Source: Anaerobaca lacustris (GTDB lineage: Bacteria; Planctomycetota; Phycisphaerae; Sedimentisphaerales; Anaerobacaceae). Taken from it: DNA of 64,000 bases. The stretch covers positions 1 through 64,000 of the forward strand of contig NZ_JASCXX010000001.1 in NCBI RefSeq assembly GCF_030012215.1. Direction: 5' to 3'. This document shows, piece after piece, positions 1 through 64,000 of this stretch. Positions within the stretch are counted from its first letter, which is position 1; the number at the start of each line of letters is the position of its first letter. Made by a program: the position numbers and the translations under genes. The notes beneath the pieces were generated by a model. It was not told the DNA's origin and ran no database searches. It saw only the letters and a list, made by a program, of their open reading frames with translations.

Positions 1-50
1 CGACGTCTCTCGCTCGGAGATGTGCGGACGGTGGAAAAAAGGGGAAACCG

Positions 51-79
51 CTGGCGGGAACAGCGCATATCTGTATAAT
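51..79 (+). promoter_or_regulatory. Putative promoter of the BrnT/BrnA pair
   Basis: A perfect -10 hexamer TATAAT lies at 74-79. The best -35 at 17 bp spacing (51-56, CTGGCG) is weak. The expected transcription start is near 86, only about five bases before the brnT ATG at 91, so the toxin mRNA would be almost leaderless. No Shine-Dalgarno is visible before brnT, which fits. Confidence 0.45.
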
Positions 80-90
80 ATACATTACCA

Positions 91-393
91 ATGGACGATA
101 TCGTATCCATCCCGGAATTCGAAGGGTTCGAATGGGACGAAGCGAATGCTCAGAAGAACTGGCAGAACCATGGCGTCAGCCCATCTGAGGCTGAGCAGGT
201 GTTCTTCCGCAAACCGCTGTTGGCGGTCGAGGACGTTGAGCATTCGCAGGAGGAACAACGCTATTTTGTCCTCGGCCAGACGGACCGTGGACGAATGCTG
301 TTCATCGCATTCACCATTCGACAAGGCGCCGTTCGCGTTGTATCTGCCAGAGATATGAGCCGAAAAGAGAAAAAGGTCTACAGCCGGCTATGA
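91..393 (+). CDS. brnT: BrnT family toxin (type II toxin-antitoxin)
   Basis: A 100-residue protein of the BrnT (DUF497) family, ribonuclease toxins with a RelE-like fold that are neutralised by BrnA. The family pattern is clear: FEWDEANAQKNWQNHGVS at residues 13-30, the central RYFVLG strand at 57-62, and the C-terminal RVVSARDMSRKEKKVY at 82-97, which carries the basic residues typical of the family. Length is normal for BrnT. The stop codon overlaps the start of the next gene by four bases (ATGA), the usual toxin-first BrnTA order, so the two are probably translationally coupled. BrnTA operons are normally autorepressed by the complex; no clear operator palindrome is visible in the short upstream region. 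The ATG at 91 leaves almost no leader behind the TATAAT at 74-79. Confidence 0.9.
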   Translation: MDDIVSIPEFEGFEWDEANAQKNWQNHGVSPSEAEQVFFRKPLLAVEDVEHSQEEQRYFVLGQTDRGRMLFIAFTIRQGAVRVVSARDMSRKEKKVYSRL

Positions 394-680
394 GAAAGCA
401 AATACCGAAATTGAAGAATGAGGACGCCGAGCGAGAATTCTGGGCCCGGCACGACTCCACAGAGTTCATCGATTGGTCCAAGGCCAAACGTACCCTGTTT
501 CCCAACCTCAAGCCCTCGACCAAGACGATCTCTCTACGGCTGCCGGAATCGCTCCTGGAGGCGCTGAAACTGCTGGCGAACCGACGCGACGTGCCCTATC
601 AGTCCTTGCTCAAGATCTTCCTGGCCGAGAGAGTCGAGCAGGAGTTTCGCCGCTCCGGTCCCGTCGGTCAGAAGGTGTGA
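390..680 (+). CDS. BrnA/CopG-like ribbon-helix-helix antitoxin
   Basis: A 96-residue partner of the upstream BrnT toxin, starting inside its stop codon. The N-terminal part (EREFWARHDSTEFIDW, residues 14-29) is the segment often seen before the DNA-binding part in CopG-type antitoxins. Residues 44-82 (TKTISLRLPESLLEALKLLA and following) match a ribbon-helix-helix fold: a short beta strand with alternating residues followed by two helices. Family knowledge says the protein binds BrnT and represses the operon as a dimer. It could be described either as BrnA or as a CopG-family antitoxin; the position directly after BrnT supports the first. It converges with the oxidoreductase gene ending at 714, with 33 bp between and no obvious terminator. 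Confidence 0.85.
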   Translation: MRKQIPKLKNEDAEREFWARHDSTEFIDWSKAKRTLFPNLKPSTKTISLRLPESLLEALKLLANRRDVPYQSLLKIFLAERVEQEFRRSGPVGQKV

Positions 681-713
681 TGGAACGCAGATGTGTCTGG
701 GCGGAAAAAGGGT

Positions 714-1871
714 TCAGCGCGGGAGGGGGACTGTTTTGCCGGTGGTCTGGGATTCGAGGGCGGCGGTGAACAGCCTATGCCATAGAGCCGTCTCGTCCGG
801 GCGGGTGCATCCGGCGAAGCGGGCCAGAGGCCGGCCTGCGTCAAGCTCGTAGAGATATGCCGCCCACATCTGGAGGATCGCGTCGGAGATGCCGAACTGA
901 GCCAGCTCCTGCGTGATCGACCGAAACGCCGTTTCCTGCCCCATTTCGACGCGTCGCCACTGCTGCTCGGGGCCGCCCAGGTATTCGAGCCGTTCCAGCG
1001 TGTTGGTGTTGCTCAGGCTGTATCGGGCCGAAGCGGCCGTCCCAAGGACTTCAATATACCAGTTGTTTCGCTGTCCAGGGGAGATGCGATGAGCCCGCAG
1101 CGTCATCGGGAACAGGTTGCCCGAGTCCGGAGCCTCCATCTCGCACAGCAGCGTCGCGTTGTCCCACGTTTCGCATGGCACGATCCGGCCCCGGCCGTCC
1201 GGACGCGACGGGACGACGTTCGACAGCACCGCCCGCACGTTGCGCGGGACCCAGCCGGCCCGGAACGGCAGCGCACAGACGTGGGGGCCGAGGTCGCCCA
1301 TGCAGCCGTAGTCGCCGTTGAACTGCCGCACCCGCTTCCAGTTGATCGGCTTGTCCGGATCGAGGTCGCTGCAATGGAGAAACCCCACGTTGACCTCGAT
1401 GATCTTCCCGAATGCCCCTGTGTCGATCATCCGTCCGATCCTCTGGACGGCGGGAAAGAAGATGAACTGCGACGCGCAGCGAACGCACAGATCCGGGTGC
1501 CGCTCGATGCCTGTCAGAATCGTCTCGTTCGCCTGGAGGTCGATCCCGAAGGGTTTTTCCCCCATGAGGTGCTTGCCGGCTTCGAGGGCCGCCAGGTAGA
1601 GTTCCGCGTGCAGGTGGTGGGGGACCGCGATATAGACCGCCTCGACGTCGGGATTGGCCAGCAGCTCGCGGTAGTCTGCGGTGATCTGCCTGAGAGTGGG
1701 GATATTGCCGCGGAACCAGTCGACCTTGGGCGCCGCGAGCGTGCGGTTGCAGACGGCGACGATCTCCGGGCGCACCGTCATCTCCGGCAGGTGAAGCCAG
1801 CGGGCCGCCGCACTGGCGAACTCACGCCCCATCATCCCGCAGCCGACAATGCCGAATCGAACCGTACGCAT
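714..1871 (-). CDS. Gfo/Idh/MocA family oxidoreductase
   Basis: A 385-residue NAD(P)-dependent oxidoreductase. The start is taken at 1871 because the Rossmann fold begins at once there (RFGIVGCGMMG, residues 5-15); an open frame extends upstream to 2138 but runs over the end of dapA and has no family similarity. The EKP motif (MGEKPFGID, residues 103-111) supplies the Lys used by this family for hydride transfer chemistry. Typical substrates are sugars, inositols or their 3-keto forms; nothing here fixes the substrate. There is no signal peptide, so it is cytoplasmic, unlike the Tat-type relative at 45408. It lies 80 bp after dapA on the same strand and may be the last gene of a pdxJ-dapA unit, though a functional link to lysine synthesis is not evident. 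Confidence 0.85.
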   Translation of the reverse strand: MRTVRFGIVGCGMMGREFASAAARWLHLPEMTVRPEIVAVCNRTLAAPKVDWFRGNIPTLRQITADYRELLANPDVEAVYIAVPHHLHAELYLAALEAGKHLMGEKPFGIDLQANETILTGIERHPDLCVRCASQFIFFPAVQRIGRMIDTGAFGKIIEVNVGFLHCSDLDPDKPINWKRVRQFNGDYGCMGDLGPHVCALPFRAGWVPRNVRAVLSNVVPSRPDGRGRIVPCETWDNATLLCEMEAPDSGNLFPMTLRAHRISPGQRNNWYIEVLGTAASARYSLSNTNTLERLEYLGGPEQQWRRVEMGQETAFRSITQELAQFGISDAILQMWAAYLYELDAGRPLARFAGCTRPDETALWHRLFTAALESQTTGKTVPLPR

Positions 1872-1951
1872 GGTCCGGCCTCCAACTCCGGTGACGCTCC
1901 GATCGCCGCACGCGACGTGAGCGGAAGAACAGATCGTATCCGCGACCCGCT

Positions 1952-2836
1952 CTACATCAAGCCGTACTCGGTCAGGGTTTGCTTGAGGGTGGTTTTGTGG
2001 GAATCGGCCAGCGGCGTCATGGGCAGACGCAGTTCCTCGGAGCACATGTCGAGCATGGCCATCGCCGCCTTGAGCGGGATCGGGTTCGTCGCTAGGGTCA
2101 GCATGTTCTTGCTCAGGGCGAAGAGCTTGCGGTGCCACTGGCGGGCCTTGACGAGGTCGCCTTCGAGGATCAGGTCGGTCATCGCCACCACGTCAGCCGG
2201 GACGATGTTGGCCACGACGCTGATGACGCCCTTGCCGCCCACCGACGCCAGCGGCAGGGTCAGGGAGTCGTCGCCGGACAGGATCGTCAGGTCGCATCGC
2301 ATGGCGATCTCCGACGCCTGGTCGAGGCTGCCCGTGGCCTCCTTGATGGCGACGACGTTGTCCAGTTCGCTCAGGCGGGCGATGGTCTCCGGCGTCAGGC
2401 CGGCCCCGCAGCGGCCGGGGATGTTGTACAGCACCATCGGCAGGTCCACCTCTTCGGCGATCGCCTTGAAGTGCTGATAGAACCCTTCCTGGGTCGGCTT
2501 GTTGTAGTAGGGGCACACCTGCAGGGAGGCGTCGGCGCCGATCTTCTTGGCGTAGCCGGTCAGCTCGATGGCCTCGGCGGTGCTGTTCGAGCCGGCGCCC
2601 GCGATGACCGGGACGCTGCCGCCGGCGCCCTTGACGACGCGCTCGATGACGTGCTTGTGCTCGTCGAAGCTGAGCGTGGGCGACTCGCCGGTAGTGCCGA
2701 CGGGCACGATGGCGTCGATGCCGTTTTCGATCTGGAACTCGATCAGCTCATCGAGCGTCTCGAAGTCGATTTCTCCCTCCTGGAAGGGTGTGACGAGTGC
2801 CACCATGGCGCCTGTGAACATCCTGCTACTCCTCAT
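1952..2836 (-). CDS. dapA: 4-hydroxy-tetrahydrodipicolinate synthase
   Basis: A 294-residue class I aldolase of the DapA family that condenses pyruvate with aspartate semialdehyde, the first committed step of lysine and diaminopimelate synthesis. Visible signatures are GTTGESPTL at 47-55, Tyr137 in the YNIPGR stretch (137-142), and Lys165 in AIKEATGS, the expected Schiff-base lysine. The Arg of NIPGR, which in true DapA contacts the carboxylate of the substrate, is present, which argues for DapA over N-acetylneuraminate lyase or KDG aldolase relatives. Met6 is an alternative start. Length is normal. The gene follows pdxJ with a 33 bp gap that holds a REP-like hairpin; both are on the minus strand. 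No dapB is visible here. Confidence 0.93.
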   Translation of the reverse strand: MRSSRMFTGAMVALVTPFQEGEIDFETLDELIEFQIENGIDAIVPVGTTGESPTLSFDEHKHVIERVVKGAGGSVPVIAGAGSNSTAEAIELTGYAKKIGADASLQVCPYYNKPTQEGFYQHFKAIAEEVDLPMVLYNIPGRCGAGLTPETIARLSELDNVVAIKEATGSLDQASEIAMRCDLTILSGDDSLTLPLASVGGKGVISVVANIVPADVVAMTDLILEGDLVKARQWHRKLFALSKNMLTLATNPIPLKAAMAMLDMCSEELRLPMTPLADSHKTTLKQTLTEYGLM

Positions 2837-2841
2837 GTTTT

Positions 2842-2873
2842 GTAGGGTGTGCTCCGCACACCATTGCGGCTAC
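2842..2873. repeat. REP-like hairpin between pdxJ and dapA
   Basis: GTAG at 2842-2845, then a perfect 7-bp stem GGTGTGC (2846-2852) / GCACACC (2856-2862) around the loop TCC, then ATTGCGG and CTAC at 2870-2873. The outer GTAG/CTAC are inverted copies. The CTA at 2870-2872 is the stop codon (TAG) of pdxJ on the minus strand. A near copy lies at 42815-42842, and a larger element with the same GTAG...CTAC borders lies at 29417-29466. Confidence 0.65.
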
Positions 2874-3592
2874 AGCGATTTCTCGATCAGTTCGATCATC
2901 TGCCTTGTCGCCTCGCGGATGCCGACGAGGACGGCGCGGGCGACAATGCTATGGCCGATATTGAACTCGCACAACCCGTCGATGCCGGCGACCGGGGCGA
3001 TGTTGCGATAGGTCAGTCCGTGTCCGGCGTGGACCACGAGCTTGCGTTCTGTCGCCAGGTCCTTGCCTGCCGCCAACTCGGCCAGTCGCTTGCGGGCCGC
3101 CGTATCGGTCCGGGCGTTGGCGTACATCCCCGTGTGCAGCTCGACGGCGTCGCAGCCGGTCTCGGCCGAGGCGACGATCTGCTCGGCCTGCGGCACGATG
3201 AACGTGCTGACCAGGATGCCCTTCTTGTGCATCCGTTTAACCACCTCAGCCAGTCGCCGCTTGTATTTGGCGCAGTCCAGCCCGCCCTCGGTGGTCAGCT
3301 CAGCGCGGTTCTCCGGCACGAGCGTCACCTGATCGGGCCGGACGGCCTCGGCGATCTTGACGATCGGCTCGGCCATGGACATCTCGAGGTTGAACTTGCA
3401 GGCGACGGTCTCCTTGAGCACGCGCACGTCGCGGTCGTTGATGTGCCGGCGATCCTGGCGCAGGTGCACGGTGATGCCGTTGGCGCCGGCCAGCTCGCAC
3501 TGCACGGCCGCCCAGACCGGGTCCGGCTCGTCCGCCAGACGCGCCTGACGCACCGTCGCCACGTGATCGATATTGACATTCAAGACTGCCAT
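2870..3592 (-). CDS. pdxJ: Pyridoxine 5'-phosphate synthase
   Basis: A 240-residue TIM-barrel enzyme that closes the pyridoxine ring from 1-deoxyxylulose 5-phosphate and 3-amino-2-oxopropyl phosphate in the DXP-dependent vitamin B6 pathway. The N-terminus LNVNIDHVATVRQAR (residues 4-18) and the phosphate-site stretch GITVHLRQDRRHINDRDV are diagnostic. The start at 3592 is chosen because family homology begins at MAVLNVN; an open frame runs 18 codons further but those residues look like untranslated leader. Length matches the family. It is the first gene of a minus-strand set with dapA and a Gfo/Idh/MocA gene. Its stop codon is contributed by a REP-like hairpin. No other B6 gene is in the window. 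Confidence 0.95.
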   Translation of the reverse strand: MAVLNVNIDHVATVRQARLADEPDPVWAAVQCELAGANGITVHLRQDRRHINDRDVRVLKETVACKFNLEMSMAEPIVKIAEAVRPDQVTLVPENRAELTTEGGLDCAKYKRRLAEVVKRMHKKGILVSTFIVPQAEQIVASAETGCDAVELHTGMYANARTDTAARKRLAELAAGKDLATERKLVVHAGHGLTYRNIAPVAGIDGLCEFNIGHSIVARAVLVGIREATRQMIELIEKSL

Positions 3593-3691
3593 AAACAGAC
3601 CCTCATACTGACCGGGCCATTGTAGCAGGGCATCGCTCTGTATCAAGTCAATAAGCCGGCAAAATGCCCGGATCGGTCGCGGACCAGGATA

Positions 3692-3718
3692 GGTCCTATT
3701 GGACCAACAGGATCAATG
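3692..3718. repeat. Three-unit relative of the GGNCCTATN nine-base repeat
   Basis: Three consecutive nine-base units, GGTCCTATT, GGACCAACA and GGATCAATG, lie in the space between pdxJ and the secretion gene. The first unit, with its flanking ATA, is identical to the beginning of the longer array at 60128-60172. Read on the minus strand the region encodes Gly-Pro-Ile steps, but no gene is believable there. Confidence 0.4.
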
Positions 3719-3752
3719 TCGACGGCGGGTCGCCGGTTGGGTGATCGTGGTC

Positions 3753-4724
3753 TTAGAAACCTGGCAGTCCGCTGTAGATCTGGCCCCACAACGTGAAGAT
3801 CATATAGATAATGATGCCGGCGATGACGACGTAAACGGCGATTGGCAGCCACTTAGCGAATGCTGTGAACAGAAGGTCCGCCCGATCGCCGGCGATTTCT
3901 GCGATCTTCTCGGCGGTCTTGTCCAGTTCGCCGGTCTCCTCGCCGATCTGAAACAGGTGCAGATACTGCGACGGCAGGCGTTTGGAGTACCCCTCCCAGG
4001 CGAGCCCGCCGGCGCGGACGCTGTCTTTGCCTCCGGCGAACAGGCGGGCGACGATCGCATTGCCCGTTGCTCGCGTGGCGCGGTCCGTCACTTCGGTGAT
4101 GGGGACGCCCGCCCCGTACATCATCGCGAATGCCTTGGCATACCGGCAGACCGACATGTGGTAGACCGCCTGGCCCAGAATCGGAATCCGCAGCACGATG
4201 AAATCCAGCGGCAGCCCAAGCAGCGGAAATCGCTCCCGTAGGGCCATGCACACGACTACGATCGCCGTCGGGACATAGAGAAGCATAAGAATGCTCACGG
4301 TCCCGACGAGGTATTCTGTCGTCGAGGTCTTGCCCAGAACGAGGCCGGGAAGGCCGAATACGCCCGCCGCAATGTGGAGCATGAAGAACGGATAGATCAA
4401 CCCCATCTGGAGCCGCCGGGTGATGCGGTGGACGAACTCATGCCATTCGGAGAGCATCTTGAATGACAAGCCGAGCGCTCCCGAGGTCTCGGCCGCCTCG
4501 ATGAGCATTCGGTCCAACTGGGGGAACACGTTGCGATGCTGGTCGAGGGCCTCGGTCAGACTCGACCCTTTGGAGACGGTCTCGCGAATCCGCTTGAGGA
4601 CCTGCTTGATATACCCCTGGCGTCCCTCGATCGTGATGTCCAGCGAGCGCAGGATCGGCACGCCCGCGTCCATCATGACCGACAAATCGTAGTACGCTTG
4701 CGCCAGTCGCGTTTTCGAGCTCAT
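3753..4724 (-). CDS. Type II secretion system F (GspF/PilC-like) inner membrane protein
   Basis: A 323-residue protein with the repeated T2SF architecture: a first cytoplasmic helical domain (LAQAYYDLSVMMDAGVPILR near residues 8-27), two central membrane segments (around 125-145 and 155-180), a second T2SF domain (YAKAFAMMYGAGVPITEVTD), and a C-terminal membrane segment. Such proteins are the inner membrane platform that couples the assembly ATPase to pseudopilus or pilus growth. It is shorter than the usual 400-residue GspF because the N-terminal extension is missing. No GspE, GspD or prepilin gene sits beside it, so it is an orphan here; a lone prepilin is found 22 kb away at 26318. The start at 4724 precedes the first conserved helix; the longer open frame upstream (to 5399) is antisense to pgsA and was not accepted. 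Confidence 0.85.
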   Translation of the reverse strand: MSSKTRLAQAYYDLSVMMDAGVPILRSLDITIEGRQGYIKQVLKRIRETVSKGSSLTEALDQHRNVFPQLDRMLIEAAETSGALGLSFKMLSEWHEFVHRITRRLQMGLIYPFFMLHIAAGVFGLPGLVLGKTSTTEYLVGTVSILMLLYVPTAIVVVCMALRERFPLLGLPLDFIVLRIPILGQAVYHMSVCRYAKAFAMMYGAGVPITEVTDRATRATGNAIVARLFAGGKDSVRAGGLAWEGYSKRLPSQYLHLFQIGEETGELDKTAEKIAEIAGDRADLLFTAFAKWLPIAVYVVIAGIIIYMIFTLWGQIYSGLPGF

Positions 4725-4802
4725 AGCGATCCGCTCCGCTGTCCGTTCCGCCGTATGCCTGTGCCGGGCAAGCTCTGCACTCCCATCCCGAAGGCGTGGT
4801 TG

Positions 4803-4859
4803 TCGCCTTGCCAAGGCGATAGGCCGACCATAGTATATCACCTGTCGCCAGGGACGCAA
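4803..4859 (-). promoter_or_regulatory. Putative promoter and 17-bp palindrome upstream of the T2SF gene
   Basis: On the minus strand a -35 TTGCGT (4854-4859) and a -10 TATACT (4832-4837) are separated by 16 bp. The expected start is near 4825. Directly after it lies a perfect inverted repeat TCGCCTTG-C-CAAGGCGA (4803-4819), placed where a repressor site or a leader hairpin would act. The -35 is only a partial match. Confidence 0.35.
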
Positions 4860-4904
4860 TGATGATATGCGTGCGGCCCGTGAGGTCGCGAAAGGGACGA
4901 TGCG

Positions 4905-5624
4905 ATGAAGATGACAGATCGGCTTCGCTCCTTGTGTCGGTTGCGGTCGGCCGAGCGATTTCGGCTCAGTTGGGCCACGCGGATCACACTGGTCCGCATT
5001 CTGCTGATCGTGCCGTTCATCATGTTCCTGCTGAATATGAACGACCCAACAGTCAGTCCGCGTGCCCGCACCGGCCTGCGCTATGCGGCCATTGCCGTTT
5101 TCGTCGTCATGGCCGTCAGCGACGCCCTCGACGGCTATCTGGCCCGCCGACACAGGCAGATCACGAGGCTGGGCACGTTTCTCGACCCTGTGGCGGACAA
5201 GCTGCTGATGACGTCGGCCTGCCTGCTGCTGGCCTCGCAGCGGGGGCACGTCGAGGGATTCACATTGCCGACGACCGTCGTGGTCGCGATCGTCGGCAAG
5301 GACATCCTGATCGTGGTCGGCTTTGCGATCCTGTATCTGGTCACCTCGCAGATTCGCGTCGTGCCCGTCCTGCTCGGCAAGGCGGCCACCGCCCTGCAAC
5401 TGGTGATGGTCGCCTGCGTGCTGACGGCGCCGGAATTCTCAAGGGTGATTCCGCAGTACCGGGCGGCGTTGAGCGTGCTGTGGTGGTCGGCGGCGGCTGT
5501 CGCCATTTTGGCGACCTTGGTTTACATCCGCAATGGAAGCCGCTATATTGAACGTTTTGAGCGATCCGGCGCAGAGAACGAGGCGACCGGTTCGACCGAT
5601 GCAGACAAGAGGCAACACCATTAG
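4905..5624 (+). CDS. pgsA: CDP-alcohol phosphatidyltransferase (phosphatidylglycerophosphate synthase-like)
   Basis: A 239-residue integral membrane enzyme of phospholipid synthesis that transfers a phosphatidyl group from CDP-diacylglycerol to an alcohol, most likely glycerol 3-phosphate. The CDP-alcohol signature D-G-x2-A-R-x8-G-x3-D-x3-D is complete: Asp73, Asp76-Gly77, Ala80-Arg81, Gly90, Asp94 and Asp98 form the metal site. About five to six hydrophobic segments follow, as expected. The C-terminal 25 residues are polar and probably cytoplasmic. The substrate alcohol cannot be proven from the signature alone; phosphatidylserine synthase usually differs in length and flanking segments. It is followed by ribBA after 16 bp, so the two are likely cotranscribed. 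Confidence 0.85.
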
Positions 5625-5640
5625 GCAGTCCAGAGTGAGC

Positions 5641-6912
5641 ATGAACCAGTCTCCTTCGCAGCAGGAAACACCCGGCGTGACGTTCAGCGACGTGCCGGAG
5701 GTGCTTGAGGACCTTCGGCAGGGCAAGATGGTCGTCCTCGTGGACGCGGAAGACCGCGAAAACGAGGGGGACCTGATCTGCGCCGCTGAGAAGGTCACGC
5801 CCGAGATCATCAACTTCATGGCGAAATACGGTCGGGGCCTGATCTGTCTGTCGCTGACGGGCGAGAAGTGCGACCAATTGGCCCTGTACCCGCAAGCGCT
5901 GGAGAACACGGCCCGTTTCAGCACGGCCTTCACCGTCAGCGTCGACGCCGCCGACGGCATTACGACGGGCATCAGCGCCCCCGATCGGGCGCATACGGTT
6001 CAGGTGGCCATCGCCGACGGCGCCAGGGCGCGCGATCTGGCCCGGCCGGGCCACATCTTTCCGCTGCGCGCCAGGGCCGGAGGGGTCCTCGTGCGCGCCG
6101 GGCAGACCGAAGGGGCGGTCGATCTGGCGCATCTGGCCGGGCTCAAGCCGGCCGCCGTGATCTGCGAGGTCATGAACGAAGACGGGTCGATGGCCCGCGT
6201 GCCCGACCTTCTGGCGTTCTGCAGGCAGCATAATATGAAGATCCTCTCGATCGCCAAGCTGATCGAACACCGACTGCAACGCGAGAGTCAGATCAAGCGA
6301 TTCGTGTCGGTCGATTTGCCGACCGATTACGGCCAGTTCACGCTGATCGGTTACGAGAGCATGACCAGTCCGGAGCCTCATCTGGCCCTGTGCAAGGGCG
6401 GCGTCGGCGATCGCGACGAGGCCGGCAACGTCATCGAGCATCCCGAGCCGGTTCTCATTCGGGTGCACTCGGAGTGCATGACGGGCGATCTGTTCCACTC
6501 GCAGCGATGCGAATGCGGCTACCAGCTCATCACGGCTATGGAGATGATCGAAAAGGAGGGCAAGGGGGCGCTAATCTACCTGCGTCAGGAGGGCCGGGGG
6601 ATCGGCCTGTCCAACAAGCTCCGCGCTTACGAGCTTCAGGAGCAGGGGCTCGACACCGTCGATGCGAACCTGAAGCTGGGCTTCGGCGCCGACCGCCGCG
6701 ACTACGGCATCGGCGCGCAGATCTGCCGGGACCTGGGACTGCGCAACGTGAAGATTCTGACCAACAACCCCAAGAAGGTGAGCCGCTTGGAGGTCTACGG
6801 TATTCAGATCACCGAGCAGGTCCCTTTGCGGGCCGTCCCGGGTGAGCACAATATCAACTACCTGCGGACCAAGAAACACCGCCTCGGACACATGCTGGAT
6901 GAGGACCTGTAG
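5641..6912 (+). CDS. ribBA: Bifunctional 3,4-dihydroxy-2-butanone 4-phosphate synthase / GTP cyclohydrolase II
   Basis: A 423-residue fusion that makes both precursors of riboflavin. The N-terminal RibB half (about 13-213) shows the metal and substrate loop [11 protein letters not shown] (35-45), [13 protein letters not shown] (105-117) and RPGHIFPL (135-142). The C-terminal RibA half (about 218-423) has the zinc cysteines Cys279, Cys290 and Cys292 in [17 protein letters not shown], and RQEGRGIGL (315-323) for GTP binding. All key residues are present, so both activities are predicted. The start at 5641 is preferred over in-frame ATGs at 5533 and 5599, which fall in the pgsA gene. No FMN riboswitch is recognisable in the 16 bp before it. 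The next gene begins three bases after its stop. Confidence 0.95.
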
Positions 6913-6915
6913 GTC

Positions 6916-7506
6916 ATGGAACAAGCCAGGGCAACGATCGAGAAGAAGGGCCGCAAGCCGGCCGTATCGTGTCTTCTGCTGCTGGTCTCGATGGTTCTGT
7001 GGGCCGGATGCGGCGAACCCCAGGCCGGCCCGGATGCTGGGGCGCCCGCACGGGACGTCGAACGGCCCGTCGAGCCCGAGAGAACGGCTGTGGAACCCCC
7101 TGTGGCCGTTCCCGCCGGCGGCTTCTCACCGGTCGGGATCACGATTCTGCCTCTGACGGAGTTGCTCCGTCCGACGGGCGATCAGGGGCCGCGGTTGAAT
7201 GTCTATGTTTCCCTGGTCGATGCCTTCGGTTCGCAGATGAAGGCCCCCGGTACGTTTCGCATCGAGCTTTACGATTACGTCCAGCGATCCGCCGACCCCA
7301 AGGGCCCGAGGATCGCGATCTGGCCGGATATCGACCTGACCGGCCCGGCGGAAAACCACCGATACTGGCGCGATTTTCTCCGTGCGTACGAATTCACGGT
7401 CCCCGCCCAGGCGTCTGGCGACAAGACGTACGTGCTCGAGGTGACCTGCCTGACCACCACGGGCCGGAGGCTTTCGGCGAAATGGGTGCTTCGGCCGGGC
7501 GATTGA
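6916..7506 (+). CDS. Predicted lipoprotein of unknown function
   Basis: A 196-residue protein, tightly behind ribBA (three bases between). It starts with a charged N-terminus, a hydrophobic segment and a lipobox LWAGC, so Cys32 would be the lipidated residue. A proline-rich linker (about 35-75) precedes a globular part of about 120 residues rich in beta strands, with FRIELYDYVQ near residue 113 and a C-terminal YVLEVTCLTT strand. I do not recognise the fold. The spacing suggests cotranscription with pgsA and ribBA, but that does not indicate a role in riboflavin metabolism. The GTP-cyclohydrolase-like name sometimes given to neighbours should not be transferred. Confidence 0.8.
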   Translation: MEQARATIEKKGRKPAVSCLLLLVSMVLWAGCGEPQAGPDAGAPARDVERPVEPERTAVEPPVAVPAGGFSPVGITILPLTELLRPTGDQGPRLNVYVSLVDAFGSQMKAPGTFRIELYDYVQRSADPKGPRIAIWPDIDLTGPAENHRYWRDFLRAYEFTVPAQASGDKTYVLEVTCLTTTGRRLSAKWVLRPGD

Positions 7507-7542
7507 CCGAGGCCGCACCATTTGCCCTGGGCGGGATTTTGC

Positions 7543-7572
7543 TTGAATTGCCGCGTGCCATTCTGATATAGT
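7543..7572 (+). promoter_or_regulatory. Putative promoter upstream of the first exoprotein gene
   Basis: TTGAAT (7543-7548) and TATAGT (7567-7572) are separated by 18 bp; each matches the sigma-70 consensus at four or five positions. A second TATACT follows at 7582-7587. If used, the promoter gives a leader of about 350 bases before the gene at 7932. Confidence 0.35.
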
Positions 7573-7931
7573 TGAATGCGATATACTCTGCGATTTTCGT
7601 TGCCGACGATCAACAGCGACCATGAAGGCAGGAGACGGAGCCGCGAGGGGCTGTTCGGCCCGTAGGGCTCCGGTGGCTGTTCGTACATCTGGCCTTGGGC
7701 GCCTGTCGCGTCGATAGTCTGCGGATATCTCACTGAGCCTCATGAAGGAGTAGGGAAGGGAACATCTGACGGCAATCTTCCTGGGTGCGATCGCACTCGG
7801 AATCTATCGAGACCCTGCAACGCTGCGGCCGGATCGGATCTTACCATTCGGGGACTTGGAGGTCGGGTGAAGTGTCTCGGCGCGGCGGGGCGACTGAACT
7901 GTACTGTGGTTTTGGAAGGAGGAATCACCCG
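7573..7931. other. Long leader without a recognised gene
   Basis: This stretch follows the lipoprotein gene and precedes the first exoprotein. It contains the tail of the putative promoter region and a good Shine-Dalgarno (GGAAGGAGG, 7914-7922) for the ATG at 7932. I see no riboswitch motif, no terminator and no credible open frame. An in-frame upstream extension of the exoprotein to 7785 was rejected because it would bury the signal peptide. Confidence 0.5.
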
Positions 7932-10871
7932 ATGTGCAAGAAACTCGTTCTTCTTATGGTGTTGCTGGGACTGCTGTTGTGTCCGGCGTCCCACGCTGCC
8001 AGTATCATCTGGGTCTCCCAGGCCTACGACACCGACGGCGATGGGGTCCAGGACGACCTGGCGGCCGAGGACTTCGTGCGGTCTCTGGGGTACGACCTGG
8101 ACGTTCAGCGGGGCAACTGGACGGCGCTGGATGCGGCGAAGATCGCGGCGTTCGATGCGGCCGACCTGATCATCTTCAGTCGTTCGACCAACAGCGCCGA
8201 CTATGCCAACGATGCGACAGAAATCGCCCAGTGGAACAGCATCACGACCCCCATCATCAACATGACGGCCTACACGGCCAGGGCCAATCGGTGGCAGTGG
8301 GTCAATTCCGACACCGTCAACAATCTGACCGGTCCGGCGATGGATGTCCTGCTGCCCGAGCACCCGATCTTCACCGGTGTGACGCTCGGCGCCAGCAACC
8401 AGGTCCAGTTGGTCGATGGCACGACCGGCACGGGCCAGACGTCGTTTATTGGTACCCTCAACGTCGGCAGCGGCACGGTGCTCGTCTCGACGGGCACCAG
8501 CACGTGCATTGCCGAATGGCCCGCCGGTGAACCCTACTACGCCGGAGCCGGCACCCCCGCCAGCAACCGCATGCTCTTCTGCATGGGCACGCAGGAATCC
8601 GGCGCCACGCCGCAAGGCGCCTTCAATCTCACCGACACGGGCAAGGCCGTGTTTGCCAACGCCATTCTCTACATGATGGGCGTAAGCATCGAGCCCGGAC
8701 GCGCAGCGAGTCCGACCCCCGAAGACGGCAAGACCGATGTGCCGCGCGACGTGGTTCTCGGATGGACACCGGGCGAGGCGGTGGCCACCCAGGATGTGTA
8801 CTTCGGCGCCTCCCTCGATGAGGTCGAAGCCGCCAGCCGGGCCAACCCGATGGGCGTCCTGGTCAGCCAGGGCCAGAGCGGCGCGACGTATGCACCGGAC
8901 GGGCTGCTCGATTTCAGCCAGACCTACTACTGGCGAGTGGACGGCTTTGAGGCCGACGGCGTCACCATGTATGTGGGCAACGTCTGGAGCTTCACCACCG
9001 AGCCGGTCGCCTATGCGATCGAGGGCATCGTGGCGACCACCAACGGGGTCTCGGAAGAGGGCAGCGGGCCGGAAAGGACCATCGACGGTTCCGGCCTCAA
9101 CGCGGACGATCAGCATTCGACCGAGGCTGGCGACATGTGGCTGGCAGGGGCCCCGGCTGACGAGACGCTCTGGATTCAGTACGAATTCGACAAGGTCTAC
9201 AAGCTCTACGAGCTTCTGGTCTGGAACTACAACGTGATGTTCGAGCCGGTGCTCGGTTTCGGGCTCAAAGATGTGACGATTGAATACTCCGCCGACGGCG
9301 CCGAGTGGATGGTGCTGGGTGACGCCGAGTTCGCGCGAGCGACCGCTCGGGCCGATTACGCGGCCAACACCGTCGTGGATATGCAGGGTGTTGCTGCGAA
9401 GTCTGTGCGTCTGTCCGTCAACAGCGGCCACGGGATGCTGGGCCAGTATGGTCTCAGCGAAGTCAGCTTCACATACATCCCCGTCCAGGCGCGCGAGCCG
9501 CAACCGGCGGATGGGGCCACGGACGTCGATCCGGCTGCGGCCCTGAGCTGGCGGGCGGGCCGCGAGGCGACCTCACACGAGGTGCACTTCGGGACGGACC
9601 CGGAGGATCTGCCCTTGGTCGGCAGTCCTGCGCAGGCCGCCTTCACGCCGGCCGCGCTCGACTTCGGCACCACGTATTACTGGAGAATCGACGAGGTCGG
9701 AGACGAGGTCTGGGCCGGTGAACCCTGGAGCTTCTCCACGCTGGAGTTCGCGCTGATCGAGGGGTTCGAGACGTATACCGACGACATTGATGCCGGCGAG
9801 GCGATCTTCGACACGTGGATCGACGGATGGGTCAACAACACCGGCTCGACCGTCGGCTATCTTGAGACCCCGTTTGCCGAGCGGACGATCGTTCGCAGTG
9901 GGCGGCAGTCGATGCCGCTGTTCTACGACAACACCAGTTCGCCGTTCTACTCGGAGACCTCACGGACGTTCGCGACGCCGCAGAACTGGACCGGCAACGG
10001 CGCCGACACGCTGCGGCTGTTCGTCGCCGGCCAGGCGCCCGCCTTCGTCGAAGCGGCTGACGGGGCGATCCTGATGAACGGGATCGGCACCGACATCTGG
10101 GACGCGGCCGATCAGTTCCGTTACGCGCACAAGAACCTCAGCGGCAGCGGCTCGATCACGGCCCGCGTCGAGTACCTGGACGCCAGCGCGAACAGTTGGG
10201 TTAAAGTCGGCGTGATGATCCGCCAGAACGCCGAGGCCGGCGCGGTCAACGTGTTCATGGCGCTGACGGGCGGCGATGGCGGCGGCGCGACGTTCCAGCA
10301 GCGGATGACGGCTGGCGGCGCCTCGGTATCGCAGCACACCTATGCGGACGGGCCGTTGGCCCCGCCGTACTGGGTGCGGGTGACGCGCGAAGGCAACACG
10401 CTCATGGGATACACCTCTCCCGACGGGGAGAACTGGACCCAGCGCGGCGACACGATCACGCTGGCGATGGCGGACCCGGTGCTGATCGGTCTGGCCGTGA
10501 CCAGCCATAACGCCAATCAGGCCACGAGCGCCGAGTTCTCGAACGTGGCCTTCACGGGCAACGTCACCGGCAACTGGCAGATCGGCGAGATCGGTGCAAC
10601 GCAGCCGGCGGGCAACGCGGTGTCGCCGCTGTATGTCATGTTGAAGGACGCTGCGGGCCAGACGGCGGTGGTGACCCATCCGAACGGGAACATCGTGGGC
10701 CGCTCCGGCTGGAACGAGTGGCAGATTCCGATGAGCGATTTTGCCGGTGTGAACCTGAGCCGGGTAGACACGATGGCGATCGGCGTTGGCAGCCGGACCA
10801 GCCCAACCGCCGGTGGCGCCGGCACCATCTATGTCGACGACATCGGCTTCGGCAAGCCCGCAGCGGAATGA
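7932..10871 (+). CDS. Large secreted discoidin/Ig-like modular protein (paralogue A)
   Basis: A 979-residue exported protein. Domains in order: signal peptide (1-22, cut after ASHA); a head of about 230 residues resembling a ThuA or glutamine-amidotransferase-like fold (IIWVSQAYDTDGDGVQDD near 25, then IIFSRSTNSADY); an Ig-like module with DVPRDVVLGW near 269; an F5/8 type C (discoidin) domain at about 359-516; a second Ig-like module (about 519-602); a jelly-roll-like stretch that opens with EGFETYTDDIDAGEAIFDTW near 610; a concanavalin-like domain of the DUF1349 kind at about 715-880; and a C-terminal beta domain ending in IYVDDIGFGKPAAE. Discoidin and lectin modules suggest carbohydrate or surface binding. 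No dockerin, PEP-CTERM or LPXTG signal is seen. From about residue 520 to the end it is nearly the same as the next gene. A strong Shine-Dalgarno fixes the start. Confidence 0.85.
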   Translation: MCKKLVLLMVLLGLLLCPASHAASIIWVSQAYDTDGDGVQDDLAAEDFVRSLGYDLDVQRGNWTALDAAKIAAFDAADLIIFSRSTNSADYANDATEIAQWNSITTPIINMTAYTARANRWQWVNSDTVNNLTGPAMDVLLPEHPIFTGVTLGASNQVQLVDGTTGTGQTSFIGTLNVGSGTVLVSTGTSTCIAEWPAGEPYYAGAGTPASNRMLFCMGTQESGATPQGAFNLTDTGKAVFANAILYMMGVSIEPGRAASPTPEDGKTDVPRDVVLGWTPGEAVATQDVYFGASLDEVEAASRANPMGVLVSQGQSGATYAPDGLLDFSQTYYWRVDGFEADGVTMYVGNVWSFTTEPVAYAIEGIVATTNGVSEEGSGPERTIDGSGLNADDQHSTEAGDMWLAGAPADETLWIQYEFDKVYKLYELLVWNYNVMFEPVLGFGLKDVTIEYSADGAEWMVLGDAEFARATARADYAANTVVDMQGVAAKSVRLSVNSGHGMLGQYGLSEVSFTYIPVQAREPQPADGATDVDPAAALSWRAGREATSHEVHFGTDPEDLPLVGSPAQAAFTPAALDFGTTYYWRIDEVGDEVWAGEPWSFSTLEFALIEGFETYTDDIDAGEAIFDTWIDGWVNNTGSTVGYLETPFAERTIVRSGRQSMPLFYDNTSSPFYSETSRTFATPQNWTGNGADTLRLFVAGQAPAFVEAADGAILMNGIGTDIWDAADQFRYAHKNLSGSGSITARVEYLDASANSWVKVGVMIRQNAEAGAVNVFMALTGGDGGGATFQQRMTAGGASVSQHTYADGPLAPPYWVRVTREGNTLMGYTSPDGENWTQRGDTITLAMADPVLIGLAVTSHNANQATSAEFSNVAFTGNVTGNWQIGEIGATQPAGNAVSPLYVMLKDAAGQTAVVTHPNGNIVGRSGWNEWQIPMSDFAGVNLSRVDTMAIGVGSRTSPTAGGAGTIYVDDIGFGKPAAE

Positions 10872-10947
10872 CGTTGCTTGTCGGATTGTGACACTGCTCC
10901 CGCGTGGTCTGTGGGCCACGTGGAGGGGGCTGTCGTTGGACGCAATG

Positions 10948-10985
10948 ACCGGGGCCTGCCGTGTGATGCAGGCCCCGGTTTTCTA
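10948..10985 (+). terminator. Rho-independent terminator after paralogue A
   Basis: A perfect 12-bp stem, ACCGGGGCCTGC (10948-10959) with GCAGGCCCCGGT (10968-10979), closes an eight-base loop and is followed by TTTTCTA. The inner stem GGGGCCTGC/GCAGGCCCC recurs after the third paralogue at 52154-52182. Confidence 0.85.
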
Positions 10986-11055
10986 TGGTGGTTCGGCGAG
11001 CGCGACACGATTGCTCTAGCCTGCGACGGCCGCGCCAGAGAAAAGGAGGATCTCC

Positions 11056-13986
11056 ATGTTCCGGAAATCGAAGCATCATGTGGGGGCTGTGTTGCTGGTC
11101 TTGGCGGTCCTAGCGGGTACCGTATCGGCCGCCGACGGCTACGCGCTGCAGTTCGACGGGGTGAATGACTACGTGGAGGTTGGCGCGGCGCTCATTTCAA
11201 ACGATCTCACCATGTCGGCCTGGGTCAAGGCCGATACGCCGTGGATCAACGACACGCGCGTCATCATCTCCAACAGCCACTGGGGTGCGGCCGCCGGCCG
11301 TGTCGGTTTCCATTTGCAGGTGGAGGCCAACGGGACCCCGAGATCGCGATTTCAGACCCAAGCCGACGGCGTCGGCGTCTGGGGGGTCCGAGGCACGACA
11401 AACGTGGTCGGCGCCTGGCATCACGTGACCTTCGTCAAGAGCGGACCACGAATCTCGATCGTCGTCAATGGTGTCGAGGAGGCTGCTCTGGGCGATATGC
11501 CCGAATCGGTCAGTGGATTGAACGTTCTCGACCGGATTCGCATTGCCTCCACCAACAGCAATACCCGGTTCTTCCCCGGTCTGATCGACGAAGTGCGCGT
11601 CTGGGACCATGCGCGCACGGAGGCGGAGATTCTGGGCGATATGGGCGGGGAGCTCAAAGGTACCGAACCTGGGCTGGTCGGCTACTGGAAATTCAATGAA
11701 GGGGCCGGGACGACGGTTTTCGACAGCACGCCTGAGGGCAACGATGGAACGATCGTCGGGGCCTTGTGGACGACGGACGCGGCGCCGGTGGCGCCGGGGG
11801 CGGCGCCTGCGACGGCGCACGGTCCGATCCCGGCCAACGGAACGGTGGATGTGCCTCGCGACGTCGTGCTCCGTTGGGACGCGGGGGCCTACGCCCACAC
11901 GCACGATGTCTACCTGGGGACGGCGTTCGAGGACGTCGATCTGGCCGGCCGGACCGACCCGATGGGTGTGCTCGTCAGTCAGGGTCAGACGGCTGCCGAC
12001 TACGCTCCGGCCGGTCTGCTCGATTTTGAAACGACCTACTACTGGCGCGTGGACGAAGTCAATGCGCCGCCGGACGGCACCGTCTACAGAGGCAGCGTCT
12101 GGAGCTTCACGACGGAGCCGTTCGCCTATCCGATCGGGAACGTCGTCGCCGCCAGCAATGGGATCTCTGAAGCAAGTGCCGGCCCTGGGAAAACCGTCGA
12201 CGGCTCGGGCCTCGACGCGGACGACTTGCACTCGATCAACGCGGCCGACATGTGGCTGGCCAGCCCTCCGGCCGACGAGGCCCTGTACATCCAATACGAG
12301 TTCGACCGCGTCCACAAACTGCATGAGATGCTGGTCTGGAACTACAACGTGCAGTTCGAAGCCGTTCTGGGCTATGGGTGCAAGGACGTCACCGTCGCGT
12401 ATTCCGAGAATGGCGAGGACTGGATGGTTCTGGGCGATTTCGAGTTCGCTCGGGCGACCGCGCGGGCCGGATACGCCGCGAATACCACGGTCGAGTTCGC
12501 CGGTGTGGCCGCGCAGGCGGTCCGCCTGACGGTCAACGGCAATTGGGGCGGGATGCTTCCCCAGTTCGGCCTCGGCGAGGTGCGGTTCTCCTCCATCCCG
12601 GCGCGGGCGCGTGAGCCGCAGCCGGCGGACGGGGCAACGCTGCTCGATCCTGATACGCCTCTGAGTTGGCGCGCGGGCCGCGATGCGACTTCCCATGAAG
12701 TGTATCTCGGCACCCACCCGGACGAGTTGTTGCTGGCCGACAGCGTGGTCGGCGCCGCCTTTACGCCGGGACCGCTGAGCTTTGGCACCACGTACTACTG
12801 GCGGATCGATGCGGTCGGCGACGAGGTCTGGGCCGGCGATCTCTGGAGCTTCTCGACGCTGGACTTCGTCCTGATCGACGGGTTTGAGGACTACACCGAC
12901 GACATCGAGGCCGGCGAGGCGATCTTCGACACCTGGATCGACGGCTGGGTCAACAACACCGGCTCGACGGTCGGCTACTTCGACGCCCCGTTCGCCGAGA
13001 AGACCATCGTCTACAGCGGCGCCCAGTCGATGCCGTTGCTGTATGACAACACGGTCTCGCCGTTCTACTCCGAGGCCGAGCGGACGTTTGACTCGCCGCT
13101 GAATTGGACCGTCAATGGCGCCGACACGCTGCGGCTGTTCGTCGCCGGGCGGGCCCCGGCCTTCGCTGAGGCGGCCGACGGCACGATCCTGATGAACGCG
13201 ATCGGCAACGATATCTGGGGCAACGCCGATCAGTTCCGCTATGTGTACAAGAACCTCAGCGGCAACGGCTCGATCACGGCCCGCGTCGATATGCTCGACG
13301 TCAGTCCCGACATCTGGGTCAAGGGCGGCGTGATGATCCGCCAGAATGCCGACGCCGGGGCCGTCAACGTGTTCATGGCGATGACCGGCAGCGGGGGCGG
13401 CGGGTCAACATTCCAGCAGCGCATGATCGCCACCGGCGTCTCGGTCTCGCAGCACACCTACGCCGATGGGCCGTTCACCGCGCCGTACTGGGTGCGAGTC
13501 ACGCGCGAAGGCAACACGCTCACGGGATACACTTCGCCGGACGGCGAGAACTGGACCCAGCGTGGCGACACGATCACGCTGGCGATGACCGATCCGGTGT
13601 TGATCGGGTTGGCGCTGACCAGCCACAACGCCAATCAGGCGACCAGCGCGCAGTTCTCCAACGTGGCCTTCACGGGCAACGTGACAGGCGCCTGGCAGGT
13701 GGCCGAGGTCGGCGTCGCGCAGCCGGAAGGCAACACGGCGGCACCGTTGTACGTGGCCCTGGAAGACGCAACCGGCAAATCGGCGGTGGTGACGCATCCG
13801 GACGCGAACATCGTGGGCCGCTCCGGCTGGAACGAATGGCAGATCCCGCTGAGCGAGTTCACGGGCGTCAACCTGAGCCGGGTGGACACGATGACCATCG
13901 GCGTCGGCAACAAGACCAACCCCACCGCCGGCGGCGCCGGCACCATCTACATCGACGACATCTCGTTTGGAAAGCCGGCGGAATGA
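11056..13986 (+). CDS. Large secreted LamG/discoidin modular protein (paralogue B)
   Basis: A 976-residue exported protein and tandem paralogue of the preceding gene. Domains: signal peptide (1-25); LamG/concanavalin-like head (about 26-245, opening YALQFDGVNDYVEVGAAL and closing with GYWKFNEGAGT); Ig-like module with DVPRDVVLRW; discoidin domain (about 357-512); second Ig-like module; the shared block that opens with DGFEDYTDDIEAGEAIFDTW; the DUF1349-like block with FRYVYKNLSGNGSITARV; and a C-terminal beta domain. From the first Ig-like module onward it follows paralogue A domain for domain, while the head is unrelated. This is a clear head swap on a conserved trunk. A predicted binding function for glycans or cell surfaces is inferred from the module types. 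The Shine-Dalgarno AGGAGG at 11045 supports the start. Confidence 0.85.
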   Translation: MFRKSKHHVGAVLLVLAVLAGTVSAADGYALQFDGVNDYVEVGAALISNDLTMSAWVKADTPWINDTRVIISNSHWGAAAGRVGFHLQVEANGTPRSRFQTQADGVGVWGVRGTTNVVGAWHHVTFVKSGPRISIVVNGVEEAALGDMPESVSGLNVLDRIRIASTNSNTRFFPGLIDEVRVWDHARTEAEILGDMGGELKGTEPGLVGYWKFNEGAGTTVFDSTPEGNDGTIVGALWTTDAAPVAPGAAPATAHGPIPANGTVDVPRDVVLRWDAGAYAHTHDVYLGTAFEDVDLAGRTDPMGVLVSQGQTAADYAPAGLLDFETTYYWRVDEVNAPPDGTVYRGSVWSFTTEPFAYPIGNVVAASNGISEASAGPGKTVDGSGLDADDLHSINAADMWLASPPADEALYIQYEFDRVHKLHEMLVWNYNVQFEAVLGYGCKDVTVAYSENGEDWMVLGDFEFARATARAGYAANTTVEFAGVAAQAVRLTVNGNWGGMLPQFGLGEVRFSSIPARAREPQPADGATLLDPDTPLSWRAGRDATSHEVYLGTHPDELLLADSVVGAAFTPGPLSFGTTYYWRIDAVGDEVWAGDLWSFSTLDFVLIDGFEDYTDDIEAGEAIFDTWIDGWVNNTGSTVGYFDAPFAEKTIVYSGAQSMPLLYDNTVSPFYSEAERTFDSPLNWTVNGADTLRLFVAGRAPAFAEAADGTILMNAIGNDIWGNADQFRYVYKNLSGNGSITARVDMLDVSPDIWVKGGVMIRQNADAGAVNVFMAMTGSGGGGSTFQQRMIATGVSVSQHTYADGPFTAPYWVRVTREGNTLTGYTSPDGENWTQRGDTITLAMTDPVLIGLALTSHNANQATSAQFSNVAFTGNVTGAWQVAEVGVAQPEGNTAAPLYVALEDATGKSAVVTHPDANIVGRSGWNEWQIPLSEFTGVNLSRVDTMTIGVGNKTNPTAGGAGTIYIDDISFGKPAE

Positions 13987-14022
13987 TCTGAGGCGGCTTG
14001 TCTGACGGAGAATGATGGTATT

Positions 14023-14060
14023 GCGGGGCTCGTGTCCAGGGATGCGAGCCCCGCTGTTTT
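14023..14060 (+). terminator. Rho-independent terminator after paralogue B
   Basis: A 10-bp perfect stem GCGGGGCTCG (14023-14032) / CGAGCCCCGC (14045-14054) with a 12-base loop, followed by TGTTTTCT. Position directly after the gene and the T run support termination of the plus-strand transcript. Confidence 0.8.
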
Positions 14061-14167
14061 CTATGACGCTATCGCGATGGGCCACAGGCTCGCAGGCGCA
14101 AAGAGAACGCCGGAGCGACCTTTCGATGGGCCGCCCCGGCGTGCGTGCTTCGAATGGAACCTGTGGC

Positions 14168-15013
14168 TCAGTCCTTCAACTCGCGGATCCAGATGTTGCG
14201 GTAGCGCACCGGATTGCCGTGGTCCTGCAACTGGAGCGGGCCTTTATCGCCATGCGGCTGGTAGTCGGTGACGGCGTGGGCGTTGATCCAGCCGGTGCCG
14301 CCGGTCAGCTCGACGTGGTCGTGAATGAGTACGCCGTTGTGGAAGACGGTGAACGTGGCCTTTCGTGTGACGTTGCCGTCCTTGTCGAATGTGGGACGGT
14401 GGTAGATGATGTCGTAGCTCTGCCACTGGCCGGGCGGTCGGCAGACGTTGACCAGCGGAACGGCCCGGCCGTAGAGCGCGCCGCACTGGCCGTCGGGATA
14501 GGTCTTGTTGTCGTAGGAGTCGAGGACCTGGATTTCGTACTGGCCCTGGAGGAAGACGCCGCTGTTGCCCCGGCCCTGGCCGCTGCCGGAGACGCGCGCC
14601 GGCGTGGCGAACTCGACGTGCAACTGGCACGACCCGAACTGCTCCTTCGTCTGGATGTAGCCGGCCCGCTTGACCGATTCCATGTAGCCGTCGCGGAAGA
14701 TCCACTTGGTGGGATTGCCTTGCGTGTCGGTCCAGTTGGCCATGCACGCCTCGGTCCCGGCAAACAGCACGGTCGCGTCGGCCGGAGCGTCGCCGCAGCC
14801 TTCACCCGGCGCAACGACCGGCGGGGCAGGGCGGTCCATGTCGTGCACCTTCCAACGACCCGTGGGCGTGTCCAGGTACTGGATCAACGGCGGCTTCTCC
14901 TCGCCGGCGGCGACTTCGACCTTGGCCTCGCTTCTGGCCGCGTCCTGCGTGGCGCATCCGGCCAGCAGAGCCAACATCGCGATGACGACCCCCAACCACA
15001 ACATCCTGTTCAT
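14168..15013 (-). CDS. DUF1080 (3-keto-disaccharide hydrolase domain) lipoprotein
   Basis: A 281-residue lipoprotein: a short hydrophobic N-terminus with lipobox LLAGC (Cys20), a linker, then a DUF1080 domain from about residue 80 to the end (ATVLFAGTEACMANWTDTQG, GYIQTKEQFGSCQLHVEF, then GNSGVFLQGQYEIQVLDSY, a hallmark stretch of the family, and a C-terminal RNIWIRELKD). The fold is a concanavalin-like beta sandwich. Members have been shown to cleave 3-keto-glycosides made by Gfo/Idh/MocA oxidases, and such oxidoreductases occur elsewhere in this window (714, 42894, 45408), though not adjacent. Location is probably the periplasmic face of a membrane. Alternatively it may only bind sugars. 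The start with AGGAG a few bases upstream is convincing. Confidence 0.85.
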   Translation of the reverse strand: MNRMLWLGVVIAMLALLAGCATQDAARSEAKVEVAAGEEKPPLIQYLDTPTGRWKVHDMDRPAPPVVAPGEGCGDAPADATVLFAGTEACMANWTDTQGNPTKWIFRDGYMESVKRAGYIQTKEQFGSCQLHVEFATPARVSGSGQGRGNSGVFLQGQYEIQVLDSYDNKTYPDGQCGALYGRAVPLVNVCRPPGQWQSYDIIYHRPTFDKDGNVTRKATFTVFHNGVLIHDHVELTGGTGWINAHAVTDYQPHGDKGPLQLQDHGNPVRYRNIWIRELKD

Positions 15014-15260
15014 GGCAACTCCTTTCCCCTAAGTCTGTACAATCCATGTCTTGGTGCGGCGATGCTCATGCGGCCGCGGCCCAATTTATACATCAATCGA
15101 TGGGCTGCGCCAAGAGCGTCCATCGGCGCAGCGATTCTGACGCCCGCAATCGCCGCACAGGCAGAACGCTTCCGTGAGATTGCGGGATCTCCCGGGTCTT
15201 GAGGTTGTGAGATCGTCGATACGCTTCGAGGGTCAGCCGCTCAGGAACCATGAATCCGGC

Positions 15261-15743
15261 TTATTCGATGTCCGACCTCGCGATGTCTATCACCTCGAGA
15301 CGGCGGTCGCCGCGGGGGATTGTTACGGTTACCGTGTCTCCGACCGAGCATCCGAGAATGGCCTGTCCTACGGGCGAGTGGATCGAAAGGCCCTTGGTAT
15401 CGAGATCGGCCTCGTCGGGACCCAGCAACTGGTAGGTCACCTTGGCGTTCGTATCCAGATCGAGCAGAGTCACGACTGTGCCGAACGCGGCATGATCGGT
15501 CTGGGCCTGTGTGCAATCGACGATATCCGACCGGTTGATCTTCCCCTTGAGCTCATTGATCTGCCCGACGAGAAAGCCTTGTCGCTCGCGCCCGTAGATA
15601 TAGGCGCCGTTCTCCTTCAGATCGCCCAGTTCACGCGCGGCAGCCACGTCCCTCAAGACGACGGTCAGCTCCTTCTCCAGCCGATCCAGTTCTTCCTTCA
15701 GCTTGTTGAAACCCGTTTTCGAAATCGGTACAGGGTCCAGCAT
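15261..15743 (-). CDS. greA: Transcription elongation factor GreA
   Basis: A 160-residue Gre factor that enters the secondary channel of stalled RNA polymerase and stimulates transcript cleavage. The N-terminal coiled coil runs from about residue 8 to 75 (FNKLKEELDRLEKEL, then ARELGDLKENGAYIYGRERQ), and the tip carries the acidic pair in the DLKENGAY segment that coordinates magnesium. The C-terminal FKBP-like domain has SPVGQAILGCSVGDTV (about 127-142). The start at 15743 gives the normal family length of about 158; the open frame continues 59 codons upstream but without family similarity. It is a single-gene unit here. The Ala-Tyr in place of the usual Glu-Tyr after ENGA deserves a glance but is within family variation. 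Confidence 0.92.
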   Translation of the reverse strand: MLDPVPISKTGFNKLKEELDRLEKELTVVLRDVAAARELGDLKENGAYIYGRERQGFLVGQINELKGKINRSDIVDCTQAQTDHAAFGTVVTLLDLDTNAKVTYQLLGPDEADLDTKGLSIHSPVGQAILGCSVGDTVTVTIPRGDRRLEVIDIARSDIE

Positions 15744-15971
15744 TCTGACATGCCTCCAGTACAAGAGAGCCTGTTTCGTGATCTTACGGCTAACGAACGT
15801 CCTGCGATTGTGCCCGTCCCCAGATGGATACCCATCCATGGCCTCGCCTACATACTCGAAAACGCCTCGTGTTTCAACGCCTTTTTCCACATGACCGGAC
15901 AGAAGGGTGCTTCTGTCCACTTGGAAGGTGGATCGAGATCGATACGTGCTGTCTCGCGGACCGACCTGCGC

Positions 15972-16766
15972 CTACGTGGTTCGGAAGATGGATCGGTTGA
16001 GGGGGCCGTGGGGGGTGAAGGAGGTCTTGCTGGTGAGCCAAAGGCCCAGTGCCAGGGTGATGGCGGTCCCGGAGAAGATGGAGATCATGATGGCGATCTG
16101 GTACTTGATGGCGATGGCCGGGCTGGCGCCGCCGAGGATGACGCCGGTCATCATGCCGGGCAGCGAGACCAGACCGATGGTGGTCATGGACGCTACCGTC
16201 GGGGCCAGGGCGGCCCGGCAGGCCTTCCGTGCGTAGGGCCGCGTCGCCTCGTGGAGCAGGGCCCCCTGGGCGAGACTCTGGAGGAAGGCTTTTTCGCCCG
16301 TTCGGATGCTCTCGTAGAAGGTGCGGACGCCCACGATGTCGGCGCGGAGGCAGTTGCCGAGAATCATGCCGCCGATGGGGATGGCGTACTGGGCGTCGAG
16401 CAGGTTGTCCCTCTGGAGGATCAGTCCGACGAACAGCAGCAGGGGGACCGCGGTGCCGGCCAGCAGCGCGCCGAACAGTGGCAGCGCGATCCGGCTGAGC
16501 TTCAGCGAGCACGACCGTACGATCGATACATCCGCGACCGTCACCATCACCAGCAGCCATGCGGCGTTGAGCCACAGGTTGTTGAGTCGGAAGACCACCT
16601 GGAGATAAAGGCCCACGAAGATGAGCTGCAACGTCATGCGCACGACCGACACCACCGTCTCGCCGATCATCGGGATGCGATACCACAGCATGATCGCCAA
16701 TGGGAAAGCCAGCAGCAGGTAGGCCGCCGCCAGGTGTCCGACGCCGATTTCCACCACCTGATTCAT
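15972..16766 (-). CDS. fetB: ABC transporter permease of the FetB (UPF0014) family
   Basis: A 264-residue integral membrane protein with about seven hydrophobic segments and the family stretches MIGETVVSVVRMTLQLIFVG (33-52), AIPIGGMILGNCL (about 128-140) and LVSLPGMMTGVILGGASP. E. coli FetB with its ATPase FetA exports iron and gives resistance to peroxide stress; substrate in this organism is inferred. The start at 16766 overlaps the end of the ATPase gene by four bases (ATGA), so the two are translationally coupled. A longer open frame upstream covers the ATPase antisense frame and was not used. The C-terminal tail is short and polar. Confidence 0.88.
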   Translation of the reverse strand: MNQVVEIGVGHLAAAYLLLAFPLAIMLWYRIPMIGETVVSVVRMTLQLIFVGLYLQVVFRLNNLWLNAAWLLVMVTVADVSIVRSCSLKLSRIALPLFGALLAGTAVPLLLFVGLILQRDNLLDAQYAIPIGGMILGNCLRADIVGVRTFYESIRTGEKAFLQSLAQGALLHEATRPYARKACRAALAPTVASMTTIGLVSLPGMMTGVILGGASPAIAIKYQIAIMISIFSGTAITLALGLWLTSKTSFTPHGPLNRSIFRTT

Positions 16767-17407
16767 GCGGTCCCTCCCTGCATCTCGATGACCGAGTCGG
16801 CAAAGGGGAACGACTCGGCATCGTGCGCAACGAACAGCATGGTTGTGTCCGTGTGCGAGCGGAAACACTCGATGACCTTCCGCTTGCTCGCCGGGTCCAG
16901 GGCGGACGTTACTTCGTCGAGCAGGAAGATGTTGCGGTCGAGCAGCAGGGCCGAGACCAATGCCACTCTCTGCTTCTCGCCGCCCGACAGGTCGCCGGCG
17001 TCCTTGTCGAGCAGGCTTCGGGCCAGTCCGAAGGCATCGAACAACTCCGAGAAGCGGGCGAGGTTGCCTCGCAAGGCGGTGTTGGCGCGGTAGTGGAACG
17101 GCCGTTCGAGAATATCGCGGACGATGCCGGCCCCAAGGTCCGGCTCCTGTCCGACGTAGGCGATGCGCCGTCTGAGCGTCCAGACGCTCTCGGCCGTCAG
17201 GGCCTGGCCGGCGATGTGGACCGAACCGGCCTGCGGGACCACGAACCCGAGCAGGCAGCGCAGCACGGTGGACTTGCCGCAACCCGATGGACCCGTCAGC
17301 AGGGCCTTCTGGCCCGCCTCCAGGCCGAGCGAGAAGTCCTGCAGGATCGTCTGTCCGTTGAGCCGAACGGTCACATCCTTGATATCGAGTGTGTCAGGCC
17401 GATCCAT
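16763..17407 (-). CDS. fetA: ABC transporter ATP-binding protein of the FetA family
   Basis: A 214-residue ATPase. Walker A is GPSGCGKST (39-47), the Q loop is YVGQEPD, the signature LSGGEKQRVAL comes next, and Walker B FLLDEVTSALD is followed by the H-loop histidine in FVAHD. All catalytic residues are present. The N-terminus is taken at MDRPDTLDIKDVTV (17407); 22 further in-frame codons lie upstream but overlap no Shine-Dalgarno. With the coupled FetB-type permease it would form a small exporter, in E. coli for iron. The DUF4838 gene ends only 11 bp upstream, so the pair may be the distal part of a longer minus-strand transcript that begins at resB. Confidence 0.88.
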   Translation of the reverse strand: MDRPDTLDIKDVTVRLNGQTILQDFSLGLEAGQKALLTGPSGCGKSTVLRCLLGFVVPQAGSVHIAGQALTAESVWTLRRRIAYVGQEPDLGAGIVRDILERPFHYRANTALRGNLARFSELFDAFGLARSLLDKDAGDLSGGEKQRVALVSALLLDRNIFLLDEVTSALDPASKRKVIECFRSHTDTTMLFVAHDAESFPFADSVIEMQGGTA

Positions 17408-17418
17408 CGGTTTCCGGT

Positions 17419-19209
17419 CTACTGCTCCGCGCGGGCCAGGGCCTTTTCCAGGGCGCCGAATCCCGCATTCCATTCATCGAGCCGGGTGACGTGTTTCTTG
17501 CCGGCGATTTCCATGAAGCGGTCGTAGGCGCTGCGGATCGATTCCGGCATGGGCCACTCGGCGTTGGCGGCCTTTGCGGCCTCACGCAGCTCGGTCCATC
17601 GCATCATGAAGGTGTACATCACGGGCAATTGGGCCACCTGGACGCGGAATCGCAGTTCCGGGTTGTCCTTGACCTGCTCCTCAGCGGCCAGCAGGTAGAT
17701 CCTCGCCTTCGTCAGCGTCTCGAAGTTCAGGTACTTGGCCGTGTGCTTTTCGAAGCAGCCGAGCCAGTCGCCGTTTTCCTCGACGGCGTCGTGCATGGTA
17801 GCCAGGTACTTGTTGATATAGGGCCCGGCCGGCCCATAGTAGCCTTCGATGAATTCGTTGACGAGTTGATTGCCGTTGCGGCTGGGATCCCACAACAGCT
17901 TGGCCAGGACCCACGCCCGCAACTCGGCCATCTCGGCGCCGTTGGTGGTGTAGGCGCCCTGCTCGAAGATGCCCTTGACGCTGTGATCGACGAAGAACTT
18001 CACGTTGGGGCCGAGCACACGCAGATTGGGATGCGGCATGATGTGATGGCGGAAGTTTGTCGTGTAGTCCCAGATGTAGAGCCGGTTGCAGATCTGCGAC
18101 CAGCCGACGATGTCGTCGCGGAAGGGCTTGTTCCGCTCGTCGGCCAGGGGCTTGCTGAACGAGCACTCGATGCTGCAGAGCCGGACGATGACGTTGGGAC
18201 GCGGCTTGACGTGCTTGGGGGGCTTGCGGGTGTACTGATACGCCAGCGTGCTGATCGCGACGTGGGGGAACTCCTGCTCGATGTCGGCGGCCACCGCGTT
18301 GACGAAACGCAGCATCAGGCCGGCGGGGCTTTCCTCTTCGTCTTCGACGGCTTTGCACGCGGCGCACTGGCAGTTGCCGTACCAGTCGTTCTGCGAGACC
18401 GAGGCGATGGTCGCCGCCGGGTTGTTGCGCAGCCGCTCCCGCAGGTTCTTGACGAGTTCCTTTCGCATCTCCTCGTTGGTCAGGCAGAGCTGAGCGCGCT
18501 CGTGTTTGCGCTGGCCGTCGATCTCGCTGAACCATTCGGGATGGTCGGCGAAATACTTCTGCGGCGGGATCAAGGGGAAGAACGTATGCACGAAGCCCTC
18601 GTAGATGTGCTTGCCGCCGTGCTCGGCCCGGAGCCGATGTCCCTGGCCGTTGCACTTGTTTCGAGCGGCCCAATCGCCGTCGAAGGCGTCGAACCAGTAG
18701 GGCTCGCGGTATTCGAGGACCGGGACGTAGCGGAGGTCGATGTCGTTCAGGACGACCGTGGGTTTCGATGGAATGGTGCTCTCTGTGGACGACCACCACC
18801 GGCAGCCAAGGTGGTCTTCGAGAAACGTGTAGACCGCGTACAGCGTCCCTCGGGTCCGGCCGCCGGCCAGGATCAGGCCGTTCGGGACCGTTCGGATGAC
18901 GATCCCTTCCTCGCCCAGTCCGTCGGTCGAGAAGTCGCTCTGCGCGATCTTGGCGGCCTGCGGCCCGACATAGATGTTGGCGGTGGCCTGGTTCGGTTCG
19001 CCGGCAACGGCGAACGGACCGCCGCTGACCTGCGCCAGGAAGGTCGCCAATTCGGTTGCGGCATGTTTCTCCGCCGGCTGTGCGTCGGCAGCCACCACGA
19101 TGGTCGCCTTGACTCGGCCGTTCTCCGACAGCGTCACAGCCGCCGGGCTCCAGGTTGCCAGCAGGCCGACGATCACGCACAGCCAGGCAATCGATGTCTT
19201 CGTAATCAT
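17419..19209 (-). CDS. DUF4838 domain-containing secreted protein
   Basis: A 596-residue exported protein: signal peptide (1-23, cut near SPAA), an N-terminal domain like that of alpha-glucuronidases and GH20 enzymes (about 33-130: ATIVVAADAQPAEKHAATEL, with GTLYAVYTFLEDHLGCRWW), and the DUF4838 domain (about 170-470) with FFPLIPPQKYFADHPEWF and a cysteine group C-x-C-x2-C (NCQCAACKAV, about 298-307). The family is frequent in planctomycetes and Bacteroidetes polysaccharide loci and is assumed to act on glycans, but no activity is established. A C-terminal helical part (about 490-596) contains GYYGPAGPYINKYL. Its neighbours (FetAB-type transporter, CcsA/ResB) offer no metabolic link; cysteine-rich periplasmic proteins beside cytochrome c maturation could hint at a redox requirement, which is inference only. 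Confidence 0.85.
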   Translation of the reverse strand: MITKTSIAWLCVIVGLLATWSPAAVTLSENGRVKATIVVAADAQPAEKHAATELATFLAQVSGGPFAVAGEPNQATANIYVGPQAAKIAQSDFSTDGLGEEGIVIRTVPNGLILAGGRTRGTLYAVYTFLEDHLGCRWWSSTESTIPSKPTVVLNDIDLRYVPVLEYREPYWFDAFDGDWAARNKCNGQGHRLRAEHGGKHIYEGFVHTFFPLIPPQKYFADHPEWFSEIDGQRKHERAQLCLTNEEMRKELVKNLRERLRNNPAATIASVSQNDWYGNCQCAACKAVEDEEESPAGLMLRFVNAVAADIEQEFPHVAISTLAYQYTRKPPKHVKPRPNVIVRLCSIECSFSKPLADERNKPFRDDIVGWSQICNRLYIWDYTTNFRHHIMPHPNLRVLGPNVKFFVDHSVKGIFEQGAYTTNGAEMAELRAWVLAKLLWDPSRNGNQLVNEFIEGYYGPAGPYINKYLATMHDAVEENGDWLGCFEKHTAKYLNFETLTKARIYLLAAEEQVKDNPELRFRVQVAQLPVMYTFMMRWTELREAAKAANAEWPMPESIRSAYDRFMEIAGKKHVTRLDEWNAGFGALEKALARAEQ

Positions 19210-19249
19210 CTCAAACCCTCCAGAAAGCGTTCATTCGCGCCGCAGCGAT

Positions 19250-20044
19250 TCATGTCGCATAGCTGTGCAGGCCCGGAAAAAGACGGGACAGATTGACCCA
19301 CAGCAGCGTAATTATGATAACAGCCATTCCCGTAATTGCCCACAGGCTGTTGATGCGCGGGTGTTTCTTTCCGAACATGTACCGCCAGTGGAAGTACCCC
19401 GCGTAGACCAGCCACGAGGCGAGCGACCAGAGTTCTTTTGGGTCCCAGCCCCAGTAGTCACCCCAGGCCCGCTTGCCCCAGATGCTGCCCAGGATCAGGC
19501 CCAGCGTCAGCAGCGGAAAGCCCAGGGCGATCAGCTCGTACGTCGCCTGCTCGAAGGGCAGGATCTTGCCTGATATGAGCTGGTTGGCAGTGGCGAGCTG
19601 GATGGCCGCCCGTGCGGCGGCCATGGCCATGAGGATGTAGCCGAGCATATAGACCGCCACGTGCGGGACGAACAGCCAGCTTTGCAGGGCCGGGGGCAGG
19701 TGCTGCTGCTCGGCGTGGAACACGAAACCCGCCGGGAAAAGCACAATGGCCGCGATCAGCATGTCGGCCCACTGACCGCCGATCCGCAGACCCCTGCGGC
19801 TCAGCAGCGAGATTGGATAGCAGACCAGGCCCAGGCAGAGGAACACCTCGAAGAGGTTCTGCAGCGGAACGTGGCGGCCGTCGATCCAGCGGTAGGCGTA
19901 CGATGCCAGACTGATACAGAAGCCGAGGGTGAAGAACCACTGTCCGGCCGTCCTCCGGCGCGCGACGGTGGAGACGAACGCGGCGAGAAAGGCGGCGATG
20001 GTCAGATAGATCAGAAGGCCCTGGAGGGTGTATTTGATCGCCAT
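19250..20044 (-). CDS. ccsA: System II cytochrome c biogenesis protein CcsA
   Basis: A 264-residue membrane protein with about eight hydrophobic segments. The tryptophan-rich WWD-type motif is clear (WGDYWGWDPKELWSLASWLV), preceded by GLILGSIWGKRAWG, and conserved histidines sit in SWLFVPHVAVYMLGY and YFHWRYMF. CcsA together with ResB (Ccs1) carries heme across the membrane and attaches it to CXXCH motifs. It starts 11 bp after resB, so the two are one transcript. The C-terminus is short. No cytochrome c gene is present in the window. Sequence evidence for the family is strong. Confidence 0.92.
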   Translation of the reverse strand: MAIKYTLQGLLIYLTIAAFLAAFVSTVARRRTAGQWFFTLGFCISLASYAYRWIDGRHVPLQNLFEVFLCLGLVCYPISLLSRRGLRIGGQWADMLIAAIVLFPAGFVFHAEQQHLPPALQSWLFVPHVAVYMLGYILMAMAAARAAIQLATANQLISGKILPFEQATYELIALGFPLLTLGLILGSIWGKRAWGDYWGWDPKELWSLASWLVYAGYFHWRYMFGKKHPRINSLWAITGMAVIIITLLWVNLSRLFPGLHSYAT

Positions 20045-20055
20045 GTGCGTTCCTG

Positions 20056-21093
20056 CTATCGGTTCCCGTCACGTTCATTCGAGCGGCGGTTGCGCAGGGC
20101 CGAGCGGAGCGGGCGGCCCCAAAAATGCCAGACGATGCCCACCATCAACATGGCATAGCCGCTGTAGACGATCCTCAGTCCGGAGTCCGCGACCACCATC
20201 AGGATCGTGTAGTCGCCGAACTGATTCTGCCCGTACTTGTGCTGGTAGAAGTGATACCCGCCATAGTACAGGGGGTGATTGACCTCGATGTCTTTGCTCG
20301 CGACCACTTCGTTGTCCCGAACGACCTCCAACTCGCTGATGTAGTCGCGGACGCTTTGCGTGTAGGTCAGGGCCAACGGGTCGCTGGGGTCGTTATGTCC
20401 GGCTCGCTGGAGGAAGACGTATCGCCTTGCGGTCGAGCCATCCGGCCGCTCGATCGTCACTTCCAGGGCTGGGTTCGACCCGCCCGGCGCATCGACGGCG
20501 ATCCGCTCGTCGCCCGACACGTCCATTTTGAAATTCCGAAAGACGCGCTGGATCGTCACCATGCCGAGGTCTCTGCCGAGTCTCTGGCTCCGGCCGGCCT
20601 CGGCGGGCAGCTTCCATCGTCCGCCGTCGCGGCTGTAAATGTACAGGTCGCCCGGCTCGTAGTATTCGATGCGGAACTTTCGCAGCCGGATGGAAAAGGG
20701 CAGTTCCTTCGTCTCGTTGCTGTCGGCGATCGCCACGCGATTCTCGGCGGTGCCTTCGAGAATGGGCATTTGGCCCTTGGAGATCCTCTCGGTCCCGAGG
20801 AACCGCTCCTGGAAGTCCTGTCCCGGTTTCGAGCCCCACATCCCGCCGAGCACAACCAGGATGCAGCCCAAGTGCATCAGCAGCAGCGACGGGACCCAGA
20901 GCAGCCGGCGGAAGGCGACGATTCCGGCAGCCAGCAGGGCGACGAACGTCCCCCAGAAGACCGCGACCGGCACGGAATTGAAAAAGGCCTGCGCCCGGTC
21001 GGCCCCCAGGAAGGCGCCGTAGACCGACAGGGTCGTCAGCGCCGCGATCGCAATCAGACAGGCCCACAAGAGGGGCCGTTTCAATCGAACCAT
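20056..21093 (-). CDS. resB: System II cytochrome c biogenesis protein ResB (Ccs1)
   Basis: A 345-residue membrane protein: three hydrophobic segments in the first 90 residues (LLWACLIAIAALTTLSVYG, then VAVFWGTFVALLAAGIVAF and SLLLMHLGCILVVLGGMWG), a large periplasmic domain of about 200 residues (LPFSIRLRKFRIEYYEPGDL), and one C-terminal membrane segment (YAMLMVGIVWHFWGRPL). This matches short ResB proteins that partner with CcsA in system II. Conserved histidines in HPLYYGGYHFYQ (about 282-293) and near the last membrane segment are where heme is expected. The start has a good Shine-Dalgarno (AAGGAGA) and a strong promoter ending 26 bases upstream. It is the promoter-proximal gene of the minus-strand run. 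Confidence 0.88.
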   Translation of the reverse strand: MVRLKRPLLWACLIAIAALTTLSVYGAFLGADRAQAFFNSVPVAVFWGTFVALLAAGIVAFRRLLWVPSLLLMHLGCILVVLGGMWGSKPGQDFQERFLGTERISKGQMPILEGTAENRVAIADSNETKELPFSIRLRKFRIEYYEPGDLYIYSRDGGRWKLPAEAGRSQRLGRDLGMVTIQRVFRNFKMDVSGDERIAVDAPGGSNPALEVTIERPDGSTARRYVFLQRAGHNDPSDPLALTYTQSVRDYISELEVVRDNEVVASKDIEVNHPLYYGGYHFYQHKYGQNQFGDYTILMVVADSGLRIVYSGYAMLMVGIVWHFWGRPLRSALRNRRSNERDGNR

Positions 21094-21118
21094 GTACTCT
21101 CCTTAGATTACGATAAGT

Positions 21119-21147
21119 ATTATCCCCTCAAAGAGATAGATTCGCAA
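21119..21147 (-). promoter_or_regulatory. Promoter of resB-ccsA
   Basis: On the minus strand, TTGCGA (21142-21147) and GATAAT (21119-21124) are separated by exactly 17 bp. The transcript would start about 20 bases before the resB ATG at 21093 and include its Shine-Dalgarno. The match to sigma-70 promoters is good. Confidence 0.6.
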
Positions 21148-21220
21148 GTGCATTTGTCCGTGAATCAGGAGACGGCTCGGCGTCATGCGTCGGTGGCCTG
21201 TGTCGTGATCCACGACGGCA

Positions 21221-21249
21221 TTGACTTGGGCATGACGCTATGTTAGCAT
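21221..21249 (+). promoter_or_regulatory. Promoter of the CotH exoprotein gene
   Basis: TTGACT (21221-21226) and TAGCAT (21244-21249) are separated by 17 bp, divergent from the resB promoter. A short perfect inverted repeat GTCGTG-ATC-CACGAC (21202-21216) ends just before the -35 and could bind a regulator. Confidence 0.5.
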
Positions 21250-21348
21250 ACCGTTAGAATGCTTGCTCGTTGCCGGTCGGTGGAGGGTGGGGGCTTGGCC
21301 TGCTTCTGGCCGGCGGTGAAGAGTGCACGTGCAAAGGCGGAAGGCGAC

Positions 21349-24300
21349 ATGGTCGGCGACGTGAAATCCCTCGTCCTTGCGGTCCTGCTGGTGTTGATCG
21401 GCGGGACGCAGGCCCAATCCTCCATTGTCATCAACGAGCTGCTGGCCTCGAACAGCCAGGGAGCCAGGAACCCGCAGGGACAAGCTGCCGACTGGATCGA
21501 GTTGTACAGCACAGCGGACGTCCCGGTGGACATCGGCGGCATGTACCTGACGGACGATTCTCAGAATCCCACGCGGTGGCAGGTTCCCGCCGGTACGATC
21601 GTCGCTCCCAACGGATACGTTCTGATCTGGGCCGATGGCGCTGTGGACGGCGAGGGGCTCCACGCGAGCTTCAAGCTCAGTGCCGACGGCGAGGAGGTTG
21701 CGCTGTTCGATGTCGACGGCGTCACACGGATCGATCACATCGTGTTTGGCCCGCAGAGGACGGATGTTTCGTTCGGCCGCTACCCCGACGGGACCGGGGA
21801 ATTCCGCTTCCTGGGATACCCCACGCCGGGACGCCAGAACGTCGTGGTTTATGACGGCTTCTTGTCCGAGCCGAAGGTCTCGCACGAGCGGGGCTTCTAC
21901 AGCGCGCCGTTTGAAGTGACGATCACCTGTGACACGCCCGACGCGGTCATCTACTACACGCGCGACGGCAGCGAGCCGTTTTCGCAGGCCCGGGACGTTC
22001 CAGGTGGGACGGTGTACAAGGAGCCGATTCTCGTCTTCCGTACGACCTGCCTTCGCGTGATGGCGTACAAACCTGGATGGCGGCCCTCGGAGATCGTCAC
22101 ACACAGTTACATCTTCCTCGATGATGTTCTGAATCAGCCGAGGTATCCGGGTGGATTCCCCACCACGTGGGGATCGACCGTTGTCGACTATGCCATGGAC
22201 GGGCGCGTGGTTAACGATCCGGCCTACGCGCCGACGATCAAAGACGATCTCAAGAGCGTTCCTTCCGTGAGCGTGGTGCTGGACAACGAGGACTTCTTCG
22301 GGGCCCAGCGGGGCATCTACGCCAATCTGTCGGGCCGCGGAGTCAACTGGGAGCGTGCCGCCTCGATCGAATGGATCGATCCGATCAAGGGCGAGGATTT
22401 CCAGGTCAACGCCGGGTTGCGGGTCCACGGCAGCCAATACGGCCGGACCAGCAGCGTCGCGAAGCACTCGCTCCGAATGCTGTTCAAGAACGAGTATGGT
22501 CCATCGAAACTGAGGTATCCGCTCTTTGCCGATACCGATGTTGAGACGTTCGAGTCTCTGGTGCTTCGGAGTATCTGGAACTACTCGTGGTTCGGCGACA
22601 GCACGGCCTGCGGCGGCATGGGGACCGCCCACGCCGATTACCTGCGCGACCAGTTCTGCCGGGACACGGTCCGCGACATGGGCCGGCTGGCCCCGCACAG
22701 CCGAGGGGTCCACGGCTACGTCAACGGGCTCTACTGGGGGATGTTCATCTTCGTCGAGCGGCCCGATGACGGGTTCTGCGCCGAGCACCTGGGCGGCGAG
22801 AAGCAGGACTACGACGTATTGGTCGCTGACGGCAATATGGAGGTCAAGACGGGTGATCTCCAGGCGTGGAACACGCTGTTTCGCCTGGCCGCAGGCAACG
22901 TGAGCGCGACCGCTGCCTATGAGGAGATCCAGCAGTACGTCGATATCCCGACGATGATCGACTACATGCTGATGATCTACTATGTGGGCAGCCGGGACGC
23001 CCCCGTGCTGCTGTGCAACGATCGCGTGCCGCGCAATTTCTATGCAGTGCGCCGGCGCGCGCCGGCCGGCCCGTTCCTCTTCGTGCCGTGGGACGTCGAG
23101 TGGAGCCTCGAATCGCCGACCGTCAATCGCGTCAATATCGTCGGCCAGTCCAATCCCCACTATCTGATCGACCGGTTGATGGCCAACGAGGACTTCCGCG
23201 TGCGAATGGCCGACCACATCTACAAGCGATTCTTCAACGACGGTGTGCTTACTCCCGGCGCGTCCATCGAACGCTATATGGCGAGGGCCGACGAGATCCA
23301 CGGCGCCATCGTCGGCGAATCGGCCCGGTGGGGCGACAGCCGACGCTCGCAGCCCTACACGCGTGATGTGGAATGGCTTGCCGAGCGAGATCGCCTGGTC
23401 AACAACTACTTCCCCGTTCGCACGGACGTCGTGATGAACCAGCTCAGGCAGGCGGGTTTCTATCCATCGATCTCGCCGCCGCAGTTCTACGTCGATGGCC
23501 GGTATCAGTACGGCGGGCCGGTCCGCAGCAGCGCCGCCCTGACCATGACGGCCTCTGCGGGCGAAATCTGGTATACGACGGACGGGAGCGATCCTCGGGT
23601 TCCGGGCTCGGGCGGAGGGTCGGGGACGGAGATGACGCTGGTGCCGGAGGAGGCGGCCAAGCGGGTGACGGTGCCGACGGGGCCGGTGGACAGCGCCTGG
23701 CGTGGGGGCGCGGCCTTCGACGATTCGGCCTGGATCGGCGGCACGGGCGGCGTCGGGTACGAACGCAGCACGGGGTACGAGCCGTACTTCCAGATCGATC
23801 TTCTGGACGCCATGTACGGCGTCAATTCGAGCTGCTACATCCGCATCCCGTTCGAGGTCGCCGCCTCCGATCTGGCGGACCTGTCTTCTCTGGTCTTGAA
23901 GGCGCGATACGACGACGGGTTCATCGCGTACATCAACGGGGTGGAGGCCTGCCGGATGATGTTCGACGGATCGCCGACCTGGAACTCGTCGGCGACGGCC
24001 AACCATTCGGACCTCGACGCGGTGGAACTGGAGCCGTTCAACGCCTCGGCGGCGTTGGGGGCGCTTCGAGTGGGCCGCAACATCCTGGCGATCCAGGGCC
24101 TGAACGCCGGGTCGACGAGTTCGGACTTCCTGATCTCGGTGGAGTTGATCGCCGGCAAGGGCGGCTTGACAGCGACGCCGAGCGGGGTCTCGCCGACGGC
24201 CCTTCGCTACAGCCGTGCTTGGATGCTGGCCAGGAGCACGCCGGTGAAGGCCCGTACGCTGAGCGGGACGACGTGGAGCGCGCTGGCGGATGCGGTCTTT

Positions 24301-25785
24301 GCGGTCGGTCCGGTGGCCGAGGGCCTTCGGATCAGCGAGATCATGTACAATCCGATCGACCCGAACGCCGAATACGTTGAGCTGACCAACGTCGGCGACG
24401 AGACGATCAATCTGAACCTCGTGCAGTTTGCGCGGGGGATCGACTTTGCCTTCGGGGACGTCGAACTGCTGCCCGGTCATTACGTCCTGGTGGTCAGAGA
24501 CCTTGCCGTCTTCGAGGCGACCTATGGCGACGGCCTGCCTGTGGCCGGTCAGTATGGGGGTCGTCTGGACAATGCGGGCGAGCGGATCGAGTTGCGGGAT
24601 GCGGCCGGAGAGGTGATCTGCGATTTCCGGTATCGCGACGACTGGTATGGCATCACCGACGGTTTGGGCTTTTCGTTGACGGTGCGAGACCCAGGGGCAG
24701 AGAAGAGCCTCAACGACAAGGATGCCTGGCGTCCGAGCGCGCGGGCCGGGGGCTCGCCGGGGTTCGACGATACGGCGATCGTTCCCGATTTGGGCGCGGT
24801 GGTCATCAACGAGATCCTGACGTATCCGGGTCCGGGCGAATCGGACTGGATCGAGTTGCACAATACGACCGACGAGGCGATCGACCTCGGCGGCTGGTTC
24901 CTCAGCGACAATGCGAGCGACCTGATGCGCTACGAGATCGCCGCCGGGACTGTGCTCGAAGCGGGCGGCTATCTCGTGTTCGGTCAGGACGAGACCTTCG
25001 GCAACGCGAGCGATCCGGGCTGCCGCGTGCCGTTCGGGCTCAGCCGTAACGGGGAAACGCTCTATCTGCATTCGGGCGAGAATGGCGAGCTGACAGGCTA
25101 CAGCGTGCAGGAGAAGTTCGGCGCCTCCGAGATCGGTGTCTCGCTGGGCCGGCACCACAAGAGCACCGGCGGCGTTGACTTCGTGCCGCTGAGCGTCCCG
25201 ACGCCCGGTGTCGCCAACGCTGCGCCGAAGGTCGGCCCGGTGGTCATCAGCGAAATCATGTACAATCCGGTCGCACCGGACCAGGTCCAGTACGTCGAGC
25301 TGCGCAACATCAGCGGCGAACCGGTTATGTTGTACGACGAAATCCTCGGTGTCCCGTGGCGGTTCAGCGCCAACCCGGACAATCCGCAGATCGAATTGCT
25401 TTTTCCAGGCGATGAGCCTGTGATCTTGGCGCCGGGTGGATGCCTCCTGGTGGTCAAGGACATGCTGGGTTTCAGCCTCGCCTATTCGGTGTCGGATGAA
25501 GTTGCGGTTCTGGCATGGGGGCGAGGCACGCTGTCCGCCGGTGCGACGATCGAACTTGCTATGCCGGGCGCTGTTGCCGCCGATGGAGAGGTCGCCTGGA
25601 TTCCCGTTGACCGCGTGGCCTACAGTGACGGCTCGCATCCGGCGGACTTGCCCGCAGGGGTCGATCCCTGGCCGGCTGAGGCCGATGGCCAGGGCTTGTG
25701 CTTGCACCGGATCGACCCGATGGCCTACGGCAACGACCCGGCCAACTGGCAGGCGGCGCCTCCCGGTCCTGGGGCATTGAACTGA
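21349..25785 (+). CDS. Secreted CotH kinase-like and lamin-tail multidomain protein
   Basis: A 1478-residue exported protein. Start at 21349 gives a clean signal peptide (about 1-24, LVLAVLLVLIGGTQAQ); the frame extends to 21259 but reaches into the promoter. Domains in order: lamin-tail domain (IVINELLASNSQ, about 26-165); a chitobiase C-terminal-like Ig module (VIYYTRDGSEP near 200); a CotH kinase-like domain (about 290-590, with KHSLRMLFKNEYGPSKLRYP, the GVHGYVNGLYWGMFIFVERPD strand and FVPWDVEWSLE); a second chitobiase-like Ig module (IWYTTDGSDPR); a jelly-roll part (about 790-910); and three further lamin-tail domains (ISEIMYNPID near 990, VINEILTYPGPGE near 1149, ISEIMYNP near 1299). 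Spore CotH is an atypical kinase; secreted bacterial CotH proteins occur on cellulosomes and in planctomycete surface proteins. Function here is unknown, possibly surface anchoring or glycan-associated. Confidence 0.88.
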   Translation: MVGDVKSLVLAVLLVLIGGTQAQSSIVINELLASNSQGARNPQGQAADWIELYSTADVPVDIGGMYLTDDSQNPTRWQVPAGTIVAPNGYVLIWADGAVDGEGLHASFKLSADGEEVALFDVDGVTRIDHIVFGPQRTDVSFGRYPDGTGEFRFLGYPTPGRQNVVVYDGFLSEPKVSHERGFYSAPFEVTITCDTPDAVIYYTRDGSEPFSQARDVPGGTVYKEPILVFRTTCLRVMAYKPGWRPSEIVTHSYIFLDDVLNQPRYPGGFPTTWGSTVVDYAMDGRVVNDPAYAPTIKDDLKSVPSVSVVLDNEDFFGAQRGIYANLSGRGVNWERAASIEWIDPIKGEDFQVNAGLRVHGSQYGRTSSVAKHSLRMLFKNEYGPSKLRYPLFADTDVETFESLVLRSIWNYSWFGDSTACGGMGTAHADYLRDQFCRDTVRDMGRLAPHSRGVHGYVNGLYWGMFIFVERPDDGFCAEHLGGEKQDYDVLVADGNMEVKTGDLQAWNTLFRLAAGNVSATAAYEEIQQYVDIPTMIDYMLMIYYVGSRDAPVLLCNDRVPRNFYAVRRRAPAGPFLFVPWDVEWSLESPTVNRVNIVGQSNPHYLIDRLMANEDFRVRMADHIYKRFFNDGVLTPGASIERYMARADEIHGAIVGESARWGDSRRSQPYTRDVEWLAERDRLVNNYFPVRTDVVMNQLRQAGFYPSISPPQFYVDGRYQYGGPVRSSAALTMTASAGEIWYTTDGSDPRVPGSGGGSGTEMTLVPEEAAKRVTVPTGPVDSAWRGGAAFDDSAWIGGTGGVGYERSTGYEPYFQIDLLDAMYGVNSSCYIRIPFEVAASDLADLSSLVLKARYDDGFIAYINGVEACRMMFDGSPTWNSSATANHSDLDAVELEPFNASAALGALRVGRNILAIQGLNAGSTSSDFLISVELIAGKGGLTATPSGVSPTALRYSRAWMLARSTPVKARTLSGTTWSALADAVFAVGPVAEGLRISEIMYNPIDPNAEYVELTNVGDETINLNLVQFARGIDFAFGDVELLPGHYVLVVRDLAVFEATYGDGLPVAGQYGGRLDNAGERIELRDAAGEVICDFRYRDDWYGITDGLGFSLTVRDPGAEKSLNDKDAWRPSARAGGSPGFDDTAIVPDLGAVVINEILTYPGPGESDWIELHNTTDEAIDLGGWFLSDNASDLMRYEIAAGTVLEAGGYLVFGQDETFGNASDPGCRVPFGLSRNGETLYLHSGENGELTGYSVQEKFGASEIGVSLGRHHKSTGGVDFVPLSVPTPGVANAAPKVGPVVISEIMYNPVAPDQVQYVELRNISGEPVMLYDEILGVPWRFSANPDNPQIELLFPGDEPVILAPGGCLLVVKDMLGFSLAYSVSDEVAVLAWGRGTLSAGATIELAMPGAVAADGEVAWIPVDRVAYSDGSHPADLPAGVDPWPAEADGQGLCLHRIDPMAYGNDPANWQAAPPGPGALN

Positions 25786-25927
25786 GCGAATCAGTGGCGC
25801 GCCACGCGTGACCGCGACGAGGCCCACCCTGACTCTCGGCTTGTGAGTGCAAGAAGAGCCGAGCCGGGGGCTGTTGGGCCAAGGACGGCTTGCAGATCGC
25901 GTTTTTCTCGGTCGTCGAGGAATTCGC

Positions 25928-25956
25928 TTGACAGACGCCGAAATCCTTGGTATATC
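25928..25956 (+). promoter_or_regulatory. Strong promoter with consensus -35
   Basis: A perfect TTGACA (25928-25933), a 17-bp spacer and TATATC (25951-25956) place the transcript start near 25963. This is the best -35 in the window. The 18-bp palindrome at 25964-25981 begins right at that start, a classic repressor arrangement. The first credible gene downstream is the prepilin at 26318. Confidence 0.6.
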
Positions 25957-25963
25957 TAACGTT

Positions 25964-25981
25964 ATATCACACGTGTGATAT
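25964..25981. promoter_or_regulatory. 18-bp perfect palindrome, operator candidate
   Basis: ATATCACAC / GTGTGATAT forms an uninterrupted 9+9 palindrome with central CG, immediately downstream of the predicted -10. Even-length, CG-centred palindromes of this length suit dimeric helix-turn-helix repressors. The cognate regulator is unknown; the only HTH gene in the window is at 33083. Confidence 0.6.
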
Positions 25982-26022
25982 CCGCTGCCAGGCCGGGAAA
26001 CGGCCGGGTTTCGGGATTGATG

Positions 26023-26051
26023 TGGACTCAACCGCCGGGCAATGGTACAAT
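26023..26051 (+). promoter_or_regulatory. Second putative promoter before the prepilin gene
   Basis: TGGACT (26023-26028) and TACAAT (26046-26051) with a 17-bp spacer. It lies about 70 bp after the palindrome and would give a leader of about 260 bases to the ATG at 26318. Confidence 0.4.
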
Positions 26052-26317
26052 AGTTGAGACGCGTGGTGCAGGATGACTCGGCAGGCGGCTCGGCCGGGCT
26101 GTGGGGTTGTTCGTGTTGCTGACGGCACTGGCGTGTCAGCGTGTTCATCTGACAGTTCAATGAGCGTACCGTCGGAGGCATCGGGTGTGTCTCGGGGTTC
26201 AAGGGGGGCCATGCCCCTCAGGGAATGGGGGCAGTCATATCGGAGGGGTCGTACAGACGACAACGAATGTCCAGGGATCTGACGCAGAATCGACGTATGT
26301 ATCGATGGAGAACGCAC
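26052..26317. other. Leader region without a recognised gene
   Basis: Together with the promoter region above, this makes a 532-bp gap between the CotH gene and the prepilin. An open frame at 26073-26282 is serine/arginine-rich with no Shine-Dalgarno and was not accepted. No riboswitch or terminator was recognised. The end holds the prepilin ribosome site (ATGGAGAA). Confidence 0.45.
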
Positions 26318-27070
26318 ATGAAGACGAGAGCCTTCACACTGATTGAGTTGCTGGTGGTAATCGCCATCATCGCCGTATTGATGGCCATCCTGATGCCGTC
26401 GCTGCGTCTGGCACGGGACCAGGCCCGCCGGGTGCATTGCGTCAGCAACGTCAAGACGCTGGCCCTGGGTTGGTTCATGTACAAAGACGACAACGACGAC
26501 AAGCTAGTCGGCGGACACACCGACCCCGGCAATTGGGTGCTCCGACCGCCAGGCAATGCAACACTGGAACAGCAGCACGACGCCATCCGCGGCGGCCTGC
26601 TGTTCCCCTATACGAAGAACGTCGACATCTACCACTGCCCGGCCGATACAAGAAAGCAGGGTCTCAATGTGGCCTTTCTGACGTTCTCCATCCCTGGCGG
26701 CGCCAATGGAGAATCCTGGAGCGGCTACACCGCCGCGAAGATCTACGGCGACCTGAAACGTCCAGCGACGACCTACATCTTTGTCGAAGAAGCGGACAGC
26801 CGCGGGACCAACATCGGGTCCTGGCAGATGAATCCGGGCCCGAGGACCTGGGTGGACCCCGTCGCCATGTGGCACAACAAGAGGAGCACGCTGGGCTTTG
26901 CCGACGGGCACGGCGAGATGCGCACCTGGCAGGACCAGAGCTTCATCGAGTGGAACCTGACGGCGATGTATACGCCTGCGTCTTTCACGTTCAACATGAC
27001 GCCTCCTGCCGATGAGAGGGAGGATGTCGACTACATGGCCGAGAACTTCCCCGCCAAGTCGATCCCCTGA
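26318..27070 (+). CDS. Prepilin-type cleavage/methylation protein with H-X9-DG domain
   Basis: A 250-residue type II secretion-like pseudopilin. The prepilin signal is at the extreme N-terminus: MKTRAFTLIELLVVIAII, with the FTLIE cleavage/methylation motif and a hydrophobic helix to about residue 27. The C-terminal part carries H-N-K-R-S-T-L-G-F-A-D-G, the H-X9-DG signature typical of planctomycete and Lentisphaerae-type prepilins. The start at 26318 is chosen to put the positively charged MKTR directly before the signal; an open frame runs 31 codons further upstream. Such proteins occur in large paralogous sets in these bacteria, mostly without adjacent secretion genes, as here. The nearest secretion gene is the orphan F protein at 3753. 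The function of these pseudopilins is unknown. It has an upstream palindrome-controlled promoter and a strong terminator, so it is probably a separately regulated single gene. Confidence 0.92.
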   Translation: MKTRAFTLIELLVVIAIIAVLMAILMPSLRLARDQARRVHCVSNVKTLALGWFMYKDDNDDKLVGGHTDPGNWVLRPPGNATLEQQHDAIRGGLLFPYTKNVDIYHCPADTRKQGLNVAFLTFSIPGGANGESWSGYTAAKIYGDLKRPATTYIFVEEADSRGTNIGSWQMNPGPRTWVDPVAMWHNKRSTLGFADGHGEMRTWQDQSFIEWNLTAMYTPASFTFNMTPPADEREDVDYMAENFPAKSIP

Positions 27071-27106
27071 TCGTCTGGCGCAGCAGATAGCGACACGCAT
27101 GTTCCA

Positions 27107-27145
27107 CCGGCCTCAGGATCGTCTTCTGAGGCCGGTTTCGTTTTC
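27107..27145 (+). terminator. Rho-independent terminator after the prepilin gene
   Basis: A 10-bp perfect stem CCGGCCTCAG (27107-27116) / CTGAGGCCGG (27126-27135) with a nine-base loop, followed by TTTCGTTTTC. Confidence 0.85.
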
Positions 27146-27271
27146 GGCTTCCGAGCCGCCGACTCCTTCCTTGGCACCTGTGTCCCGATCTCCTATAATG
27201 CCGCAAGCGGGCGTGCGCTCCGTGCCCTGTGGCATGCGAGTCCCGCCCGGGTCTCAAGAGGAGCTGTGAGG

Positions 27272-27844
27272 ATGCCCAATGCCTTCGAACAACCGTGGGC
27301 GCTGCTGGGCGCGGCGGTCCTGGTGCTGTTCGGCTTGCTGACCTACCGCAGCATCTGCCCCCAGAAGCGGCGCTGGTGGCAGTGGCTTATCCCGCTGGCC
27401 GTCGCGGCGGTCGGGCTCGGGCTGGATTTTCTCGTGGTCACCGATCTGGAGAAGGTGCGCGGGACGATTGCCACTCTGTTGAAGGCCGTCGAGAACGAAG
27501 ACTGCGCGGCGGTGGCCGGTTTGATCGCGCCGGATTACAGCGACTCGCGTCACGAGACGAAGGCGCAACTGATGGCCCGCTGTCGCCAGGAACTCGACGG
27601 ACAGACCGTCCAGACTCTCAAACAACGCGGGGCCGAGATCGATCTGTCCGACTGGAACGCGACGGTGATGTTGAATCTGTTCATCCGATTTGAACCTGAA
27701 AGCCGTATCGCTCGTCAATACAAGGCGGTTGCGCTGGCCAGGGTCCGTCTGTATTTGGGCAAACGCCCGGACGGGAACTGGCTGATCGACCGGGCCGAGC
27801 TTCTTGAAGTCGATCAGTTCCCGGTGTCCTGGAGGGACCTGTAG
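27272..27844 (+). CDS. Membrane-anchored protein of unknown function
   Basis: A 190-residue protein (192 if the GTG at 27266 is used; AGGAG at 27258-27262 suits either). Two hydrophobic segments (about 10-23 and 37-52, separated by the basic RSICPQKRRWW) are followed by a soluble domain of about 130 residues that begins VRGTIATLLKAVENEDCAAV and ends GNWLIDRAELLEVDQFPVSW. The helix-plus-beta pattern and the final strand 'W-x-I-D' resemble NTF2-like (SnoaL/DUF4440) domains, but this is a weak resemblance. It lies 36 bp before the nucleoside hydrolase gene and could be the first gene of that set. No function is assigned. Confidence 0.75.
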   Translation: MPNAFEQPWALLGAAVLVLFGLLTYRSICPQKRRWWQWLIPLAVAAVGLGLDFLVVTDLEKVRGTIATLLKAVENEDCAAVAGLIAPDYSDSRHETKAQLMARCRQELDGQTVQTLKQRGAEIDLSDWNATVMLNLFIRFEPESRIARQYKAVALARVRLYLGKRPDGNWLIDRAELLEVDQFPVSWRDL

Positions 27845-27880
27845 CGCCGGTGTCTTGTCTCGAAGCAGAAAGGAGAATCG

Positions 27881-28873
27881 ATGATGAAGTTGATTTGCAT
27901 GGGTCTGATTCTGGGTCTGGCGGTGGGGGCCGCAACGAGTCTTGCACAAGAATACCCGGCGATTCCGGAGGGCCGGCGGATCGAAATGCTGCAACCACCG
28001 ACGAAGCGCCCGATTCGCATGGTCTTCGATACGGACACCTACAACGAGATCGACGACCAGTTCGCGCTGGTCTACGCGCTGATCTCGCCCGAGCTGGATG
28101 TCCAGGCGGTGTACGCGGCTCCCTTCCACAACAATCGTTCGACCGGACCCGCCGACGGGATGGAAAAGAGCTACGAAGAGATCCTTCGCATCCTCGGCAA
28201 GCTGGACCGTTCGCCCGACGGGTTCGCCTTCAAGGGCAGCACGCGCTACCTGACCGATCTGAAGAAGCCCGAGCGCAGTGCGGCGGTGGCCGACCTGATC
28301 GAGCGGGCGAAGAAGAGCAGCCCCGACGATCCGCTCTACGTGGTCCCGGTCGGCGCCATTACCAACGTCAGTAACGCGATCCTGATCGAGCCGTCCATCA
28401 TTCGCAATATCGTCGTCGTCTGGCTGGGCGGCAACGGACACCATTGGCCCCACCAGCGAGAGTTCAACTACATGCAGGACCTGAACGCATCGCGCGTCGT
28501 CTTCGACAGCGGTGTGCCACTGGTGCAACTGCCCTGTACGCCGATCGTCACGCATTTTGCCACGACCGTGCCGGAGATGGAGCGGTACGTGGGCGGACGC
28601 GGCCCGATCGGCGATTACCTGCTGGAGATCTTCGAGGACTATCGCAAGGACCATTTCGCCTGGTCCAAGGTCCTGTGGGACATGACGGCCGTCGCGTGGC
28701 TCGTCAACGATCGGTGGCTGCCGTCCGATCTCGTGCACAGTCCGATCGTGACCGACAACTACACCTTCAGCTTCAACAAGTCACGACACCTGATCCGCGT
28801 GGTGAACTTCGTGCACCGCGACCCGATCTTCCGCGATTTCTTCACGAAGCTGGACAACCGCGCGAAAGACTGA
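27881..28873 (+). CDS. Secreted nucleoside hydrolase-like protein
   Basis: A 330-residue exported member of the inosine-uridine nucleoside N-ribohydrolase superfamily. The signal peptide ends near residue 22. The calcium-binding aspartate cluster appears as D50-T-D52-T-Y-N-E56-I-D58-D59-Q, a variant of the usual D-T-D-x-G-x-D-D; both the first Asp and the Asp pair are kept. The C-terminal catalytic segment includes FAWSKVLWDMTAVAWLVN, which holds the downstream aspartate (D in LWDMTAVAW) that completes the site. Classical enzymes cleave ribonucleosides; periplasmic forms could release the base and ribose for uptake. The next gene, a sodium:solute symporter, starts 42 bp later, which suggests uptake of the product. 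Substrate is unproven; the widened DTD-to-DD gap could indicate a different ligand. Confidence 0.88.
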   Translation: MMKLICMGLILGLAVGAATSLAQEYPAIPEGRRIEMLQPPTKRPIRMVFDTDTYNEIDDQFALVYALISPELDVQAVYAAPFHNNRSTGPADGMEKSYEEILRILGKLDRSPDGFAFKGSTRYLTDLKKPERSAAVADLIERAKKSSPDDPLYVVPVGAITNVSNAILIEPSIIRNIVVVWLGGNGHHWPHQREFNYMQDLNASRVVFDSGVPLVQLPCTPIVTHFATTVPEMERYVGGRGPIGDYLLEIFEDYRKDHFAWSKVLWDMTAVAWLVNDRWLPSDLVHSPIVTDNYTFSFNKSRHLIRVVNFVHRDPIFRDFFTKLDNRAKD

Positions 28874-28915
28874 AACGGAGGGGCGAGAACGGTCTGGGCG
28901 CTTGCGGGAGCTGCG

Positions 28916-30679
28916 ATGGCGTTTCTCGGATTGCACGTAGCCGTGTGGATGGTCCTGGTGGTGTACTTCGCCGGCATGCTGCTGATGGGCTGGTGGAGCA
29001 GGCGGGGCATTCACGACCAGGAGGGCTATCTGCTGGGCAACCGGCGGTTCGGCGTCTGGATGATGGTGATGCACGCCTTCGGCGCCGGCACCAATCCGGG
29101 CGACGTCGCCGGCGTCGTCAGCAAGACCGTCTCGGGCGGCGCCTCGGGCATCTGGGTGTCGTGGATGTGGATGTTTGGCACGCCGTTCTACTGGCTGATC
29201 GCGCCGATTGTTCGACGGATGCGATGTCTGACGCTGGCCGATTTCTTCCAGGAGCGGTTCGGAAAGCCTGCCAGCGCCCTGTATATCCTCGTGGCCACCG
29301 CCGGAATGATCGTCTGCCTGGCCAGTGTGCTCCTGGCGACCGCGCGGACGGCGCAGGGGCTGATGGGCAAGGCGACAGCGGAAGTGACCTCGGTCGACGC
29401 GCCGGATGGGGCAGCTGTAGGTCGTGCGTCCTCGCACGACGAGGCGAGCGGGGACGCTCGCCCTACGGTGCTGACCCCGCGAGAAAGCGAGGCGTGGTTC
29501 TTCGGGATTCTCCTGGTGACCACGGCGGTCTTTCTTGTCTACAGCTACTGGGGCGGCATCGTCGCGGCGATTCGAACCGACATGGTCCAGGGCCTGATGA
29601 TCATCGCGCTGTCGGTGATTGCGATCCCGATGGCGCTGAATCTCAAGGAGGTCGGCGGCCTGGCGGGCATGCGCCAGACGCTGGCGGCGACGGACCAGGG
29701 CAATCTGCTGAGTCTGTTCGATCCCGGCGTGTTCGATTTGTGGACGGTGATCGTGCTGTGCATCAACGCACCGCTCAGCGCGCTGGCCTTTCCGCACCTG
29801 ATCCCGGTCTGCGGCGCCGGCCGGACCGAGTGGGAAGGGCGGGTCGGCTTCACCTATGGCAACATGCTCAAGCGAATCTGCACTATCGGCTGGTGCCTGC
29901 TGGGCCTGGCCTGGCTGGCCTACCTGCTCGAAACCGGCTCGGCAATCCATCCCGACGCGGCCTTTGGCGATTCGATTCGCATGCTGCTTTCGCCGCTGCT
30001 CCAGGGTGTGATGCTCGCGTGCGTCCTGGCGACCGCGATGTCGTCGGGCGACGCGTTTCAGATCACGGTGGCCGGGCTGTTCTCCGAGAACATCTATCGT
30101 GTCTACATCCGCCCCGGCGCCGACGAGAAGCACATGGTGCATGTCACGCGAATCGCCGGCATTGTGATCGTGCTGGTCTCGCTGGTCGTGGCGGTTCTCA
30201 TGCGACAGAGCGTCGTCGGCGCCATTCTCGACTACTTCAACATTCTCAGCCTGGTGGGCGTCTCGACGGCGATGGGCATCCTCTGGCGACGCATGAACAC
30301 CACGGGCATGTTCTGCAGCACGATCTCGGCGGTCATCGTATTCGTGATCACCCGCTACGTTGGCGGTCTGCCCCGGCACGTGACCATCGCGGCGCCGATT
30401 CTGGTCGGCCTCGTCGCCGGTGTCGTTGGCAGCCTTCTCACCCGGCCGCCAAACCGCGAGGCGCTCGAACGGTTTCTGGCGAAGATCTACGTGCCCATCG
30501 GACAGGAGGCCAGGCTCGCCTTGCCGCTCGATGAGGCGGTCCCGCCGTCACAGCGATGGCTCACCGCCGGCGGGTTGTTTGTCGTCAAGCCCTCTCGTCA
30601 GTCGTGGCTTGGCTTCCTCGTGACATTCGCCATCTGTGTGCTGTGCGTGGTCGTAATGCAGGCGCTGCTGAAAGGCTGA
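28916..30679 (+). CDS. Sodium:solute symporter family transporter
   Basis: A 587-residue integral membrane protein of the SSS family with about 13 hydrophobic segments, the first at residues 5-25 (HVAVWMVLVVYFAGMLLMGW). The first inter-helix region has the DQEGYLLGNRRFGVWMMVM stretch typical of these carriers and a GAGTNPGDVAGVVSKT substrate/Na+ segment. Residues around 168-184 (AVGRASSHDEASGDARPTV) are encoded by a 50-bp symmetric double hairpin that looks like an inserted REP element and forms an unusual polar stretch in a loop between membrane segments. The C-terminus ends with a single hydrophobic segment. The stop overlaps the next gene by one base (TGATG). Presumed substrate: the product of the neighbouring nucleoside hydrolase, or whatever the UroD-like partner uses. 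Confidence 0.9.
   Translation: MAFLGLHVAVWMVLVVYFAGMLLMGWWSRRGIHDQEGYLLGNRRFGVWMMVMHAFGAGTNPGDVAGVVSKTVSGGASGIWVSWMWMFGTPFYWLIAPIVRRMRCLTLADFFQERFGKPASALYILVATAGMIVCLASVLLATARTAQGLMGKATAEVTSVDAPDGAAVGRASSHDEASGDARPTVLTPRESEAWFFGILLVTTAVFLVYSYWGGIVAAIRTDMVQGLMIIALSVIAIPMALNLKEVGGLAGMRQTLAATDQGNLLSLFDPGVFDLWTVIVLCINAPLSALAFPHLIPVCGAGRTEWEGRVGFTYGNMLKRICTIGWCLLGLAWLAYLLETGSAIHPDAAFGDSIRMLLSPLLQGVMLACVLATAMSSGDAFQITVAGLFSENIYRVYIRPGADEKHMVHVTRIAGIVIVLVSLVVAVLMRQSVVGAILDYFNILSLVGVSTAMGILWRRMNTTGMFCSTISAVIVFVITRYVGGLPRHVTIAAPILVGLVAGVVGSLLTRPPNREALERFLAKIYVPIGQEARLALPLDEAVPPSQRWLTAGGLFVVKPSRQSWLGFLVTFAICVLCVVVMQALLKG
29417..29466. repeat. 50-bp double-hairpin REP-like element inside the symporter gene
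   Basis: Symmetric structure: GTAG (29417-29420); hairpin 1 GTCGTGCG-TCCT-CGCACGAC (29421-29440); GA (29441-29442); hairpin 2 GGCGAGCG-GGGA-CGCTCGCC (29443-29462); CTAC (29463-29466). Both stems are perfect 8-bp stems with 4-base loops, and the outer GTAG/CTAC are inverted copies. The element does not break the reading frame. Its borders match those of the hairpins at 2842 and 42815. Confidence 0.75.
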
Positions 30680-31791
30680 TGGACATGGCGACCGAGCAGG
30701 TCTTCTCGTGGACCGACAGACTGACGGCCATCGCGCAGGAGCCGCTGGAGTTCTGCGAGGACTTCCCCCGGATCGCGCAGCGGTTCGAGGCGTGGTGGCA
30801 TCAGGCGGTGGTCGATCGTCCCGTGTTCATGGCGGAGGCCAACACCGGTCCCGACAGGCCCATCACGCGCCGGCTGGAATTGATGCATGAGCCCGACGCC
30901 TGGTTTCACGAGAAGATTCTCGACATCCAGCAGATGCATCGCGTTGGCGAGATGCTGCCCCGTATCCGTGTGGACTTCGGCCCTGTCCTGCTGGGTGTCC
31001 TGCTGGGCGGCCGGCGGGAGGTCCGCTCGGATACGAGCTGGACACACGCCTTCATCGACGACGACTGGTCGAACGCCCCCGACTGGACGATTCCCGACGA
31101 TCATCCGGACTGGCGTCTGCTGCGTGAATTGTCGCAGCGGGTGGCACGGGATGCGGCGGGGCGGTACCTCGTCTGCACGCCCGATCTGGGTGCGGCCGCC
31201 GATGTGCTTCTGAACCTGCGAGGCTCGGCGCAACTGTGCCTGGATGTGGTGACTCGCCCCGACACGGTCAAGGCCGCTGTCGACGCGATCTACGCAAGTT
31301 GGCAGAAGGCCTTCGCGAGTCTGTACGCGACGTCACTGGAACACGGCGCTGGACTGATCCACTGGCTGGGTCTGTGGTCGAACCGTCCGTATGGCGTGCC
31401 CGCCTGTGATTTCAACGCACTGATCGGGCCGGACCATTTTCGCGAGTTGTTCCTGCCCGAGATCGCGCGTGAGGCGGCCACGGCCGGACGCGCCGTCTTC
31501 CATCTCGATGGTCCCGACGCCGCCAGGCATATCGAGACGCTGCTGGAGGTGCCCGAGATTCAGGCAATCCAATTCACACCCGGCGCGGGCAGCCCTTCGG
31601 CGTTGGCATGGCTGGACATGCTCCGGCGAATTCAGGGCAAGGGAAGGTCGCTGCTGATCTTCTGTCCGGCCGAAGAAGTGCTGACGTTGGCCGAGTTACT
31701 GCGTCCCGACGGCCTGGCAATTTTCATCGAGCAGTCGCCGGCGCCGGTCGAGCTCGATGCTCTTTTCAACCAGTTCAAACGACGGTACTGA
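30679..31791 (+). CDS. Uroporphyrinogen decarboxylase (UroD)-like protein
   Basis: A 370-residue cytoplasmic protein of the UroD/MtaA superfamily (TIM barrel). Visible are an N-terminal RPVFMAEANTGPD segment, DFGPVLLGVLLGG, the AADVLLNLRGSAQLCLDVV and LEHGAGLIHWLGLWSNRPYG regions, and a C-terminal FCPAEEVLTLAELLRPDGLA. It lacks the FGAPFTLASYM-type signature of true HemE. Other members of the family are corrinoid-dependent methyltransferases or demethylases; a few occur in catabolic loci with unknown chemistry. It is translationally coupled to the upstream symporter gene (one-base overlap), so it probably processes the transported compound. No corrinoid protein is beside it, so a methyltransferase role is unsupported. 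Confidence 0.8.
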   Translation: MDMATEQVFSWTDRLTAIAQEPLEFCEDFPRIAQRFEAWWHQAVVDRPVFMAEANTGPDRPITRRLELMHEPDAWFHEKILDIQQMHRVGEMLPRIRVDFGPVLLGVLLGGRREVRSDTSWTHAFIDDDWSNAPDWTIPDDHPDWRLLRELSQRVARDAAGRYLVCTPDLGAAADVLLNLRGSAQLCLDVVTRPDTVKAAVDAIYASWQKAFASLYATSLEHGAGLIHWLGLWSNRPYGVPACDFNALIGPDHFRELFLPEIAREAATAGRAVFHLDGPDAARHIETLLEVPEIQAIQFTPGAGSPSALAWLDMLRRIQGKGRSLLIFCPAEEVLTLAELLRPDGLAIFIEQSPAPVELDALFNQFKRRY

Positions 31792-31812
31792 CGGTCGACC
31801 GTGGGCGGTCGG

Positions 31813-32682
31813 TCAGGTTCGCTGGCAGGGTCTCTGCCGCCGGCTGACATGCCCTATAAGGCCAAATACGGTGCTGGTCAGGACGATTCCCAGGGTCAGC
31901 GGCACGGCGGCCAGGCGCATCAGGATTCCGGATGCGCCGCGTCCGTGAGCAGGGCAGGTCGTTTGTGGTGCATCGTGCCATTGAGTCTCGCGGGGCAGAC
32001 AGGCTTCGAGGTGGCGCAGGGTCAATGCCGCCACACGTCGGACGGTCGGATGACTACTTCTGCCGGCGTGGTTCCTGAGGTCCTGTATGGTCAGATCGAC
32101 AGGGCCCATACGGCCCAGTACGAGGGCGGCGAAGTAGACGATGAACTCATCGGGGTCCGGACGATTCAGATGGGTCTCGATCATCTTGAACACGGTGAGG
32201 ATGCCATTGTCCGGGTCTTTCCAGTCGCCGGTCTTTGCCGCCGCGACCAGTCGCCACATGGCGTGGAAGCAGCGGTTGAAAGGATCGCCGTCGATATGTG
32301 GTGGGATGAAAATCTTGTTGCGGGCGAGGATGAAGAAAGCATACGCGCTGGGCGACGACTGAGGTGGGTCGGGCAGACTCAAAAAGGCCCGAATGCCGCC
32401 GTACCAGGGCAGACGATGTAGGCTGTCGAACAGGCACCAGCCCTTGCACAAGTCGCTGCCGATTGCACTGCGGACCGCCTCGAAGACCGCTTCGGATTCG
32501 GTCTGCATGGCGCTGAACGCCTCCAGCACGGCTGGGGCGGCTTGTGGCCCGGAGAGGCCCCGGAGCAGGGCGGCTTCAGACAGGTCTTGTCGAATCAGTT
32601 CTGTGGCGGCATCGGTTGTCTCGGAACGGTAAGGGGCGTTTTGCAGGCGAAGCAAGGTGTGTTCGCGACCCGAACAGCGCAT
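31813..32682 (-). CDS. Hypothetical protein with C-terminal membrane segment
   Basis: A 289-residue protein that I do not recognise. The start at 32682 is preferred because AGGAG lies just upstream; longer starts lack a ribosome site. The middle part is helical (AAVLEAFSAMQTESEAVFEAV and later ALVLGRMGPVDLTIQDLRNH, then HPTVRRVAALTLRHLEACL), the last suggestive of a HEAT-type helix pair. A single hydrophobic segment lies near residues 255-280 (LAAVPLTLGIVLTSTVFGLIG) with a short basic tail, so it is probably tail-anchored. It is convergent with the UroD-like gene (21 bp apart) and divergent from the HTH regulator, 400 bp away, which could therefore control it. Confidence 0.65.
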   Translation of the reverse strand: MRCSGREHTLLRLQNAPYRSETTDAATELIRQDLSEAALLRGLSGPQAAPAVLEAFSAMQTESEAVFEAVRSAIGSDLCKGWCLFDSLHRLPWYGGIRAFLSLPDPPQSSPSAYAFFILARNKIFIPPHIDGDPFNRCFHAMWRLVAAAKTGDWKDPDNGILTVFKMIETHLNRPDPDEFIVYFAALVLGRMGPVDLTIQDLRNHAGRSSHPTVRRVAALTLRHLEACLPRETQWHDAPQTTCPAHGRGASGILMRLAAVPLTLGIVLTSTVFGLIGHVSRRQRPCQRT

Positions 32683-33082
32683 GGGCAGCTCCTGTAGCTC
32701 TCTGTGATGTGGCATGGCGCAGGCGAGGGGGTAGATACGGTCGGCCGGCGTTCGGCGCGAAGTGAAACCGATGCGAGCAAAGCGCTTTCGACCGGATGAT
32801 TGGCCTTTTTCTCTCGTTCGGCATATGTTATGATGAATCGACATTTTCATAGAACGAACGGTTCGATACGCAAGTCAGAGAATAAGCGAAATGGGCTTTG
32901 TAGGTCAACCGATGTGTGTTTGTGCGATCGTAGCGTCGGATCGCGTAATTGTACATGTTGCCGAAGAAAGGCTATGAGGGCAGCCATATCAATTGCAGTG
33001 TGGCCATCGGATATGGTCGTCAAGTGCGCCACTTTGCCTTGCCCCGGTCATCGGTGGGGCCATATTGGCAGGAGAGTCGCCC
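32683..33082. other. 400-bp divergent intergenic region
   Basis: Between the hypothetical gene (minus) and the HTH regulator (plus). A plus-strand promoter candidate is TTGGCC (32800-32805) with TATGTT (32824-32829) at 18 bp. A seven-base inverted repeat, CCATATC (32984-32990) and GATATGG (33010-33016), lies 67 bp before the regulator start and may be its own operator. An AGGAGA Shine-Dalgarno for the regulator is at 33070-33075. No gene is seen. Confidence 0.4.
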
Positions 33083-34186
33083 ATGAAGGTGGAATTTCGT
33101 CTGAAGGAGTTGTTGGGTCGCTACGGCCAGGACTATCACGGCGTGATCGGCGATCTGGCGGACTGGGCCGGGGTCAATCGCCACACGATCGCCCGGCTCT
33201 ATAATGACCGTGCCACCAGCGTGAGCTTCGTGCTCTTGAGCCGGCTGTGCAGTTGGATGGCCGAGAAGGGGATTCCTGCCGACGAGCTGCCCGGCGGGCT
33301 GTTCGGGGCCGGACGGGCGCCGCTCTGGAACACCATGGCACGCCAGGGAGGCGAGGTAACGATCTACCTGGGTGAGTATCAGCCCATCAGCGCCGGCGAA
33401 GTGACCTGGCGGTGGATCTCGCGTCGTGATTCGACGGTCGCGTCCGAGCTGGTTCAGCAGTTGTCCTCAGGCACCGAGGGAGGCAGTCCTGCACCCCGTC
33501 TGAACTTCCGTTACCTGCCGTTTCGTTACTCGCCGGCCGACCACATCGTGGACGCCGGGCTGCTCAACGAAGACATGAACCGGACCCGCGAGGTGTTCCG
33601 GCAGACGCAGCAGAACCCCGAGCCCGGCACGGCGATCATCATCGGCAGCCAGCGCGTCAACTACCTGCTGGAGTTCTTCGTGGCCGACCTGTTCGGCTGC
33701 AAACCCTTCACGCCGTCGGCCGGTCTGCCGTCCGTGCCGTTCTTCAGCGTGTATCGCCAGAGCGACCAGAATACGCCAAGCTGCTTTGGGGGGCCCCGCA
33801 ACCCGTTCCAGCAGAAGGACAGCACGACAGCCGGGCTGCACTACCTCAACGACCGAGGCAATTGGGTCGTTTGCCCGTGGGCTCGCGAAGAGCAGGACGC
33901 CGGCGTGGTGATCTCGGTGAACGATCATCGGCGCAAGTCGATCACGCTGGCGCTGTTCGGCTTCTCGGGCCGTGCCACCGAGGCCATCGGCAAGCAACTG
34001 GTCAACAAGGAGGACCTCTTCTGGCCTCCGACTCTGAAGCGCAAGAACCGTGAGGTGGGTGTGTTCATCTGCCGGCTGACCTACACGCCCTCCGAGAGCG
34101 AATACGATTCGCAGGGCGAGGTCCAGATGCAGACGTGCGAGGTGATGCGTCTCGAAGAGAAGACGCTCGACAAATTTGTCCACTGA
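33083..34186 (+). CDS. Helix-turn-helix regulator with unknown C-terminal domain
   Basis: A 367-residue protein. Residues 1-62 form a Cro/C1-type HTH (LKELLGRYGQDYHGVIGDLA then DWAGVNRHTIARLYNDRATS), with the recognition helix around HTIARLY. The C-terminal 300 residues are not similar to any domain I know; they contain PGTAIIIGSQRVNYLLEFFV (about 190-209), FGGPRNPFQQKD (about 234-245) and VGVFICRLTYTPSESEYDSQ (about 327-346). The length suggests a ligand-binding or protein-interaction domain rather than a bare repressor. The start at 33083 fits AGGAGA seven bases upstream; the frame extends to 32993 but includes no domain. Inverted repeats in the upstream region may be its operator. Target genes are unknown; the divergent hypothetical gene and the sulfatase downstream are candidates. 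Confidence 0.75.
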   Translation: MKVEFRLKELLGRYGQDYHGVIGDLADWAGVNRHTIARLYNDRATSVSFVLLSRLCSWMAEKGIPADELPGGLFGAGRAPLWNTMARQGGEVTIYLGEYQPISAGEVTWRWISRRDSTVASELVQQLSSGTEGGSPAPRLNFRYLPFRYSPADHIVDAGLLNEDMNRTREVFRQTQQNPEPGTAIIIGSQRVNYLLEFFVADLFGCKPFTPSAGLPSVPFFSVYRQSDQNTPSCFGGPRNPFQQKDSTTAGLHYLNDRGNWVVCPWAREEQDAGVVISVNDHRRKSITLALFGFSGRATEAIGKQLVNKEDLFWPPTLKRKNREVGVFICRLTYTPSESEYDSQGEVQMQTCEVMRLEEKTLDKFVH

Positions 34187-34314
34187 CGCCGTCCCTTGAT
34201 GAAAGGCCGTTGTCCTGTCGATGACGAGCGGGTATTCTGACGGTATGAAACGGCTGCCGCAGGGCGATGGAGCGGTCGAACGACATTTCACCCTGAAGCT
34301 GGAAAGGTCCTGGC

Positions 34315-35886
34315 ATGTCGAAGATGTCGCATACGCGCCGCGATTTTCTCAAGCTGGCCGGCCTGGTTGCCATGCCGTTTGTTCTCCCAGAATCGGCCCG
34401 ATCGCAGGATGCACAGAGGTCGCACGGCCAGACCCGCCCCAACATCGTCTTCATTTTCACCGACGACCACGCGGTCCAGGCGATCGGCGCCTACGGCTCG
34501 ATCATCAACCAAACCCCGCATATCGACCGCCTGTCGCGCGAGGGGGCGATCTTCGACCGGTGCTTCTGCTGCAACTCCATCTGTGCGCCGAGCCGGGCCG
34601 CGGTGTTGACGGGCAAGCACAGTCACGCCAACGGCCAGAGGACCAACGCGGAAACCTTCGACGGATCGCAGCCGACGTTTCCAAAGCTGCTGCGTCAGGC
34701 CGGCTACGAAACGGCGCTGATCGGTAAGTGGCACCTCCGATCGGACCCGACGGGATTCGACCACTGGGAGGTCCTCCCCGGCCAAGGCTCGTACTACAAC
34801 CCCGACTTCCTCACAGCCGCCGGCAGAAAGCACTATGAGGGGTATGCGACGGACATCACGACCGACCTGGCCCTCGACTGGCTCAAGACCGGGCGGGACG
34901 CGAGCAAGCCGTTTCTGTTGATGTGTCAGCACAAGGCGCCCCATCGTACGTGGGCTCCGGGCCCGGACCACCTGACGCTATATGACGATGTTACGATTCC
35001 CGAGCCGCCGACCCTGTTCGATGACTACGCCGGTCGCAGTCCGCTGCTCAAGGAAAACGAGATGACTATCACCGGGCACCTGATGTACGACTACGATCTG
35101 AAGGTCACCGGCCTCAAGGAGCCGGACCTGCTCGGCCGGGCGTACGAGAATCCCGAATACCGTCGCATGACGGATGAGCAGCGTGCCCGGTGGGACGCCG
35201 CCTATGGGCCACAGAACGAAGCCTTCCTCAACAACCGGCCCGAGGGCAAAGAGCTGGTCCGCTGGAAGTACCAGCGCTACATCAAGGACTATCTGCGTTG
35301 CGTTGCGTCGGTCGACGACAACGTCGGGCGTCTTCTGGATTACCTCGATGCGGCCGGCCTGTCGGACAACACGATCGTCGTGTACAGTTCGGATCAGGGC
35401 TTCTATCTGGGCGAGCACGGCTGGTACGACAAACGGTGGATCTACGAGGAGTCCTTCCGGATGCCTTTCGTCGTGAGGTGGCCCGGGGTCGCCCGGCCCG
35501 GCACGCGGGTCAGTGCGCTGGCACAGAACATCGACTTCGCGCCGACGTTCCTCGACGCGGCCGGACTCGAACCGCCCGGAGAGATGCAGGGCGCGAGCCT
35601 GCGTCCGCTGATGGACGGCACGGTTCCGTCCGACTGGCGGCGCGGCGTCTACTACCACTACTACGAGAGAGGCGAGCATAATGTCCCTCGCCATGAGGGT
35701 GTGCGGACCGAGCGGTACAAGCTCGTGCACTTCTATGACGTCGGACAGTGGGAGTTGTACGACCTGGTGGAGGACCCGCAGGAGATGCGCAGCGTCTATG
35801 ACGAGCCTGCCTATCGCCGGACGGCCACCCGGCTGAAGACCGAGCTCGAGGCCCTTCGCAGGAAATACGCCGTTGAGCCCGCGTAA
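34315..35886 (+). CDS. Sulfatase (formylglycine type) with Tat signal
   Basis: A 523-residue type I sulfatase. The N-terminus has a twin-arginine signal ([14 protein letters not shown], residues 7-20), so it is exported folded. The active-site motif C-x-P-S-R is Cys90-Ala-Pro-Ser-Arg94, followed by AAVLTG and Lys101; Cys90 must be converted to formylglycine by a maturase encoded elsewhere. Calcium ligands are Asp50-Asp51 (FIFTDDH) and the later SSDQG (about 358-362), where Gln replaces the usual Asn, as in many S1 subfamilies. The length is within the range of planctomycete sulfatases that desulfate algal and animal glycans. Subfamily and substrate are unknown. It is probably a single gene. 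Confidence 0.93.
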
Positions 35887-35990
35887 CCACCAATCCGGCC
35901 GCCACCTGCCGCATTGCCGATGCCATCGCAGAGGGAATGCGATTGACAAAACCCCGCAAAATCGTCAAACTATTATCATCAAAGACGTTA

Positions 35991-36064
35991 GCGCCCGTAG
36001 CTCAGTTGGATAGAGCAACGGATTTCTAATCCGTAGGCCGCAGGTTCGAGTCCTGCCGGGCGCG
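35991..36064 (+). tRNA. tRNA-Arg (anticodon TCT)
   Basis: A complete 74-base cloverleaf without encoded CCA: acceptor GCGCCCG (35991-35997) with CGGGCGC (36057-36063) and discriminator G; the anticodon stem ACGGA/TCCGT (36018-36022, 36030-36034) holds the loop TTTCTAA with TCT at 36025-36027; the T arm has GGTTCGAGTCC. TCT reads AGA. A TTGACA at 35943-35948 upstream could be the -35, but the nearest -10 (TATTAT, 35971-35976) is 22 bp away, so the promoter is uncertain. Confidence 0.95.
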
Positions 36065-36348
36065 ATTGCATGGACGCGACGATGGCATCTCAAGGATTTG
36101 TAGTGCGGCTCTGCCGTGCGGCTCGCTGCCCGGTGTCTGTAAGGTCTTTCTATGTAAGGCTTTGGGGTGTTTGCGTGTTGCAGTGGAGACGTGAGGAGGA
36201 CGTCGAAAAACACATAATAACGGAGAAAGACCGTTACGAATCAGGGCCATTGCGGCACTGTGCGTTTGTAAACGATCCGGTCGGCATGCTCGGCCGGACC
36301 AGAATCGGTGGGAGTGGTAGGGGCATAGATAGGTAGGGAGGAGTTGAT

Positions 36349-39300
36349 ATGAGCAGTGTGAATGAATCACGTTCGAGAGGTGTCGTGGCCGTGTTGGCGG
36401 TCCTTTTTCTGCTGGCGTCTGTGGCCTATGGGGTCCCCGTCAACCTGAGCAACGGGGTTCCCGTGACCGGTCTGTCCGGGGCGGCCGGCAGCGAGCAGTT
36501 CTACATGATCGTCGTTCCCTCAGGGCAGGACGATCTGGTCATCAGCATCTCCGGCGGCACGGGCGACTGCGACCTCTACGTACGCAGGAACGCTCTGCCC
36601 ACGACCACGACGTACGACTACCGGCCCTACAAGATCGGCAACAACGAAGCGGTCAACGTGACCAATCCAGCGGCGGGCACCTGGTACATTATGCTTCGGG
36701 GCTATGCCAGCTATTCCGGCGTGACCCTTGCAGCCAGCTACTCGGCCAGCGCCACCGTCGTGCCGCTGACCAACGGCGTGGTTCTGACCGGCCTGAGCGA
36801 TGCGACCGGGGGCGAGAAGTTCTACAGGATCGAGGTGCCCAGCGGCCAGACGAAGCTCGAAATCACGATCGCCGGCGGCACGGGCGACTGCGACCTCTAT
36901 GTCAAGCGGGGCGCGCTGCCGACAACGACCAGCTACGACTACCGGCCGTTTCTCTTCGGCAACAACGAATCCGTGACCGTCGACAACCCCGCCGGGGGAA
37001 CCTGGTACATCATGCTCCGGGCCTACAGCGCCTATTCGGGCCTGACCTTGCTGGCAAGCCACACCGGAGGCGTGGGAACGATTCTAAGCAACGGCGTGCC
37101 CGTCACGGGGATTTCCGGGGCAACGGGCGGCGAGCGAATCTACCGGATCGACGTCCCGTCCGGCCAGGCCAATCTGGAGATCAAGATCTCCGGCGGCACC
37201 GGCGACTGCGATCTCCACGTCAAATTCGGCGCCCAGCCGACCATCAGCGACTACGACTATCGACCGTTCCTCTCCGGCAACGACGAGACGGTTTCGGTTG
37301 CCAGCCCGGCCGGCGGCACATGGTTCATCATGTTGCGGGGCAACAGCGCCTATTCCGGGGTGACGTTGGTTGCCAGCTATGGAGATGTGTCTGCCCTCAA
37401 GGACAACGTTCCGGTCTTCGACATCTCCGGCACCGTTAGCAGCGAGCGGTTCTACAAGATCGACGTCCCCTCCGGTCAGTCCGTCCTGGAGATCAAGATC
37501 TCCGGCGGCACCGGCAACTGCGACCTCTACGTTCGCTGGGGCGCCAAGCCCACGACGGCGACCTGGGATTACCGGCCGTATCTGGCGGGCAACAACGAGA
37601 CCGTGACGATCGACAATCCGCAGAGTGGAACCTGGTATATCATGCTGCGGGCCCGCACGGCCTATAGCGGGGTCACGCTCAACGCCGACTACTGGTTTGC
37701 GGGGACCGTAACCCTTCTGGACAACGGCGTGCCTGTGACCGGGATCGCCGGTGCCGAGGGCAGCGAGCGGTTCTACCGCATCATCGTGCCCAGCGGTCAG
37801 GCGAGGTTTGAGGTCTCGATCTCCGGCGGCACCGGCGACGCGGACCTGTATGTCAAGAGGGACGCCGTTCCGACGACAACCGATTATGATTACCGTCCAT
37901 ACCTGATCGGCAACAATGAGACCGCCACGATCAACAATCCGACCGGCGGCAACTGGCTCATCATGATCCGGGGCTATCGCGCCTACACGGGCCTTACCCT
38001 CGTCGCCACCTTTGGCAGCGGCACCACTCCCGATCCCGTGGCCGCGCTGAGCAACGGCGTTCCCGTGACCGGACTGACGGGTGCGACCGGCAGCGAGGTC
38101 TATTACCGGATCGACGTGCCCGCCGGACAGGCCAGCCTGGAGATCAAGACCTCCGGCGGCACCGGTGATGCGGACCTGTACGTCCGCCGGGACAGCAAGC
38201 CCACGACGACGGAGTGGGATTACCGTCCGCATCTGATTGGCAACAACGAGACGGTCACGATCAACAATCCGACGGCCGGCACGTATTTTATCATGCTTCG
38301 GGGCTACCAGGCGTATGCGGGCGTGACCCTGGTCGCCACGTATGTGCCTATCGCGGGTTCTGTCGTCATGCTCAACAACGGGGTCCCGGTATCGGGGCTG
38401 TCCGGTGCAGTGGGCAGCGAGACGTCCTACGCGATCGCGGTCCCGGCCGACCAGGACTTTCTGAACATCTCGATCTCGGGTGGCACCGGCGACTGCGACC
38501 TCTACGTCAAGAGAGGTGACATGCCCACGACGACGAGCTGGGACTACCGGCCGTACCTGATCGGCAACAACGAAAGCGTCGAGATTGCCAATCCCGCGAC
38601 CGCGATCTGGTACATCATGCTCCGCGCCCACCAGGCCTATTCCGGCGTGACACTGCTGGCCACGCACGGGGTGATCGGAACCGGCAACGAGTTCGCCGGC
38701 GATCCGAACTGCGTCGCCCTGTGGCGCTTCGAGAGCGGGCAATTGACGGCCGATTCGATCGGAACCAACAACCTCGAGAACTACGGGGTGCAGGTCGATA
38801 CGACGGATTACCGAGAGGGCGAGGCCTCCGCGAGGTTCCGGGCGGCCGAGTCGAACTGGATGAACATCAACGACAACCGTCTGTCCAATGATTTCCCGAC
38901 CCGGAACGGGGACTCGAACGTCCAAATGTCAGTCTGTCTCTGGATGAAGCCGGCGAGCTTCTCTTATGAGAACACCATCATCGGCAAGTATCTCATCGCT
39001 ACCGGCGATCGGTCGTGGAGGATCTTTGCGGGCAATCAAGGCCCGATGACGGGTGCATTGAAAGTGGGCCTGGGCATCGAGGGCGGCTCGCGTTTTCAGA
39101 CCGTTGCGTTCGATGCGCCGGATCAGGTCCTGGCAATCGATAAGTGGTATCACGTTGCCCTGACGTATCGGGATTCGGATCGAAGGTACCACGTCAGGGT
39201 CTGGGATGCGGCGGCCAACGTTCTGCGATTCGACGCGACCGGCACGTTGGAGTCCTCGCTGGCCGTCAACAATGCCCCGGTGATCCTCGGCAACCTTCCG

Positions 39301-39411
39301 CTGGAGTCGAGGTACTACAACGGCCTGCTGGATGAAGTGGTCGTGTTCAACGACGTTCTGACCGTGGCCGAGATCGACCGGATTCGCCAGGGGGCGTACG
39401 GAAGACGGTAG
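36349..39411 (+). CDS. Secreted protein with seven PPC repeats and a LamG domain
   Basis: A 1020-residue exported protein. The signal peptide covers about 1-27 (VVAVLAVLFLLASVAYG). Seven repeats of about 104-110 residues follow, each starting with (L/N)(S/D)NGVPVTGLSG and ending in WYIMLRGY..YSGVTL; these are bacterial pre-peptidase C-terminal (PPC) beta domains with the SGGTGDCDLYV-R core. A C-terminal LamG/concanavalin-like domain covers about 785-1015 (VALWRFESGQLTADSIGTNN, then GLLDEVVVFNDVLT). PPC domains are usually cleaved from the C-terminus of secreted proteases; a stack of seven with no catalytic domain suggests a binding or structural role. A perfect inverted repeat TAACGG-AGAAAGA-CCGTTA (36218-36236) lies upstream, and GGGAGGAG gives a clear ribosome site. 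A strong terminator follows. Confidence 0.88.
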   Translation: MSSVNESRSRGVVAVLAVLFLLASVAYGVPVNLSNGVPVTGLSGAAGSEQFYMIVVPSGQDDLVISISGGTGDCDLYVRRNALPTTTTYDYRPYKIGNNEAVNVTNPAAGTWYIMLRGYASYSGVTLAASYSASATVVPLTNGVVLTGLSDATGGEKFYRIEVPSGQTKLEITIAGGTGDCDLYVKRGALPTTTSYDYRPFLFGNNESVTVDNPAGGTWYIMLRAYSAYSGLTLLASHTGGVGTILSNGVPVTGISGATGGERIYRIDVPSGQANLEIKISGGTGDCDLHVKFGAQPTISDYDYRPFLSGNDETVSVASPAGGTWFIMLRGNSAYSGVTLVASYGDVSALKDNVPVFDISGTVSSERFYKIDVPSGQSVLEIKISGGTGNCDLYVRWGAKPTTATWDYRPYLAGNNETVTIDNPQSGTWYIMLRARTAYSGVTLNADYWFAGTVTLLDNGVPVTGIAGAEGSERFYRIIVPSGQARFEVSISGGTGDADLYVKRDAVPTTTDYDYRPYLIGNNETATINNPTGGNWLIMIRGYRAYTGLTLVATFGSGTTPDPVAALSNGVPVTGLTGATGSEVYYRIDVPAGQASLEIKTSGGTGDADLYVRRDSKPTTTEWDYRPHLIGNNETVTINNPTAGTYFIMLRGYQAYAGVTLVATYVPIAGSVVMLNNGVPVSGLSGAVGSETSYAIAVPADQDFLNISISGGTGDCDLYVKRGDMPTTTSWDYRPYLIGNNESVEIANPATAIWYIMLRAHQAYSGVTLLATHGVIGTGNEFAGDPNCVALWRFESGQLTADSIGTNNLENYGVQVDTTDYREGEASARFRAAESNWMNINDNRLSNDFPTRNGDSNVQMSVCLWMKPASFSYENTIIGKYLIATGDRSWRIFAGNQGPMTGALKVGLGIEGGSRFQTVAFDAPDQVLAIDKWYHVALTYRDSDRRYHVRVWDAAANVLRFDATGTLESSLAVNNAPVILGNLPLESRYYNGLLDEVVVFNDVLTVAEIDRIRQGAYGRR
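36445..38680 (+). repeat. Seven tandem ~320-bp repeats encoding PPC domains
   Basis: Repeat starts, marked by the codons for L-x-N-G-V-P-V or its variants, are at 36445, 36766, 37084, 37396, 37717, 38047 and 38371. The spacings (321, 318, 312, 321, 330, 324) are all multiples of three. The repeats differ enough in sequence to show they are old duplications. Confidence 0.85.
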
Positions 39412-39441
39412 ACCGATCGATCCGCTGGATTTGACCTGTAG

Positions 39442-39479
39442 CCGGAGGGCGTCGCTGGGGGGCGCCCTCCGGTTTTCTG
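39442..39479 (+). terminator. Rho-independent terminator after the PPC protein
   Basis: Perfect 10-bp stem CCGGAGGGCG (39442-39451) / CGCCCTCCGG (39463-39472) with an 11-base loop, followed by TTTTCTG. It also lies between two converging genes and may serve both. Confidence 0.85.
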
Positions 39480-39561
39480 TTTGTCCGGCTCCTGCCCCTG
39501 GTGTTGTCCGAGGCAGGGCCTGCTCCTTGCGCTGAGTGCTGCCGGCGGCAGGCGAGCAGGA

Positions 39562-40587
39562 TTACGGTCGCGCTATACGGTGGTCCTGTGGCTTGACCCC
39601 TTTCTTGTGTCCACCGAAGCCGATAGGGCTCGGCTCATAGTCTCCGATGACGTCCACCTTGCCTCGGGACGGGATCTTGTCACTCATGTCGAGCGACCAG
39701 TAGCATGCGTTGACCATCAGCCGGCGGAAGTTCTCGTCTTCGAGATCGCCGGAGTGCCCCATCGTGGTCGTGAAGACCCTGGCGGTCTTGCCGGCATCGC
39801 CGGTATACGTCCGGGTCCAGGCGACCGGGACGGGCTTTTTGTCTTCATTCACCTTGTCGGTTGGCTCCATGCCGACCAGGACGTATCCCATGATAATGGG
39901 CGTACAGTCCCCTTCCAGCGTGGTCAGTCCGTAGACGTCCGACGGGCCCCAGATCGTGCCGACCCCGCGAACGATGGGGTGGTCCTCCATGCCCTCGGCG
40001 ACAAGCCCTCGCGTGCTCTCTTTGTTGTGGATGCCGTAGTGGTTGATCCACGTCTCGCCCAGCACCTGGCGGCCGTACCCCCCACGGAAGCTCTCGCTCC
40101 TGTTGTCCCAGCTATACCTGGCATAGGGGCTGTTCTTGTTCTTGCGATAGTAGAAGGGGTGGGTGGCGGTGCGAAGGGCGATAATGGGTTTGCCTGAGTT
40201 GGTGTAGTCGATGATATGTTTCATCTGCTCGTCGGGCAACTCGCGGAACCGCGTGAACAGCACCATGAGATCGGCGTGGCCCAGGATCTCCAGGCCGGGG
40301 ATGTTGTCGACGATCACGGGGTCGATTTCGCCGGATTCTTCGTTGATGGCGAACAGCACGGTGCACTTGAAACCGTGATGGATCGCCAGGACCTTGGCGA
40401 GCATGGGCATCGACTCTTCCGAGCGGTATTCCTCGTCGCCCGTGACGAAGACGATGTGTTTGCCGCGGCCGGGACCGGCTTTGCCCTCGAACGTGATCCA
40501 GCGTGGGTCCGAGGCGAAGAGGGGACTTGATTGGGCCGCGAACAGGGCGATCAACGTTGCCCACAGGCATCTCTGGGGGGTGGTCAT
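39562..40587 (-). CDS. ThuA domain-containing secreted protein
   Basis: A 341-residue exported protein: signal peptide (about 1-26) and a ThuA-like fold of the class I glutamine-amidotransferase type (GKHIVFVTGDEEYRSEESMP near 46-65, then NIPGLEILGHADLMVLFTRF, GKPIIALRTATHPFYY and WTRTYTGDAGKTARVFTTTM). ThuA proteins are common in planctomycetes; the founding member is linked to trehalose utilisation and later members to 3-keto sugar metabolism, but no catalytic Cys triad is evident here. The start at 40587 has AGGAGG seven bases upstream; the frame reaches 40875 but that part lies in the promoter region of the divergent gene. It is a divergent neighbour of the sugar operon beginning at 40878, which fits a shared role. 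Confidence 0.85.
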   Translation of the reverse strand: MTTPQRCLWATLIALFAAQSSPLFASDPRWITFEGKAGPGRGKHIVFVTGDEEYRSEESMPMLAKVLAIHHGFKCTVLFAINEESGEIDPVIVDNIPGLEILGHADLMVLFTRFRELPDEQMKHIIDYTNSGKPIIALRTATHPFYYRKNKNSPYARYSWDNRSESFRGGYGRQVLGETWINHYGIHNKESTRGLVAEGMEDHPIVRGVGTIWGPSDVYGLTTLEGDCTPIIMGYVLVGMEPTDKVNEDKKPVPVAWTRTYTGDAGKTARVFTTTMGHSGDLEDENFRRLMVNACYWSLDMSDKIPSRGKVDVIGDYEPSPIGFGGHKKGVKPQDHRIARP

Positions 40588-40626
40588 ATCCGAACCTCCT
40601 TTCATCAGGTGCGATTTTTGGGAGTG

Positions 40627-40632
40627 ATTATA
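40627..40632 (-). promoter_or_regulatory. Putative -10 element for the ThuA gene
   Basis: A perfect TATAAT on the minus strand, 40 bp before the ATG at 40587. The -35 at 17 bp is poor (GTGCAC), so use would need an activator or an extended element. Confidence 0.35.
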
Positions 40633-40720
40633 GCATCGTGTATGGGGGCGTGCACGGTTTATGTTGTCTCGATTGTCGGACGGACGCCTCTTTCGGGCCT
40701 GCAAACCACGGTGAAAAAGG

Positions 40721-40749
40721 TTGACAGGCTTGGGTGGCGCCTGTAGAAG
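40721..40749 (+). promoter_or_regulatory. Putative promoter of the sugar operon
   Basis: Perfect TTGACA (40721-40726) and TAGAAG (40744-40749) separated by 17 bp, divergent from the ThuA -10. The leader to the ATG at 40878 would be about 120 bases. Confidence 0.5.
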
Positions 40750-40877
40750 GGACACGAATCCGCATCGAGAGATGCGGCTCAATTCGGATGACGCATCCGG
40801 CCTGTGACCCGGTCGGATGCTTACGCCAGGAGCCGGAACACGATGGCTATCATCACCAACTCTTTTCGGGGGCACCC

Positions 40878-41729
40878 ATGAAGACAGGAATCAATCTCTT
40901 ACTCTGGACACCGTTCGTCACCGAGGAGCATTTTGGCATTCTGGAGAAGCTCAAGGCCACCGGGTACGACGGGGCGGAAATCCCGCTGTTCGGCGGTGAT
41001 GTCGCGCACTACAAGACAGTGGGCAAAGCTCTGGCGGACAACGGTTTGAAGTCCACCGCCTGCACGGTGATGCCGGACGAAGAGCACAATCCGATCAGTG
41101 CCGAGCCCAAGCATCGACAGGGTGGGGTCGATTACCTCAAATGGGTGATCGACTGCTGCGAGGCCTTCGGGGCCGAGGTCCTGTGCGGGCCGTTCTACCA
41201 GCCGCTGGGCAAGTTCACAGGGGTGCCGCCGACCGCCGAAGAGAAGAAGCGGGCGGCCGAGGTCCATCGGCAGATCGCCGACTACGCGCAGAAGGCCGGT
41301 GTGGTGCTGGCGGTGGAGTGTCTGAATCGCTTCGAGTGCTACTTCCTCAACATCCTCGACGACGGCGCCGCCTACGCCAGGCAGGTGGGCCACCCCAACT
41401 TCGGCGTGATGTACGATTCGTTCCACGCGAACGTCGAAGAGAAGGACCCGGTCGGCTGCATCACGAGAAATCTGGACATGATCCGTCACGTCCACATCAG
41501 CGAGAACGACCGCGGGACACCGGGCAAGGGACACGTTCCCTTCGGTGGGATCCTCAAGGCACTGCGGGCCGGCGGATACGATCAGTGGCTGACAATCGAA
41601 GCTTTCGGACGCAGCCTGCCCGAACTGGCGGCGACCACGTGCGTCTGGCGCGATCTGTCGGCCAGCCCGGAGGAATGCTACGAGTTCGGTTATAAGACGA
41701 TCATGGACAACTGGCAGGCGGCGGCCTGA
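40878..41729 (+). CDS. Ketose 3-epimerase-family sugar phosphate isomerase/epimerase
   Basis: A 283-residue TIM-barrel protein. The four metal ligands of the D-tagatose/D-psicose 3-epimerase family are visible with the same spacing as in the Pseudomonas cichorii enzyme: Glu147 (AVECLNRFE), Asp180 (GVMYDSFH), His206 (HVHISENDRGTPGKGH) and Glu241 (LTIEAFGR). The intervals 33, 26 and 35 match. Predicted reaction: C3 epimerisation of a ketose, or related chemistry on 3-keto sugars. The start at 40878 (MKTGINLLLW) is the conserved barrel beginning; its Shine-Dalgarno is weak. It is the first gene of a six-gene plus-strand run (gaps 51, 75, 85, 68 and 32 bp) with sugar-acting oxidoreductases, supporting catabolism of a rare or oxidised sugar. 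Confidence 0.85.
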   Translation: MKTGINLLLWTPFVTEEHFGILEKLKATGYDGAEIPLFGGDVAHYKTVGKALADNGLKSTACTVMPDEEHNPISAEPKHRQGGVDYLKWVIDCCEAFGAEVLCGPFYQPLGKFTGVPPTAEEKKRAAEVHRQIADYAQKAGVVLAVECLNRFECYFLNILDDGAAYARQVGHPNFGVMYDSFHANVEEKDPVGCITRNLDMIRHVHISENDRGTPGKGHVPFGGILKALRAGGYDQWLTIEAFGRSLPELAATTCVWRDLSASPEECYEFGYKTIMDNWQAAA

Positions 41730-41780
41730 GGATGAAGCAGCCCGCCGGGAACGCATAGGGAATCGGAAAGGAGCCAAAAG

Positions 41781-42818
41781 ATGAGTTCGAACCCCCTCCC
41801 CAAACTTCACAACGCCATGTGGCCGGGACTGGTCGGCAAAGGTGACGGCCCGGGCCAGGAGCCTCCGATCAGTCTCGAACGGATGCTCGAGCTGACCGCC
41901 GGCGCCGAGGTGAACGGCCAGAAGTTCGACGGCATCGACTACTTCCTGTTCCTGCCGCACACCGACCCCAACGCCGGCGATGATGAGCTGAGGAAGATCG
42001 CCGATCTCATTGCGGGGTACGGTTTCAACGTCGGTTCGCTCGTGGCCCCGGTCTGGGGTGGTACGGTCGGCGACACGGCGATGGGTGACGCCGCGGCCCG
42101 TGAGAAGTTTCTCGAAGCCGTGCGGATGGCCTGCCGGATTGCGGGTGTGTTCAACAAGCACGGCGTGCGCAAGTACGGCGTGATTCGGATCGACTCGGCC
42201 GAGTTCGGCGTCGAGAAATGGCGTCAGGACCCCAAGGGCAACACCGCCAAAATCGCCGAGACGTTCCGCGAGGCGGCCAGAATTGCCGCCGATCACGGCG
42301 AACGCCTGGCGGCCGAGGGCGAGATCTGCTGGGCCGGCTTGCACAGTTGGCGGGCCATGCTCGATCTGCTGGAGGCCGTGGGCATGCCGGAGACATTCGG
42401 CTTCCAGGCCGATATGGCCCACACGTATCTGTACCTGATGGGCTACAATTCGCCGGAGGACGCGCTGCTGAAGCCGGGGTATTCCGAGGACGAGTTTTAC
42501 GCCGCGTATGAGAAGATGGTCGATAAGCTGCGGCCCTGGACGATCGATTTCCACGTCGCCCAGAACGACGGCGAGGTGCATGGCGCCGGTACGCACGACA
42601 AGACGGGAAAGCACTGCCGGGCCGACGACCCCAACGGCAAGCTCGACATCGTCCGCTGCGCCGGCTACTGGCTCAAGGATGCCAAGGCGCGCGGCATCCA
42701 GCACATCTGCTGGGACGGTTGCATGTTCCCCAACGCGACGCTCGAAGCGCCCGCGACATGGAATGCGATCCTCGACGTGATGCTCAAGGTGCGCGCCGCG
42801 CACGGATGGAATGCGTAG
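41781..42818 (+). CDS. TIM-barrel sugar isomerase-like protein
   Basis: A 345-residue protein with the xylose-isomerase-like barrel fold. Recognisable parts are [20 protein letters not shown] (about 49-68), the [13 protein letters not shown] segment with an acidic residue in the strand (about 178-190), [15 protein letters not shown] (about 205-219) and [20 protein letters not shown]. These acidic and His residues are compatible with a two-metal isomerase site. It is distinct from the 283-residue epimerase upstream. Substrate and direction are unknown. A good AAAGGAG precedes the start. The TAG stop at 42816-42818 is part of a REP-like hairpin. Confidence 0.78.
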
Positions 42819-42842
42819 GGCGTGCCTGGCACACCGTTGCGG
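42815..42842. repeat. REP-like hairpin at the end of the TIM-barrel gene
   Basis: GTAG (42815-42818) supplies the stop codon TAG, followed by GGCGTGC (42819-42825), loop CTG, and GCACACC (42829-42835), a stem with one mismatch, then GTTGCGG. It is a near copy of 2842-2868 in the same order. Confidence 0.6.
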
Positions 42843-42893
42843 TGCGGAACGTCTATACGGATTGCCGAGGACTCTGAATAAGGAATCACTGCT

Positions 42894-44033
42894 ATGACCA
42901 AACCACTGAACGTTGGCATGATCGGCTACGGTTTCATGGGCCGAACCCACTCGAACGCCTATCGCAAAGCGCCGAATTTCTTCGACCTGCCGTACAAACC
43001 CGTCCTCAAGACCATTTGTGGGCTGGAAGAGAAAGAGGCGAAGGCCTTCGCGGACCGATGGGGCTACGAATCGTATGTGACCGACTGGCGCAAGGTGATC
43101 GACGACAAGAGCATCGACGTCGTTGACATCTGCGTGCCGAACAACTACCACGCGGAAATCGCCATCGCCGCCGCCGAGGCGGGCAAGATGATTATCTGCG
43201 AGAAGCCGCTGGCGCGGACGGCCGCTGAGGCCGAGCCGATGGTTCAGGCGGTAGAGAAGGCGGGCGTGGCGAACCTGGTGTCGTTCAACTACCGCCGGGT
43301 GCCGGCGGTGACGCTGGCCAAGAAGCTCATCGACGAAGGCCGGCTGGGCAAGATCTTCCACTATCGGGCCAACTTCCTGCAGGATTGGACCATCTCGTCT
43401 CAGGTTCCGCAGGGCGGTATGGCGACGTGGCGGCTGGACGTCAAGGCGGCCGGTTCCGGCGTGACCGGCGATCTGCTCGCCCACTGCATCGATACGGCCA
43501 TGTGGCACAACGGCCCGATCAGCGCCGTCTGCGGCATGACCGAAACCTTCGTCAAGCAGCGCATGCACGCCGAGACGGGCAAGGTCGAGCCAGTGGGGAT
43601 CGACGATGCATGCACGTTCTTCTGCCGCTTCGACAACGGTTCGCTGGGCAATTTCGAGTCCACGCGCTACGCCCGCGGCCACAAGGCCCTCTACACGTTC
43701 GAGATCAACGGTGAGAACGCATCGATTGCCTGGGACCTCCACGACCTGCATCGTCTGAGCTATTTCGACCATCGCGACGATTCGATCGTGCGTGGCTGGC
43801 GGTCGGTCCACGTCACCGACGGCGACATGCCGTACATGGGCAAATGGTGGGTGCCGGGATTGCAGATCGGCTACGAGCATTCGTTCGTGCATCAGGTGGC
43901 CGACTTCCTGGAGAACGCCGCGAAGGGCCAGCCGACGTCGCCGACGTTTCGCGAGGCCCTGGCGACGCAGAAAGTCTGCGATGCCGTGCTCGCTTCGGCC
44001 AAGGCCGGCAAGTGGGAAACAATCAAGTATTAA
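42894..44033 (+). CDS. Gfo/Idh/MocA family oxidoreductase (cytoplasmic)
   Basis: A 379-residue NAD(P)-dependent dehydrogenase. Rossmann motif [13 protein letters not shown] (7-19), then the [15 protein letters not shown] stretch with the catalytic-type Lys (E-K-P), and a C-terminal substrate domain with [14 protein letters not shown] (about 196-209) that carries the conserved His-Asp pair. No signal peptide. Members of this family oxidise or reduce sugars and inositols at C3 or C1, and several act in 3-keto-glycoside pathways. Position between the TIM-barrel and the cupin suggests that it interconverts a sugar and its keto form in the same pathway. It is quite different in sequence from the Tat-type relative two genes on, so they are probably not redundant. 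Confidence 0.9.
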
Positions 44034-44118
44034 ACGCGTAACGCGAAGCGATCCGCGGCGGAGACGGGATGACCTCCGCCCGGGTACGCACCGCCACATG
44101 AAGAAGGGGTAGTGGACT

Positions 44119-45339
44119 ATGGCGACGAAGGCAGTGGCCGAGAAGGCCCTCGAACAGGGGAAAGGCATTTTGCGTCTGGCGCCGGCCTGGGTGCCGCGAT
44201 CGTTTTGCGTGCCGGGACGGCGGATCAAGCTGCATCCCGACGACTACTACGCGCTCGGCGGCGAGCGGGGCGGCCTGGACGAGCGATGGTTCAGCTCCAC
44301 CACGCCAGCCGACAACGGCCCGCTCACCTTGCCCAACGAGGGGCTGAGTTTCATCGTCTTCGAGGATGGCGCCAAGACAAAGCAGATCCTGCTTCGCGAC
44401 GCGATCGACGCGTTGAAGGGCCAGATCATCGGAGATCGCCTTTGGAAGCAATACAAGCGTTGGCCGATGTACTCGAAGTTCTTCGACAACAAGGCCGCGC
44501 TGCCGCACCATATCCACCATCGCGACGAGCACGCCAAATTGACGGGCCAGCTCGGTAAGCCCGAGGCGTACTACTTCCCGCCGCAGGTGAACAATCACGG
44601 CGGCGATTTCCCCTACACCTTCTTCGGACTCTATCCCGGCGTGACCAGGGACCAGGTCCGCAAGGCCCTGGCCGACGCGGCCGAGGGCAGGGACAACGCC
44701 ATCACGGCCCTGGCGCCTGCCTACCGACTGAGCCCGGGGACCGGCTGGGACGTCCCGCCCGGCGTTCTTCATGCTCCGGGAAGCCTTTGTACGTATGAGC
44801 CGCAGAAGGCCTCGGACGTCTTCGCGATGTACGAAAACGTCACCCACGACCAGGTCGTTCCCAAGGAGCTGCTGTGGAAAGACACGCCCAAGGACAAGGC
44901 CGATGATGTCGATTGGCTGCTTGCCGTCATCGACTGGGACCTGAACGTCGATCCGGACTTCGCGAAGAACCGCTTCATGCAGCCGATCCCGGTCCGGCCG
45001 GTCAAGGAGATGCAGGCCGCCGGCTATATCGAGAACTGGATCTGCTACAAGTCGACCGCCTTCAGTGCCAAGGAGCTGACCGTCCTGCCCGGACGCACCG
45101 TGACGATCAAGGACAGCGGCGCCTACGGGATGATTATGATGCAGGGGCACGGTAAGATGGGCGTCTGGGACATCGAGACGCCCACGATGATCCGCTTCGG
45201 TCAGTTGACTCATGACGAGTATTTCGTCACGGAAACGGCGGCGAAGGAGGGCGTCAAGATCACCAACCCGTCGAAGACCGATCCGATCGTGATGCTCAAG
45301 CATTTCGGTCCCGAGAACCCCGATCTGACCGTGAATTAG
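44119..45339 (+). CDS. Mannose-6-phosphate isomerase-like cupin protein
   Basis: A 406-residue protein with two cupin-like parts. The first contains the metal-binding cluster HHIHHRDEHAKLTGQLGKPE (about 134-153), with histidines and a Glu as in type I phosphomannose isomerases. The second has GTGWDVPPGVLHAPGSLCTY (about 209-228), a typical PMI/cupin His-bearing strand, and SGAYGMIMMQGHGKMGV near 334. The resemblance to mannose-6-phosphate isomerase is convincing at the fold level, but overall length and order differ, so the substrate could be an unphosphorylated ketose or lyxose. Located between two oxidoreductases in the sugar operon. A GAAGGGG upstream is a fair ribosome site. No signal peptide. 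Confidence 0.75.
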   Translation: MATKAVAEKALEQGKGILRLAPAWVPRSFCVPGRRIKLHPDDYYALGGERGGLDERWFSSTTPADNGPLTLPNEGLSFIVFEDGAKTKQILLRDAIDALKGQIIGDRLWKQYKRWPMYSKFFDNKAALPHHIHHRDEHAKLTGQLGKPEAYYFPPQVNNHGGDFPYTFFGLYPGVTRDQVRKALADAAEGRDNAITALAPAYRLSPGTGWDVPPGVLHAPGSLCTYEPQKASDVFAMYENVTHDQVVPKELLWKDTPKDKADDVDWLLAVIDWDLNVDPDFAKNRFMQPIPVRPVKEMQAAGYIENWICYKSTAFSAKELTVLPGRTVTIKDSGAYGMIMMQGHGKMGVWDIETPTMIRFGQLTHDEYFVTETAAKEGVKITNPSKTDPIVMLKHFGPENPDLTVN

Positions 45340-45407
45340 CCCGTGGGGTGGTTCGCGGCCCATGAAGGGGTGCGCACCTATCCTGCCGTATCGATTAGGA
45401 GCCAGTC

Positions 45408-46721
45408 ATGTCGCAGAGCAAATCAAGCCTGTCCCGCCGTGCCTTCCTCGGACGCACGGCGGCCTTGGCGGCGGTGCCGTATATCGTTCCGGCGTCGGTA
45501 TTCGGACGCAACGGCGCCGTCCCGCCCAGCGAGCGCATCATTCTGGGGGGTATCGGCCTCGGCGGCCGCGGCACCGGCGTGATGAACTGGATGTTGCCCG
45601 AGAAGGACGTGCAGTTCGTCGCCATCTGCGACCCGCAGCGGCAACGCCGCCAGCGAATCAAAGAGATCGTCGACGCGCGCTACGGCAACAAGGACTGTGT
45701 GATGTACCACGATATCCGCGAGTTCCTGGCGACGCGGACAGACATCGACGCCGTGCTGATCGCCACAGGAGATCGCTGGCATGCGTTGGCGTCGATCTGG
45801 GCCATGCGGGCGGGCAAGGACGTGTACTCGGAGAAACCGTCGGCCATGACGATCCAGGAAGGCCAGGCGGTTGTCGATACCGCCAGTCGGTATGGGCGCG
45901 TGTACCAGAGCGGGATTCAGCGGCTCAGCGAGGGCAATTTCACGTTCGCCAACGAGTTGCTCCGCCTCGGCTATCTCGGCGAGGTCCACACCGTCCGGGC
46001 GCACATTGCCCCGTGGGATGCGGCGGAGATGCGACACGACTGGCTGCCGGAAGAGCCCCTGCCGCCCAAAGACGAGGTGGATTGGGACGCCTGGCTGGGC
46101 CCGTGTCCGTGGCGGCCGTACAACGTCGCCTATACCCAGGGTCGGTGGCGCAATCACTACGATTTCCATACGAGCTGCATCGGCGAATGGGGCGCCCACA
46201 CGTTCGCCCAGTGCCAAGTGGCGCTGGATCTGTGGAAGACCTCGCCGGTTGAGTACGGATACGTCGCGAACGACAGCGGCGACGGCATGGTCATGCGGTT
46301 TGCCAACGGCATCAAGATGGTGCTCGAACGCGACATGGACCAGAAGATCTGGCACGGCTCCTGCGGCGTGCGTTACGAGGGCACCAAGGGCTGGGTGGCC
46401 ATCGCCGACGGCTATCCGCGATGCGAAGTGTCCAACCCGGCGTGGCACAGCGACTTCCAGAAGCTGGTCGAGGATTACGTCGCGCGTACCCGGCGGCCGA
46501 TGAGCCACGTCCGTGACCTCTTCAACTGCGTCAAGTCGCGCCGAGAGACCGTGGCCAACCCGGTCATGATGCATCGGTCCATGTCCACTGTCCACGCGGC
46601 CAACATCTCGATGTGGCTCAAACGGGACCTGCAGTACGATCCGGTCAAAGAGGAGTTCGTCAACGACGACGAAGCCAATCGATTCCGTTCGCGTGCGATG
46701 CGGGAACCCTGGACCATCTGA
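45408..46721 (+). CDS. Gfo/Idh/MocA family oxidoreductase with Tat signal
   Basis: A 437-residue oxidoreductase. The N-terminus has the twin-arginine pattern SRRAFLGRTAALAAVPYIVP (residues 9-28), so it is exported folded, probably with bound cofactor. The Rossmann motif ILGGIGLGGRGTGV (about 45-58) and the catalytic-type SEKPSAMTIQEGQAV (about 144-158) are present, with YQSGIQRLSEGNF in the substrate part. The C-terminal half has HTSCIGEWGAHTFAQCQVAL with the conserved His of the family. Periplasmic members of this family in planctomycetes occur in large numbers; the best-studied ones oxidise glycosides at C3 with a tightly bound NAD(P). It is placed after the cupin in the sugar operon. GGAGCC lies seven bases before the start. 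Confidence 0.9.
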   Translation: MSQSKSSLSRRAFLGRTAALAAVPYIVPASVFGRNGAVPPSERIILGGIGLGGRGTGVMNWMLPEKDVQFVAICDPQRQRRQRIKEIVDARYGNKDCVMYHDIREFLATRTDIDAVLIATGDRWHALASIWAMRAGKDVYSEKPSAMTIQEGQAVVDTASRYGRVYQSGIQRLSEGNFTFANELLRLGYLGEVHTVRAHIAPWDAAEMRHDWLPEEPLPPKDEVDWDAWLGPCPWRPYNVAYTQGRWRNHYDFHTSCIGEWGAHTFAQCQVALDLWKTSPVEYGYVANDSGDGMVMRFANGIKMVLERDMDQKIWHGSCGVRYEGTKGWVAIADGYPRCEVSNPAWHSDFQKLVEDYVARTRRPMSHVRDLFNCVKSRRETVANPVMMHRSMSTVHAANISMWLKRDLQYDPVKEEFVNDDEANRFRSRAMREPWTI

Positions 46722-46753
46722 GAGCCTCACTTATGCTGGAAGGAAATCGACCC

Positions 46754-48733
46754 ATGTTCAAGTCAAGAATGTGCGTCTTCGCGATGATCGTCGTGTTGTT
46801 GGCCGGCCTCGTTCCGGCGTGGGCGCAGACCGTCGCTTCGAAGTCGGACGAAGCCAAGCTGATCGCGACGCTGACGTCGCCCGATGCCTCTCGCAAGGAC
46901 AAGGCCGACGCCTGTCGGCAGTTGTCCATCATTGGGACAAAGGCGGCCATTGCCCCGTTGGCGTCGCTGCTGGGCGACCCGGAGATGTCGCACATGGCCC
47001 GCTATGCACTGGAGCCGATCCCCGACCCGGCCGTCGACCGGGCCTTTCGCGAGACGCTGGGCAAACTCAGCGGCCGGCCGCTGATCGGGGTCATTGCCAG
47101 CATCGGCGTACGGCGCGACGCCGAGGCCATCGAGCCGTTGACGAAGATGCTCATGGACGGTCAGGTGAGCCCGGAGGCGATGGGGGCGGCCGTGCGATCG
47201 CTGGGCCGGATCGGAACCGTGGCTGCGGCCCAGGTGCTCACGGCGAGCCTGGACCATGCGCCGTCGGAAGGTATGCTCGACGTGTATGAGGGCCTGTTCC
47301 GCTGCGCGGAGGTGCTCGCCGCCGAAGGCAATGGCGAAGAGGCAGCGGCGATCTACGAGCGGCTGCGCCAAGTGAAGGAGCCACATCAGGTTCGAGCCGG
47401 GGCGCTGCGCGGCGCCATTCTCATGCGCCGCGGCCGGGAGCGTGCGGGACTGATTCGGGAGCATCTGCGCAGCGACGACTACGTGTTGTTCGCCGCCGCC
47501 TGTCAGACCGCTCTGGATCTGCCGGCCTCGGGAATTACACGGGCGCTGACCGAATCGTTGGCGCAATTGCCGGCCGACAACCAGATCCTGGTGATTCAGA
47601 CACTCGGCAAGCGGGGCGACGTTGCCTCCTTGCCCGCGCTGTTCGACGCCGCCAGGACCGGACCGACCGAGGTTCGCCTGGCGGCGATCAGGGCCATGCC
47701 GGAGATCGGCGATGCCTCGGTGGTGCCTGTCTTGGCGGGTCTGATGGCCGATGCGGACCGCCAGATCGCACAGCCTGCGAAGGAGAGCCTGGCTTCTCTG
47801 CCCGGCCCGGAAGCCGACCAGATCGTGATGACGATGTTCGAGAGCCGCGAGATGGACAAGCGCCAGGTGGCACTCGAACTGATGGGGCGCCGCCGAATGA
47901 CCCAGGCGGTGCCTGTTCTGCTCCAGGCGGCCGGTGTTACACAGGGAAGGCTTCGTCCCGCCATCATCCGGATGGTTGGTGAACTGGGCGGTCCGGACCG
48001 TCTGCCCGCGCTGCTCGCGCTGCTCGATGAACTGGAATCGTCGCAGGATCTCGATGCCGCGAGGCAAGCAATGAGCGTCGTCTGTGCAAAGGCGGACGAT
48101 TCGCAGGCCGCAAGCGACATGCTGGTCAATCGGCTTGGCCGATCCAAGCCGCAGCAGAAGATCGTCTTGGTGCGCGTCCTGAGCGGCGTGGGCGGCCCCA
48201 CGGCCCTGGCGGCGGTTCGTCGGGCGGTTGACGACCCCGACGGTGATGTGCGCGCCGCTGCTATCCGCGCGCTGGGAACGTGGAAGACGACCGATGCCGC
48301 CCCCGAACTGCTGGCCCTGGCCCAATCGGCGGACAACCCTACCGAGAAGATGCTTTCTCTGCGATCGTATGTGGGGTTTGCCGCCCGGCGCGATTTGCCT
48401 GTCGAGGTGCGGCTTTCGATGTGTCGTCAGGCCGCAGGGCTGATCGAACGCAATGATGAGAAGACGCTGCTGTTGGGCACCCTGGGCGGTATCGATTCGG
48501 TCGAGGCCTTGGGACTGATCGAGCCGTATCTGACCGATTCGGCGACGCGGCAGGAGGCGACGGTCGCGGCGCTGGGGATTGCCGACCGGCTGCTCAGCCA
48601 TCGCGATGCCGGCCAGTATGCTGCCAAGCTGATCGCACCGCTGGAAAAGGTGGCTCAGGCCGCCCCCAACGACAATCTGGCCCAGCGAGCCAGGAACCTG
48701 CTGGCACAGGCTCGAACCAAGGCCGGCCGCTGA
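46754..48733 (+). CDS. Secreted HEAT-repeat protein
   Basis: A 659-residue exported protein: signal peptide (about 1-24, FAMIVVLLAGLVPAWAQ) and then helical repeats of about 30-33 residues with the HEAT/PBS pattern, e.g. DAEAIEPLTKMLMDG, ASLPALFDAARTGPTEVRLA, GDASVVPVLAGLMADADRQI and GPTALAAVRRAVDDPDGDVR. Such solenoids mediate protein-protein interaction. No catalytic domain is visible. It starts 32 bp after the Tat oxidoreductase and probably belongs to the same transcript; planctomycetes often place secreted HEAT proteins with Gfo/Idh/MocA and ThuA genes. The start at 46754 is chosen by its GGAAGGA site and signal peptide; the frame extends upstream into the previous gene. A hairpin follows the stop. 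Confidence 0.82.
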   Translation: MFKSRMCVFAMIVVLLAGLVPAWAQTVASKSDEAKLIATLTSPDASRKDKADACRQLSIIGTKAAIAPLASLLGDPEMSHMARYALEPIPDPAVDRAFRETLGKLSGRPLIGVIASIGVRRDAEAIEPLTKMLMDGQVSPEAMGAAVRSLGRIGTVAAAQVLTASLDHAPSEGMLDVYEGLFRCAEVLAAEGNGEEAAAIYERLRQVKEPHQVRAGALRGAILMRRGRERAGLIREHLRSDDYVLFAAACQTALDLPASGITRALTESLAQLPADNQILVIQTLGKRGDVASLPALFDAARTGPTEVRLAAIRAMPEIGDASVVPVLAGLMADADRQIAQPAKESLASLPGPEADQIVMTMFESREMDKRQVALELMGRRRMTQAVPVLLQAAGVTQGRLRPAIIRMVGELGGPDRLPALLALLDELESSQDLDAARQAMSVVCAKADDSQAASDMLVNRLGRSKPQQKIVLVRVLSGVGGPTALAAVRRAVDDPDGDVRAAAIRALGTWKTTDAAPELLALAQSADNPTEKMLSLRSYVGFAARRDLPVEVRLSMCRQAAGLIERNDEKTLLLGTLGGIDSVEALGLIEPYLTDSATRQEATVAALGIADRLLSHRDAGQYAAKLIAPLEKVAQAAPNDNLAQRARNLLAQARTKAGR

Positions 48734-48769
48734 AGTAGCCGGCAGGTACCATTTCGAGACGGGCGCGAG

Positions 48770-48791
48770 GCCCGGCGGAAATGCGCCGGGC
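48770..48791 (+). terminator. Hairpin after the HEAT gene, possible terminator
   Basis: Perfect 8-bp stem GCCCGGCG (48770-48777) / CGCCGGGC (48784-48791) with loop GAAATG, placed 37 bp after the stop. No T run follows, so termination would have to be Rho-dependent or the hairpin may only protect the 3' end. Confidence 0.35.
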
Positions 48792-48846
48792 GAAGGGATT
48801 GGGTCTGTCAATAGAGAGATAGGGTGCCTCCGGAAGAAGAATGGGG

Positions 48847-48875
48847 TTGCCTTCGGGGCGCTTTTGTGGTACAAA
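48847..48875 (+). promoter_or_regulatory. Putative promoter upstream of the third exoprotein gene
   Basis: TTGCCT (48847-48852) and TACAAA (48870-48875) with a 17-bp spacer. The leader to the ATG at 49284 would be about 400 bases and contains a possible short reading frame at 49110. Confidence 0.35.
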
Positions 48876-49283
48876 TGTAGTGGTTTTGAAGCGCATATTC
48901 TCGGACTTGTCGGCGGTATCGGAGCGGCCGTCGCGGCGACGGGGGTAGGGAATGCCCAGCCATATCCATGTCAGGTGTCTTGGCGTTGTGCGTATGGTGT
49001 GGATGCAGAGCCAGAGGGGGAAGTTCAGTTCGTACGGCAGCTTGGGCTGCATGCCGGGTGCTTTCTGTCCATTTCGAGGGCGCCGGGCCTGTGCCGAAAG
49101 GAGGTGAGCGTGCAGAGATTCTACGGTCCCGTCAGCGATGAGGAGTTCTTCGTGTCCTCTCGCTGGCGACGGGCCCTGCGGTCGAACCGGGTTGCCTGAA
49201 TCGACTGCAGAGAGACGATGCTTCCGGAGTGTGGCCGGAGCATGATTTCCTGATAGTGTCCGTCAGAAACAGGAGGAATGAAA
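48876..49283. other. Long leader of the third exoprotein gene
   Basis: No established gene. It contains a short GTG-initiated frame with an exceptionally long Shine-Dalgarno (49100-49110 region), described separately, and the AGGAGG site at 49271-49276 for the next gene. An ATG at 49278 is too close to that site; the one at 49284 has seven-base spacing. No riboswitch was recognised. Confidence 0.4.
49110..49199 (+). CDS. Possible 29-residue leader peptide
   Basis: A GTG-initiated frame of 29 codons beginning VQRFYGPVSDEEF and ending in a basic RWRRALRSNRVA stretch. It is preceded by AAAGGAGGTGA (49098-49108), which matches the anti-Shine-Dalgarno tail over eleven bases, with a GTG directly after it (another GTG lies two codons earlier, at 49104). 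No family is known to me. It could be a regulatory leader peptide for the exoprotein at 49284, or a chance site. Confidence 0.3.
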   Translation: MQRFYGPVSDEEFFVSSRWRRALRSNRVA

Positions 49284-52112
49284 ATGAAGAGGGTATTGTT
49301 GCTGTACGCTATTGCATTGGTGTGGAGCACGACGGCTACAGCTAATGACATCGCCTTCTACGTCGGGGCGCCGAACGTCGATGGCTGGTACACCGTTGTG
49401 GCACAAACTGCCGACGTGGAGACGATCATTGCCTTGACTAGTCATCAATTCAAGGACATCCAGCAGTTCAATGACGAGCAGTTCGATGACTTTGCGGCGT
49501 GGGTCGAGGCGAACATGGACGACGGCGAGATGGACATCATCTGGCTGAACGGATGTATGCCCAGCGTCCTGTATCCGTTCCCAAACCTTCAGCCGAATGG
49601 CTCGCTCGCCGAAGAGTGGCTCAACCACGGCAACATGATTATCAATGTGGGTGACTGGTTTGGATACGTTTCCTATGAGGGGGGATCGCGGCAAACGGAG
49701 AACGGCAGTGCGGGCGCTGCGAACATCCTGAACCTTGCGGCGGGTATCATCCTCAGCGCCGACGGTACGACCTTGCCGGTGACGGACGCGGGCAGGCAGT
49801 ATCTGCCCAGTCTTAACGATCCTGCCCCAACGTCCAGGCCGATTGGCCTCGCGGCGGTTGTGGCTCCGTGGGAAGTGGCCGCGGTGTTCGCACAGAATAC
49901 GGCGGGCACGCAGGCCGATCCGGTCGTCATCCACAATACGGAGACCGGCGGCTACGTCGCATTCATCAACCAGGGAGGTACGGGCAGTTGGATCGACGAC
50001 CGAGGTCTGACCTGTGCGGAGTTCATCAACAACTGGGTCGCTACGGTAATCGGCTTGACCGACAAGTCGCTTGCCGGCAATCCCAACCCGGACGATGGGG
50101 TCACGGATGTGCCCCGCGACGTGGTTCTGAGTTGGTCGGCCGGCGAATATGCGGTGACGCATGACGTCTATTTCGGCACATCCTTCGACGACGTCAACGC
50201 CGCCGGGCGGGGCAATCCGCTGGGCGTGCTGCTCAGCGAGGGCCAGGCGGGCACCACCTTCGATCCGCCCGGGATCCTCGATTTCGGTACAACGTATTAC
50301 TGGCGGATCGACGAGGTCAACGGCGCCCCCGATTTTGCGATCTACAAAGGCCTGGTCTGGAGCTTCACTGCCGAGCCGCTCGCCTATCCGATCGCGAACG
50401 TGACCGCGACCAGCAACGGAACTTCGGGTGCGGCGACTACGCCGGAACGGACGGTCGACGGCTCAGGACTCAATGCCGCCGATCAGCACTCGATCCTCAG
50501 CGGTGACATGTGGCTGGCCCAGGCCCCGGCCGATGAAGCCCTGTACATCCAGTACGAGTTCGACGGTGTCTATAAGCTCCACGAGATGCTCGTCTGGAAC
50601 TACAACGAGCAGTTCGAGCTGATCCTCGGCTTCGGGCTCAAAGACGTCACTGTCGAGTACTCCGAGGATGGCGACGACTGGGCCGTTCTGGGCGACGTGC
50701 AGTTGAACCAGGCCACGGCCAGAGCCACCTACATGGCCAATACGACCGTCGATTTCGGAGGCGTAGCGGCCAGGCTCGTCCGTCTGACCGTCAACAGCGG
50801 TTGGGGGATGATGGGTCAATATGGCCTCGCTGAAGTGCGCTTCATGTACATCCCCGCCCAGGCGCGCGAGCCACAACCGGGCGACGGTGCGGCGAACGTC
50901 AGTGTGGACAGCGCACTGGCCTGGAGAGCCGGTCGCGACGCCGTCTCGCACGAAGTGTATTTCGGCGTCGACCCCGAGGCGTTGGCGCTGGCCGCCACCG
51001 TTGTCGGCAGCAGCTATGCACCCGGCGCACTGAATCTCGACGCGACGTATTATTGGCAGGTCAATGCGGTCCAGGAGACCGAGTCGTGGGACGGCGCCCT
51101 CTGGAGCTTCGCCACGCAGGAGTATCTGGTCGTCGAGGACTTCGAGAGCTACACCGATGACATCGACGCCGGCGAGGCCATCTTCGACACCTGGATCGAT
51201 GGCTGGGTCAACAATACCGGCTCGACGGTGGGCCACCTCGAAACGCCGTTTGCCGAACGAGCCATCGTCCACAGCGGCCGGCAGTCCATGCCATTGTTCT
51301 ACGACAACACAACGACCGCCGTTTCTGAGGCCGACTACGCGCTGTCGGGCAATTGGACGCTGTACGGCATCAAGAGTCTTTCGCTGTACTTCTACGGCGC
51401 CGAGGGCAACACCGGCCAACTGTACGTCAAGATCAACAACACCAAGATCGCCTACGATGGTCCGGCGGTCAACCTCGCCCGCCCATCCTGGCAACTGTGG
51501 AGCATCGACCTGTCCCAGGCGGGCAACGTCAGCAACGTCAGCTCGCTGACGATCGGTATTGAGGGCGCGGGGGCGAATGGGGTCGTGTACATCGACGACA
51601 TCCGACTGTATCCTGAGGTTCTTTCGTATGTCTCACCCGATATCACCGGCGCGGGCGACACCGTCCAAGGCGTTCCGAACGACGGCGACTGGCCGGCGGC
51701 GGAGCATCCGGCTCTGGCCATCGACGACAACGTCAACACGAAGTATCTGCATCGCAAAGGCGGCAGCCAGGCCACCGGGTTCCAGGTGGCGCCTCTGGTC
51801 GGTTCGACGGTCGTCACAGGGCTGACCTTCACCACAGCCAACGACGCGCCCACGCGGGACCCGATTTCCTTCAGGTTATCTGGTTCCAACGCGAGCATCG
51901 ACGGGCCGTACACGCTGATCGCCAGCGGCGACATCGTCGATTTCGCCGGCGCGACCGCATGGCCGCGGTTCACCAAGAACACCACACCGATCGAGTTCCC
52001 GAACGCGACTGTGTACAGGTACTATGAGATCGTGTTCCCGACCCTTCGCGGGCCGGCTGAGACGCTGATGCAGATCGCTGATGTGGAATTCCTCGGCACA
52101 GTGGCGCCGTAG
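49284..52112 (+). CDS. Large secreted discoidin/Ig-like modular protein (paralogue C)
   Basis: A 942-residue exported protein, third member of the family at 7932 and 11056. Signal peptide about 1-21 (LLLYAIALVWSTTATA). Its head (about 22-265) is a ThuA/amidotransferase-like fold of its own (FYVGAPNVDGWYTVVAQTAD, then MDIIWLNGCMPSVLYPFPN and NHGNMIINVGDWFGYVSYEG), different from both A and B. Then come the conserved parts: Ig-like module with DVPRDVVLSWSAGEYAVTHD, discoidin domain (about 370-530), second Ig-like module, and the block opening EDFESYTDDIDAGEAIFDTW. The DUF1349-like block is missing and is replaced by a jelly-roll part (SLSLYFYGAEGNTGQLYVKI) plus a further discoidin-like C-terminal domain (PALAIDDNVNTKYLHRKGGS). 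Start chosen at 49284 by spacing to AGGAGG. Confidence 0.85.
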   Translation: MKRVLLLYAIALVWSTTATANDIAFYVGAPNVDGWYTVVAQTADVETIIALTSHQFKDIQQFNDEQFDDFAAWVEANMDDGEMDIIWLNGCMPSVLYPFPNLQPNGSLAEEWLNHGNMIINVGDWFGYVSYEGGSRQTENGSAGAANILNLAAGIILSADGTTLPVTDAGRQYLPSLNDPAPTSRPIGLAAVVAPWEVAAVFAQNTAGTQADPVVIHNTETGGYVAFINQGGTGSWIDDRGLTCAEFINNWVATVIGLTDKSLAGNPNPDDGVTDVPRDVVLSWSAGEYAVTHDVYFGTSFDDVNAAGRGNPLGVLLSEGQAGTTFDPPGILDFGTTYYWRIDEVNGAPDFAIYKGLVWSFTAEPLAYPIANVTATSNGTSGAATTPERTVDGSGLNAADQHSILSGDMWLAQAPADEALYIQYEFDGVYKLHEMLVWNYNEQFELILGFGLKDVTVEYSEDGDDWAVLGDVQLNQATARATYMANTTVDFGGVAARLVRLTVNSGWGMMGQYGLAEVRFMYIPAQAREPQPGDGAANVSVDSALAWRAGRDAVSHEVYFGVDPEALALAATVVGSSYAPGALNLDATYYWQVNAVQETESWDGALWSFATQEYLVVEDFESYTDDIDAGEAIFDTWIDGWVNNTGSTVGHLETPFAERAIVHSGRQSMPLFYDNTTTAVSEADYALSGNWTLYGIKSLSLYFYGAEGNTGQLYVKINNTKIAYDGPAVNLARPSWQLWSIDLSQAGNVSNVSSLTIGIEGAGANGVVYIDDIRLYPEVLSYVSPDITGAGDTVQGVPNDGDWPAAEHPALAIDDNVNTKYLHRKGGSQATGFQVAPLVGSTVVTGLTFTTANDAPTRDPISFRLSGSNASIDGPYTLIASGDIVDFAGATAWPRFTKNTTPIEFPNATVYRYYEIVFPTLRGPAETLMQIADVEFLGTVAP

Positions 52113-52153
52113 AGGGGCCTCTGATGAGGTCTAATGCAGTCTGAGCATCGACT

Positions 52154-52190
52154 TGGGGCCTGCGTCATTCGGATGCAGGCCCCTTCCTGT
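52154..52190 (+). terminator. Rho-independent terminator after paralogue C
   Basis: Perfect 9-bp stem GGGGCCTGC (52154-52162) / GCAGGCCCC (52174-52182) with an 11-base loop, followed by TTCCTGTCTC (weak T run). The stem is identical to the inner stem of the terminator after paralogue A. Confidence 0.7.
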
Positions 52191-52224
52191 CTCAGTGCGC
52201 TGGGCGACGGGCATTTCTGATGTA

Positions 52225-52797
52225 TCACGTGATCCGTTTGAGCAGCCAGGCCATGTTCTGGCCGAGGACCCGCATGGTCCGCAGCCCTTCTTCGTCCTGC
52301 TCGACGTCGCCTTTGGCCAGGCCGAAGCCCATGTTCCAGTAGATCGAGCCGGGTACGATCATCTGGCCGATCAGGAAGAAGTGGTTGATCGCGTCGAAGA
52401 CCGGGATCGCGCCGCCCCTCCGCACGGCGACCACCGCGGCGCCGACCTTGCGCCGGAGCATGTCGCCGTTGGCCCGGACGACGAAGCCGGCGCGGTCGAT
52501 CAGGGCCTTCATCTCCGTCGTCACATTGGCGAAGTAGGTCGGCGAGGCCAGGAGGATGCCGTCGGCCTGGACCATCTTCTCGATGCAATCGTTGGCGATA
52601 TCGTCGTCGATGACACATCGTCCGTTCTTGTTCTGTATGCACCGCCCGCACGCCGTACAGCCCCGGATGGTCTGGCCGGCCAATTGGACCAGTTCGGTTT
52701 CGATGCCCTCGGCCTCCAGTTCGGCGAAGACCTGACGGACCAAAATGGCGGTATTGCCGTCTTTTCGGGCACTTCCGTTGAACGCTACAACCTTCAT
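52225..52797 (-). CDS. Iron-sulfur flavoprotein / NAD(P)H-dependent FMN reductase family protein
   Basis: A 190-residue flavodoxin-like protein. The FMN-phosphate loop is [14 protein letters not shown] (6-19) and the isoalloxazine segments are [20 protein letters not shown] (about 80-99). Four cysteines, Cys47, Cys50, Cys53 and Cys61, form the compact C-x2-C-x2-C-x7-C motif seen in iron-sulfur flavoproteins (Isf), which hold a 4Fe-4S cluster beside FMN and transfer electrons from ferredoxin. This fits an anaerobic or microaerobic lifestyle. It is a single gene converging with paralogue C. The C-terminal [13 protein letters not shown] is typical of the family. Confidence 0.88.
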
Positions 52798-53015
52798 CGC
52801 ACGCTCTCCTTATCGTTGCCGGACCACTCGTTTCGGATCGTTTGAGCCGCATGCTATCGGATCGGCTCCCAACCCGCAAGTCTGGATCGAGAAGCCGCGT
52901 CTGGGCGGCAATTTCCACGCAATAAACCGCCCTGGCCGGCGACCAATCCAATGTGGCCGATTGGAGGCCGAAAACAGGCAATCAGTGGGGTTAACAAGAT
53001 TTGAGGAGTCCGATC

Positions 53016-53855
53016 ATGATTACCAGATGGCTGAAAATGGGGGCAATCGCGACGGTGGGCCTGGGGCTTGCCGGCGGTCTGTTGTTTGGGAAGGATGTGG
53101 CCAGCTACGTTCGCAGTTCTGCCAAAGGCGTGCGAACCGTGGTCAAGGACTCGGTCCCGATCGAGTTCGAGTTGAGGCGGGCCCGCGATCTGCTGGAGGA
53201 GATCATCCCGGAAATGCACGCCAACATCCGGCTGATCGCCCAGGAAGAGGTGGAAGTGGCCGCTCTGAAGGCCGAAATCGCCAAGGGGCAAGAGGGCCTC
53301 GAAGACGAACGGGTCAAGATCAGGACGCTTCGCGGGTCGCTGGAGACCCCGCAGGCCCAGTACGTGTTTGCGGGCCGGCAATACAGCCGAGGCGACGTCA
53401 AAGCCGATCTGGCCGGACGCTTCGAGCGACTCAAAGAGGGCGAACTGGTTCTGGCGAGCAAGCAACGCCTGCTGGCCTCGCGCGAAAACTCGCTCAACGC
53501 TGCCATGCAGTTGCTGGAAAAGACGCGGTCGCAGAAGCACATCCTCGAGAACAAGATCGAAACGCTGGCCAGCCAATATCGGATCGTCAAGGCCGCCTCC
53601 GTCGGCTCGAAGGTCCAGGTCGACAACGGCAAGCTCGCCCAGACCGAGAAGCTGATCGCTCAGATTCAGAAGCGTCTGGACGTGGCCGAGCGCGTCCTGG
53701 CCCACGAGAGCCGGTTCATCGAGGCGATTCCGGTCGATACCGTCATCGAGGCAGACCTCGTTGCCCAGGTCGACGAATACTTCCAGCAGCACGAGGGACC
53801 GGCCGAGGCACAGAACCCGATGGCCAAGTCGCACGGCCCGGAGGCATCTCGTTGA
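53016..53855 (+). CDS. Membrane-anchored coiled-coil protein
   Basis: A 279-residue protein that I cannot assign to a named family. One hydrophobic segment near the N-terminus (residues 7-27, MGAIATVGLGLAGGLLFG) is followed by an almost wholly helical region from about 45 to 265 with coiled-coil character (e.g. EVEVAALKAEIAKGQEGLED, then LASKQRLLASRENSLNAAMQ and KLAQTEKLIAQIQKRLDVAE). A break around 110-125 (ETPQAQYVFAGRQYSRGDVK) suggests two helical hairpins, loosely like PspA/IM30 proteins, though no sequence identity is claimed. The start at 53016 has GAGGAG 10 bases upstream; a TTG start five codons earlier is unlikely. It precedes the FHA and kinase genes on the same strand, with a 165-bp gap holding a hairpin. 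Confidence 0.7.
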   Translation: MITRWLKMGAIATVGLGLAGGLLFGKDVASYVRSSAKGVRTVVKDSVPIEFELRRARDLLEEIIPEMHANIRLIAQEEVEVAALKAEIAKGQEGLEDERVKIRTLRGSLETPQAQYVFAGRQYSRGDVKADLAGRFERLKEGELVLASKQRLLASRENSLNAAMQLLEKTRSQKHILENKIETLASQYRIVKAASVGSKVQVDNGKLAQTEKLIAQIQKRLDVAERVLAHESRFIEAIPVDTVIEADLVAQVDEYFQQHEGPAEAQNPMAKSHGPEASR

Positions 53856-53873
53856 CAGGCGGCATTCTTCGTT

Positions 53874-53895
53874 GCCCGACCGACGGGGGTCGGGC
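53874..53895 (+). terminator. Hairpin after the coiled-coil gene, possible terminator or attenuator
   Basis: Perfect 8-bp stem GCCCGACC (53874-53881) / GGTCGGGC (53888-53895) with a six-base loop, 18 bp after the stop. No T run follows, so read-through into the FHA gene is possible. Confidence 0.35.
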
Positions 53896-54020
53896 ATCGC
53901 TCTGGCAAAACCGAAGAGAGTATCCACCGAAGCACGGTTGCATTGCAGAGACCTGCGCCGCGTGATAGAATCGAAATCAGGCCCACTTCACCGGCGATCG
54001 TAACGAGAAGGAGCCTTGCC

Positions 54021-55622
54021 GTGTTGATCCTGCGTATCAAACAAGCGGAGTGTGCGTTGGCCGACGGCCGGCTCGACGAGGCCTTCGAGATCGCCAGGGC
54101 CGATGACGTCCGGCGTCACCGTCATGGTCAACGGCTTCTCGGCCGGCTTACGCGGGCCTACGTGCAGCGGGGTCGCGAGGCCCTGGCCGGCGGCCGATTG
54201 GACACGGCGCTGGCCGACTGCAACAAGGCCGAGAAGCTGGCGGGCAACGCCTCCGAGGTGGCGCAACTGCGAGAGGCCGTGTGCCGGGCCATTGTCGAGC
54301 GGCAGCAGGGCCATCAGCAGGGGGCCGTTCGGGTGGCGCAGGCCCGGCAGCGGATCGCCGACGGCTGGCACTCGGTCGGCGGGCAGATCCTGGAACGGGC
54401 CGGTTCGGACGACGCCCAGGCCGAGTTGCTCAGGCAGGAGCTCGACGCCGTGCGGCTGCACACCGAAGACGCCGTCGCAAAGGCCGAGCAGGCGCTGAAG
54501 CGAGGCGATCTCGTTGCGGCGGTCGATGTCCTTCGTGCCGCAGGCGTCGCGAAGAATCGAAACGGTCGGGTCGGCGAAGTCCTTGGCCGAATCAGGAAAC
54601 AGGCCGGTGAGCAGGTTCAGGCCAGTCTCGAACAGGGCCGGATCGACCGCGCCCAGTCGCTGTTGCAGAGGTTGGCCCCGCTGGATGGCGACGGTCAGGA
54701 GATCGCCGAGCTGCGCAGGGCGCTGATGCAATGCCACGAGGCGGCCGAACTGGTGGCGGCGGGGCGGCCCGGTGCGGCGCTGCCGCTGCTGCGAAAGGTC
54801 AAAACGATGTATCCTTCGGCCAGGTGGCTGGACAAGGTCCTCGGCGACGTCAAGCAGGCGGCCGAGGCGCTGGAAGAACTTGATGCCGGGCCCCTGGGCC
54901 TGAGCATCGCAGACGCCGTCGGCATTCGGAACCAGGCGATGCAGGATCAGAACGATATCCCCGCCCGTGATGAGGCGATGCATGAGGCGGCACGGGCTAT
55001 GGATGCGCCAAGGAACGACCCGACGGCATCCCCGCTACCTTCGGCGTTCGTCATGCAGATGGACGGGGTCGGAAGCTATCTCGTGTTTCGCGAAGCACGG
55101 CTGACGATCGGCCCGATCAGCTCGTCGGCCCGGCCGACGCTGGGGCTGATGGCCGAGCCGGACCTGCCCGTCATCAACATCGAGCGTATCGACGCCGACT
55201 ACTTCGTGCGTTCGGAACGCGCGATCCAGGTGAACGGCACGCCCGTGACCGAGAAGCTGCTGGCCGACGGCGACGTGATCTCGCTGTCGCCCCGCTGCCG
55301 GCTGCGATTCCGTCTGCCCAACGCGGCCAGCACCACCGCCGTACTGATGCTCAGCGGCGCCAGGCTCGGCCGACCCGACATCCGCCACATCCTTCTGATG
55401 GGTCGTGACATCCTCGCCGGACCTTACACGAACCACCACATTCAGACCGAGCATCTCGATGAGACGATCACGTTCTTCGAGCAGAACGAACGGCTGCTGT
55501 GCCGAGCCAGCCAGCCTGTCACGATCGACGGCCGGCCGATGCAGCCGGAGAAGGGCCTGATGATGGACAAGCCGATTCGAATCGGCAACCTCTCTATGGT
55601 ATTAGCAGGGTTCCACGCGTAG
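54021..55622 (+). CDS. TPR-like and FHA-domain protein
   Basis: A 533-residue cytoplasmic protein. A GTG start at 54021 follows AAGGAG with seven-base spacing; the longer ATG frame to 53943 lacks a site. The first 310 residues are helical repeats of TPR/solenoid type (e.g. ECALADGRLDEAFEIARADD, then EALAGGRLDTALADCNKAEK and ALKRGDLVAAVDVLRAAGVA). The C-terminal 180 residues contain one or two FHA-like beta sandwiches (about 356-440: REARLTIGPISS and RSERAIQVNGTPV; and about 447-530: GRDILAGPYTNHH and VTIDGRPMQPEKGL). FHA domains bind phosphothreonine peptides, and the next gene is a Ser/Thr kinase, so this is a plausible kinase partner or substrate adaptor. The GPI(S) and GRDI segments replace the usual GRs, so phosphopeptide binding by the first domain is not certain. 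Confidence 0.8.
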   Translation: MLILRIKQAECALADGRLDEAFEIARADDVRRHRHGQRLLGRLTRAYVQRGREALAGGRLDTALADCNKAEKLAGNASEVAQLREAVCRAIVERQQGHQQGAVRVAQARQRIADGWHSVGGQILERAGSDDAQAELLRQELDAVRLHTEDAVAKAEQALKRGDLVAAVDVLRAAGVAKNRNGRVGEVLGRIRKQAGEQVQASLEQGRIDRAQSLLQRLAPLDGDGQEIAELRRALMQCHEAAELVAAGRPGAALPLLRKVKTMYPSARWLDKVLGDVKQAAEALEELDAGPLGLSIADAVGIRNQAMQDQNDIPARDEAMHEAARAMDAPRNDPTASPLPSAFVMQMDGVGSYLVFREARLTIGPISSSARPTLGLMAEPDLPVINIERIDADYFVRSERAIQVNGTPVTEKLLADGDVISLSPRCRLRFRLPNAASTTAVLMLSGARLGRPDIRHILLMGRDILAGPYTNHHIQTEHLDETITFFEQNERLLCRASQPVTIDGRPMQPEKGLMMDKPIRIGNLSMVLAGFHA

Positions 55623-55667
55623 CAGCAAGGTAAGTGACGATGACCTCTTAATCCGGCAGAAGACATT

Positions 55668-58600
55668 ATGGACGCGTACCAATATAAACATGGAGACCGA
55701 CCGCTGGAGGGATACACCATCCAGCGTGCGGCCGGGCGAGGCGGCTTCGGCGAGGTCTATTATGCCGTCAGTGACAGCGGCCGACAGGTGGCGCTCAAGG
55801 TGATTCAGAGCCACGAGCAGATTGAGCTGCGGGGCATCAGCCAGTGCATGAACCTCAAGAGCCCGCACCTGGTCACGGTCTTCGACGTCAAGTACAACGA
55901 TCACGGCCGGCCGTTCGTTATCATGGAATACGTCTCGGGCCCGGCGCTGAGCGATTTGCTGAAGGAGTCGCCCGGGGGGCTGGGTACGCAGAAGGCGGCC
56001 TTCTTCCTGCGCGAGATCGCCAAGGGCCTGTCGTATCTGCACGAGTGCGGGATCGTGCATCGCGACCTCAAGCCGAGCAACATCTTTTACGAGAACGGCT
56101 ACGTGAAGATCGGCGACTACGGCCTGACCAAGGCGATCAGCGCCAGCCATCACGTCAGCCATACGATCACCGTCGGGACCGTCCATTACATGGCGCCGGA
56201 GATCGGTGCGGGCCGGTACGATCGCAGCGTCGATATCTACGCCCTTGGTGTGCTGTTGTATGAGATGCTTACGGGCCAGCTCCCGTTCCTCGGTTCCAGT
56301 CCGGCCGAGATTCTGATGAAGCACATGACTGCGGCGCCACAGCTCGAACACATCGAGGAGCCGTTCCGACGGGTTATTCGCAAGGCCTTGGCCAAGGACC
56401 CGGACGAGCGCTATCAGACCGTGCAGCAGATGGTCGAAGACGTCTTCGGCGCCGAGCACGTCCGCAACAGCGTCTCGCAGTTCTCACCGGAGGAGTTGTC
56501 CGTCGTCGCCGAGCACATCGCCCACAAGATGGGCGGCGCCCGGGCGGCGCGAGCGGAACCTCAGGAGCCGAAGGACTTCAGTAAGGAGATCGGCAAGAAG
56601 GCCGAACTGATCGCCAAGAAGGTCGAGGCCTTCAGCGGGCAGATGGCCGAGAAGTTCAAGGTCGCCAAGGAGCGAGCCCAGCAGAGCGGGTCGCGTCCCG
56701 TTGCGGTGGCCGATCCGATGGGGCCCGGACAGCGGCGCACCCTGGCCCTGATGACTATGGTGGCCATCGCCATTGGAGCGGGCATCTTCACCGGTCATGG
56801 TTTTGGCCCTGCGGTTATGGTTTTCGTGATGATCGGTCTGGCGTCGAAAATTGTTCTCTACTCTCGCCGGCAATGGTGGTCCGGTCTCGACGCCGATTCG
56901 CGATGGCTGGGCAAGGCCGCCACGTGTCTCGGCGCCGCCTTCGCCTCGATTATGGCTGCGACGTTGGTAGCCGGTATCTTCGGCGGCATGGGCGGGCATG
57001 GCGGGGTGTCATTTCGGGGCTTCCCTTTCCTCGGATGGCTGCCTTTCGTCGGAGGGCTCCGTTTCGGGGGGGCGATGGCGATGGCTCTGCCGATGCTGCT
57101 GGTCGACTGGTGGGGCCTGAGCGACCCGCAGCGCAAGGCACGCGTGGCGTTGGGCCCGGCGCTGTGGGCCGGGTTCCTCGGCTATGTCGGCGGCAACATG
57201 TTCGGCATGCCTCCGGTCGTCGTCGCCTGTGCGCTGGCCGGGACGGCTCTGGTGGTGCAGACCCTGAGCCCCTGCGGCCAACCGCTTGCCGAGGTCTTCG
57301 GCGCCCAGGCAGCAAAGAATGCGGAGCGGCAGGCCGGTTCGGGCATCTGTGCTCGTCCTGTCCCGGCGTATGCCCGGCCGCTGTGGATGTTCGGCTGGCT
57401 GGCGTGCATCGGACTGGGCCTGTTCCTCTGCATTCTGGCCGGCACGAGCCTGAGGGGCAACGCCTTCGGGTTTGCCGTCGCGTTTGGTGTCGATGCCTTC
57501 ATCCTGTCGGTGTTGTGCTTTGTCATGATGTTCCGGGGCACCTTCACCGGCTGGTATCGGTATCTGGTTCGACCGGTGTTGTTGACCCTTTGCGTTCAGA
57601 CTGTGGTCACCGCGTCGATTCTGTTGGGAAACCTGAGTCTGCACGGGCCACAGGTCGCCATGATGATCTTCTTCATCGTCTTTCCGAACGGTCTGTTTCT
57701 GGTCTTCCTGTTGGCTCCGCCCAGCGCGTTCGGTGTACGCGATGTTGCCACGTCGGATACCGCCGGTGGCCCTCTGCGGCACCGCTCCTGTGCTCGTCTG
57801 ACTCGGAGTGGCGCGGTGTCGCCGGCCAAGCGATTCTGGGCCCTGATTTTTGCCTTGGCTCCGCTCGTCCCGCTTCCTCCGTTATGCGGCCTGCAACGGT
57901 TCTATGTGGGCAAGATCGGCACAGGCGTTCTCTGGCTGTTCACCGGCGGGCTGTTCGGCGTCGGCCAGCTTGTCGATATCATCATGATCCTGGCCGGATC
58001 GTTTGAAGACAAGAACGGGCTGTCCGTGGTGAACTGGCACGGTCCGGACCCCGCAAAGGCGGACGTGCCGGGCCGTGTGGCGGTGGCTCCGGCGGTTGCC
58101 GCTGCATCGCCGGCGTCCGGCAGTGGACCGGCACCGGCCCCAAAGCCCGACGCGGGGGCGGCGTCCCCCGCACGGGAACCTTCGTCCTCTCCTTCGTATG
58201 CCAGTACCGGAACGATCGTCTATGAGCCGTGGCACCCCTTCAGCGGTCTGATCTGCGCGCTCGGCCACATTCTACTGCTCGCGGCGATCCTGGTCGGTCT
58301 GGCCATCGGCCTGCACCTGCCCGCCGTCGTGGCGGCCGGCTGGCCCGATCCTATGCTGGCCCAGAAATTGGAGGGGGTCTTTGGCTACGCCGAATGGCCG
58401 AGAATGGTCGAGCAGGGCGGCGGCCTGCTCATCGTGGCCCTGCTGTTCCTGGCGGCGGTCCTGATCATGATCGGCCGGCGCAAGAACGGGGCCGCCCATC
58501 TGATTCGTGCCTTGCTGGGCCTGGGCGGGTTCTTCTGGGCGATCTCGTTGTTCCGCAGTGAAGTTGTCTCTTCGTCGGAGGCCCGGAACATCGCCGATCT

Positions 58601-58775
58601 GATCGGCCAGAACCAGGTGGGCCCGGGCCTCGAACGGCTCTTCAGCGCCCTGGGCCAGGAGGAGGCGATCTTCGCGGGCGTGATCGCCCTGGTCTCGATA
58701 CTCATGCTTGCCTGGCCGCCTCGCCGTCAAACACCTATCTTTGCACCGATGCCCAATCAGGGGGTGGTTTTATGA
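55668..58775 (+). CDS. Membrane Ser/Thr protein kinase with TM2 domain
   Basis: A 1035-residue Hanks-type kinase. Catalytic domain, residues 15-275: glycine loop GRGGFGEV (23-30), Lys44 in [14 protein letters not shown] (131-138) with catalytic Asp133, metal Asp150 in DYG (instead of DFG), APE (176-178), and Asp189. All catalytic residues are present. Residues 280-345 are charged and helical. From about 360 on there are ten or more hydrophobic segments, among them a TM2 domain (about 737-790, [20 protein letters not shown]), then a proline/alanine-rich linker (about 810-850) and a final set of three membrane segments. The kinase domain is thus cytoplasmic and tethered to a large membrane part that may sense envelope state. 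The next gene overlaps by four bases. This architecture (kinase + TM2 + multi-TM) is unusual. Confidence 0.88.
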
Positions 58776-60124
58776 GTCCTGGCGCTAATCTCGTACCGAT
58801 GGTTATGGTGCCCTTGACGTTTGTCTTCGTCCTGCTCATCATTCTGGTCGCCAAGGCCCCCAAGGCAGGGGCGTGGGTCGTGGGGGGGCTCCTCCTTCTG
58901 GCTCCGGTTGCCCTGTTGCGGCTTGCGGCGGCGGGGTCGATGTCGCATCCGGAGGCGGTTCCCCTGTTTGTCGTGCCGGCGACGTTCCTTTTCGTCCTGC
59001 TGGTCATCCTGACGGCCAAGGCCCCGAAAGTGGGGATCGCCCTGATCGTCGCTATCGTAGTCATGCTCGTGCTCGGCTTCTTCGTGATGATGCCCGTCGT
59101 ATCTCACCGCAGCGTGCGCGCTGTGACGGCTGTCGCCCAGCCGGTTGCGCCGGCACCGCCTCAGGCGCCGTCGCCGATCTGGTCGGAGGGCGTCGAGCAT
59201 CAATTCGAGGCGGACATTTATCCGTCTGCTCCGGCGGCGGCAGAGGCGCTGGGCCGGCGGCTGGTCGGGCCCATTCAGACCGTGGCCGCCGAGCCGAATG
59301 TCCCGGCTCGGATCGTCCTGTTCCAGGAAGGCAACGACCGCCAGGTCATTTCAGCACTTCAGCGCGTCCTCCAGAGAGAATTGTCCGCTGTGCCATGCTC
59401 GGTCGAGGCCGATCTGCGGAACATCCATCCGGGCGAAGTGGGTCTGACGCTGCGCGCCGAGGCGCGGGTTCAGGAGGAAGTCCCGCGCGATCGGGGCACA
59501 CTGACGATCTTTGAACAAGTCATGGGCGGCAGGATCACCGGGACGGTCTTCACGGAAGACCGACGGGCCAGCGCCGGGGCCGACTACATCGACAAGCCGT
59601 GGGCCGGCAATTTCTCGTCGTTTGTCGCTGGCAAGCCCGACGGACACTTTCTGATCGCCCGGTCGCGGGAGGCGTGCACCAGCGAGAACGAGGCTCGACA
59701 GCAGGCCATCCGGGATGCGTGCGACCAGCTCAGCGCCATCGCCGGGCAGAGATGGACGCCGGTTCCCGGCCGGCCTCCTCTGACGGTCAGCTCCCACGAC
59801 GTGCAGGAAGGGGGCTTCATCCTCGATCAATTCGTCCAGAGCTTCGACGGCTCGGCAGGCAAGATCTGGCGGCAGGCCGTGCTGATCGACGCTTCGGCCG
59901 ACAAGCTCGCCTGGCTCAACGACCGCAAGAATGCCGAGATGCGCGTCGAAAGGGTCACCTGGGCTGGCATGATTCTGTCGGCTCTTGGCGTCCTGATCGT
60001 AATTGTCGCCACCTACCTCTTCCTCAACATGGCCACGAGAGGGTATTATGTATGGTCGTTGCGGATCGCCGGGATCGTTCTGGCGATTGCCGCCATCGTC
60101 TCGATCCTTCTGGTCCTGAGGTGA
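58772..60124 (+). CDS. Membrane protein of unknown function, coupled to the kinase
   Basis: A 450-residue protein translated from an ATGA overlap with the kinase stop. Three hydrophobic segments lie in the first 110 residues ([17 protein letters not shown], then [20 protein letters not shown] and [20 protein letters not shown]), then an extracytoplasmic domain of about 290 residues ([20 protein letters not shown] near 131; [20 protein letters not shown] near 268), and two C-terminal membrane segments ([20 protein letters not shown] and [19 protein letters not shown]). I do not recognise the central domain; it has mixed alpha/beta character and two cysteines. Coupling to the kinase suggests a sensor or regulator of it. 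The sigma factor gene follows 53 bp downstream, behind a nine-base tandem repeat. Confidence 0.75.
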
Positions 60125-60127
60125 ATA

Positions 60128-60172
60128 GGTCCTATTGGTCCTATAGGCCCTATGGGACCTATGGGGCCTGGG
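60128..60172 (+). repeat. Five nine-base tandem repeats before the sigma factor gene
   Basis: Five units in a row: GGTCCTATT, GGTCCTATA, GGCCCTATG, GGACCTATG, GGGCCTGGG (60128-60172). They fill the gap between the membrane gene stop and the sigma factor ATG at 60178 and include the inverted pair CCTATAGG. The same motif recurs in shorter form at 3692-3718. Confidence 0.75.
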
Positions 60173-60177
60173 AAGCC

Positions 60178-61083
60178 ATGGACAAGGTTTCGAAGCCGGA
60201 ACAGTACTTCCTCGACAGGATTCGCCAGGGCGACCAGCACGCGTGGTCCGACTTCATCGGACGCTATCGGGGCCGCCTGCTGCGTTTCGCGCGGGCCAAA
60301 CTGCCGCAGAGCGCCGATGCCGAGGACGTTGTCCAGGACGCGTTCATCGCCTTCCTCCGGAGCCTGGAGCGGTTTCGCGGCGAGTGCGATCTTGAGACCT
60401 ATCTGTTCTCGCTGATTCGGCGCAAGATCATCGACAGCTACCGGCGCCGGGACGCAAGAAAGGTCTGCCTGATCCAGGACGCCTACGAGCCGGCTACCGA
60501 TGACGGCTCATCCGATGCCTTCGAGCAGGTCGCCTCTCCCGCCCAGACCGCCAGTTGGTATGCCCGCGCCGACGAGCAGTACGACCTTCAGAAGACGGTG
60601 CTGGCCGAGGCGCTTGAGGAACTGGTGGACGGCTTCAAGAAGGCCCTGCGATTCCGTGACCTGCAGATCATCGAGCTGCTGCTCTACTGCCAGTTGCCCA
60701 ACAAGCGCGTTGCCGAGACGATGAATGTCGACGAGAAGACCGTCGCCCTGGTCAAGCATCGCAGTCTCAAGCAAGTCCGCCGTTTCATCGAAGGCAAGAG
60801 GATTGCGGCCGGTCCTGCCTCGGAGGAGTTCGAGGGGCTGCTGACCGACATCTGGGAGTATCATCGGTTCAGTTGTCCCAAGCGCAGCACGATCGGCGGT
60901 TTTCTGCTGCGGACCCTCGCCGACGACTGGCAGCGGTACGTGGATTTCCACCTCAACGTCCTCGGCTGCCGCTTCTGTCGGGCCAATCTCGAAGACCTCG
61001 AATGCGAGTCCACCGAGCACGCCCAACAGCTCCAGGCCCGCATCATGGAGTCCACCGTGGGCTTCCTCAGCCGACCCCTGTAG
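60178..61083 (+). CDS. ECF-like sigma factor with C-terminal cysteine segment
   Basis: A 301-residue sigma-70-family protein. Region 2 spans about 20-92, with RFARAKLPQSADAEDVVQDA (37-56) and TYLFSLIRRKIIDSYRRRDA as the -10 binding helices. Region 4 is about 142-205 (LQIIELLLYCQLPNKRVAET, then MNVDEKTVALVKHRSLKQVR), the -35 recognition helix-turn-helix. The C-terminal ninety residues are not part of standard ECF factors and carry Cys233, Cys264, Cys267 and Cys276 (FSCPKRS, GCRFCRANLEDLEC), possibly a zinc site that controls activity, in place of a separate anti-sigma factor. Neighbouring Ser/Thr kinase and FHA genes fit known planctomycete ECF groups that are linked to kinases rather than anti-sigma factors. 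The start at 60178 (MDKVSKPEQY) is where similarity begins. The frame continues upstream through the repeat. Confidence 0.85.
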   Translation: MDKVSKPEQYFLDRIRQGDQHAWSDFIGRYRGRLLRFARAKLPQSADAEDVVQDAFIAFLRSLERFRGECDLETYLFSLIRRKIIDSYRRRDARKVCLIQDAYEPATDDGSSDAFEQVASPAQTASWYARADEQYDLQKTVLAEALEELVDGFKKALRFRDLQIIELLLYCQLPNKRVAETMNVDEKTVALVKHRSLKQVRRFIEGKRIAAGPASEEFEGLLTDIWEYHRFSCPKRSTIGGFLLRTLADDWQRYVDFHLNVLGCRFCRANLEDLECESTEHAQQLQARIMESTVGFLSRPL

Positions 61084-61098
61084 ATTCCTTTGGCCGGC

Positions 61099-63336
61099 TC
61101 AGAATTCGATGACGTAATAGGGCGTCTTGTCCCGGGCCCCGTCGATGGTGACGGTTCCATTTCCGATCGGCACGGTGGTCTGGGTCGGCAGGCCGTCGTG
61201 ATCGAGCAGGCGAAGCTTCGACGCGCCTGGCCGGCGAATCGTGAGGGTTGCCCTGACGGGCTCCATGAGGACGGGTGGCTCGCCGCGATCGAGGACCTCG
61301 TCGCCGGCCTCGTTGAACCTCATCTGTGCGTTGCGTGCCCGGGCGATGGCGACGATCAGCACTCTGTCCGATGTGGCAAGGTCTTTGTCCGGCTCCCGTG
61401 CGGTCACGTAGATCGCCGCAAAGGGGCTCTGCGGGGCGATCGTCACGTCACCCAGCCGACATTCCTCGCCCTGGGCAAAGCCGACGACGGCCTTGGTGCC
61501 GGCCGTGTCGATGGTGAAATGGCCGCCCAGCTTCCGGCCTGGCGATTCGGTCCAGCGAAGCTGTCCCGTCGAAGACACCAGCGCGCCGTCATTCTCGTAC
61601 GGGCTCAGGTCGAATGTCGGCGTGTCGCGGTGTTCCTTCGTAAACCCGATTGCGCAGCGGGCGACCGCCAGGGCGCGGGCCGGGACCTTGTCCGTGTCGA
61701 AACTCTTGACGTCGTGCTGTTGTATGGTGCGGTCCTCAAAGCCGATGCGGCCTTCCAGCAGCGACGGCACGTGGGCATACAGCGGCACGGTCAGGTCCGA
61801 CTCCTTCACGTCGCCTCGCAGCACGTGCCGCGCCACGGCGGGGAAGACGCCGAGCACGTGCGGCGCGGTTGCATCCCACCTGTCACGGCCGATTCGGTCA
61901 CTGAACTCGCCGCCGTCGCGGTTCTGGAACATGTACGAGACGTCCCAGCCCTGCAGGCCGAAACCATAGGCCCCAAGGACGGCCGGGCCTTCGACGCCCC
62001 ATTCGTTCGGGAATACGTGAATCCACTCCGAGAGCATGAACGGCCGGTCGATGGCCTGTTGCAGGCCCACGCTCAGCGTGCCGGAGCCGGCCATACTCAG
62101 CATGGTTCCGTTCTGGAATTTCTCACCGGGCCTGGCGCTGCCTCCCCCGAAGTAGTTGTGTCGGTCGATGGTCCCCACGCGCCAGTCGGAGTGCAGATTG
62201 AGCAGGTGGCTGATTGCCCGGCCCGCCTGCCAGTTCGATCCGACAATCTCGCCGCTGTAGCCGGCCTCGCGTACGGCCTGGACGTAGCGGTCGTAGAAAT
62301 CGTTCTGCAGCGAGCAGAGGAAGGCCAGCGTATCGAGCAGACGTTGCCGTCGGAAGGCCTGCGACCCATTCAGTTGGGCGGGGTCCCAATACCACGGATT
62401 GCCCAGCGGCAGGATGTTACGTCGGTCGAGGTGCTCGGCGACGGCCGGAAAGCCGTCGCCTTCGAAACCGTCGAAGGCCTTGGGGCCCCAGGCAGCGACG
62501 AGTCCGTCATGGCTTGCGTATTTCGCGCGCAGCCAGTCGCAGAATCGCTCGGCCGTTCGTTGCCGCAACGTCGGACTGGTCTTCAGCGGGTTCATTGAGG
62601 TGTAGAAGAGAATGCTCTGCTCGTTGACGATCTCGACAAAGGCGATGGCCGGGTCCTCAGCGTAGGTCCGTTCGGTGTACGGATTGCGATGCTCGAGCAG
62701 GGTGACCATCTGGCGAATCTGAAGGTCCTGCAATTCCCGCGAGTAACCGATCGCGCTGTGCGGGGCCGTGATGCGATCTCTGTCGCCCTCGAACGTGCCG
62801 AACTCCTCCAGGTAGGGGACGTACTGGCGTTCGGCCGGTCCCAGCTTGAGCGTGCCGAAGTTGGCCGAGAGCTTCACGTAGATGCCCGCCTCCTTGAATC
62901 GGGCGACTTGGTAGTCCATCCGGTCCAGGCCCGCCGGATCGAACTGGACACAACTGTCGGCCGACTGGATACCCGCCCAGCCGGAGCCGTCCATGTACTT
63001 GTGCAGACGGACCGAATTGATGCCGTACTTGGGGTAGAACGCCGCACGCTTGTCGGCCAGTTCGCGGTCCGGCGCGCACGCGGCAAAGCACAGATTGATG
63101 CCCCAGAGCTTGACCGGTTTGCCGTTGTAGTAGAGTTTGTCTTGCTGGCGCAGGATACGGCCATGCCTGCCGGCCGGTCGTTCGAGCCAGTCCTGCATCC
63201 CGATCTGGCCGGCTTGGGATGTGTTCGTCGGCGCAAACCGATACCAGGACGATGGATCGGCTGCGTCGGCTGCCGTCGTCAGGACGGCCAGGAACATCAG
63301 TGCACGGCAGAATCGAACCGGTTTGCGGTGCCCCAT
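61099..63336 (-). CDS. Secreted glycoside hydrolase-like protein, clan A type
   Basis: A 745-residue exported protein. Signal peptide about 1-25 (FLAVLTTAADA). A TIM-barrel region spans about 75-470: GKPVKLWGINLCFA, then SVRLHKYMDGSGWAG, DPAIAFVEIVNEQS with Glu239 as the expected acid/base (N-E pair at the end of strand 4), and MLSEWIHVFPNEWG with Glu437 as the nucleophile candidate at strand 7. This two-Glu order is the clan GH-A pattern (GH5/GH39/GH42-like). The C-terminal 270 residues are beta-rich with two modules, ending near YYVIEF. The exact GH family and substrate cannot be given by eye. It converges with the sigma factor gene with 15 bp between. The start has GAGGAG seven bases upstream. 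Confidence 0.82.
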   Translation of the reverse strand: MGHRKPVRFCRALMFLAVLTTAADAADPSSWYRFAPTNTSQAGQIGMQDWLERPAGRHGRILRQQDKLYYNGKPVKLWGINLCFAACAPDRELADKRAAFYPKYGINSVRLHKYMDGSGWAGIQSADSCVQFDPAGLDRMDYQVARFKEAGIYVKLSANFGTLKLGPAERQYVPYLEEFGTFEGDRDRITAPHSAIGYSRELQDLQIRQMVTLLEHRNPYTERTYAEDPAIAFVEIVNEQSILFYTSMNPLKTSPTLRQRTAERFCDWLRAKYASHDGLVAAWGPKAFDGFEGDGFPAVAEHLDRRNILPLGNPWYWDPAQLNGSQAFRRQRLLDTLAFLCSLQNDFYDRYVQAVREAGYSGEIVGSNWQAGRAISHLLNLHSDWRVGTIDRHNYFGGGSARPGEKFQNGTMLSMAGSGTLSVGLQQAIDRPFMLSEWIHVFPNEWGVEGPAVLGAYGFGLQGWDVSYMFQNRDGGEFSDRIGRDRWDATAPHVLGVFPAVARHVLRGDVKESDLTVPLYAHVPSLLEGRIGFEDRTIQQHDVKSFDTDKVPARALAVARCAIGFTKEHRDTPTFDLSPYENDGALVSSTGQLRWTESPGRKLGGHFTIDTAGTKAVVGFAQGEECRLGDVTIAPQSPFAAIYVTAREPDKDLATSDRVLIVAIARARNAQMRFNEAGDEVLDRGEPPVLMEPVRATLTIRRPGASKLRLLDHDGLPTQTTVPIGNGTVTIDGARDKTPYYVIEF

Positions 63337-63441
63337 GACGAACTCCTCAGCTTGGACCTTTCTGTCGCCTGTCTAACCCGGACTGCACGGTAGAAGATGG
63401 GTGCGATGCTGTCAAGTGAGCCGGCAGGGGGCAGACGGCTA

Positions 63442-63470
63442 TTGCAGGAACGCATCGGATGACCTATAAT
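63442..63470 (+). promoter_or_regulatory. Putative promoter of the citrate synthase gene
   Basis: TTGCAG (63442-63447) and a perfect TATAAT (63465-63470) with a 17-bp spacer; the leader to 63592 is about 115 bases. Confidence 0.5.
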
Positions 63471-63591
63471 CCCGCCCATACGGCTTGACCGCAGCGCCTG
63501 CGGCGGCGTTGCAGCCGCGTCACATCCGGGCCGGGGCCCTCTGCGGTGACGGCGCCGAGCATGATAAGATATCTTTCTGAAAGAGGTGTAA

Positions 63592-64000
63592 ATGGCCAAG
63601 AAGCAGAAAGCCAAGCTGATCATCGACGGTCGTGAGTTGGAACTCGACATCATTGAAGGGACCGAGGGCGAGCGCGCCATCGATATCACAAAGCTGCGGG
63701 CGGAGACCGGGTACATCACGATGGACCAGGGATACGCCAACACCGGCAGTTGTGTCAGCAATATCACGTTCATCGACGGCGAAGAGGGCGTTCTGCGATA
63801 CCGTGGCTACAACATCGAGGACCTCTGCGAGCATTCGACGTTCACCGAGGTGTCCTATCTGCTGCTACACAACCGCTTGCCGACGTTGGAACAACGGGAG
63901 AACTTCTCACTTCTGCTCAACCAGCACTCCCTGTTGCACGAGGACATGCGCCACCTGTACAACTTTTTCCCGCGCGACGCGCATCCGATGAACATCCTCG
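63592..64000 (+). CDS. gltA: Citrate synthase (5' part, cut by the window end)
   Basis: The first 136 codons of a citrate synthase that continues beyond the window. The N-terminal small beta domain (KLIIDGRELELDIIEGTEGE) and the helical start (ETGYITMDQGYANTGSCVSN, then LRYRGYNIEDLCEHSTFTEV and EVSYLLLHNRLPT) are highly characteristic of the type II, hexamer-forming family. It would condense oxaloacetate and acetyl-CoA, first step of the TCA cycle. The ATG at 63592 has AAAGAGG upstream. The catalytic His and Asp lie outside the window. Confidence 0.93.
   Translation, partial: MAKKQKAKLIIDGRELELDIIEGTEGERAIDITKLRAETGYITMDQGYANTGSCVSNITFIDGEEGVLRYRGYNIEDLCEHSTFTEVSYLLLHNRLPTLEQRENFSLLLNQHSLLHEDMRHLYNFFPRDAHPMNIL

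Follow-up and report, generated by a model that had tools for sequence, protein, structure and literature searches.

Anaerobaca lacustris carries a head-to-head pair of GTAG-type REPs read in frame within a predicted disordered loop of a sodium:solute symporter

The window analysed here is a 64,000-nucleotide stretch of the Anaerobaca lacustris genome. It includes a sodium:solute symporter gene whose codons contain a 50-bp double hairpin:

28916..30679, plus strand: host gene, sodium:solute symporter (SSF, PF00474, E = 3e-25), 587 aa
29363..29476, plus strand: codons of the predicted disordered loop holding the element, residues 150-187 (from pLDDT and orthologues)
29417..29466, plus strand: 50-bp head-to-head dimer of GTAG-tagged REPs, coding for residues 168-184 (V-GRASSHDEASGDARP-T)
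29417..29440, plus strand: left arm, unpaired GTAG and hairpin GTCGTGCG-TCCT-CGCACGAC
29441..29442, plus strand: 2-nt linker GA between the arms
29443..29466, minus strand: right arm, read on that strand as unpaired GTAG and hairpin GGCGAGCG-TCCC-CGCTCGCC

On the plus strand the full order of 29417-29466 is GTAG-GTCGTGCG-TCCT-CGCACGAC-GA-GGCGAGCG-GGGA-CGCTCGCC-CTAC. An earlier reading made from the letters of this DNA alone (the sequence-only reading) had described it as GTAG-(8-4-8)-GA-(8-4-8)-CTAC with TCCT and GGGA loops, and this description is exact, with both 8-bp stems perfect. Folded as single-stranded DNA, the 50 bp form two independent hairpins that leave GTAG and CTAC unpaired (-22.2 kcal/mol, z = -5.3), and none of 200 shuffles folded as well. 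Two of the four perfect 8-4-8 hairpins in the window lie within the element. First-order Markov simulations of the window predicted ~1.8 of them in 64 kb, and in 60 of these simulations no two occurred within 10 bp of each other. Rfam contained no RNA family matching at E <= 1 across 28-31 kb. Elsewhere in the window, GTAGGGTGTGC-TCC-GCACACC...CTAC at 2842-2873 is a weak single-hairpin relative.

The reading frame had been proposed to stay open through the element and to produce a polar stretch between membrane helices. Both proposals were borne out: the ORF at 28916-30679 (+) is uninterrupted, and an AlphaFold2 model of the symporter (21 orthologues) predicts residues 150-187 as a disordered loop, in coil conformation between helices 117-149 and 188-212, with pLDDT < 50 at residues 156-183. 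The orthologues come from Phycisphaerae / Sedimentisphaerales MAGs, which places the host among the planctomycetes of that group. Comparison with them showed that the same loop is not common to all. Most outgroups have only about 5 to 8 residues there, against about 26 to 42 in the genus, and the DNA of the loop also differs among orthologues. However, a clean empty site was absent from the symporter locus among congeners, because two sisters, G005 and G001, hold another palindrome family (GGGTGGCAGCCTCAAGC...) in the same loop. The loop contains yet another inverted repeat in G003 and is shorter in G002. The right flank of both symporter-loop elements, that of A. lacustris (G000) and that of G001, starts GGTGC. 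A candidate remnant of the sister palindrome in the left flank was rejected, as its alignment was no better than those of shuffles (20% or more as good).

The palindrome in these sisters belongs to a third family, GGGTGGCAGCCTCAAGC-GCTTGGGGATGG, which is often arranged in head-to-head pairs and matches 11 to 61 times in each of the genomes G000 to G005. It is read in frame as WQPQAKLGDG in symporter and M56 loops. Examples are:

G005:C35:4629-4710, third-family palindrome
G001:C645:8492-8572, third-family palindrome

We searched for the 50-bp element throughout its own genome (5.73 Mb, 117 contigs) and in five congeners (G001-G005), most of the compared genomes being draft MAGs. Element sequence occurs at 43 places in the A. 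lacustris genome, and inspection of each in turn identified at least 26 of these as complete two-arm copies; the others are single arms, or copies broken up by further repeats. At L036, L037, L038, L039 and L033 the arms or linkers are interrupted by another repeat (GAGCCTGCCCTGAGC...GTCGAATGGGA), giving repeats nested in repeats. The constant arms are GTAGG-TCGTGCG-TCCY-CGCACGA-C and, inverted, GTAGG-GCGAGCG-TCCC-CGCTCGC-C, separated in complete copies by linkers of 1 to 9 nt (usually 2 nt in A. lacustris, 1 nt in G029 and 3 nt in G004). Across the 26 copies the last G of the GTAG tag is invariant and G1, T2 and A3 are each conserved at 90% or more. Across copies 97% of stem positions are paired, and at two pairs both partners have changed. 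A covariance model detected the family in all five congeners and in G029 (another genus of the same family), gave few matches in G036 (same family) and 30 in G039 (another family), and found almost none in other relatives. The model returned at least 58 matches each for A. lacustris and G029, with both strands of near-symmetric copies counted. Since such tallies are lower bounds that count near-symmetric copies twice, we use the 26 complete copies as the count. The genome-wide repetition anticipated by the sequence-only reading is therefore present, and extends to relatives.

These copies are dispersed stem-loops with an unpaired GTAG foot, their hairpins fold alone, and the two REPs are inverted with GTAG outside. 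The element is thus two GTAG-type REPs set head to head, an organization like that of REPINs and BIMEs. Its unpaired outer ends are GTAG/CTAC and so lack the CGTC tag of Rickettsia palindromic elements (RPEs). That the loop varies in all congeners might have suggested that it is simply native protein, with the double hairpin produced by chance or codon choice. Near-identical 50-bp copies in unrelated genes and between genes refute this reading, which we regard as having virtually no chance of being correct, and the simulations contained no hairpin pair. A chance origin of the hairpins is ruled out by the dispersed copies together with those simulations.

Judged by codon-usage scores, the absence of stops and alignment with orthologues, 11 of the 26 complete copies lie within genes and in frame. 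The host genes encode the SSF symporter, a Gfo/Idh oxidoreductase, DUF6057, AddB, a helicase, a BNR_2 sialidase-like protein, an M56 peptidase, FtsK/SpoIIIE, ScpB, a pectate-lyase-like protein and DapF. Six further in-frame copies were found in relatives, in QueA and DapF of G004 and in radical SAM, SpoIIE, ArgJ and RGL11 proteins of G029, and the intragenic share of complete copies is 4/20 in G029 and 2/about 16 in G004. Insertion points in coding sequence are disordered loops, signal-peptide junctions or linkers, with three in-frame copies directly following a likely signal peptide.

By our own frame calls in these draft genomes, the element starts at codon position 1 in 15 of the 17 coding copies, at position 2 in two and at position 3 in none. 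In the unused position 3, GTAG would read as a TAG stop, and between the two open phases a 15:2 division has a probability of about 0.001. The favoured-phase peptide is VGRASSHDEASGDARPT, that is VGRASS..., or VGRASPLASS... from the other strand. Selection on the peptide, beyond mere avoidance of stops, is the simplest reading of this bias.

The history of individual sites was followed across the congeners. The dapF gene is empty in G002, G003 and G005, and in A. lacustris holds a 56-bp copy with a net gain of 57 bp (56 + 1), which shows that the pair was gained as a whole. In G004, the most distant of the five congeners by DapF and symporter identity, a 56-bp copy occupies the same codon in opposite orientation and with an unrelated linker. 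It is possible that dapF received two independent insertions, or one that was inverted and several times lost. A DapF model, weak and at most supportive (mean pLDDT 61, five sequences), places the insert in coil with pLDDT < 50, at a position where the loop varies in length in solved DapF structures too.

In AddB and the FtsK-like gene, G005 has a 28-bp single palindrome of the GTAGGGGCGAAT-NATN-ATTCGCCCCTAC type where A. lacustris has the 50-bp pair. G001 and G002 carry worn versions of the 28-bp palindrome at these sites, and the A. lacustris sites are 21 bp longer than the 28-bp state. This single-hairpin GTAG family, GTAGGGGCGAATNATNATTCGCCCCTAC, is read in frame in the AddB, FtsK-like and M56 proteins of the sisters, and has 24, 17, 115, 14, 0 and 48 matches in G000 to G005, respectively (control 0). 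The M56 loop of G002 and G005 contains the 28-bp family, the third family and an apparent worn copy of the 50-bp pair. In the helicase gene the element is not a simple addition, as it takes the place of about 29 bp of ordinary coding sequence.

These re-used codon positions could reflect exchange, in which a transposase acting on a resident palindrome would swap GTAG palindromes of different families by excision and re-entry at the same foot. Such exchange would leave as its traces the 28-bp single versus the 50-bp pair in AddB and the FtsK-like gene, the two orientations in DapF and the two families in the symporter. We put this idea forward tentatively and think it somewhat doubtful; it is based on two or three sites, where independent insertions into permissive loops could serve as an alternative.

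A candidate mobilising enzyme was identified in G004, where a RAYT gene has the element on both sides:

G004:C230:4054-4680, intact RAYT gene, 209 aa, PF01797, with Y1_Tnp domain
G004:C230, 4724-4781, two-hairpin element upstream of the RAYT gene
G004:C230, 3734-3791, 3816-3917 and 3953-4054, three element copies downstream of the RAYT gene

A RAYT gene bordered by hairpins in this way is termed a REPtron (PMC8266576). The RAYT gene that the sequence-only reading proposed to look for therefore exists in a congener, but not in the draft assembly of A. lacustris itself, which has only three PF01797 matches, none flanked by the 50-bp element. In A. lacustris, mobilisation by a RAYT is therefore an inference. 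The short, palindromic and dispersed nature of the element would also suit a MITE of a DDE transposase, or the remnant of a larger IS, with terminal inverted repeats and a target-site duplication. However, instead of a single pair of terminal inverted repeats it has two separate hairpins, each with a GTAG tag, and the transposase gene that it flanks in G004 encodes a RAYT; no target-site duplication was found beside the 26 complete copies, and the dapF gain is 56 + 1 bp. We consider such an origin highly unlikely.

The A. lacustris assembly has just one RAYT of the G004 subtype, with 46% identity; it is embedded in valS, and the hairpins on either side of it belong to another family. We do not claim it as the source of the element, because its flanking hairpins are of that other family; moreover, G012 and G032 carry the valS insert, yet a covariance search found no element copies in them. 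In this arrangement a whole RAYT (HUH motif NHVH, about 200 aa) stands in frame and stop-free inside valyl-tRNA synthetase (G000:C13:127293-128198; L046, L283), directly before the ATTRPETM motif, and most such ORFs are 1220-1360 aa long. The insert is bordered by REP-like hairpins whose sequence varies between species. It also occurs at G029:C103, G032:C550, G107:C86, G012:C7, G025:C61, G127:C14, G119:C270, G015:C14, G078:C60, G075:C49 and others, in about 16 of 89 family genomes and about a dozen genera, a scattered, intein-like distribution, and is absent from the five congeners searched. A literature search returned no paper on a RAYT within valyl-tRNA synthetase.

Together, these results favour, with a probability of roughly 0.87, the reading that the 50 bp are a copy of a genome-wide, mobile-type GTAG REP pair that was spread by a RAYT, landed in the symporter loop and is translated there and tolerated, not favoured by selection. 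This supports the central suggestion of the sequence-only reading, that a REP-type pair landed in the gene and was tolerated as a loop, and neither of the findings that this reading had named as refuting it was obtained. Against it stand the absence of an element-flanked RAYT from the A. lacustris assembly, the lack of a clean empty site at the symporter in congeners, and the helicase gene, where coding sequence was replaced. The element very likely spread as folded single-stranded DNA processed by RAYT (TnpA-REP, an HUH tyrosine transposase). The RAYT would recognise and cleave the folded strand at GTAG plus the hairpin foot. The copy at this locus would have inserted into codons of a long, variable, disordered loop, and may have survived because two of the three phases per strand are stop-free and the favoured phase yields a short polar, loop-like peptide, VGRASSHDEASGDARPT. 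The insert is presumably translated, with an effect on the symporter that is probably neutral.

Alternatively, the element may have been kept because its peptide or mRNA hairpins are useful, in mRNA stability, translation pausing or as a functional linker. Extragenic REPs have roles in mRNA stability and gyrase binding, which counts in favour of usefulness, as do the strong phase bias, with one peptide in 15 of 17 copies, and the hairpins that are still perfect in the symporter and several coding copies, though the sisters' M56 copy seems worn. Against this, the host proteins are unrelated, their orthologues manage without the element, and the insertion points are disordered loops, signal-peptide junctions and linkers. 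The phase bias would also be expected if the polar phase alone were tolerated. We therefore judge retention for usefulness unlikely and prefer the tolerated REP insertion.

REPs are by definition extragenic, and about 40% of the complete copies here read as protein, in dapF, scpB, addB and the symporter gene among others. Among congeners a given codon can be found empty, occupied, inverted or differently occupied, which makes the genus a natural experiment on REP entry, exit and mutual replacement, and on the single-step gain of protein loops. G004:C230 provides a candidate RAYT/REP pair for biochemistry.

Di Nocera et al. 2013 (PMC3733652) described GTAG REPs that form head-to-head dimers with 1-2 bp spacers, are linked to RAYTs and include intragenic in-frame copies, and also reported different REPs at about the same recB site in two Xanthomonas species. 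In-frame GTAG REPs are thus already known, and the present element is a further member by the same features. With the head-to-head dimers of that study, such as the GTAG-17 dimers of Opitutus terrae with their 1-2 bp spacers, it shares the unpaired GTAG foot, perfect stem, GTAG outside, very short spacer, in-frame intragenic copies, the RAYT link and occurrence in the PVC superphylum (PMC3733652). Unlike them, it is a heterodimer of two fixed arms, and the likeness to GTAG-17 is one of description, stem sequences aside. REPINs (Bertels and Rainey 2011, PMC3116915) and E. coli BIMEs are likewise inverted REP pairs that spread as a unit and are RAYT-linked, but they are mostly extragenic, whereas here the spacer is 1-9 nt and about 42% of complete copies lie in coding genes. 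The Rickettsia palindromic elements RPE-1/4/6 are also palindromes read in frame in proteins; however, RPE-1 is longer, and RPE-4 and RPE-6 are members of the CGTC super-family, whose repeats PMC3733652 does not report as RAYT-associated, whereas the present element is of GTAG type. IS200/IS605 elements and REPtrons (TnpA-REP; PMC8266576) have a hairpin-bordered HUH transposase gene, as does G004:C230 with its candidate mobiliser, but most copies here are non-autonomous. In the literature compared, we found no description of one codon that is empty, occupied, inverted or differently occupied across species, nor of a phase bias. Beyond the GTAG REPs of PMC3733652, this genus documents sites that are empty in some species, a site hit twice in opposite orientations, and single codon positions holding different families; the freshest of these results is that different REP families have re-occupied one codon position.
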